From contig JAHELP010000004.1 in assembly GCA_024644105.1 (NCBI GenBank), positions 4,231-42,855 on the forward strand: a stretch of DNA of 38,625 nucleotides, written 5' to 3'. The notes beneath the pieces are model-generated. The model saw nothing but the letters and a program-made list of their open reading frames with translations. It ran no database searches and was not told where the DNA came from. How positions within the stretch are numbered: position 1 is the first letter of the stretch; every line of letters begins with the position of its first letter. The translations under genes were made by a program, and so were the position numbers. Shown here one piece after another: positions 1 through 38,625 of this stretch. Source of the stretch: Candidatus Nitrosopumilus sp. (GTDB lineage Archaea; Thermoproteota; Nitrososphaeria; Nitrososphaerales; Nitrosopumilaceae).

Positions 1-150
1 AGAAATCAAACAAACCAAATCCTAATCAAAAGAAATCAAACAAACCAAATCCTAATCAAAAGAAATCAAACAAACCAAATCCTAATCAAAAGAAATCAAA
101 CAAACCAAATCCTAATCAAAAGAAATCAAACAAACCAAATCCTAATCAAA
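1..150 (+). repeat. Five perfect tandem copies of a 30-bp unit (agaaatcaaacaaaccaaatcctaatcaaa), truncated by the window start
   Basis: Direct reading: units at 1-30, 31-60, 61-90, 91-120 and 121-150 are identical. No spacers. Confidence 0.98.
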
Positions 151-155
151 AATAA
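3..155 (+). CDS. C-terminal tail of a protein whose start lies upstream of the window; decapeptide repeat (KSNKPNPNQK)x5 then TAA
   Basis: Frame 3 stays open through all repeats and stops at TAA 153-155, just before the convergent ORF at 162. Frame 1 (RNQTNQILIK) is also open, so the frame choice is by plausibility (hydrophilic low-complexity tail). Confidence 0.5.
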   Translation, partial: KSNKPNPNQKKSNKPNPNQKKSNKPNPNQKKSNKPNPNQKKSNKPNPNQK

Positions 156-161
156 TTTCTT

Positions 162-587
162 TCACCCATCAATTTTCGATAGATGAATATGTGCAATTTT
201 CCAAGTTGGTTGTTTCACAAGAACAAATGTTGCACGTCCTGTAATTACCATATGTTCTCCTGTGAATGCTTTATTGTCTACTAACATTCCTTTTTGAATT
301 AATTCTAAAGCAACAACTGCAGTTTCACCAAACAAACTAATTTTAGGATTTTTTATTTCATATGAATAATCTGATATGCTGACAAATCTTAATTCTTCAA
401 GCTCAATTGTCGTTTGGTAATCTTTGAGATCATATGGTGGCAAATCACTAAAACTAGAAAATTTTGAATCATTTAGATGAATGTCTCTAAGGGTATCTAG
501 ATCTTTTGTAATTCCAGCTTGAAACAAAGTTTCAATGACTTTGATTATCTCTTCATTATCAGTCAAAATAGTACATTTCAAATGCAA
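162..587 (-). CDS. SnoaL/NTF2-like (DUF4440-type) protein
   Basis: 141 aa; N-terminal helix-rich half followed by beta-strand pattern ending TGRATFVLVKQPTWKIAHIHLS, typical of NTF2-like folds. Confidence 0.6.
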   Translation of the reverse strand: MHLKCTILTDNEEIIKVIETLFQAGITKDLDTLRDIHLNDSKFSSFSDLPPYDLKDYQTTIELEELRFVSISDYSYEIKNPKISLFGETAVVALELIQKGMLVDNKAFTGEHMVITGRATFVLVKQPTWKIAHIHLSKIDG

Positions 588-773
588 AAAATATCAGTTT
601 AAGTCTTCTGCACAAATTTAGTGAAATCCCGATTATTTTTCAGAGAATCTTTATTAATTATCGTTTGATTATTTTTATGATTTCAATGGACACTAAATTA
701 ACTGAAAAATATGGCAATGATTTGTTTATTGTTGTTCTACTATAACGTGTCTAAAATTTACTAGATTAAAATT

Positions 774-2486
774 ATGGAGAGAAATTTGATGAATAAAATG
801 GAAAATATGACAGGTGCAAAGGCCTTGATGACGGCTATGGAAAAAGAAGGCGTCAAACAAGTATTTGGATTACCTGGAGGTGCAAATCTCCCAATGTATG
901 ATGAATTTGCAAGATGCGATATTAGACATATCTTGGTAAGACACGAACAATCAGCTGCTCATATGGCTGACGGTTTTGGTAGAGTAAGTAGAAAACCTGG
1001 AGTGTGTTTTGCTACATCTGGCCCTGGTGCAACAAACATTTTGACTGGAATTGCAACTGCCCAAGCAGATTCTGCTCCTATGATTGCAGTTACAGGACAA
1101 GTACCTGTTAACATGATTGGTAAGGATGCTTTTCAAGAAAGTGATATTATTGGAATGGCAAATCCCGTTGTAAAATATGCATTTCAACCCCGAACTGCTG
1201 CAGAAGTTCCAGAAGTTGTCAAAAAAGGATTTTTTATTGCAGAAACTGGAAGACCTGGACCCGTATTAATCGACATTCCAAAAGATGTACAAATTAACGA
1301 AGAACCAATGAATTTTCCTGATGAATTTAAAATTCAAGGATATCATCCTTGGGCAGATCCTGATATTGTAAATGTTGAAAAGGCAATTGATATGTTACTT
1401 CATGCTGAAAAACCAATTATTTTAGCTGGCGGTGGTGCAATTATTTCATCTGCATTTGCAGAATTACAAGCTATAGCAGAAACTCTAATGCTTCCTGTAG
1501 TTACTACTTTCAAAGGCAAGGGTGCATTTCCAGAAACTCATCCTTTATCATTAGGTCCAATAGGAATGCATGGACATGCTGAAGCCAACAAAATGATGAC
1601 AGAAGCTGATTGTGTATTGGCAATTGGAACACGATTTTCTGACCGTTCTGTAGGGACATTTGAGGCCTTTGAAAAGAGATTGAAGATTATTCATATGGAC
1701 GTAGATCCTGCAGAAATTGGAAAAAACCAAACTGCACAAATCGCTGTAATTGGAGATGTACGTGTAAATCTTAGAGTCATGGTAAAATTACTTTTGCAAA
1801 AAGCAATTAAAAAAACTGAAGAAACTCCTTGGATAAAACATGTAAAGGAAACAAAAGCCTATTGGAAAGAAAATTTAAAACTTCATCCTGGTGAAATGGG
1901 GGCTGCTAAAATTTTACGTAAACTTCGTGAATTATTACCCAAGGAATCAATCATTACTACAGAAGTAGGACAACACCAAATGTGGGCTTCACTATTTTAT
2001 GATGTAATTCAACCTGGTACTTTCTTTAGTTCAACTGGACTTGGTACAATGGGCTGGGGATTCCCAGCTGCAATTGGAGCTAAAGTTGCAAAACCTGACG
2101 TTCCTGTTGTAGATATAGCAGGCGATGGAAGCTTTAGTATGACAGAAAACTCTCTTGCCACAGCCGTGTTAGAAGATATTCCAGTAATTGTATTTCTCTT
2201 AAACAATTCATCATTGGGAATGGTAGCTCAATGGCAAAGAACTTTCTATGGTAGAAGAATGATTGGTGTAGACCAACAAAGCTGTCCTGATTATGTTAAA
2301 TTAGCAGAGTCTTATGGTGCTCAAGGAATTAGAGCTCAATCAATGGATGAGCTTGATAAGGCAATTAAAACTGCATTAAGTAGTAATGTTGCAACCGTAA
2401 TTGATATTCCAATTGATCCTGAAGAAGATGTATTGCCATTTGTAGCTCCTGGAACTTCGTTATCGGATATGATTTTACCATCATAG
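774..2486 (+). CDS. ilvB: Acetolactate synthase large subunit
   Basis: TPP-enzyme motifs VFGLPGGANLPMYDEF, RHEQSAAHMADGFGR, GPGATN and GDGSFSMTENSLATA; followed by the small subunit. Confidence 0.95.
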   Translation: MERNLMNKMENMTGAKALMTAMEKEGVKQVFGLPGGANLPMYDEFARCDIRHILVRHEQSAAHMADGFGRVSRKPGVCFATSGPGATNILTGIATAQADSAPMIAVTGQVPVNMIGKDAFQESDIIGMANPVVKYAFQPRTAAEVPEVVKKGFFIAETGRPGPVLIDIPKDVQINEEPMNFPDEFKIQGYHPWADPDIVNVEKAIDMLLHAEKPIILAGGGAIISSAFAELQAIAETLMLPVVTTFKGKGAFPETHPLSLGPIGMHGHAEANKMMTEADCVLAIGTRFSDRSVGTFEAFEKRLKIIHMDVDPAEIGKNQTAQIAVIGDVRVNLRVMVKLLLQKAIKKTEETPWIKHVKETKAYWKENLKLHPGEMGAAKILRKLRELLPKESIITTEVGQHQMWASLFYDVIQPGTFFSSTGLGTMGWGFPAAIGAKVAKPDVPVVDIAGDGSFSMTENSLATAVLEDIPVIVFLLNNSSLGMVAQWQRTFYGRRMIGVDQQSCPDYVKLAESYGAQGIRAQSMDELDKAIKTALSSNVATVIDIPIDPEEDVLPFVAPGTSLSDMILPS

Positions 2487-2489
2487 TGA

Positions 2490-2978
2490 TTGATTATGTG
2501 GGCTATACTTTCTATTTTAGTTGAAAACAAACCTGGTATCTTGTTTAAGATAACTCATCTTTTTAGATCCAGAAACTTCAATATTGATAGCATTTCAGTT
2601 GGAATTACCGAGAATCCTGATTATTCTAAAATGACTATCACCACATATGGTGATGAAAAGCAGATTGAACAGATTGTAAAGCAACTTGATAAAATGATTG
2701 ATACCGTAAAGGTCGAACATTTAGATGAGCACAAAACAGTATTTCGTGAACTTAGTCTTTTTAAGATAAAACTCAGTAATGCTAATGATAGTATGGAAAT
2801 TAACAAATTAGCAAATGCATATGGTGGAAAAGTTCATGATGTGAAAAAAGATTCTATTATGGTTGAATTGACTGCTACCCCAGATCAAATCAAGGCATTT
2901 GAAGAATTAGCAAAACCATTTGGAATAATTGATGTAGCACGAACTGGTGTTGCAGCATTACAGAGAAGTGGTGCATAA
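2490..2978 (+). CDS. ilvN: Acetolactate synthase small (ACT-domain regulatory) subunit; start TTG 2490 or ATG 2496
   Basis: ILVENKPGILFKITHLFRSRNFNIDSISVG ACT motif; directly downstream of ilvB. Confidence 0.93.
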   Translation: MIMWAILSILVENKPGILFKITHLFRSRNFNIDSISVGITENPDYSKMTITTYGDEKQIEQIVKQLDKMIDTVKVEHLDEHKTVFRELSLFKIKLSNANDSMEINKLANAYGGKVHDVKKDSIMVELTATPDQIKAFEELAKPFGIIDVARTGVAALQRSGA

Positions 2979-4504
2979 TGGTAAATGTTAGAATTTTTGA
3001 TACTACGTTGCGAGATGGTGAACAGACACTTGGTGTATCTTTATCCCCTGATCAAAAATTGGCAATTGCAAAAAAACTTGATGAATTAGGTGTAGATGCT
3101 ATTGAAGCAGGATTCCCAGTAATTTCTGAGGGTGAATTAAAAGCGGTTAAGATGATTACTTCTGAAGGATTAACTTGTGAAATTGCAGGATTAACTAGAA
3201 CTATCAAAAAGGATATTGATGCAGCCGTTGATGCAGGATTGAACTATATTCATACATTCATTGCAACTTCAGATATTCATTTAGAACATAAACTCAAAAT
3301 GACAAGAGACCAAGCACTTGAAAAAGCAATTGAAGCTGTAGAATATGGTAAATCACGGGGTTTACAAGTAGAATTTTCTGCTGAAGATGCATCAAGAACT
3401 GACAGAGAATTTTTGAAAAAAGTTTTTGGTGATGTCGCAAAGGCAGGAGCTGATCGTGTAAACATACCTGATACTGTTGGGTATTCTACTCCTGAATATA
3501 TGGCTCAAATTACTAGAGACACAATTGAAGCTACAAAATTGCCTGTAAGTGTTCACTGTCATAATGATTTTGGATTGGCTGTTGCAAATTCTCTTGCTGG
3601 AATTCATGCTGGAGCTGCATGTGCACATGTAACAATTAATGGTATTGGGGAAAGAGCAGGTAATGCTTCTTTGGAAGAACTTTCTATGGCACTCAAATGC
3701 TTACCTCATGAACAAAATTATGAGACTAACATTAAATCTGAATTAATTTACGAAACCTCTAGGTTCATTTCAAAAACTGTGGGAATTATTGTACAACCAA
3801 ATAAGGCAATAGTTGGCGCAAATGCATTTGGACATGAATCAGGAATTCACACTCATGGTGTGTTGAATAATCCTCTAACTTACGAACCAATTAGTCCTGA
3901 ATTGGTTGGAAGAAAAAGATGGCTAAAGGTTGGAAAGCATGCAGGAGTTCATGGAATGAATGCAATGTTGGAAGAATATGGTGTAAAACCAACTGAAGAG
4001 CAAGCTAAACAAATCTTAGAAAAAGTCAAAATTCTTGGTGATCAAGGAAAACAAGTTACTGATGTAGAGTTGCTATCTATAGCAAGTGAAGTTTTAGGTG
4101 AAAAAGATCTTAAAAAAATCGTACAACTAACAGGTTTTTCAGTTTCTACTGGAATAGGAACTATGCCTTATGCATTTGTAAAATTAAACATTGATGGACA
4201 GGATCATATTGGAACTGATTTTGGTGTTGGCCCAGTAGATGCAGCATTAAATGCAATTCAAAAAATTACTGGCAAGATTTCAGAGATTAGAATTAAAGAC
4301 TATGGTTTGGCGTCTATTTCTGGTGGATCTGGAGCATTATGTGAAGTTACCGTTAAAGTTGAGGATCCATTAGGGAATAAGGTTTCAGCAAAATCAGTTG
4401 GTGAAGACATTGTTACCACTTCTGTTAAAGCAGTTATTGATGCAATAAATAGAATTATGCTCAAAAAGATGCTTCAAGAAAAACATGTTAAAGCTAAATC
4501 CTAA
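2978..4504 (+). CDS. leuA: 2-isopropylmalate synthase family (LeuA-like)
   Basis: RIFDTTLRDGEQTLGVSL, HCHNDFGLAVANSLAG, NGIGERAGNASLEE; C-terminal LeuA-type dimerisation region. TAATG overlap with ilvN. Confidence 0.9.
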   Translation: MVNVRIFDTTLRDGEQTLGVSLSPDQKLAIAKKLDELGVDAIEAGFPVISEGELKAVKMITSEGLTCEIAGLTRTIKKDIDAAVDAGLNYIHTFIATSDIHLEHKLKMTRDQALEKAIEAVEYGKSRGLQVEFSAEDASRTDREFLKKVFGDVAKAGADRVNIPDTVGYSTPEYMAQITRDTIEATKLPVSVHCHNDFGLAVANSLAGIHAGAACAHVTINGIGERAGNASLEELSMALKCLPHEQNYETNIKSELIYETSRFISKTVGIIVQPNKAIVGANAFGHESGIHTHGVLNNPLTYEPISPELVGRKRWLKVGKHAGVHGMNAMLEEYGVKPTEEQAKQILEKVKILGDQGKQVTDVELLSIASEVLGEKDLKKIVQLTGFSVSTGIGTMPYAFVKLNIDGQDHIGTDFGVGPVDAALNAIQKITGKISEIRIKDYGLASISGGSGALCEVTVKVEDPLGNKVSAKSVGEDIVTTSVKAVIDAINRIMLKKMLQEKHVKAKS

Positions 4505-4530
4505 AATCTATCTTTGTTTGATGTGTAATT

Positions 4531-5544
4531 ATGTATAAAATTTCACTAATCACTGGAGATGGAATTGGACCTGAATTATCAGAATCAGCAGTATCTGTTT
4601 TGGATACAATTCATGATAAACTTGATTTGAAATTTGATATTACTAAATTATCTGCCGGTGACAAAGCCTTATCTGAAACTGGAAAAGCATTACCTGATGA
4701 AACAGTTAAAACAATAAAACAATCTGATGTTTGCTTAAAAGCTCCAGTTGGTGAAAGTGCTGCTGATGTGATTGTTGTTTTGAGAAGAATGTTGGATCTT
4801 TATGCTAACATTAGACCTGCAAAATCATATCCACACATGCCTGCATTAAGAGATGATATTGATCTGGTGATAGTTAGAGAAAATACTGAAGATCTTTACA
4901 CTGGCAAAGAATTTAGCTTGGGTGATTCTGCAGTTGCATTGAGAATAATTTCTGAAAAAGCCTCAAAACGAATTGCAAAATATGCATTTGAAACTGCCAA
5001 ACAACGTGATTCTATGAGAAAAGTCACATGTGTTCACAAGTCAAATGTAATGCGAGTTACAGATGGATTATTTGCTAAATCATGCATTGAAGTATCAAAG
5101 GATTATCCAGATATCACATTTGAAGAAATGTATGTTGATGCATGTGCTATGAATTTAATTCGACAACCTGAACAATTTGATGTTGTAGTAACTACTAATT
5201 TGTTTGGTGATATTTTATCTGATGAATCTTCTCAAGTGGTTGGAGGTTTGGGAATGGCCCCAGCTGCTAACATTGGGGATAAATTTGCATTGTTTGAACC
5301 TGTTCATGGGGCTGCATTTGATATTGCAGGAAAAAATATAGCAAACCCTTCTTCCTTTTTACTATCAATCAAAATGATGCTTGATTGGCTAGGAAACAAA
5401 CACAATGATTCTAAATGTATTGAGGTTGGTCAAAAATTAGAATCTACTATTTTTAATTTAGTAAAGACTGGTGTTAAGACCAAAGATATTGGTGGTGACA
5501 AGAGTACTACTGAATTTACAAAACAGATTACCGTAAATCTCTAA
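4531..5544 (+). CDS. leuB: Isocitrate/isopropylmalate dehydrogenase family, probably 3-isopropylmalate dehydrogenase from context
   Basis: GDGIGPELSESA, RENTEDLYTGKE, NLFGDILSDESSQVVGGLGMAP, EPVHGAAFDIAGKNIANP. Confidence 0.82.
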   Translation: MYKISLITGDGIGPELSESAVSVLDTIHDKLDLKFDITKLSAGDKALSETGKALPDETVKTIKQSDVCLKAPVGESAADVIVVLRRMLDLYANIRPAKSYPHMPALRDDIDLVIVRENTEDLYTGKEFSLGDSAVALRIISEKASKRIAKYAFETAKQRDSMRKVTCVHKSNVMRVTDGLFAKSCIEVSKDYPDITFEEMYVDACAMNLIRQPEQFDVVVTTNLFGDILSDESSQVVGGLGMAPAANIGDKFALFEPVHGAAFDIAGKNIANPSSFLLSIKMMLDWLGNKHNDSKCIEVGQKLESTIFNLVKTGVKTKDIGGDKSTTEFTKQITVNL

Positions 5545-5563
5545 AAATTATTTCTTTAAAACA

Positions 5564-5661
5564 ACGAGATACATGGAAAACACGCTGATACAAGGACGTA
5601 TTCCTAACATGATGTGTTTTCCAGACCTACTGTTCTACGACGCAGAACAATGGTTTCTCGT
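5564..5661 (+). ncRNA. Candidate structured RNA with three-way junction (unassigned family), 3' of leuB
   Basis: P1 ACGAGA 5564-5569 / TCTCGT 5656-5661; P2 TGGAAAACAC 5574-5583 / GTGTTTTCCA 5614-5623 (10/10), with AGGA 5593-5596 / TCCT 5602-5605 inside its loop; P3 TGTTCT 5631-5636 / AGAACA 5644-5649. Strand could not be fixed independently. Confidence 0.5.
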
Positions 5662-5726
5662 CACATACAATAGGCTAAAATCATATTTAAGAATGATCCA
5701 AATTTCCCACTAGTGATAATTTTTAG

Positions 5727-5813
5727 TTATTGTGAAATTCTCTGAATAAATTCCTCATGAATTTTCTTTTGATTGTGTACTATCCACAAAAATGCTTCAT
5801 GATTTGGGCTCAT
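5727..5813 (-). CDS. Possible 28-aa micro-ORF
   Basis: ATG-initiated MSPNHEAFLWIVHNQKKIHEEFIQRISQ*; protein-like composition but very short. Confidence 0.2.
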   Translation of the reverse strand: MSPNHEAFLWIVHNQKKIHEEFIQRISQ

Positions 5814-5963
5814 GAAACTTGCTCATTATTTTTTGTTAAAGATAAAAAAGTGTAAAAAATTTGATCGATTTGTTATCTTGATGTCTACAAAGCAAACTTT
5901 CTTAGAATTAGTATTTTTTTAAGAATTGCCAATTTTTATTAAATGCAAATCCTATTTGCTAGT

Positions 5964-6095
5964 ATGGTTGTGTGCTGTATTTGTAAAATTGCTACTGGTA
6001 CCTTGAAGATTTCTGACGGTAATCCAAAGTATAAGGGAAAGCCTATCTGTAAAGAATGTCAGGGATATCGAAAATTACTCAAAGAAACAAAATAG
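5964..6095 (+). CDS. 43-aa zinc-binding micro-protein, missing from supplied ORF track
   Basis: MVVCCICKIATGTLKISDGNPKYKGKPICKECQGYRKLLKETK*; CxxC...CxxC pairs; TAG 6093-6095 abuts the convergent gene at 6096. Confidence 0.7.
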   Translation: MVVCCICKIATGTLKISDGNPKYKGKPICKECQGYRKLLKETK

Positions 6096-6344
6096 TTATT
6101 CTGAATCTTTAGTTTTGTTTTTTGCTGCCCATTCTTCATACATTTTAATTAATTCATCCACATCTTTACCTTCCTCTGAATATGTGACAATTACACCAAA
6201 TGTACCTTTTTTATCATGGCCTCTGGCAAAATAACCCCAAAAAGAGTCTGGTAACTTTGCAAAACTGCTTGAATCATGTGATACTCCGATTAAATTATTT
6301 CCAATTACCTCTACTACTTTTTTAGCATCTTCTTGTTCAATCAT
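6096..6344 (-). CDS. Hypothetical protein (82 aa)
   Basis: ORF with ATG and ordinary soluble-protein composition, between two small zinc-binding ORFs. Confidence 0.6.
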   Translation of the reverse strand: MIEQEDAKKVVEVIGNNLIGVSHDSSSFAKLPDSFWGYFARGHDKKGTFGVIVTYSEEGKDVDELIKMYEEWAAKNKTKDSE

Positions 6345-6390
6345 AAATTATCAAAACTTTGATACAATAAAAATTTGAATGATTTTATTG

Positions 6391-6624
6391 TCAATTAACT
6401 CCCTTTCTTCTACTCTTTTTCTCACCAGTTGAAACAAAATCTTTTTGGAAATCTTTCAATTTGGAGATGGCAGCATCTTTTTCATCTTTAGTTTGTTCTC
6501 TGATTATCATGTCATCAATGTCTGTAAAATTTTCACATTTTTCACATAACCATAATGGAGCTTTATCTTTTGCCTGCACTATAGGTAGTCTCCTTTCATT
6601 ACATTGTTTACAGAATAATGTCAT
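6391..6624 (-). CDS. Zinc-ribbon protein resembling the N-terminal ribbon of RPA12/TFS-type factors
   Basis: MTLFCKQCNERRLPI...PLWLCEKCENF: two CxxC pairs at ribbon spacing. Confidence 0.6.
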   Translation of the reverse strand: MTLFCKQCNERRLPIVQAKDKAPLWLCEKCENFTDIDDMIIREQTKDEKDAAISKLKDFQKDFVSTGEKKSRRKGVN

Positions 6625-6639
6625 GATTTTTTCTACTCT

Positions 6640-7926
6640 CTATGGACTTAACCTGTCCGGATCACGTGGATATAATACAACTTCACGAACATTATCAATT
6701 CCAATTAATGTAGTCATCAACCTATCTAATCCCATTCCCCATCCTGAATGTGGTGGCATTCCCCAATCGAATGTTTTTAGATGATCAGTAAACTGTGAAG
6801 GATCTAATCCTTGCTCTTTCAATCGTTCTCTTAGCATATCTGGATTGTGTAGTCTAGTCCCTCCTGAGGATAATTCTAAAAATCCATACTGTAAATCAAA
6901 TGAACGAGATAGGGTTGCATCTTCATCTTTTTCTCTAATGTAAAATGGTTTTAACTTCATTGGCCAATCCGTTAAAAAATAAAATCCTGGATGATTTTCA
7001 CCAATTATTCTGAGATGTGAATCCAACAAATCATCTCCAAACTCCACTTTTTCTCCTGCTTTTTTTAATTCTTCAACACATTGCGTATATGTTACTCTCT
7101 CAAATGGTGATGAAGGCACCTCTATTTTATGCTCAATTGCTTCTTGTTCGGCCTTACAGTTTTCTGAAGCATCTTTGTAAACTGCAATCACTAGAGCCTC
7201 TAAAACATTCATGACATCTTCATAGTCCATAAATGCAGCCTCGATGTCAATACTTGTAAACTCTGTCAAATGTCTTCCTGTGTGAGAATTCTCTGCTCTG
7301 TAAAAGTTTGAAATCTCAAAGACCCGTTCTAGTCCTATCGTCATTTGTTCTTTGTACAATTGTGGGCTTTGAGCCAAGTAAGCTGTTTTTCCGAAATATT
7401 CTAATGAAAATAAATCTGCTCCTCCTTCACTAGCACTTCCAATAATTTTTGGTGTTGTAATTTCTAAGAATTTTTTCTCTGAAAGAGTTTTTCTTAATGA
7501 TTGCAATACATAATGACGTAATTTAAAAATTGAAGCCGTTTTTTGATTTCTCATATCCAGTGCCCTATGATTCAATCTTGTATCGATATTACTTTCAAGT
7601 CTACCAATTGGATCCACTGGTAATGGATGAATTGCTTTTCCTAAAACCTCTATCTCTTCAGCTTTAACCTCAAAAGCAAAATCACGAGCTTTGGTTTCTT
7701 GAACAATTCCTTTTACACTGACAACACTTTGACGATTTATTTCTCCCAAATTGTCGTTTAGTTCTCCTTTAACTATTACTTGTGAAATTCCTGAAACATC
7801 ACGAAGTGTGATAAAAGACATCTTTCCTAATTTTCTAAGATCTTCAATCCAACCCCCTAATACCACCTGTTTTCCTATTAATTCCCCCTTCAATTCAGAA
7901 ATATCGTGGGTTTTAACAAAAACCAT
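6640..7926 (-). CDS. aspS: Aspartyl/asparaginyl-tRNA synthetase, archaeal AspRS type
   Basis: OB-fold start VVLGGWIEDLRKLGKMSFITLRD; class II motifs FEISNFYRAENSHTGRHLTEFTSIDIE and HSGWGMGLDRLMTTLIGIDNVREVVLYPRDPDR. Confidence 0.95.
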   Translation of the reverse strand: MVFVKTHDISELKGELIGKQVVLGGWIEDLRKLGKMSFITLRDVSGISQVIVKGELNDNLGEINRQSVVSVKGIVQETKARDFAFEVKAEEIEVLGKAIHPLPVDPIGRLESNIDTRLNHRALDMRNQKTASIFKLRHYVLQSLRKTLSEKKFLEITTPKIIGSASEGGADLFSLEYFGKTAYLAQSPQLYKEQMTIGLERVFEISNFYRAENSHTGRHLTEFTSIDIEAAFMDYEDVMNVLEALVIAVYKDASENCKAEQEAIEHKIEVPSSPFERVTYTQCVEELKKAGEKVEFGDDLLDSHLRIIGENHPGFYFLTDWPMKLKPFYIREKDEDATLSRSFDLQYGFLELSSGGTRLHNPDMLRERLKEQGLDPSQFTDHLKTFDWGMPPHSGWGMGLDRLMTTLIGIDNVREVVLYPRDPDRLSP

Positions 7927-7928
7927 GT

Positions 7929-8441
7929 CTATCTTTTATCCTCAAACTCTATCTCAATGTCAAGGTTTCGGGCATTTCTAACTATTTGAATCACTTTTTC
8001 TGTGTCTATTGGAAACTTTGGAGTCCATTTTCCTGAAACCACTGCTTTGGTTTTTTGAACACCACCTGGTGCCCAGACTGCGTTAATTGATAGAATTTTG
8101 GTTGGAAAGAACAAATCTTCAATAAACCGCTTATCTGTTTCATCTGCCTCTGTTAGCCAAATTTTACCCTTGAATTTCTCTTGTAATGTCCTGTACAGGG
8201 TGCGACTTTGTCGAATCAACATTATGTCATTTTTTGCTAATGACAATACAAAATTCCCATCAAATTCTTTACATGAGTAAAGTGTAAAATTCTCGATTTC
8301 TTTAGTCGATTTTGCTATTTGTGCAAGATTCATTGATGCCTCGACATCTGCTTTTGTTAATTTCCCTGATTCTACTTTTCCCTCACACTGAGGACATAAT
8401 ACTGAATTTTTTGCATCAAAGCCACAAATAGGTAATTTCAT
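7929..8441 (-). CDS. Zn-ribbon + KH/NusA-like protein (archaeal NusA-related family)
   Basis: CGFDAKNSVLCPQC ribbon, KH-like central region; immediately upstream of aspS. Confidence 0.5.
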   Translation of the reverse strand: MKLPICGFDAKNSVLCPQCEGKVESGKLTKADVEASMNLAQIAKSTKEIENFTLYSCKEFDGNFVLSLAKNDIMLIRQSRTLYRTLQEKFKGKIWLTEADETDKRFIEDLFFPTKILSINAVWAPGGVQKTKAVVSGKWTPKFPIDTEKVIQIVRNARNLDIEIEFEDKR

Positions 8442-8523
8442 TTAAATCGACTTTTTCATTCTATTAATCTTGTTTATATCCCTTAGTGCAAAACAAAAAT
8501 TCTAGTTTGGATCTAAAAGAATC

Positions 8524-9462
8524 ATGAAATTTCTAATAGTTAAGGGGCTGTCTGCAAAATATTCTTCATCCAAAGGTCCAGTATATGCTGTAGATGATGT
8601 TGACTTTGAATTAGAATCTGGTGAATCAATTGGAATTGCAGGTGAAAGCGCATGTGGAAAAAGTACCTTGGGTTTATCCTTAATTCGAATGCTTTCCGGA
8701 GCTACTACCCAGGGTGAAATACAATTTGAAGGTGACTCCATTTTGCAAATGAATGAATCTGATTTTGATAAGCAACTAAGGTGGAAAAAAATCTCCATGG
8801 TTTTTCAGGGTGCTATGAATTCACTGGATCCAGTATTTACAATCAATGAACAATTTTTAGAAATTTTAAAACAACACAGTTTTGATGGTAATGCAGAAAA
8901 ACTAATCTTAGATGCGATGAATTCTGTCTGCTTAGATGAAAATGTGTTAAAAAAATATCCTCATGAACTCAGTGGTGGAATGAAACAAAGAGTGATTATT
9001 GCTATGGCTTTACTACTAAAACCTAAATTTGTTATTGCAGATGAACCTACCACTGCACTAGATGTTTTGATTCAAGCACAAATTATCAACCTTCTAAAAT
9101 CCCTAAAAAAAGATGGTATGTCTTTTATGTTAATCACCCATGATTTGGCAGTTTTATCTGAGATTGCAGATAAAGTTGGAATAATGTATGGTGGACAACT
9201 AGTGGAATTTGGTTCATCAGAACAAATTTACAAAAATCCAAAACATCCTTACACTCAAGGCCTTTTAGAATCAATCCCTAAACTACAAGGTGATACTCCA
9301 AAGTATATCAAAGGAATTCCTCCTAGTCTGCTTGATCCTCCTACTCAATGTAGATTTATTGAAAGATGTCCTCTGGCCATCGAAAAATGTAAAGAACTTC
9401 CACCTAAATTTAAAACTGAGACTGGATATGTGAGATGCTGGTTATATGAGGATAAGTTGTAG
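8524..9462 (+). CDS. ABC transporter ATP-binding protein, oligopeptide/dipeptide (DppD/OppD) type
   Basis: Walker A GESACGKST, signature LSGGMKQRVIIAMAL, Walker B FVIADEPTTALD, Opp-type C-terminus CRFIERCPLAIEKC. Confidence 0.93.
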   Translation: MKFLIVKGLSAKYSSSKGPVYAVDDVDFELESGESIGIAGESACGKSTLGLSLIRMLSGATTQGEIQFEGDSILQMNESDFDKQLRWKKISMVFQGAMNSLDPVFTINEQFLEILKQHSFDGNAEKLILDAMNSVCLDENVLKKYPHELSGGMKQRVIIAMALLLKPKFVIADEPTTALDVLIQAQIINLLKSLKKDGMSFMLITHDLAVLSEIADKVGIMYGGQLVEFGSSEQIYKNPKHPYTQGLLESIPKLQGDTPKYIKGIPPSLLDPPTQCRFIERCPLAIEKCKELPPKFKTETGYVRCWLYEDKL

Positions 9463-9464
9463 AT

Positions 9465-9779
9465 TTACTTTGAATTAAGGAATTCTTCGTCTATTTTTTT
9501 CAAATATGTTTCCTGTATGTGTGCAATTTCTCTACCTGTTGTATTTCTTGAAATCATTTTTGCATATTGAACTAAATCTTGATTTTTTTGAGTTTTCTCA
9601 AACTCTTCAATTTTTTTAAATGATTCTTGTTCGAATTTCATTATGTCTCTTAATTCTTTACTAATTTCTTCTGCTTTCATGTTTTCATAATTCTTTGAAT
9701 TTGTTTTTCTAAAATTTATTTCATCAATTAACTTCTGGACTTCTTTTGATCCATTCATTATTTTTTTAAAAATATTCAA
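9465..9779 (-). CDS. Hypothetical coiled-coil protein (104 aa)
   Basis: Charged helical ORF, ATG start. Confidence 0.6.
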   Translation of the reverse strand: MNIFKKIMNGSKEVQKLIDEINFRKTNSKNYENMKAEEISKELRDIMKFEQESFKKIEEFEKTQKNQDLVQYAKMISRNTTGREIAHIQETYLKKIDEEFLNSK

Positions 9780-9784
9780 ATATT

Positions 9785-9880
9785 TTAATTTTGTACTTCT
9801 TTTTTATGTTCTAGAATATGCTTTAATCCATCAGTCATACTTAGTGCGTCTAAATCTATTTCACAATAAGGACACTTCAA
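9785..9880 (-). CDS. Possible 31-aa C2H2-like zinc-finger micro-ORF (TTG start)
   Basis: MKCPYCEIDLDALSMTDGLKHILEHKKEVQN*: CxxC...HxxxH; same strand and right after the 9885-10373 gene. Confidence 0.35.
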   Translation of the reverse strand: MKCPYCEIDLDALSMTDGLKHILEHKKEVQN

Positions 9881-9884
9881 AGTT

Positions 9885-10373
9885 TTAAGAATATTTTTTT
9901 ACAATTGGTAAGCAAGAGTCTATAATTCTAAGCATCTCTGATCTGATGACTTTCTTATCGATTGAAATCCAAACTCGTGATTTTTTAATTGCAAATGAAA
10001 TTGTTTGTACTTTCTTCCTTTCTTCCCATACAAATTCTATCTCCCCTAAATTCTTGTCAAAAAATCCTTCCAAGTCTGTCTTTATTGCAATATGTGAAAA
10101 TTGATACTGTGTATTCTTTTCATTTAACAGGGGGATTAAATCCGGTCTTCTCTTGTATGCTAGAAGATCTCCACTTTCACCAATTACTCCAACAAATCTA
10201 ATGAATGGACTAATTGTGGCAATATTGTCACAAATTTTTTCAAAGTCTTTTTTCGACATCTGCCTTGAGGTGTAAAAAGATGATATTTTAATCCTTATCG
10301 AAAAATGAGATAGCTCTATCCTAAAATTCGAAAAATCTATTCTAGATCGTTTACTTTGGCTGTTCTTAGCCAT
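9885..10373 (-). CDS. Hypothetical protein resembling roadblock-like/DUF6659-type archaeal proteins
   Basis: VGVIGESGDLLAYKRRPDLIPLL pattern; a shorter form could start at MSKKDFEK. Confidence 0.5.
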   Translation of the reverse strand: MAKNSQSKRSRIDFSNFRIELSHFSIRIKISSFYTSRQMSKKDFEKICDNIATISPFIRFVGVIGESGDLLAYKRRPDLIPLLNEKNTQYQFSHIAIKTDLEGFFDKNLGEIEFVWEERKKVQTISFAIKKSRVWISIDKKVIRSEMLRIIDSCLPIVKKYS

Positions 10374-10471
10374 AAATCATACTTTATGATTATACAATTT
10401 CCATAATATTTTGTGTTCGTAACATGTGTTACATACTATCAATTACAAACCCTTGCAAATCAACACAATAC

Positions 10472-10828
10472 ATGAAAATTCTGGTAGTAGATGATAACGT
10501 CGATATTACTGGGATGTTTGCAAAATATCTGTCATTAAAGGGATATGAGTGCGTTGTTTCTAATACTGGCCAAAATGCTCTAAGTATGATAAAAAACCAA
10601 TCTTTTGATTATGTGATTTTAGATATGTCTATGCCGGAATTTGGAGGATTAGATGTAATAGAATCCCTAGAAAAAGAAGATTTACTTAAAAATAACAAAA
10701 TAATCATTTTGACTGCTTCATCGATTTCAAACATAGATATTGAAAAAATTACAAAAAAAGAGGGAATTACAACTTTTCTAAAAAAACCAGTTCAACTAAG
10801 TGAATTATTACAGGTAATGTCAAACTAA
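10472..10828 (+). CDS. Stand-alone CheY-like response regulator (receiver only)
   Basis: MKILVVDDNVDITGM, YVILDMSMPEFGG, IILTASS, LKKP. Start refined from 10424. Confidence 0.9.
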   Translation: MKILVVDDNVDITGMFAKYLSLKGYECVVSNTGQNALSMIKNQSFDYVILDMSMPEFGGLDVIESLEKEDLLKNNKIIILTASSISNIDIEKITKKEGITTFLKKPVQLSELLQVMSN

Positions 10829-10862
10829 AAATTTGATTTTTAGGTGACTATGAATTTATCAA

Positions 10863-12047
10863 GTGGTGAAAAATATGAAAAAAAAATTCAAATTAAATAA
10901 TAATTTTATTGCAAATAGTATTCAAAATAAAATTCTTATCCCAATGCTACTTTTATCATTAGTACCAACTTTTATTTTTGGAATAATTTTTTTAAATAAT
11001 GAAATTTCTAATTTAGATAGTGAAAAATCATTAGAGAGTCTTTATTTAGACATAATATTTTTTTCAATGATTATGGTTTCTACTATAATACTAATAATAG
11101 TTTTTTCACATCTAGTTGCTAAAGGAATACAAAATCCTATTTTAGAATTAAAAAAAGCCTTTAAGGAATTTAATGGAGGGAAATATGATTCTGTAATTAA
11201 AATTAAAGGTCATGATGAAGTATCTGATTTGACACAATCTTTTCAAACATTTCAAGAATATTTTATTTCAAACAATAAAATTAAAGATTATTATCAAAAA
11301 GAATTGGAATTAAAAATAAAGGAACTTAAAAAAACTGATATTTTAAAAGATGAATTTGCATCAATGATAACACATGAACTCAAAACCCCTCTAACTCCAA
11401 TTCGGGGATATTGTGAAATGTTAAAAGAAAATAGTTTAGGTGAATTAACCTCTGAACAACTAGAATGTATTGAAACTATTGACTCGAATGCATTTCATTT
11501 GGAAAAACTAATTGGAGATATTTTAGATGCCCAAAAATTAGATATGGGACATATTGTTTTCAATAAAACTGAGATTCATCTTAGTACTTTTATTCATGAA
11601 TTGACTAAAAATATTCAGCCTCTAGTTGATAAGAAAAATATCCAACTAAAAATTTCATCTATTTCTGATTGTGTATTGTTTACTGATGAGCAAAGATTAA
11701 GGCAAATTTTTTATAATTTAGTAAGAAATGCCATTGATTTTGTACCTGAAAATAGTGGAGTAATTGAACTTGGATTCAAATCATCTAAAAATGATCTAAT
11801 TTTTTATGTGAGAGATAATGGTATGGGAATTCCTAAGGACAAACAATCTAACATCTTTAAAAAATTCTATCAGGTTGATACTGCCCAAACTCGTAAGCAT
11901 GGAGGTAGTGGTTTAGGTTTAGTTATTTGTAAAGGGATGGTTGAAGGTCTTGGTGGTAAAATATGGTTTGATAGTGACCGTGAAAAAGGGACTACGTTCT
12001 ATTTTAGTCTCTCAAAAATTTTACCTGTTTCCAATGAGGTCAAATAA
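10863..12047 (+). CDS. Membrane sensor histidine kinase (2 TM, HAMP, HisKA, HATPase)
   Basis: MITHELKTPLTPIRGYCEML H-box; RDNGMGIPKDKQSNIFKKFYQ; GGSGLGLVICKGMVEGLGGKIW. Confidence 0.95.
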   Translation: MVKNMKKKFKLNNNFIANSIQNKILIPMLLLSLVPTFIFGIIFLNNEISNLDSEKSLESLYLDIIFFSMIMVSTIILIIVFSHLVAKGIQNPILELKKAFKEFNGGKYDSVIKIKGHDEVSDLTQSFQTFQEYFISNNKIKDYYQKELELKIKELKKTDILKDEFASMITHELKTPLTPIRGYCEMLKENSLGELTSEQLECIETIDSNAFHLEKLIGDILDAQKLDMGHIVFNKTEIHLSTFIHELTKNIQPLVDKKNIQLKISSISDCVLFTDEQRLRQIFYNLVRNAIDFVPENSGVIELGFKSSKNDLIFYVRDNGMGIPKDKQSNIFKKFYQVDTAQTRKHGGSGLGLVICKGMVEGLGGKIWFDSDREKGTTFYFSLSKILPVSNEVK

Positions 12048-12093
12048 TTGAATAACTTTATTCAAACCTTAGACTATTTGGAGGATACATGGA

Positions 12094-12588
12094 ATGAATA
12101 ATGATTATGAATCTATTGAGGATCTTAGTAAACAATTTTCAGATAATGTTGCTGCTAATCAAAAACGTCTTAATCAAATACGTTCAAACCAATTTCTTGA
12201 TATGGCAAATGCTGATGGAATAATAAATGTAAAACAGGTTATAGAAAAACGTCATGATTTCACATACAGAGAACAATCTCAATTAGAAATTCTGTCAAAT
12301 GAAATGAATGATTTAGTACTAAATCAAATAAAAATTTTTGAAGAAGATACTGCTTTTAAACAAAAAGAATTATTGCAAAAGAAAATACTTTTAGAAGAAT
12401 TGGGAAAAGAATATTCTAAACAACTTTCTTACATTTCTGAGTTATCTAATTCTAAAAGTGATTTACCCCTTACACCTTTAATTGTACATATGGATATGCT
12501 TTTACAAAACCAAGATTTGTCTGAAAAACAAAAAAACCATTTAATTATTGCAAGGCAAAATATTTTATCTGGATTAAATTTACAATAA
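12094..12588 (+). CDS. Coiled-coil protein with a HisKA-like C-terminal helical pair lacking the acceptor His
   Basis: C-terminus DLPLTPLIVHMDMLLQNQDLSEKQKNHLIIARQNIL aligns by eye with HisKA segments of both kinases in the window; no HATPase domain. Confidence 0.5.
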   Translation: MNNDYESIEDLSKQFSDNVAANQKRLNQIRSNQFLDMANADGIINVKQVIEKRHDFTYREQSQLEILSNEMNDLVLNQIKIFEEDTAFKQKELLQKKILLEELGKEYSKQLSYISELSNSKSDLPLTPLIVHMDMLLQNQDLSEKQKNHLIIARQNILSGLNLQ

Positions 12589-12927
12589 ATTATTTTTATA
12601 TTAAATTAAAAATTTGGAATATTTACAAATTGTTACCATAATTTTACTAGTAGATATTTTCTAATTTAACAAGAATTTAGATAGTTATTGTAAAGAAATC
12701 CTCGCGACTAATTCAATAAACCTCTATTTTGGGCATACCTCTGAATTAACTAACTTAATCAGTTGGGTTTCTTGAAAACTCCAATAAGATAAACTTGGAA
12801 TACCTTTGAGATATCCTTTTTTGCTATCGTTTTTTGCTTTTATTGATTATTCTATGTTTCATTACTGCACCCAATTCTTGAATAAAATATAGTTTTCATT
12901 AAATAACGCCAAAAATTAGTTTGATTT

Positions 12928-13560
12928 GTGGATTTTGTTGATCTATTTCCGTTTGCTCCGGAGGTAGGATATCTTAGTTTATCCTTAGTCAATTTCTTTG
13001 GTTCACTAGTTCCTTTTGTCCCATTACCTGGATTTCTACTCCTTGCTACAATGTCTGTAGGTGATCAATTTGATTTGCATATTTTGGCATTACTTTCGGC
13101 AATTACAGCTACGGTTGCAAAACAAATTATTTTCTATGTTAGTTATGGTGGACGTAAAATAATTAATGAAAAAACTAGAAAGAGAATGCGCCCGTTTGAA
13201 CGATTAGTGAAAAGATATGGAGCTGGAGCAGCTTTTTTTGCAGCAGCAACTCCCATTCCTGATGATTTAGTATACGTCCCATTAGGCTTGGCAAAATATA
13301 ATCCAAAGCGATTTTTTATTGCTACTCTTACTGGAAAAATTGTTCTTAGCTACTCTATTGTATTTATTTCTCATCACTTAGGCTTATCCTTGGTTGAGCC
13401 TTTCCTTGAAAATATAGATGATGCAACTCCGATTTACATTGGGATAATTATTTTTGGTGTTATGATGACTTCTGTCATTATTTTATTATTGAGATTAGAT
13501 TGGGCAAGAATTCTTGGAAAGTTTGCACCCTGGACACTGGATGAAAATAACAAAGATTAG
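12928..13560 (+). CDS. VTT/SNARE-associated (DedA-like) membrane protein; GTG start
   Basis: Hydrophobic protein with VPFVPLPGFLLLATM and GAGAAFFAAATPIPDDLVYVPLGLAKYNPKRFF, typical of the VTT domain. Confidence 0.75.
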   Translation: MDFVDLFPFAPEVGYLSLSLVNFFGSLVPFVPLPGFLLLATMSVGDQFDLHILALLSAITATVAKQIIFYVSYGGRKIINEKTRKRMRPFERLVKRYGAGAAFFAAATPIPDDLVYVPLGLAKYNPKRFFIATLTGKIVLSYSIVFISHHLGLSLVEPFLENIDDATPIYIGIIIFGVMMTSVIILLLRLDWARILGKFAPWTLDENNKD

Positions 13561-14120
13561 ATTGTTATTTTAAAATTCCATAGTTTGTCCGTAGCTTTTG
13601 TAATTCCTATTCTTTGTGATGCTACTATTTTTTTAGGCTTGATACCTTCTGAAATGTATAATTTTGATTTTACTGTTAAATCCATACCATAATGCTCTTT
13701 AGTTATGTTAAGGGCTTGTGCTAATTTTGCTGGTCCATTAGATATGTTATTAAAATTTACATTGCCTCTGTTCTTTTGCATTATTTCAATTCCCTTTTCA
13801 GGAACTATTGCACGAATTAATACTGCTCCTGCTTCCTTTTTGGGAGTTTTAGCTACTATATTGAAACAATAATGCATTCCATATGTAAAATAGACATATG
13901 CAAAACCTACTTGCTCAAACATTACCTTGTTTCTTTCTGTTATTTTGTTAAATGCATGACTAGCAGGATCATCTTTGTGTCTATACGCTTCAGTTTCTGA
14001 AATTATTCCTGAGATTTCATGCTTGCCAATCTTTCTAATAATTTTTTTACCTAAAAGATTTTTTGCAACTTCTACCGTATCTTTTGAATAAAACTCTCTA
14101 GGAAGAATAGTCAATATCAA
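13557..14120 (-). CDS. 3-methyladenine DNA glycosylase, AAG/MPG type
   Basis: PREFYSKDTVEVAKNLLGKKIIR, SETEAYRHKDDPASHAF, FAYVYFTYGMHYCFNIV, NGPAKLAQAL. Confidence 0.95.
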   Translation of the reverse strand: MILTILPREFYSKDTVEVAKNLLGKKIIRKIGKHEISGIISETEAYRHKDDPASHAFNKITERNKVMFEQVGFAYVYFTYGMHYCFNIVAKTPKKEAGAVLIRAIVPEKGIEIMQKNRGNVNFNNISNGPAKLAQALNITKEHYGMDLTVKSKLYISEGIKPKKIVASQRIGITKATDKLWNFKITI

Positions 14121-14691
14121 TTTTAATTTCTTTGTTATTTTTTAATTCTGCGATTAACTCAAATAGTTTTTTAATGTCACCACTTAGAACTTTGATTAAT
14201 TCTTGATTGTAAATTGTAGCTGCTGGATGAACTGTTAAAAAATATAATTGATTTTCTTTTTTAACAACCTTGCCTCTAAATTTTGTAATTTCTGAACCTC
14301 CTAACAATGAATTAAATGCAGTGTTGCCTAAAATACAGATTATTTTTGGTTTGATAATTGATATTTCTTGCCTTAAATATTCTTGACATGTGTTTCTCTC
14401 AATTGTGGTTGGAACTCTATTTTTAGGTGGTCTACATTTTACAATGTTTGTAATGTATACTTCTTCTCTTGTTACTCCTACCTCTTCCAATGCGGCAGAT
14501 AGTTTTTTACCTGCAATTCCAATAAATGGTTCTCCGTTTTGATCTTCATTTTTTCCAGGAGCTTCTCCCACAAAGATTACGCTTGAGTGAAAATTACCTT
14601 TACCTGGAACTGAATTTAATCTTGTTTTACTAAGTTCACATTTTGTACACTCTATTACATTTTGTTTTATAATTTCTAATTTTTGGCCCAT
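14098..14691 (-). CDS. Uracil-DNA glycosylase, family 4
   Basis: VFVGEAPGKNEDQNGEPFIGIAGKKL, N-terminal CTKCELSKTR cysteines, LTVHPAATIYN. Confidence 0.93.
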   Translation of the reverse strand: MGQKLEIIKQNVIECTKCELSKTRLNSVPGKGNFHSSVIFVGEAPGKNEDQNGEPFIGIAGKKLSAALEEVGVTREEVYITNIVKCRPPKNRVPTTIERNTCQEYLRQEISIIKPKIICILGNTAFNSLLGGSEITKFRGKVVKKENQLYFLTVHPAATIYNQELIKVLSGDIKKLFELIAELKNNKEIKIDIDYSS

Positions 14692-14694
14692 TTT

Positions 14695-16113
14695 CTAATT
14701 TACACTCTTTACTGTTGCGGTTCCTCTTATTGATGGTCCACCATTACCCATTATCATTGATTGCATTGGATCTCCTTTTCCACAGTTTGTAATTGGTCTA
14801 ACTGTGAAATCATCTCCACATGCATCTATTGATTTGAAAAATTCTGGAGCTGTTCCCATTACAATAACATCTCTTAACAGATCAGTAATTTCCCCATTCT
14901 CAATTTTTTGTGCGTATTGACATGATATGCTCCAGTTATACCGTTTCATATCAATTGAAGGAATTTTCATATTCGAAATTAGATATCCTTGCTTGACTTC
15001 TTTAATCATTTCATCCACATTCCAATCCCCATTGCCAATGCAAGTGCAAGCCATTCTGATTAGAGGCATGAATCTGTAATTTGTTGCTCTCATGTTTCCT
15101 GTTGGCATACTATTGAATATTTGAGATGTTTCTCTATTTTGCATATGATTTTTTAATATTCCTTTTTCTACCAGAGTAGTTTTTCTAGTTTCAACACCTT
15201 CATCATCAAAATAATACCATCCTAAACTTTCCTTTATCGTAGGATCATCAAATACATTTAGAACTTCTGAACCAATTCTATCTCCTAACATGTCTTTCCA
15301 CCATGCGCCCCCTGCCCATGCCATTTCTTTTCCTAAAACCCTATCTGCTTCTGATGGATGTCCTAATATTTCATGTGTAAGTAGAGAGACAAAATCTGGA
15401 TTCATTATTACAGTTGTTTTATCTTCTTTTGCGGGTTTTGCAAGTGTTAGCTGTGATGATTTTTGAGCAATTTCTTTTGCACTCTGTTGAATTTTATTTT
15501 TATCCAATATCTGTTCTAATCCTCCCCGACCACCTTCAGTAATATTTACAGATTGAGTGATTCCATTACCATGAGATGTTGCAATCATGTCTACGACTAC
15601 ATCCGTAAAATTCTGTAAAATTTCTGAGCCTTCAGAACTTACAAAATACTTTGAATTTATTGTAAACCATGGATGCACAACTGATTTGATAATTTTTGGA
15701 ATTTCTAAAATAATTTTATTACATTCTAATCCTGTTTTTATTAGCACATCTAATTCTGGTTTTTTTATTACAGGAAAATCAATTTTAGTTTTTTTTGGAT
15801 TACTTGGATATAGTTCAAGTCTTTTTTTATTTTTTGATTGTTTGGTTCTAATTTTAAATGAATTATCTATTGCAATTTTAATTTGCTCAAATGACTTGGG
15901 GTTTGTTATTGAACAAAAACTCCATACATCATCTTTAATTATTCTGATTCCTAATCCTTCATCATTATTTGTACTAACATGCTCTGTTTCATTATTTTCT
16001 ACAAGTACAGATTTTCTTTCTTGTTGCTCAGCTCGTACATCGCAGTACTGGGCTCCTGATTTCTCAGCATATTTGACTGCCCTGTCTGCAAAATCTTGTA
16101 ACTCTAAATTCAT
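14695..16113 (-). CDS. tldD: TldD-type metalloprotease (TldD/PmbA family)
   Basis: LTHEILGHPSEADRVLG (HExxxH) and TldD-family layout. Confidence 0.92.
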   Translation of the reverse strand: MNLELQDFADRAVKYAEKSGAQYCDVRAEQQERKSVLVENNETEHVSTNNDEGLGIRIIKDDVWSFCSITNPKSFEQIKIAIDNSFKIRTKQSKNKKRLELYPSNPKKTKIDFPVIKKPELDVLIKTGLECNKIILEIPKIIKSVVHPWFTINSKYFVSSEGSEILQNFTDVVVDMIATSHGNGITQSVNITEGGRGGLEQILDKNKIQQSAKEIAQKSSQLTLAKPAKEDKTTVIMNPDFVSLLTHEILGHPSEADRVLGKEMAWAGGAWWKDMLGDRIGSEVLNVFDDPTIKESLGWYYFDDEGVETRKTTLVEKGILKNHMQNRETSQIFNSMPTGNMRATNYRFMPLIRMACTCIGNGDWNVDEMIKEVKQGYLISNMKIPSIDMKRYNWSISCQYAQKIENGEITDLLRDVIVMGTAPEFFKSIDACGDDFTVRPITNCGKGDPMQSMIMGNGGPSIRGTATVKSVN

Positions 16114-16153
16114 AATATCTGAATTTTAGCATGACTCGTAAATCTTCTGCTAT

Positions 16154-16294
16154 TTAGTGACTAGAAATTGCAGGCATGGTAAAATAGAATTCATCCTCAA
16201 ACTCATAATCTGTCATACCTTTCCTACGTAAAAATTCAAAATATTGAGTACAATTATTGTAAAATTTCTTGTTTTTTACATGAGATTGTTCCAT
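16154..16294 (-). CDS. Possible 46-aa small protein (ATG 16294; alternative TTG 16309)
   Basis: MEQSHVKNKKFYNNCTQYFEFLRRKGMTDYEFEDEFYFTMPAISSH*; fills the gap between tldD and the kinase gene. Confidence 0.4.
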   Translation of the reverse strand: MEQSHVKNKKFYNNCTQYFEFLRRKGMTDYEFEDEFYFTMPAISSH

Positions 16295-16371
16295 GCTCTT
16301 CCTGTCCAAATCTCCATTTTGTTAAGAGTGTGAGCAATTTTAGTTCTGAAAGTTTGTTTTCTTTAAGCAGA

Positions 16372-18249
16372 TTACAGTGCTGTTTTGGCTGATTCAGAAT
16401 TATTTTTTGGAAGTGTAAAAGAAAATGTTGCTCCTTGATTTGGAATACTGTGTACTGAAATAACTCCATCATGATTATCTATAATTCCTTTACAGATTGC
16501 TAAACCTAAACCACTGCCTCCTCTTTCTCTAGTTAGTGTTGCATCTACTTGATAGAATTTTTTGAATAACTCTTGCTGTTTATCTTCTGGAATTCCTACA
16601 CCGTTATCTTTTATTGAAATTTTTACTTCTTTTGGATTTTCCTCCATGGAAACTTCAATTTTACCTGGATTTGGTTGAATTGCAACAATACTGTTTTTGA
16701 TTAAATTTGATATGACTTGCCCAATTCTTTCAGGATCATGATTAACAATCAAACTTGTTATATTCGAAATGATTTCTATATTGTTCGATTCTGCTTCTGG
16801 GGTTAATGCTTTGAGTGATTTTGTGATTGTATCTTTAATATCTGAATCTTTTTTAATCATTCGTAATTGGCCTAAATCTAATTTTTGTGCATCAAGTAAA
16901 TCTGAAATAATTGATAACAAAGTTTCTGAACTTGTTTTAATGATGCCGATTCGTTCTTTTTGTTGATCAGTTAATTTTCCTAAATGCTCACTAAGTAAAA
17001 TATCTGAATATCCTTGAATTGGAACCAATGGAGTTTTTAATTCATGGGTGATCATTGCTAGAAATTCATCTTTTGCAATATCTGTTTTCTTTGCTTCCTC
17101 TTCTTTTAATTTGATGGTATCTGACATTATGTTGAAATTACTAACTAATTGCCCTACTTCATCTGTTCCAGAATACTCAATTTTTTCACCATACACTCCT
17201 TCTTTGACTTTAGAAATTGCTTTGGTGATTGATTCAAGGGGTGATAGTGATTTTCTGATGATGAATATAACTAAAATGAATACTCCAATGTCTACTGCTA
17301 ATAGAATTTGGATAACTATTTCTTCACCAGACCCTTGCTCTGTTAGAAAATTATTCCAAGAAAGAAGTAACACATCTATGTCTTCAAATAAAATATTTTT
17401 ATCCTGAGTCATCTTATTTTTAGCCAAATTAAATTCTGGTGATAACAAAGCTCTTTCTTCAATTACATTGATTTTTGCTTTAACAGCTTCCCACAATGGA
17501 TCCAGTATTCTCAGTGACTGTGAATTTTCTCTTGGAATTGGAATTAATTCTTCATGAGTCATTCCTACGCTTTCAACATCCAAATCTGATGTGGGAATTT
17601 GCAATAATTTTCTTATTCCAATTTCAAACTGTAAATTTTTCTGTTTTAGTGTTTCTTGGGAATTTTCTCCCTCCCCAATTGAAATAAGTAAACTTTGTTG
17701 TCCTATGGTTCTAGCATATACGGCTAAATTTTTTGCTATTTCTTTATGTGTATTATAATCTCTATCTAAATTTTCTAGTTCCTTGTTTAATTCATCTACA
17801 TGTAAAACTAATTCTTGATTTTTTTCTAAAACATAATTCATGGCATTTGTTGCTTCAGGATCAAATACTGAAGTTACTTCAACTTTTAATGCACTTTCTC
17901 TGTATGATTCCCATGATGATGCTATTTTATTATAATCTGAAACTAGTTTTGGTGGAATAACAGATATTGATTGTCCTCTGTAATCTCCCCCGTCTTTAAT
18001 TATTTTTAATGTGTTCTCCACTTCATTAATTTCTTTTTGAAGATCATCTTTATCCTCTAACACACCATTTGCAACTGATGTTGCTAATCCTGAAATTGAT
18101 TCAGCTTTTACTTTGATATCTCCTACTCCAATTATAGAATAAGATTGTGATGTTTGTAAATTTTGATCTTGATATAATAAAAATAAATTAAATGCTGCAA
18201 CAACTATGAGTACGGCTATTAACAAATATGCCTTACTGATAATCTTCAT
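16372..18249 (-). CDS. Membrane sensor histidine kinase with extracytoplasmic helical sensor, HAMP, HisKA, HATPase
   Basis: MITHELKTPLVPIQGYSDIL; IKDNGVGIPEDKQQELFKKFYQ; GGSGLGLAICKGIIDNHDG; two TM helices. Confidence 0.95.
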   Translation of the reverse strand: MKIISKAYLLIAVLIVVAAFNLFLLYQDQNLQTSQSYSIIGVGDIKVKAESISGLATSVANGVLEDKDDLQKEINEVENTLKIIKDGGDYRGQSISVIPPKLVSDYNKIASSWESYRESALKVEVTSVFDPEATNAMNYVLEKNQELVLHVDELNKELENLDRDYNTHKEIAKNLAVYARTIGQQSLLISIGEGENSQETLKQKNLQFEIGIRKLLQIPTSDLDVESVGMTHEELIPIPRENSQSLRILDPLWEAVKAKINVIEERALLSPEFNLAKNKMTQDKNILFEDIDVLLLSWNNFLTEQGSGEEIVIQILLAVDIGVFILVIFIIRKSLSPLESITKAISKVKEGVYGEKIEYSGTDEVGQLVSNFNIMSDTIKLKEEEAKKTDIAKDEFLAMITHELKTPLVPIQGYSDILLSEHLGKLTDQQKERIGIIKTSSETLLSIISDLLDAQKLDLGQLRMIKKDSDIKDTITKSLKALTPEAESNNIEIISNITSLIVNHDPERIGQVISNLIKNSIVAIQPNPGKIEVSMEENPKEVKISIKDNGVGIPEDKQQELFKKFYQVDATLTRERGGSGLGLAICKGIIDNHDGVISVHSIPNQGATFSFTLPKNNSESAKTAL

Positions 18250-18308
18250 ATTGAAAATATCTTATCGTAGCCTATAAAAATAATAGGCAAATTTAGTTAA
18301 TCTATAAG

Positions 18309-18653
18309 ATGTCTGAAGAGTTTATCGCAGTTGCCACAAAAGAAGTTAATGAAGATATTCACGAAATTGAAAACATTTTGAAATTATGTTCTAATGATGA
18401 TGATATTATTCAAAATTCAAATAAATTTCAAAAACACACTCATAAAATTAAAGGCCTTGCTCCTATGATGGGAAAAGATGATTTGGGTAATTTCTCATCT
18501 ACCTTAGATAACCTTTTCAAAAAAATTATTGAAGGTAAACAATATGAAAATATTTTAGATATAATTACTCAATCCTCTATTCAAATGAAAAAATCTATGA
18601 GCGAATCTAATTTTGATTTAACCCCGATAAATGAACAAATTAAACAGCTTTAG
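18309..18653 (+). CDS. Hpt (histidine phosphotransfer) protein
   Basis: HTHKIKGLAPMMG (HxxKG) in a ~114-aa helical protein beside an HK and an RR. Confidence 0.8.
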   Translation: MSEEFIAVATKEVNEDIHEIENILKLCSNDDDIIQNSNKFQKHTHKIKGLAPMMGKDDLGNFSSTLDNLFKKIIEGKQYENILDIITQSSIQMKKSMSESNFDLTPINEQIKQL

Positions 18654-18701
18654 TATTTTTTGTGGCTGAAATTTTTTATTATAGTTTACATCAAAAATTG
18701 C

Positions 18702-19058
18702 ATGGCTAAAATTCTAATTGCAGATGACTCTGATGCTATTCGTCTAGTCCTAAAAGATATTTTATCTATTGGAGATCATGAAGTTCTAGCTGAAGCAATT
18801 GATGGTGCAGAAGCTGTTGATTTTTACCAAAAACATAATCCTGAAATTTTATTACTTGATTTGGCTATGCCAAAGAAAGATGGCTATACTGTAGTTAAAG
18901 AGGTAATCCAATATGATCCTAAAGCAAAAATTATACTTATCACAGCAAGTGATGATCAAAAAGTGATTCAACAATGTTTAGACAGCGGTGCTTCTTCATA
19001 CATCTCAAAACCCTTTGATTTCAATGGAGTTTTAGAATCTATCAAGAGTTTAATTTAA
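18702..19058 (+). CDS. Stand-alone CheY-like response regulator
   Basis: MAKILIADDSDAIRLVLKDIL, ILLLDLAMPKKDGY, IILITASDD, YISKPFD. Start refined from 18660. Confidence 0.93.
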   Translation: MAKILIADDSDAIRLVLKDILSIGDHEVLAEAIDGAEAVDFYQKHNPEILLLDLAMPKKDGYTVVKEVIQYDPKAKIILITASDDQKVIQQCLDSGASSYISKPFDFNGVLESIKSLI

Positions 19059-19102
19059 GAACGTAAATTAAGGTAAAAAATAAATTAAAAATGATCTAAA
19101 TA

Positions 19103-20923
19103 ATGACAAAAATTGTTGCTGATACCAGTGTGATAATTAATGGGCAACTAGTTTCTCAAATTGAATCTGGAAGTATTAGAAATTCTGAAATTATTATCCC
19201 TCAAGCTGTTTTTGATGAATTACAATCTCAAGCATCAAAGAAAAAAGAACAAGGCTTCATTGGTCTTGAAAGAATTAGAAAACTAAAATCCTTATCTGGA
19301 AGTCATGGATTAAGTATTATTGTTAGTGGAACTCATCCATCCTCTGATGATGTCAAACTTGCTAGTAGTGGAAGAATAGATGCATTGATTGTAGATATGG
19401 CTAAACAAAATAATGCCATATTGTATACTTCTGATAATGTTCAACATCTAGTTGCACAGGCTGAGGGCCTTGAAACAGTCTTTCTGAAATCTGAAATTAA
19501 GAACGAATCTTTAGAATTTCTAAAGTTTTTTGACTCTGAAACCATGAGTATTCATCTAAAAGAAAATCAATATCCCTTGGCAAAAAAAGGAAAACCTGGT
19601 TCGTTTAAACTGACTCAGATTAATGAGGAAATTCTTACTAAGGAATATTTGGAATTAATTGCATCTCAGATTTTAGATGTTGTGAATATTTCTGATGCCA
19701 GTACATTGGAGATATCTAAAACTGGAGCATCTGTAGTTCAGCATGGTGATTATAGAATAGCAATCACATATCCACCTTTTTCTGAATCTTTTGAGATTAC
19801 AATTGTTCATCCAATTGTAAAACTAACTCTTGATGATTATTCTATTTCAGAAAAATTAATGAAACGATTTGCTGACAGTGCAGAAGGTATTGTGATTTCT
19901 GGTGCTCCTGGCTCTGGAAAAAGTACTCTTGCATCTAGCTTGGCAAATTTTTATCATGACCAAGGAAAAATTGTAAAAACATTTGAATCTCCTCGTGACT
20001 TGCAAGTAAATTCCGGAGTTACTCAATATAGTAAACTTGATGGAAGCTTTGATAATTCGGCTGATATCTTGTTGCTTGTTAGACCTGACTATACTATTTT
20101 TGATGAGGTACGAAGACGAGAAGATTTTGGAACGTTTGCTGATCTGAGACTAACTGGAGTTGGAATGGTTGGTGTAGTTCACGCAAATTCTCCATTAGAT
20201 GCAATTCAAAGATTTATTGGAAAAATTGAACTTGGAATAATCCCAAATGTGTTAGATACAGTTGTTTTTGTCAAAGATGGTGGAATTCAAAAAGTATATG
20301 ATTTAGAATTAAAGGTCAAAGTCCCTACTGGAATGACTGAATCTGATTTAGCAAGACCAGTAATTGAGATTAGAAATTTTGAAAATAATGTTCTAGAGCA
20401 TGAAATTTACACATTTGGGGAAGAAAATGTGATTGTACCTGTTGGAAAAAAAGTAGAGAAGATTGGAATTGAAAAATTAGCTGAAGAAAAAATTAAAGAA
20501 ACTTTTAGACGTTATGATCCAAACGCTGAAGTTGAAATTTTATCTGATAATAGAGTCAAAGTAATGGTCAATGAACAAAACATTGCATCAATAATTGGTA
20601 GAGGGGGTTCTAACATCAATGAGATTGAAAAATCCCTTAAAGTGCATATTGATGTAGTTGAGAAAACATCTGAGAGTGAATCACTAACCTCAAATGATCT
20701 ACCGTTTAGTTTTTCAGAATCAAAAACTTCCCTGCTTCTGACTGTAAATAGAGATTTTTCCTCAATGCATGCTGATATCTATGCCAATGAAAAATTTGTT
20801 GCATCAGTTAGAATTGGAAAAAAAGGTCAAATTAAAATTCCTAAACGCTCTGATGTGGCAAGAAACTTGATGGATTTAACCTCTTCACAAAATGATATCA
20901 AAATTTATCTTAAAGATTTTTAA
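19103..20923 (+). CDS. PIN domain - PilT/VirB11-like ATPase - KH domain protein (COG1855-type)
   Basis: VADTSVIINGQL (PIN), VISGAPGSGKSTLASSLA (Walker A), IASIIGRGGSNINEIEKSL (KH GxxG). Confidence 0.92.
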   Translation: MTKIVADTSVIINGQLVSQIESGSIRNSEIIIPQAVFDELQSQASKKKEQGFIGLERIRKLKSLSGSHGLSIIVSGTHPSSDDVKLASSGRIDALIVDMAKQNNAILYTSDNVQHLVAQAEGLETVFLKSEIKNESLEFLKFFDSETMSIHLKENQYPLAKKGKPGSFKLTQINEEILTKEYLELIASQILDVVNISDASTLEISKTGASVVQHGDYRIAITYPPFSESFEITIVHPIVKLTLDDYSISEKLMKRFADSAEGIVISGAPGSGKSTLASSLANFYHDQGKIVKTFESPRDLQVNSGVTQYSKLDGSFDNSADILLLVRPDYTIFDEVRRREDFGTFADLRLTGVGMVGVVHANSPLDAIQRFIGKIELGIIPNVLDTVVFVKDGGIQKVYDLELKVKVPTGMTESDLARPVIEIRNFENNVLEHEIYTFGEENVIVPVGKKVEKIGIEKLAEEKIKETFRRYDPNAEVEILSDNRVKVMVNEQNIASIIGRGGSNINEIEKSLKVHIDVVEKTSESESLTSNDLPFSFSESKTSLLLTVNRDFSSMHADIYANEKFVASVRIGKKGQIKIPKRSDVARNLMDLTSSQNDIKIYLKDF

Positions 20924-21374
20924 AATTATCAATAATCTTTGGATTTGCTTTTAAAAAAGTAATGAATTTTCTTAACTGTTTGATTGTTTTTGGATTCAAA
21001 TGATGTTCAATACCTTCAGTATCTTGGTTTGCAGTATCATATCCTACCCCTAAAATTTCAAAAAATTCTAACAGTATTCCGTGTTTTTGTCTAATCCCAT
21101 CTGCAACTTCTATTCCTTTTTCTGTTAAGTTAATACCATGATATTTTTCATATTCTAAAAATCCATTCTCATCTAATCTTTGTAGCATCTTAGTTACACT
21201 TGGAGCACTTACATGCATGTATCTTGAAATATCTAAAGTAGTTGCATATCCTTTCAACTCTACTAATTCTGAAATAATTTCCAAGTAATCTTCCATTCTA
21301 GTACTTGATCTTGTTCTCTCTGATTGGTGTGCAGCTTTAATCGAATCTAGTCTTTTGGAATTTTTTGTTTTCAT
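20910..21374 (-). CDS. DtxR/MntR-family metal-dependent transcriptional regulator
   Basis: MEDYLEIISELVELKGYATTLDISRYMHVSAPSVTKMLQRLDENGFLEYEKYHGINLTEKG; HHL metal-binding region. Confidence 0.92.
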   Translation of the reverse strand: MKTKNSKRLDSIKAAHQSERTRSSTRMEDYLEIISELVELKGYATTLDISRYMHVSAPSVTKMLQRLDENGFLEYEKYHGINLTEKGIEVADGIRQKHGILLEFFEILGVGYDTANQDTEGIEHHLNPKTIKQLRKFITFLKANPKIIDNFKNL

Positions 21375-21506
21375 TTAGTCTTTGTATCTAAATAGATCTA
21401 GTATAATTGGGTTCTTTTGTGGGAAATTTGGTTATTCTTTGTTGACTTGAATGTAACCTGAGTTGATCTTTGTTTCTTAACTAGATTTTTCTAAAATCAA
21501 ATTGGA

Positions 21507-21857
21507 ATGGTTGATCCCCTAAAGGAACGTCTAGATAAATTGAAAAAATTCTCTGATTCAGCTAAGCGTAGAGCATCTTTATACTCAGAAGTCACTAAAA
21601 TGGATGATTCTCATACTGCTCGTTCATTGGGGGCACTTCAAAAAGCTCCTGCACCTGGAAAGAAACTCCAAAAAATTGGGTTTTTGATGTTATGGGTACC
21701 TGAACCTACTGGAGTAACTTGTGCAATTGGAGGACCTATGATTGTTGCTGGTCGATATCTTGACAAAAAATACAATGGTGCCACTCTTCATGATATTGGT
21801 CACCAGACAAAAAATACAATGTCTTCAATAAGTGATTTTAAAAATTCTGTAATGTAA
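21507..21857 (+). CDS. Hypothetical membrane-associated protein (116 aa)
   Basis: Charged N-terminus then hydrophobic glycine-rich segment FLMLWVPEPTGVTCAIGGPMIVAGRYL. Confidence 0.6.
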   Translation: MVDPLKERLDKLKKFSDSAKRRASLYSEVTKMDDSHTARSLGALQKAPAPGKKLQKIGFLMLWVPEPTGVTCAIGGPMIVAGRYLDKKYNGATLHDIGHQTKNTMSSISDFKNSVM

Positions 21858-21895
21858 CCCAGTTAGTTTTTAACAGGATTGACACAAATTCATCT

Positions 21896-22387
21896 ATGAC
21901 CACAAGGGCACAAGCATTAATCCCTATCACCATTGCAGCTGTAATTATTGGAGTTATTGGAATGTTAACTCTACCAAGTGACAGTAAACTAGAATCAGTT
22001 GAATTTCCAAGAGGTACAATTTTGGTAGATGATGTTGCACTTGAAGTACAAATTGCAGATTCGGAACCTCGAAGAGTTCGTGGTTTAATGTTCCAAGAAC
22101 AACTCCCATATGATCAAGGGATGATTTTTGTATTTCAAGAACCTGGACTTTATTCTCTGTGGATGTTAAACATGCAGTTTTCTCTTGATATGATCTGGTT
22201 TGACAGTAATGGAAATGTTGTACACATTGAAGAAAATGTTCCTCCATGCAAAACTGTAGTAGAAATCACCAGCTGTCAAAGCGTAGTTCCAGATAAGGAG
22301 GCATTATATGTTCTTGAAGTGACTTCGGGGTTTATTGAACAAAACAATATCACTGAAAATTCAAAATTAACAATAATTTCAATTTAG
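21896..22387 (+). CDS. DUF192 protein with N-terminal signal/anchor
   Basis: RRVRGLMFQEQLPYDQGMIFVFQEPGLYSLWMLNMQFSLDMIWFDSNGNVVHI is diagnostic of DUF192. Confidence 0.9.
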   Translation: MTTRAQALIPITIAAVIIGVIGMLTLPSDSKLESVEFPRGTILVDDVALEVQIADSEPRRVRGLMFQEQLPYDQGMIFVFQEPGLYSLWMLNMQFSLDMIWFDSNGNVVHIEENVPPCKTVVEITSCQSVVPDKEALYVLEVTSGFIEQNNITENSKLTIISI

Positions 22388-22427
22388 GATTGCAAAGCCT
22401 TATCTTTGTATGCATAAATTATATTTT

Positions 22428-23054
22428 ATGAACAAGTGGGTTGTAATTCTAATAGGAATTGTAATAATAATATCCGCATCACTCATAATTGTATACCAAC
22501 CAAATTCTGAGACTGAAACAAAACCTGTCTATGAAACAGGGTTTACATATTATGATATTGAAAAAATTCAAAAAACATTAGCAACACATAATATTTTTGT
22601 ATCTGCTCCAACTGCGATTACTGATAAGACAATCTCCCAATACTGTACATATTTTGAGAATGGCTTGCCTAGAACTGTGGAATATTGTACCACCACTGCA
22701 GTAACTGACATTCATGGTAATGCTTTGGGAAATATCAATCTGGGCGGTGATACAAATTCCCCAATTTTGGCCATAGCTAATCTTGAAACAGCTACCTTAG
22801 AATCAAATCCAGATGAAATTTTAATCGTTTTTGAGACTGTAATTGAGAGTCTAGTTTGTGACTGTTGGGATGAGGAGAAATCTGAAGACTTTGAATCGAT
22901 TTCAGCCTGGCTAGATGCTGTTAAGAAATTTTACAGTGATTCTAATCAACGAAATGTTAAATCAAAAATTGATAATTTAGCAAATTCCCAAATCTCTTTA
23001 GAAATTACCAAAAAGGAAAATTCTGTCTTACAGACTTTAATTATTCTCAAGTAG
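22428..23054 (+). CDS. Hypothetical exported/anchored protein
   Basis: N-terminal TM (MNKWVVILIGIVIIISASLIIVY) then soluble domain. Confidence 0.6.
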   Translation: MNKWVVILIGIVIIISASLIIVYQPNSETETKPVYETGFTYYDIEKIQKTLATHNIFVSAPTAITDKTISQYCTYFENGLPRTVEYCTTTAVTDIHGNALGNINLGGDTNSPILAIANLETATLESNPDEILIVFETVIESLVCDCWDEEKSEDFESISAWLDAVKKFYSDSNQRNVKSKIDNLANSQISLEITKKENSVLQTLIILK

Positions 23055-23094
23055 TCTAATTATATACTTGAAATTTCTTTGATTGACGATTACA

Positions 23095-23865
23095 ATGATT
23101 GATCAATTATGGTTAATTTTACTTGGGTTTGCAGCAGGAGTGTTAGGTTCAATGATTGGCTTGGGTGGTGGAATCATAGTTGTTCCTGTTTTAACATTTT
23201 TAGGATTTCCTCCGACAGTTGCTGCAAGTAATAGTCTCTTTGCAGCATTAAGTAATGCTATTGCATCCACAATTTCTTATTCAAAACAAAAACGAATTGT
23301 GTATTCTTTAGGTTTAAAACTTGGCTTACTTTCTATTCCTGGAACTATTCTTGGAGCAATAATCTCGACTGATGTTGCGCCTGACATCTTTAAAATTCTA
23401 TTTGGATTTGTCTTGATTGCATCTGCAGCATACATATTTTTAAGAAAAAAAATAGAGACCCAAGAAAAAACTATTTCAAAACAAATGATTATTTTTGCAA
23501 TTGGTGCAAGCTTTTTTGCAGGAATAATTTCATCCTTCTTTGGAATTGGTGGCGGAATAATCTTTGTTCCTCTGATGGTTGTGGGAATGGGAATGGCTAT
23601 GAAAAAAGCTGCCCCAACATCACAAATGATTTTATTATTTGCATCATTGTCTGGTGTTATTGTTCACAGTCTTCTTGGACATCCTGACTTTCTCCAAGCT
23701 GGGTTACTTGCAATTGGCTCTTTTATTGGTGGATTAGTTGGTGCTAGATTATCAATTGATATTAAGGAACGTTATTTACAAATTTTAGTATCTCTTGTAA
23801 TTTTGATTGCAGCTGCAAAATTATTTATCGATTCTATGTCTGGTAATCTTTTTTCAGCATTTTAG
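23095..23865 (+). CDS. TauE/SafE-family permease
   Basis: Duplicated GLGGGIIVVPVL / GIGGGIIFVPLMV motifs, about 8 TM. Confidence 0.93.
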   Translation: MIDQLWLILLGFAAGVLGSMIGLGGGIIVVPVLTFLGFPPTVAASNSLFAALSNAIASTISYSKQKRIVYSLGLKLGLLSIPGTILGAIISTDVAPDIFKILFGFVLIASAAYIFLRKKIETQEKTISKQMIIFAIGASFFAGIISSFFGIGGGIIFVPLMVVGMGMAMKKAAPTSQMILLFASLSGVIVHSLLGHPDFLQAGLLAIGSFIGGLVGARLSIDIKERYLQILVSLVILIAAAKLFIDSMSGNLFSAF

Positions 23866-23917
23866 CCTCGTTATTTTTTTTGTATTTTTATACTAATTTT
23901 GTAATACATATTGTTCA

Positions 23918-23961
23918 TTAGGTCTTATGACCTAAGGGCGGGAGAGACTAGTCGGCTCTCC
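23918..23961 (+). promoter_or_regulatory. Two adjacent hairpins: structured leader or small RNA before the nucleotide cyclase
   Basis: TTAGGTC-ttat-GACCTAA (7/7) at 23918-23935 and GGAGAG-n9-CTCTCC at 23941-23961; locally GC-rich in an AT-rich gap. Confidence 0.5.
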
Positions 23962-24043
23962 TGTATTATTTTCTTGAAAAATTTTATATGATTTTATTTT
24001 TTTAAATTGAACTTTATTTACTGGATAAATCAGAGATTTACTG

Positions 24044-24862
24044 TTGGGCTCAAATACTTCTACAAAAGATATGGCAAAAAAGGGATTAGATAATCTCCTT
24101 TCAACCAAAAACCATAACATTGTGGATATTTTATTGGGACGAAAAGATTCCCCACAGATTAATTCCAATATGCTTGCAGAAGAAGTGCAAAAGAGAGTGT
24201 ACAATGCACTAAAAGAAAATCATCCTTATTCTGATGTCATTACTGACTCTGATAAATTCCTTAGAGAAAATGTTTTTTCTAGCAAATCTATGATTGTAAT
24301 GTATGTGGATCTTGTTGGTTCCACTCAACTGGTTTTGGATCTTCCACAAAAACAATTGGCTATAATTATTAGTTCATTTGCTCAAGAAATGGCTTATGTG
24401 ATAAAACAACATAGTGGTTTTATTCTAAAATTTGTTGGTGATGCAGTAATAGGATATTTTGTTCAATCTGAAAATAATACTCCTGCAGATAATTCTGTTA
24501 GCTGTGCAGAATCAATGCTTAGAGTAGTTCAAACAGGAATTAATCCAATATTACAACAATATGATTTTCCTGATCTTGCAATAAAAATTGGGATTGATTT
24601 TGGTGAAAATACCATTATTCGTTATGGTGATAATGAAAAAGAATCTCATGTTGATCTTCTTGGCCCTTCTATGAACATGGCTGCAAAAATACAAGGCCAT
24701 GCACAACCAGACCAAATTTTGATTGGTGATGAGGTCTATTCAAAATTGGATTCTTCTATACAAGAATATTTTGAACAAGTCAAATGGCAAGAAACTGAAT
24801 GGAATTATAGAAATAAAATCACTGGACAAATCTATCCTGTATATGCATATGTGGGAAAATAA
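24044..24862 (+). CDS. Class III adenylate/guanylate cyclase catalytic-domain protein (start TTG 24044 or ATG 24071)
   Basis: MYVDLVGSTQLV, LKFVGDAVIGYF, DLLGPSMNMAAKIQGHAQPDQILIGDEVYSKL. Confidence 0.9.
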   Translation: MGSNTSTKDMAKKGLDNLLSTKNHNIVDILLGRKDSPQINSNMLAEEVQKRVYNALKENHPYSDVITDSDKFLRENVFSSKSMIVMYVDLVGSTQLVLDLPQKQLAIIISSFAQEMAYVIKQHSGFILKFVGDAVIGYFVQSENNTPADNSVSCAESMLRVVQTGINPILQQYDFPDLAIKIGIDFGENTIIRYGDNEKESHVDLLGPSMNMAAKIQGHAQPDQILIGDEVYSKLDSSIQEYFEQVKWQETEWNYRNKITGQIYPVYAYVGK

Positions 24863-24953
24863 AATCTAAATTCCCTTGTCTTAAATTAGATTTATCATAA
24901 AAAACTCATTGCAATGTTATCAAACTAATGAATACTAATAGTGTTGGAAAAAC

Positions 24954-25145
24954 CTAGTCATCAAGAATTACTAGTGCGGTGTAAAGTATTTTTTCTTGAA
25001 ACACTGTAGTAGTCAATTTTATGTCTGCTACTTTTCTTTGCTCTATTATTTCATTTACAAGGCCATCTAGTTTAGATAACTCTTCTGATTGTACAGTTTC
25101 AATATGCATACTTGATATGAATAGACCTAAAATAAAAACATACAA
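24954..25145 (-). CDS. Small exported hypothetical protein (63 aa)
   Basis: Signal-like N-terminus MYVFILGLFISSMHIETVQS, then soluble tail; isolated ORF. Confidence 0.35.
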   Translation of the reverse strand: MYVFILGLFISSMHIETVQSEELSKLDGLVNEIIEQRKVADIKLTTTVFQEKILYTALVILDD

Positions 25146-25280
25146 TATCTATAAAAATTATAAAATTTGAAGTTGTTTTGTAATAGTTGATTTTAATCTG
25201 AATTAACATAACTAGTTATTTTATTTCTGTATATATTCAAAATCCTTAATGCTTATAGATTATTATGAATATGGAAAAAT

Positions 25281-25448
25281 ATGAGATGTCCTAATTGTGG
25301 AAATCAAGCAAGCTGGAGAGATCCAGATTGTAACAAATGTGATTCCACACTACATCAAAAAGACTGTAAAGGTAAATCTCCTGATTGTAAGTGTCATGCA
25401 ACAAATGAACAAATCTGGACACAGAAAAAATCTACACAATCAGGCTAG
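25281..25448 (+). CDS. 55-aa cysteine-rich zinc-binding micro-protein, missing from supplied ORF track
   Basis: MRCPNCGNQASWRDPDCNKCDSTLHQKDCKGKSPDCKCHATNEQIWTQKKSTQSG*; seven Cys in CxxC-type spacing. Confidence 0.7.
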   Translation: MRCPNCGNQASWRDPDCNKCDSTLHQKDCKGKSPDCKCHATNEQIWTQKKSTQSG

Positions 25449-25509
25449 TTTTCAAAAGTTTCAATATCGCTAAATTTAGAATTCAAACTGAACATTTATT
25501 TTCATAGTG

Positions 25510-27147
25510 CTATATTCCCTCTGCACTACCATCTCGTCTAATCTCTGCAACTCCTTGGAATCCTTCACTTGTTTGACATTTTAGAACTGCATGAATTGCA
25601 CCCAGATAAAATGAGTATCTTTCTCTGATGTCAATTTCATATCCTAGATTTTCTAGGTATGTTGACACCTCATTATTTGCAAATCCTTCCTCTATGCTAA
25701 TTGTTCCACTCATGGAAGAATGAATTCTTGGTTTAGTCATTGATTTGTCAATGGAAATGTTGCCATCAATTACCCTGGAAATAAAATGACTAATTACAGA
25801 AAATATTCTTGAGCTACCTGGACTTCCAAGCATTATCCATGGTTTTCCTTGATGGTTTACTATGGTTGGACAAACAGATGTCCATGGTGCTGCATTTGGT
25901 CTCAGATAAAATGGGTGGTTTGGATTTTTAAATTCATAGCAAGACATGTAATTGTTATAAAGAAATCCTAAACCTTCTGCTGCAGCTTTTGAACCGTAAG
26001 ATAATTCAATTGATTGCGTAATGCCGATTGCATTTCCTTCATCATCCATTACTGATAGATGTGTAGTTTCATCAGGATCATTTGATGGCTCTTCAAGAGG
26101 TAGAGTTGGGTCTACCATATTCCTAATTGAACCTGCTAGTGTTCTTGCAAAATTTGTACTAAGATGTGTTTTATCTCTAGTTTGGTGATATGTATTTGGA
26201 TCATATGGTCTTTGAGATCTATGTAGTAAGGCTTTTCGAAAAGTTTCTGCTACAAAATGATATGAATCCGGTTTTGCACTACGAATAAAGTCTGATGATA
26301 TATTGTTTAACATCATTAGAACTAGTAGTAAAGTCCTACCTGCTGTTGGAGGTGGCATGGTAATTATTTCCATGTCTCTGTAATTTCTTGAAATAGGTTT
26401 TCTTTCAATTGGTTCTGGAATCAATGCAAGATCATCTGCATGCAGAAAACCTTCATTGATTCTCATGTCTTCATTAATTTTTTTTGCTATGGTTCCATGA
26501 TAAAATGTTCTATAACCAAATTCACTCATATGTTTTAGAAGTTCACATAAATCATCTTGTACAAATAAATCCCCTTCTTCATATGGCACAAGTCCATCTT
26601 TTAAGAAATATTTTGCACCTGATTTTGATTTTACTCGTAAAAATTTTTTTAGATTTTTTTCTTGAATGTCATGCTGTAATTTTGTAATTCTATAACCTCG
26701 TTTTGCTATTCTAATTGAGGGCTCTACAATTGTTGCCCAATCTAATTTTCCATAATGTTCATTTAGATAACCAATAACAGCAGGAGTACTTGGAACTGTG
26801 GTAGCCTTGTATCCTACAAATCTTGTAGAGCGCTTTTCAAAAAATGATGCGTGTGCAAGAGATGGTGCTCTACTTGAGCCATCAAGAGCAATGGTTTCTC
26901 CGTTAATGTGTAATAATGCTAATGATTGACCTCCTAATCCTGAGGCTTGAGGTTCACAAACACCTAATGCAATTGCAGTAGCACATGCAGCATCAATTGC
27001 ATTACCGCCTTTTTTGAGCATTTCAACTCCTGCTTTTGTGGCATCAGGAAATGCAGATGATACCATTCCATGTTTAGACTTTGAGCATTTTTTGTCTTCC
27101 GTAGGTAAAAACGATGATTCAACTTTCTCTATGTTCAAATTATTCAT
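25510..27147 (-). CDS. Gamma-glutamyltransferase-family Ntn hydrolase, no evident signal peptide
   Basis: MVSSAFPDATKAGVEMLKKGGNAIDAACATAIALGVCEPQASGLGGQ; DETTHLSVMDDEGNAIGITQSI (predicted nucleophile Thr); MLGSPGSSRIFS. Confidence 0.93.
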   Translation of the reverse strand: MNNLNIEKVESSFLPTEDKKCSKSKHGMVSSAFPDATKAGVEMLKKGGNAIDAACATAIALGVCEPQASGLGGQSLALLHINGETIALDGSSRAPSLAHASFFEKRSTRFVGYKATTVPSTPAVIGYLNEHYGKLDWATIVEPSIRIAKRGYRITKLQHDIQEKNLKKFLRVKSKSGAKYFLKDGLVPYEEGDLFVQDDLCELLKHMSEFGYRTFYHGTIAKKINEDMRINEGFLHADDLALIPEPIERKPISRNYRDMEIITMPPPTAGRTLLLVLMMLNNISSDFIRSAKPDSYHFVAETFRKALLHRSQRPYDPNTYHQTRDKTHLSTNFARTLAGSIRNMVDPTLPLEEPSNDPDETTHLSVMDDEGNAIGITQSIELSYGSKAAAEGLGFLYNNYMSCYEFKNPNHPFYLRPNAAPWTSVCPTIVNHQGKPWIMLGSPGSSRIFSVISHFISRVIDGNISIDKSMTKPRIHSSMSGTISIEEGFANNEVSTYLENLGYEIDIRERYSFYLGAIHAVLKCQTSEGFQGVAEIRRDGSAEGI

Positions 27148-27284
27148 TCTCGTTTTGTTGGTAAATCATTTATTCATTCCAGTCACACTTTACAATTTTT
27201 TTAATATTTGTCAACTCTTTGTATTCTCTTTCTTGCATATTAACTGAATTGATATTTTTATGATTCATATTTTTATTTTCACAA

Positions 27285-27650
27285 TTATTCTTCTGGAAAA
27301 GTGTTCCCTGCTTCAATTACTATATCTGATGATATTGTTGAATTATCCAAAATAGTCACATTTTTTTCTATCACAATATTGTCTCCCATTGTAACTCCAT
27401 TGCCAATTATTGTCTGCTTTTCTATTACAACTTTAGTTCCCAACACACAATCATTACCTACGTTAACCTGTTTTTCTATCACACATCCATCTCCCATTGT
27501 CACTCCATTACCAATTACTGTCTTTTTTTCAATGACTACTCTCTTACCAAACACACAGTCGTTTCCTATGTGAACACCATTTTGGATTACTACACTGTCA
27601 TCCATACTGACATTATTTCCTATTTTTGCACTAGGATCTATGTTTGTCAT
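27285..27650 (-). CDS. Left-handed beta-helix (hexapeptide repeat) mini-protein 1
   Basis: IGNNV/IGNGV/VGNDC hexapeptide pattern; 108-nt internal repeat of ctcccattgt at 27383 and 27491. Confidence 0.88.
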   Translation of the reverse strand: MTNIDPSAKIGNNVSMDDSVVIQNGVHIGNDCVFGKRVVIEKKTVIGNGVTMGDGCVIEKQVNVGNDCVLGTKVVIEKQTIIGNGVTMGDNIVIEKNVTILDNSTISSDIVIEAGNTFPEE

Positions 27651-27743
27651 GATTAATTATTTACTGTAATTTTATTTAAAGAGTAAGATGTATCCAACAA
27701 CCGTTTTATTTTTTTATTAAATGAATTATTCTCTCTAAAAAAT

Positions 27744-28118
27744 TTAGTTTTTTTTATCTTTTGGAAAAGTCATTTCTGCCTTGATGAGAGTACCTTCTGG
27801 GACTACTGCATTATCTAAAACAATTGCATTTTTCTCTAACATTACATTATCTCCCATTGTAACACTTCTGCCAATAACAGCTTTTTTTGTGGCTACGACT
27901 TTAGCTCCCAGTACTGAATCATTGCCTATGTGGACTTTTTTCTCTATGACACATCCTTCGCCTAGTTTTACACCACTACCAATGACTGTCTTTTTTTCAA
28001 TGACCACTTTTTTACCAAATACACAATTGTCTCCGATGACTGCCTCTTTTTCTATTACTACACTGTCATCCATTGTGACATTGTTTCCTATTTTTGCACT
28101 TGGGTCTATGTCTGCCAT
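27744..28118 (-). CDS. Left-handed beta-helix mini-protein 2
   Basis: MADIDPSAKIGNNVTMDDSVVIEKEAVIGDNCVFGKKVVIEKKTVIG..., paralogous to neighbours. Confidence 0.88.
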   Translation of the reverse strand: MADIDPSAKIGNNVTMDDSVVIEKEAVIGDNCVFGKKVVIEKKTVIGSGVKLGEGCVIEKKVHIGNDSVLGAKVVATKKAVIGRSVTMGDNVMLEKNAIVLDNAVVPEGTLIKAEMTFPKDKKN

Positions 28119-28188
28119 GATAATTATTTAGAGTGATTTGATATAAAGAGTTGGAGTGAAGAATAATTAAAATTCATTTCTTCAAATC

Positions 28189-28584
28189 CTATTTGTTTTG
28201 ATATTTTGCTTTTAATGTTGTACCATCTGGAAAAGTTTTTCCTGCTGAAAGTACCGTTCCCATTGGAATGTCTGCACCATCTGGTACTTTGGTGTCTTTT
28301 TCTAAAACACATTCATCACCAATTTTAGCTCCGTTACCTACAGTAGCTCCTCCTTCAATTACTACATGTTTGCCTAGTACGCAATCATTACCAACATTTA
28401 CTTTTCTTTCTATGACACAGTGTTCACCCATTGTGACACCGTTTCCAACAATTGCATGTTTTTCAATTACTACTTTATTAGATAAAACACAATTGTCTCC
28501 AATATGTGCATCTCCTTCTACAACTGTACTGTCTTCCATCTTAGTATTGTTTCCAATAACTGCGCTTGTATCTATATCTGCCAT
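28189..28584 (-). CDS. Left-handed beta-helix mini-protein 3
   Basis: MADIDTSAVIGNNTKMEDSTVVEGDAHIGDNCVLSNKVVIEKHAIVG..., paralogous to neighbours. Confidence 0.88.
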   Translation of the reverse strand: MADIDTSAVIGNNTKMEDSTVVEGDAHIGDNCVLSNKVVIEKHAIVGNGVTMGEHCVIERKVNVGNDCVLGKHVVIEGGATVGNGAKIGDECVLEKDTKVPDGADIPMGTVLSAGKTFPDGTTLKAKYQNK

Positions 28585-28714
28585 GAAGATATGTCGTGAC
28601 CTTTACTTAAAGACCAATCTGTATTTGACTTGGTCATGTATGAAATCAATTAGATGATTTCTTTTTGTTTCATAAGAACAAGTTTTATACTTTAAAAAAA
28701 TGACTAATTGTATA

Positions 28715-30883
28715 ATGAAAGTTGCATTAATCTATAATGAAAATCGGATTGACCCTAACGATGTAATCAACGTTTTCGGAATGACTACAAAAGAACACTA
28801 TAGCTCAAAAGCTGTAGAGCGTGTTGCTAGAGCATTGGAAAAAGGTGGACACACTGTCAAAGTAGTTGAAGGTGATATTCATCTTGCAGATGAATTACGT
28901 GAATTTATGCCCAAAGTAGTTGCAGGTGAAAATCCTGGTATGGTGTTTAACATGGCATATGGTATACAAGGTCAGAACAGATACACTCACGTTCCAGCAA
29001 TGATGGAGATGTTAGGAATTCCATATATCGGCTCTGGCCCAGCAGGCCATGCTATTGTTCAAGATAAAGTAATGACAAAAATCGTTTTACAGAAAAATAA
29101 AATTCCCACTCCGGGATTTTGGGTATTTCGAACTCCTGAAGATAAACACGATGACTTGATTTTTCCAGTTATTGTAAAACCTAAACTAGAATCCACATCC
29201 ATGGGTATGGAGGTTGTTGATAATTGGCCTGATCTAAGGGCTGCAGTTAAAGTACAAATTGAAAAATTCCAGCAGGATATTTTGGTAGAGCAATTTATTT
29301 CTGGAAGGGAATTTGCAGTAGGGTTGTTGGGAAATCATCCTAACATAGAGGTTCTTCCTATAGTTGAAATTAATTTAGATAATCCTGATCAAATTCAAAC
29401 TATTTCTGATAAAAAGAAAAAAGGTGGAGTTGGAAAAACATGTCCTGCAAAATTATCCAAAGAAAAAACTGAAGAGATGAAACAAATGTGTAAAGATGCA
29501 TTTTCTGCTTTAGGACTAAATGACTATACTAGAGTAGATTTTAGAATGGATAAGGATGAAAATCTATACATCCTTGAATTAAATTCAATGGCAAGTCTTG
29601 GAACAGGTGGCTCATTCTTTTATGCAGGACAAACTGCAGGATATACTTATGAATCTCTGGTCAATAAAATTTTGGATGTTGCAGTAATTCGATACTTTGG
29701 ATCTACTATTCAACACACTGAAGATGATTCTGATTTAACTCAACCATTACGTGTTGTATCACGAACATATCTGCGAAGTCATTTACAAAGCTTAAAAGAC
29801 ACTTTGAAAGATTATGTGAATCTAAATACACATGTGTACAATCTTGAAAATATTAATCACCTAGGCTCTAAAATGTCCAAACGAATGACACATCTTGGAT
29901 TTACTGAACAAGTTTACAAACAATCTGATGTGGGTGACTTTCATTATTTCAAAAATCACTCTGATGCCAATAATGATATTTTATTCATATCTCACCTTGA
30001 TACACATTATGGACCAAATGATCTTATACCCTACTATGAAACCAGTGATAAGATTGTGGGTTCTGGTACTGCCGAAAGTAAAGGTGGGCTAGTTGTAATG
30101 TTAGGAGCACTACATGCATTAAGATTTTCAAAGAGACTTAGAAAAATAAAATGTGGTGTGTTACTAACAACTGATGATAGTTTAGGTGGACGATACAGTA
30201 GTTCATTGATTGAGGAAATTTCCAAAAAATCAAAATACATTCTTGGTTTAAAGTCTGGTAGCGTTGATGGTGGAATAATTACCACATGTTATGGTAGAAG
30301 TGATTATCAAATTAGATTTACATCTACTGATGATGAATCCATTTCAAACTTACATGGGATTATTCCTGTGCTGGGAAAAAAATTAGCAGCACTTGACAAG
30401 CTATCTAAAGATGAAAAGAATTACAAATTAAGTACAACATCTGTTGTTGCACAAGGCTCTCATGGCCACACCCCAAATTATGCTACTTTGTCATTAACAT
30501 GTAGTTACAAAACAGAAAAACTTGGAGAACAACTAGATTCAAAAATTAAAGCTATAATGAAAAAGCGTGAAACAAATTCTAAAAAACTTGGTGTTGCAAT
30601 AAATAAAATTCAAACTCGCCATCCTGTATTGGAGGAACCCTCTGACACTAAATTCTACAAGTTAGTTGAAGAATTGGCCAAAAAGCATGAGATAAAAATT
30701 AAAAAACACTCTCAATTCCTGTCTTCAGATATTAGTAATGTACCAGTTCGTCTTCCAGCTCTTGATGGTTTTGGAGCTCTAGGAAACTACTATCGTTCTC
30801 CTAAGGAATACATTGTTCATGATAGTATAGTGGAGAGAGCATCATTATTGGCATCTGTAATTTACAAATGTGCAGGAAACTAA
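28715..30883 (+). CDS. D-Ala-D-Ala-ligase-like ATP-grasp domain fused to an M20-peptidase-like domain (alternative start 28700)
   Basis: N-terminal half: MLGIPYIGSGPAGHAIVQDKVMTK, VIVKPKLESTSMGMEVV, DFRMDKDENLYILELNSMASLGTGG. C-terminal half: ISHLDTHYG, GSGTAESKGGLVVMLGAL, HGHTPNYA. Confidence 0.85.
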   Translation: MKVALIYNENRIDPNDVINVFGMTTKEHYSSKAVERVARALEKGGHTVKVVEGDIHLADELREFMPKVVAGENPGMVFNMAYGIQGQNRYTHVPAMMEMLGIPYIGSGPAGHAIVQDKVMTKIVLQKNKIPTPGFWVFRTPEDKHDDLIFPVIVKPKLESTSMGMEVVDNWPDLRAAVKVQIEKFQQDILVEQFISGREFAVGLLGNHPNIEVLPIVEINLDNPDQIQTISDKKKKGGVGKTCPAKLSKEKTEEMKQMCKDAFSALGLNDYTRVDFRMDKDENLYILELNSMASLGTGGSFFYAGQTAGYTYESLVNKILDVAVIRYFGSTIQHTEDDSDLTQPLRVVSRTYLRSHLQSLKDTLKDYVNLNTHVYNLENINHLGSKMSKRMTHLGFTEQVYKQSDVGDFHYFKNHSDANNDILFISHLDTHYGPNDLIPYYETSDKIVGSGTAESKGGLVVMLGALHALRFSKRLRKIKCGVLLTTDDSLGGRYSSSLIEEISKKSKYILGLKSGSVDGGIITTCYGRSDYQIRFTSTDDESISNLHGIIPVLGKKLAALDKLSKDEKNYKLSTTSVVAQGSHGHTPNYATLSLTCSYKTEKLGEQLDSKIKAIMKKRETNSKKLGVAINKIQTRHPVLEEPSDTKFYKLVEELAKKHEIKIKKHSQFLSSDISNVPVRLPALDGFGALGNYYRSPKEYIVHDSIVERASLLASVIYKCAGN

Positions 30884-31012
30884 TTTTTCTACACTTGAAT
30901 CTAACTTGCGTAAAACTAAATCTTATTTTTTAATCATTTAATCAATTAGGCTCAAGTAGAAACCTTTGTTAACATTAATTATTATTTTTGATTAGTATGG
31001 AGGATCTTCAAA

Positions 31013-32659
31013 TTGAAAGATAAAATTGGAATAATTACTAATAGACTTGTATATGGATTTACTTTTGCTTTCTTGTATCAGATTGTTATTGGAATTGCAA
31101 CATCCTTGCTTTCCTTACCTCTGACAGGTAATATTCAAGATCTTATATCTGGAGTTGAACAAATTGATTCCAATGAAGGCCCTTGGCTGGTTGCTTGGTG
31201 GATTGCTTCAACCATAATCATTACTGTAATGGCATTGTTAATTATTAGATATAAAAAATATCTGTCTCCATACAAGGGCGAAAAAGATATTGAAATTCCT
31301 CCAAAGATTACTGCTTTAACTGCAATAATTATTGGTGCTACTATCTCATTTTTGTTTTTCTTATTGGATACTGTTATAGGATTTATTGTGGAGACTGGCT
31401 CTAAAACAGATGTATCTGCAATATATGAAGCTGCATTAATTGGAGACTTTACTCCGTTAGTTGTTAGCCTTATTTTTTCAATAATTGCTGGATTCATTAT
31501 TGTTGGAGTTGCAAGCAAAACATCCAAAGTAAAAGAAATTACAAAAGATATTGGTTTACAAGATATTACAAATATTAAACAAGTTTTCAATAAAACTAAA
31601 ACTCAGAAAACCACTTTGTCTTCTACCATTGGTCAGAGACCTGGTGCATTAATTCATGTTGGAGAACAAAAAGTCGATAAAGTAATAATTAATTTAATGG
31701 AATATGATGCTGAAAAAATTAATGAAATTGATAATGCAACTGTTGAAGACTGTTTAGAATCTAAAAATAAGTCTAATGTATCTTGGGTTAACATAGTAGG
31801 AGTTCATGATGCAAATATCATCAAAACTTTTGGTGATAGTTTTGGAATCCATTCATTACATCAATCAAACATTATGAATACTGAATTGAGACCCTCAGTT
31901 GAAATCCATGATGACCATATTTTGATAATGCTGAAAATGCCTCACTATGATACTCAAACTGGAAAATTGGATTTGGAACAAATTTCAATTGTTTTGGCTG
32001 AAAACCATGTCTTGACTTTTCAAGAAATTGAAGATGACTTTTTTGATGAGATACGAAAGAGATTAAGAGAGAATTCAGGCAGTATTAGGAAGCAAAAAAC
32101 TGATTATCTTGTATATTCTCTAGTTGATGCAATAATTGACAGCTATTTCCTTGTAATAGAAAAGATAGGTGATCTTACTGAAGATTTGGAAGAGGAATTG
32201 ATGAAAAACCCAACTCCTGAAACAATGCAAACTATTCAAACTCTAAAACGTAGAATGATATCATTAAGAAAAGCAATTTGGCCAGGACGAGAAATTATTA
32301 ATTCTCTAGAACGTGATTCCACTGCTTTAATCACTGATTATACTAGAACATATCTACGTGATGTCTATAACCACACCATTCAGGTAACTGATTCCATTGA
32401 AGGATTACGTGATGTGATTGGTGGCATGCTTGACACGTACTTGTCAAGTGTAAGTAATAGGATGAATGAAGTTATGAAAACACTTACTATCATTGCAGCA
32501 ATTTTCATCCCGATTACATTCATAGCTGGAATCTATGGAACTAATTTTTCATACGTTCCAGAGCTGCAATGGGAAGGAAGTTATTTTGTAATGCTTACCG
32601 CAATGGCAATTATCTCTGTTGCAATGCTTGCTTGGTTTAAGAAAAAGAGATGGCTCTAA
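31013..32659 (+). CDS. CorA-like divalent cation transporter with additional N-terminal membrane domain (TTG start)
   Basis: About 4 TM N-terminally; CorA core; C-terminal ITFIAGIYGTNFSYVPELQWEGSYF. Confidence 0.88.
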   Translation: MKDKIGIITNRLVYGFTFAFLYQIVIGIATSLLSLPLTGNIQDLISGVEQIDSNEGPWLVAWWIASTIIITVMALLIIRYKKYLSPYKGEKDIEIPPKITALTAIIIGATISFLFFLLDTVIGFIVETGSKTDVSAIYEAALIGDFTPLVVSLIFSIIAGFIIVGVASKTSKVKEITKDIGLQDITNIKQVFNKTKTQKTTLSSTIGQRPGALIHVGEQKVDKVIINLMEYDAEKINEIDNATVEDCLESKNKSNVSWVNIVGVHDANIIKTFGDSFGIHSLHQSNIMNTELRPSVEIHDDHILIMLKMPHYDTQTGKLDLEQISIVLAENHVLTFQEIEDDFFDEIRKRLRENSGSIRKQKTDYLVYSLVDAIIDSYFLVIEKIGDLTEDLEEELMKNPTPETMQTIQTLKRRMISLRKAIWPGREIINSLERDSTALITDYTRTYLRDVYNHTIQVTDSIEGLRDVIGGMLDTYLSSVSNRMNEVMKTLTIIAAIFIPITFIAGIYGTNFSYVPELQWEGSYFVMLTAMAIISVAMLAWFKKKRWL

Positions 32660-32718
32660 TCTGAATTCATCTACAAATAATCCCTTTTACAAACACTTTG
32701 TAGACAATGAGGTAAATC

Positions 32719-33522
32719 ATGTCTAATAGGGCCCTGCAAAGAGCATATGAAATACTAGAAGGAACAACAAATGATAAACTCACAAAAAGTTTTCAAATTT
32801 TTATTATTTCTTTGATTACTGTAAACGTAATTGTTGTAATTATTGAAACAGAGGAATCTGTATTAGATCAATATGGATATTTGTTTACCCCGTTTGAAGT
32901 TTTTTCAGTAATTATTTTTACTGGTGAATATATTGGGCGAATTTTAATTTACAAACTAAATCCAAAATATAACAATTCCAAATTTGGTTTGTTGAGAATG
33001 CTTGTTTCCCCTATGATGTTAGTTGATTTAGCGGCAATACTCCCATTCTTCTTACCATTCGTAGTCACAGATACCAGATTCATTAGAATTATTCGTCTCT
33101 TGAGACTCTTTAGATTATTCAAGCTTTCTAGATATTCTGAACCCATGCAAACTTTGGGCGCTGTTTTTAAGGCCAAAGCCGGAGACTTGGCAGTTGCCTT
33201 TTTCATACTGTTCATTGTGCTAATTTTTGCTTCAAGTTTGATGTATCATGCTGAACATGAGGCACAACCCGAGGTATTTTCAAGTATTCCTGCCTCAATG
33301 TGGTGGGGAATAGTCACTTTGACTACTATAGGATATGGTGACGTCTATCCAATCACAATTCCTGGAAAATTAATTGCAGCTGGTGTTGCTGTTATTGGAA
33401 TAGCAGTCTATGCAATTCCAACAGGAATAATGGCATCTGCATTCAGTGATGAATTACGAAAGAAAAAAGAGCAGACAAAAAATACATGCCCTCATTGTGG
33501 AAAGGATATATCGCATGAATAA
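32719..33522 (+). CDS. Kv-like 6-TM potassium channel with C-terminal CxxC motif
   Basis: S4 RFIRIIRLLRLFRLFKLSR; pore SMWWGIVTLTTIGYGDVYP; C-terminal NTCPHCGKDISHE. Confidence 0.93.
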   Translation: MSNRALQRAYEILEGTTNDKLTKSFQIFIISLITVNVIVVIIETEESVLDQYGYLFTPFEVFSVIIFTGEYIGRILIYKLNPKYNNSKFGLLRMLVSPMMLVDLAAILPFFLPFVVTDTRFIRIIRLLRLFRLFKLSRYSEPMQTLGAVFKAKAGDLAVAFFILFIVLIFASSLMYHAEHEAQPEVFSSIPASMWWGIVTLTTIGYGDVYPITIPGKLIAAGVAVIGIAVYAIPTGIMASAFSDELRKKKEQTKNTCPHCGKDISHE

Positions 33523-33545
33523 AAAATACTAGTAGAAGAATCAAA

Positions 33546-35234
33546 ATGAAAGCTTCGGACTTGTTTGTAAAATGTTTAGAAAATGAAGGTGTTGAATACA
33601 TTTTTGGAATCCCTGGTGAAGAAAACGCTGACTTTATGATGTCATTATCAGAATCAAAAATTAAATTTATTTTAACTAGACATGAGCAAGGAGCTGCTTT
33701 CATGGCAGATGTGTATGGAAGACTAACAGGTAAAGTTGGTGTATGTCTTGCCACTTTGGGTCCTGGTGCAACTAATCTTGTAACAGGTGTTGCAAATGCA
33801 AACATGGACCGGTCTAGATTACTTGCAATCACTGGTCAAACTGATTCTCATCTGTTACACAAAGAGTCTCATCAAAATATGGATGCAATTACAATGTTTA
33901 AGCCAATTACAAAATGGAATTGGTCTATTCGTAATCCTCAAAATATCCCAGAAATTGTAAGACGGGCTTTTAAAATTGCACTAGAAGAAAAACCCGGAGC
34001 GGTACATATCGAATTACCACAAGACATTGCTAAAGGTGAAGCTGATATTCCTCCAATAGAACCGCAACCTATCTTTAGATCAGAGGCAAATGAGGAGTTG
34101 ATCAAACAGGCTGTTCAATTAATTTTACATGCAAAAAACCCAATAATTTTTCTTGGAAATGGCTGTGTTAGAGAAAATGCCAGTCCCCATATACGAAAAT
34201 TTGTAGAGAAAACAGGTATCATTGCAATGAATACGTTTATGGGAAAAGGAGTAGTTTCAGATGATTCTCCATTACATTTACACACCATAGGAATCAAAGA
34301 TGCAGACCATGCCTTACTAGCCATGAAATCAGCAGATGTGGTAATTGCAGTAGGTGTAGATCTTGTAGAATATAGTCCTAAAAATTGGAATCTTGACTTG
34401 AATAAGAAAATCATACACATTGATTTCACACCCTCTGAAGTGTATACGTATTACAGACCAATTGTTGAGATTGTCTCTGATATAGAATATGCTGTGGATG
34501 CCATCTTGGCAGAACTGGAACTGCAAACAAAACTACATCCTGAATTAGATATATTCCCTAGAAAACAGATTCCTGAAATATTTCAGAAAATTTTACGTGA
34601 AGTTGATGAGCGACGAGATTCATTTAATGATGATATGTCATTTCCAATAAAACCCGAAAAATTAGTTATTGATGTAAGAAATGCTATGGGTGAATATGAT
34701 ATTGTTTTATCAGACGTAGGAGCTCACAAGCTTTGGATTTCTAAAATTTACAAAACATATCAACCAAACACTTGTCTAATTCCCAATGGATTTTGTTCAA
34801 TGGGCTTTGCATTCCCTGGTGCTATTGCTGCAAAGATAGTATATCCTGATAGAAATGTAGTAGCAATGTGTGGCGATGCAGGATTTTTGATGAACGTGCA
34901 AGAACTAGAAACCGCAGTCAGACTAAAACTTTCAGTAATTACTGTAATTTGGTGTGATCAAGATTTGGGTATGATTTCTATGAAACAAAAAAATGAATTT
35001 GGAAAAAGTGTATTTACAAAATTTACAAATCCTGATTTTATTGCTTTGGCTGAAAGTTTTGGAGCCGTTGGATTTGTAGCAAAATCTACAGAAGAGTTTT
35101 CAGTCATTTTAGAAGATGCTAAAAAAATTAAAGACAAACCAGTAATCATTGCTATTGATGTTGACTACTCTAGAAACAGTGTTCTGTTAAATGATAATAA
35201 CTATGAAAAAACACGCCTGATTAATAACACTTAG
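33546..35234 (+). CDS. Second acetolactate-synthase-like TPP enzyme (AlsS-like)
   Basis: FGIPGEENADFM, RHEQGAAFMADVYGR, LGPGATNLVTG, KESHQNMDAITMFKPITKWN, CGDAGFLMNVQELETAVRL; no small-subunit gene adjacent. Confidence 0.85.
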   Translation: MKASDLFVKCLENEGVEYIFGIPGEENADFMMSLSESKIKFILTRHEQGAAFMADVYGRLTGKVGVCLATLGPGATNLVTGVANANMDRSRLLAITGQTDSHLLHKESHQNMDAITMFKPITKWNWSIRNPQNIPEIVRRAFKIALEEKPGAVHIELPQDIAKGEADIPPIEPQPIFRSEANEELIKQAVQLILHAKNPIIFLGNGCVRENASPHIRKFVEKTGIIAMNTFMGKGVVSDDSPLHLHTIGIKDADHALLAMKSADVVIAVGVDLVEYSPKNWNLDLNKKIIHIDFTPSEVYTYYRPIVEIVSDIEYAVDAILAELELQTKLHPELDIFPRKQIPEIFQKILREVDERRDSFNDDMSFPIKPEKLVIDVRNAMGEYDIVLSDVGAHKLWISKIYKTYQPNTCLIPNGFCSMGFAFPGAIAAKIVYPDRNVVAMCGDAGFLMNVQELETAVRLKLSVITVIWCDQDLGMISMKQKNEFGKSVFTKFTNPDFIALAESFGAVGFVAKSTEEFSVILEDAKKIKDKPVIIAIDVDYSRNSVLLNDNNYEKTRLINNT

Positions 35235-35297
35235 TTTATCCTAATAATGATGATGTTAAAATAATCCTTTTAGGATTGAATTACATACACTACTTAC

Positions 35298-35762
35298 ATG
35301 GTCGATAAAGAAGAAAAATCACAAAGTTTTGGAAAGAGTCTCAAAAAGAAACAAGAGAACCTTGTTGATGATGTTACAAAGAATTATTCCCAAGCAATAG
35401 AGCAGGGTCGAGACTTTGGAAAAGAATCTATCTCAAAAATAAGTCAAATGACTGATACTGCTACTGATTTTCTAAAATCACAAGAGTATCTCAAATCACT
35501 AAAAACCAATTCGTTAAAAATAGGAGAAAAAAGTAAGGAACAAAAAACCCAATTTAGCAAAAAGTCACCAAAATATTTTAAGAAAATTATTAATGCTTTT
35601 TTCTACTTTTTTGAATTAATTGTAGGTAGAATCAAGATAGGTACACAATATGGAACTACAAGCCTTGAAATTTTAGAAAAATTAGCCAAACTAAAAGAAT
35701 TAGGCATTATTACCGATAAAGAATTTACTGAGAAAAAGAAAAAGATCCTAGATAGAATTTGA
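35298..35762 (+). CDS. Hypothetical protein with SHOCT-like C-terminus
   Basis: Ends LEKLAKLKELGIITDKEFTEKKKKILDRI. Confidence 0.65.
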   Translation: MVDKEEKSQSFGKSLKKKQENLVDDVTKNYSQAIEQGRDFGKESISKISQMTDTATDFLKSQEYLKSLKTNSLKIGEKSKEQKTQFSKKSPKYFKKIINAFFYFFELIVGRIKIGTQYGTTSLEILEKLAKLKELGIITDKEFTEKKKKILDRI

Positions 35763-35802
35763 AAATATTTGGGATTTATCAATTATTTGTAGAAGGTAAG
35801 TC

Positions 35803-37587
35803 ATGACTGTAGAAGTTACTGATTTTCTAGCATTACTGGCATTATTGCTAGGTGGAGGTATGATTGGTGCAGGAATTATGAAAAAAATAAAATTCCCTAC
35901 CATTATCGGTTTTATCTTAATTGGAATGATTGCAGGACCCTATGGTCTTGGGATAGTTGATGATGTAGAACTGATTAATCTTTTAGCAGAGCTTGGAATT
36001 ATAATTTTATTATTTGTTATAGGTTTAGAATTTAGTTTACAGAAATTACGCAAAGCTGGAATCAAAGCAATTGTTGTAGGGATGTCTGAACTTTCAATAA
36101 TGTTTTTCTTGGCATATGTTGGTGCATTCTCTTTTGGTTGGTCCCACTTGGAAGCATTGTATCTTGCAGGAATATTATCAATCAGTAGTACGGCAATATC
36201 TCTTCGAGTTATGAGGGATCTTAAATTAGTCAAAACTAAAGAGTTCAACACTGTTATCACGATACTAATTGTTGAAGACCTTGCAGCTGTTCTGCTTTTG
36301 GTAATTCTAGGAAATGCGTCTGCTGGTGCAGAACTTGATTTCAGTGGGGTCGGAATTTTGGTTTTACAGAGTTTAACCTTCTTTGTAATAGCCTTAGGCT
36401 TGGGAATTAAACTAATACCGAAATTACTAGAAAAGATTCATGGATTAGATATTCCTGAAGCGCCGTTTATTACAGCTCTGGCATTAGGTTTTGGTTTAGC
36501 AGTCCTTGCTCATTTTCTAGGACAGAGTTCTGCAATTGGTGCGTTTATCATGGGTATGATTATTGCATCCTCAAAACATTCTGAGCAAATTACTAAAAAG
36601 ATTCTCCCGTTACGTGATTTCTTTGGTGTAATTTTCTTCGTATCAATTGGAATGCTTGTAAATATTATGTCGATTCCCGAAGTAGCACTAATTTCAATAC
36701 CTATCATAATTTTAGCTGTTCTTGGAAAGTTTGTAGGAAATTTCTTTGGTGCCTCTATTGGAGGTCATGATGTTCATGGAGCATCAACTATAGCTACCGC
36801 AATGGTGCCTAGAGGGGAATTTTCATTCATTATGGCAAAACAAGCTGTCGATGGTGGCTCAGTTAGAGATACTTTGTATCCTGTCACAATGCTTGTTACC
36901 TTGGCAACGATGCTTTGCATTCCTTTACTACTGAAAGCTTTGCCCACTCTAGCAAACCGCGATACTATTGTCCCTATGAAGATTCTAAATCCTATTTTTA
37001 TTGTTGGTAAATTTTTTAATAAATTAATGAGTTCCCCTGATGATGACAGTCAATTTACTAAAATGCTAAAACATCACGGCCCAAAATTCTTTGTAAACTT
37101 GATGATAGTAATTGCAATTTTGGCAATTATTGATTACTTTAATGATGACATTGTAAATATCATAAATGATTTTGGAATACCATTAGCTGTTGAACCTGAA
37201 ATATTGTTAACAATTATCAGTATTTTGTTAATTATTTATCCTGTAATTTCACTACTTGGAAAAATTGAAAAATTTGTTACTAACATATCTGATATACTAT
37301 CAACAAAACTAATTCCTGCTGATACTCAACGTATAGAAGAAAAACCTCTTCATAGATTGCTGCGAAATATTTTCTTCATTGGTGTTATTTTGATACTAAT
37401 TGCAGTCATTCAGCCCTATATTGCAGATATAGAACTATTGCCATTTTTACCATTTATAATTTCAGGAATAGGTTTGGCCGTTGCAATCATACTAATTGCT
37501 GATTCTGTCTTTGTATTTCAAAAATTATCTCATGGACATATTATGGATAGTTTGATGAAAGAAGACGAGCAACCTGACTCTGAATAA
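35803..37587 (+). CDS. CPA2/Kef-type monovalent cation:proton antiporter
   Basis: IKFPTIIGFILIGMIAGPYGLGI, GLEFSLQKLRK, SSTAISLRVM, GQSSAIGAFIMGMIIASSKHSEQI; no TrkA-N domain, extra C-terminal TM segment. Confidence 0.92.
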   Translation: MTVEVTDFLALLALLLGGGMIGAGIMKKIKFPTIIGFILIGMIAGPYGLGIVDDVELINLLAELGIIILLFVIGLEFSLQKLRKAGIKAIVVGMSELSIMFFLAYVGAFSFGWSHLEALYLAGILSISSTAISLRVMRDLKLVKTKEFNTVITILIVEDLAAVLLLVILGNASAGAELDFSGVGILVLQSLTFFVIALGLGIKLIPKLLEKIHGLDIPEAPFITALALGFGLAVLAHFLGQSSAIGAFIMGMIIASSKHSEQITKKILPLRDFFGVIFFVSIGMLVNIMSIPEVALISIPIIILAVLGKFVGNFFGASIGGHDVHGASTIATAMVPRGEFSFIMAKQAVDGGSVRDTLYPVTMLVTLATMLCIPLLLKALPTLANRDTIVPMKILNPIFIVGKFFNKLMSSPDDDSQFTKMLKHHGPKFFVNLMIVIAILAIIDYFNDDIVNIINDFGIPLAVEPEILLTIISILLIIYPVISLLGKIEKFVTNISDILSTKLIPADTQRIEEKPLHRLLRNIFFIGVILILIAVIQPYIADIELLPFLPFIISGIGLAVAIILIADSVFVFQKLSHGHIMDSLMKEDEQPDSE

Positions 37588-37588
37588 T

Positions 37589-37660
37589 TTATTTTAAAAA
37601 TTCTGGATACTCTTCATCTGTATCTGGAAATAACTTTTTTCTCTTTTTTTTAATCGTCAA
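37589..37660 (-). CDS. Possible 23-aa micro-ORF overlapping the RAM gene end
   Basis: TTG-initiated MTIKKKRKKLFPDTDEEYPEFLK*; overlaps 37650-37660. Confidence 0.2.
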   Translation of the reverse strand: MTIKKKRKKLFPDTDEEYPEFLK

Positions 37661-37898
37661 TACTTCCACCCTGACCATAAAGGACATGCATTGTGTAAGT
37701 ATCTGAGACACTTGGATGATTTCGTAGTCTGTGAACTACACTGTCAATTTTGCTTGGATCCTCATTTTTAATTTTCATAAAAATGTCGTATTTTCCCCAA
37801 ATCCCATTTATCTCAACTACTTCAGGCAATTCTTTGAATTCTGAAATTATTGCAGCCTCTTCCCCGCTTTTACATGACGCAAGAACATAAGCTTGCAT
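37650..37898 (-). CDS. Stand-alone Lrp/AsnC C-terminal (RAM) effector-binding domain protein
   Basis: MQAYVLASCKSGEEAAIISEFKELPEVVEINGIWGKYDIFMKIK; no HTH. Confidence 0.88.
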   Translation of the reverse strand: MQAYVLASCKSGEEAAIISEFKELPEVVEINGIWGKYDIFMKIKNEDPSKIDSVVHRLRNHPSVSDTYTMHVLYGQGGSIDD

Positions 37899-37900
37899 GG

Positions 37901-38176
37901 TTATGCTTCCCTCATTACAACCTGGCTCTCAAGTTTATCTAAAGCCCAATCAAGCAATTCGTGTTTTTGATGTGCCCATCTGTAGTGTGATGCAGCATGC
38001 TTTTTACTTGCAGACATTTCCGGATATGAGCAAAACTCACATGATTCAGACGTATCTACAAGATGCTCTATGATCTCTTCTCTGTGACTTGCAAGATGAA
38101 TTAACCATGATGTTTGGGTTGCAGTTATCTGCTTTGCACTATCGCAGTAGGGGCATCTGCTTTGGATATATGTCAT
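37901..38176 (-). CDS. Double C2H2-like zinc-finger protein
   Basis: CPYC...HLASH and CEFC...HAASHYRWAH. Confidence 0.65.
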   Translation of the reverse strand: MTYIQSRCPYCDSAKQITATQTSWLIHLASHREEIIEHLVDTSESCEFCSYPEMSASKKHAASHYRWAHQKHELLDWALDKLESQVVMREA

Positions 38177-38313
38177 TTTTATCTAAACCTAAAATGAACT
38201 ATTTAGAATAATAAATAAAATGGAATTTGACTTAGTCTTGGACGAAATCATATACTCTGCAACTTTTGGCTTGTTTTAGACAAGTTCTGATTGAATAATC
38301 TAATGCCTATTTG

Positions 38314-38487
38314 TTATGATGTGGCTGCGATATTATTCATATCGACTAACCTGCAAAGAGAATGTATCTGCTCCTCTGATTCAAAATTACATTTTTTACA
38401 ACAAAACTTTATTGCACTAGAGCAAATGGTACATTTTTTATTAATTTCCAATCTATCTCCGCATTTTCTACAACTATCTACTCTCAT
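38314..38487 (-). CDS. 57-aa zinc-binding small protein, missing from supplied ORF track
   Basis: MRVDSCRKCGDRLEINKKCTICSSAIKFCCKKCNFESEEQIHSLCRLVDMNNIAATS*; ATG preceded by aaaggagggaatattg (Shine-Dalgarno-like). Confidence 0.7.
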   Translation of the reverse strand: MRVDSCRKCGDRLEINKKCTICSSAIKFCCKKCNFESEEQIHSLCRLVDMNNIAATS

Positions 38488-38510
38488 CAATATTCCCTCC
38501 TTTAATTACA

Positions 38511-38573
38511 GCGAGAACATTGTGAAAAAAATTCACAATTTTATTCTGGTCTCGGGATTTACTTTGTTCTCGC
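38511..38573. promoter_or_regulatory. Nested perfect inverted repeats upstream of the 38314-38487 gene
   Basis: Outer GCGAGAACA 38511-38519 / TGTTCTCGC 38565-38573; inner ATTGTGAA 38519-38526 / TTCACAAT 38532-38539. Confidence 0.6.
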
Positions 38574-38625
38574 ATGAAATACTTTTGTGAATAATTCTCA
38601 TATATCCTAGTCAGCTAATCAGCTG

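Follow-up and report, generated by a model that had tools for sequence, protein, structure and literature searches.

A stand-alone three-way-junction RNA, probably new, in Nitrosopumilus-like archaea

Introduction

Few microbes of the sea are as abundant as the Nitrosopumilus-like archaea, marine ammonia oxidizers whose small RNAs have apparently been little described. The DNA analysed here (the window, 38,625 nt from a Candidatus Nitrosopumilus sp. contig) carries, beside a leuB-type isopropylmalate dehydrogenase gene, a block at positions 5561-5670 in which a preliminary description recognized three complementary helices nested as a closed three-way junction. Read on the plus strand, downstream of leuB, the block had been attributed to a stand-alone small RNA, to a 3′UTR element of the branched-chain operon or to a novel RNA class. 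Does this locus encode an RNA, on which strand does it lie, and what could such an RNA do?

Strand, promoter and extent of the gene

The block folds better than shuffled sequence on both strands. On the plus strand, the closed three-way junction is recovered at -30.4 kcal/mol, as compared to -18.6 for the shuffles (z -3.9, 0/200 as good), and on the minus strand the fold is better still, at -36.8 kcal/mol (z -4.6; z -4.7 for the RNA trimmed to 5558-5665). The minus strand is also the more stable one in 22/22 relatives. Moreover, when the helices of these 22 close relatives are read as minus-strand RNA they contain 109 G-U and 4 A-C pairs; the plus-strand reading, which turns the 109 G-U pairs into A-C mismatches and gives the weaker fold, was rejected.

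Conservation in the alignment of relatives outruns the described block, reaching ~5698, and the additional part looks like an archaeal promoter. Its consensus over 86 copies is GATCAtt.TTAAATAT.ATTTTgaCgTA, i.e., a layout GATCA-N3-TTAAATAT-N-ATTTT...C.TA, in which the TATA box stands at a fixed spacing of 22-29 nt ahead of helix P1 and the GATCA...TTAAATAT...ATTTT motif stops ~20 nt before P1. At the opposite end, the TCTCGTTGTTTT stretch is likely a U-tract terminator. Promoter and terminator tract agree with the G-U asymmetry and the folding energy: the locus is almost certainly an unannotated RNA gene on the minus strand, running from ~5665 to 5558 and convergent with leuB (Table 1); the position of the helices had been described correctly, their strand had not. 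The ends of this RNA, hereafter type I (5′ near 5665-5661, 3′ near 5558), were inferred from the TATA spacing and the T-tract. Family members are 99-112 nt long and do not differ in steps of three, which argues for a non-coding RNA. Further upstream on the minus strand (~5705-5720), a block TATCACTAG is kept in part of the relatives and could be a regulator site.

Table 1. Positions of the type I RNA, its predicted parts and associated features (window coordinates unless a contig is named).
Feature	Position	Strand	Support
Promoter-like block: GATCA 5698-5694, TATA box TTAAATAT 5690-5683, ATTTT 5681-5677, C.TA 5674-5671	5671-5698	-	86-copy consensus
Type I three-way-junction RNA gene, ~107 nt	5558-5665	-	Covariance-model match 123.7 bits, full length; fold z -4.74; covariation
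P1, 5′ strand UGACGAGA	5656-5663	-	Pairs with 5562-5569; 8/8 pairs changed on both sides, 97.1% of cells paired (87 sequences)
P2 hairpin (ACC...UUCUGCGUCGUAGAA...GGU)	5625-5654	-	11/13 pairs changed on both sides (87 sequences)
P2 loop element GCGUMGU (here GCGUCGU)	5637-5643	-	GCGUMGUA in 80/86 members
P3, 5′ strand UGGAAAACAC	5614-5623	-	Pairs with 5574-5583; 8/10 pairs changed on both sides (87 sequences)
Unpaired element UCAUGUUA, 5′ side of P3 internal loop	5605-5612	-	CAUGUUA in 80/86, UCAUGUUA in 75/86 members
P3b apical stem AGG/CCU	5593-5605	-	85.1% of cells paired; broken in several members; weakest helix (87 sequences)
P3, 3′ strand GUGUUUUCCA	5574-5583	-	Covariation, 87 sequences
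P1, 3′ strand UCUCGUUG	5562-5569	-	Covariation, 87 sequences
U-rich 3′ end UUGUUUU, putative terminator tract	5558-5564	-	TCTCGTTGTTTT end conserved in most copies
leuB-type isopropylmalate dehydrogenase	4531-5544	+	Pfam PF00180, E 1.9e-101; convergent neighbour, outside the RNA
Type II RNA, ~130 nt	Own genome, contig C67, 22997-23130	+	Second covariance model; longer, weaker match

Fold and covariation

P3 was set by hand and then tested with controls, the MAFFT alignment having misplaced its 3′ strand. Among 22 close sequences, 97.8% of the cells of the hand-set three-helix structure are paired, and 11/34 pairs have changed on both sides, whereas shuffles give 2.1; when the structure is shifted by 1-3 columns, only 40-56% of the cells pair. 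In 87 sequences, whose alignment was fitted to the covariance model and therefore leans towards the structure, 30/34 pairs have changed on both sides and every shuffle falls below the observed values. Sequences of a distant branch, aligned separately, agree with this. At the level of comparative analysis, covariation settles the predicted fold and the strand of the type I RNA, and the compensatory changes in P1-P3 that had been named as support are present.

The perfect helix of 10 bp stands as described and forms P3 (5623-5614 with 5583-5574, minus-strand numbering). The two helices given as 6 bp were rightly located and are in fact longer: P1 has 8 bp including G-U pairs, and the P2 arm is a bulged hairpin of 13 pairs. 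A small additional hairpin does exist, as an apical stem of 3-4 bp, and is conserved in part only. The side of the P3 internal loop facing the near-invariant UCAUGUUA is variable.

A sister RNA

A second RNA (type II) surfaced through a covariance model built only on the first one, namely on its distant branch. Besides the copy in the genome of the window, type II occurs at L270 and L290 and in relatives L272 and L291-L317, and BLAST found it in 33/121 relatives. It folds with a z of -5.0, displays compensatory changes and has no match in Rfam. On the one hand, types I and II share the closed three-way junction, P1 (ACGAGG/CCUCGU in type II), the base of P3 (GGAAAAC/GUUUUCC) and a TATA-type promoter with the same arrangement, from which the sequences upstream of the RNase P and SRP RNAs differ. 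On the other hand, type II is longer, with an extended P2 that contains a purine-rich internal loop, and its P3 bears ACGAA/UUCGU and a GAUGGAAGCAUC-type hairpin where type I bears UCAUGUUA. The case for a relation between both types is made by covariance matches that are modest in strength (E ~1e-5 to 1e-2 in each genome) and by the common P1, P3 and promoter layout.

In genome G159 (contig C3, 100668-100773 and 101084-101249), types I and II lie in tandem on the same strand, ~300 nt apart, hinting at an origin by duplication. A further divergent three-way-junction RNA (ACGAGGAA...TTCCTCGT) in genome G390 (contig C44, L289) is fully like neither type and is possibly a third one. A loose motif search of 12 genomes, in which the allowed gap was shorter than the P2 of type II, returned only type I and apparent coding sequences.

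Distribution and genomic context

A BLAST search of 60 relatives with this region yielded strong hits in many congeneric genomes. Covariance-model searches found the type I RNA in 85/401 genomes of the order, all of them in the family of the window and distributed over four genera; a sample covering the whole phylum contained no further copy beyond the family, across which the RNA is kept. The second model, for which the distant branch was used, matches 98/401 genomes, sister RNA included. The label Nitrosopumilus-like was chosen because the named contigs L023 and L027 belong to Nitrosopumilus and L060 to a marine group I thaumarchaeote. Genomes that carry the type I RNA have 1-4 copies, and fast-filtered covariance searches found none in some near-complete genomes, such as G126 (one contig, 99% complete). 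Either the RNA is not universally required or the fast filters missed it there.

The genes adjoining the 87 copies vary widely between species, and among these many different neighbours no single gene is consistently associated with the RNA in a fixed orientation. leuB adjoins the RNA only in some relatives. Since its neighbours differ so much, the RNA has no fixed link to leuB and very probably acts in trans. It combines several features of trans-acting structured archaeal ncRNAs: its own promoter, a covarying fold, no ORF and variable neighbours.

Proposed role

Taken as a whole, the explanation that we consider probable is that of a stand-alone RNA gene on the minus strand whose product serves in trans as a scaffold for a small ribonucleoprotein. 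Such a scaffold would display two near-invariant elements, UCAUGUUA and GCGUMGU. One protein common to types I and II would recognize the core, and specific contacts with a target RNA or a second protein would be made by the arms that differ between the types, namely P2 and the UCAUGUUA-bearing internal loop of P3. Recognition by a common protein is favoured because P1 (ACGAG/CUCGU) and the P3 base (GGAAAAC/GUUUUCC) keep their sequence though double-stranded, and do so in both RNAs. The shared-protein scaffold itself is put forward tentatively. By extension, types I and II might, more speculatively, found a new class of archaeal ribonucleoproteins in Nitrosopumilus-like marine ammonia oxidizers, with a common core, one lineage-specific protein and exchangeable target arms.

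The ribonucleoprotein scaffold is favoured over a trans-acting regulatory RNA that would use UCAUGUUA and/or the GCGUMGU loop to pair with mRNAs, over start codons for instance, a role that we regard as possible and somewhat doubtful. A stand-alone gene with its own promoter, two near-invariant exposed elements, several copies per genome and the AUG included in UAACAUGA would all suit a regulator of this kind. However, the number of CTAACATGA sites in three genomes does not exceed that of a reversed-pattern control; among the sites examined, a single one falls where a long ORF likely starts, and this one is not common to the genomes. A site that does recur in three genomes runs, on the likely coding strand, in the sense of the RNA itself, and hence is not complementary to the mRNA. 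Start-codon antisense by UCAUGUUAG is likewise not supported, as exact matches to the complement of this single 9-mer in three genomes revealed neither enrichment nor a conserved start-codon site. Complementarity to the rRNAs of two genomes (G035 and G007) is no better than that of shuffled sequences. Together, the antisense and rRNA results weaken a plain antisense role.

Mobile elements, known RNAs and the leu operon

Locations that vary from species to species, together with copy numbers as high as 4 per genome, could recall a small MITE-like repeat spreading in these genomes. This origin is highly improbable for an RNA of low copy number, of which many locations are common to related species, whose fold is held by compensatory changes and whose promoter stands at a fixed spacing; furthermore, no copies were found in viral contigs (exact pattern) or in plasmids, the searches for viral or plasmid carriage having used exact patterns or blastn.

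No more credible is a diverged housekeeping or guide RNA (RNase P, SRP, C/D or H/ACA guide, Y RNA), to which size and closed-junction shape lend a resemblance to Y RNA and 5S-like folds and nothing further. The preliminary description had matched the structure to no tRNA, hammerhead, H/ACA or C/D pattern, and the wider searches agree: ARAGORN found no tRNA or tmRNA gene in the window, and Rfam 15 gave no match at the gathering threshold over the whole window, the sub-cut-off matches having E of 0.02-10. Separate RNase P and SRP RNAs were each found in 7/8 genomes, including that of the window, and the replacement of either by type I was rejected. Y RNAs in Ro ribonucleoproteins are generally known to be ~100 nt long, with ends paired as in P1, a U-rich 3′ end and several related RNAs in a genome, like type I. 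Unlike them, type I has no Rfam match, and the Ro/TROVE partner protein (PF05731) was found in 0/10 genomes searched, one control genome being positive; on these two grounds a Y RNA was rejected. Archaeal H/ACA and C/D guides are likewise small structured RNAs with their own genes, but type I has no Rfam guide match at gathering, no ACA end and no two-sided conserved guide pocket. Identification as an H/ACA guide was rejected on the UUGUUUU 3′ end, which has no ACA box, and on a P3 loop conserved on its 5′ side only.

Least probable of all is a role in cis for the leu operon, either as a 3′UTR structure or as a bidirectional terminator between leuB and convergent genes: in the window and in several close relatives, the RNA does lie in the convergent gap, 11-70 nt away from the leuB stop, but most of the copies found elsewhere have no leuB nearby, the G-U/A-C asymmetry and the conserved promoter indicate minus-strand transcription, loop conservation exceeds what a terminator would require, and the 3′UTR element of the branched-chain operon is excluded by the many relatives that carry the RNA elsewhere with its own promoter.

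A parallel in kind is Tan1, an abundant ncRNA of 229 nt described from marine group II Euryarchaeota (PMC5069720). Both are lineage-specific structured archaeal ncRNAs of the marine plankton to which no function has been assigned, and Tan1 is set apart, by its description, in length and phylum (PMC5069720). No paper describing the type I RNA was found in the open-licence literature; subscription journals may differ. The general kind, a stand-alone structured archaeal ncRNA, is known, and the RNA family itself is new; of the original attributions, the stand-alone small RNA and, at the level of the family, novelty most likely hold. Current RNA catalogues miss a conserved family in Nitrosopumilus-like archaea, and types I and II, being family-wide, covarying and promoter-bearing, are ready targets for RNA-seq, pull-down and structural work.

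Small proteins near the RNA

Two small reading frames lie close to the type I RNA in the window. At 5966-6096 (+), a possible 43-aa Cys-rich (CxxC) protein, below the usual ORF cut-off and with no Pfam match, is kept in close relatives. At 6096-6344 (-), an 82-aa protein without a Pfam match adjoins the RNA in ~22/87 copies, upstream of it or downstream depending on the lineage.
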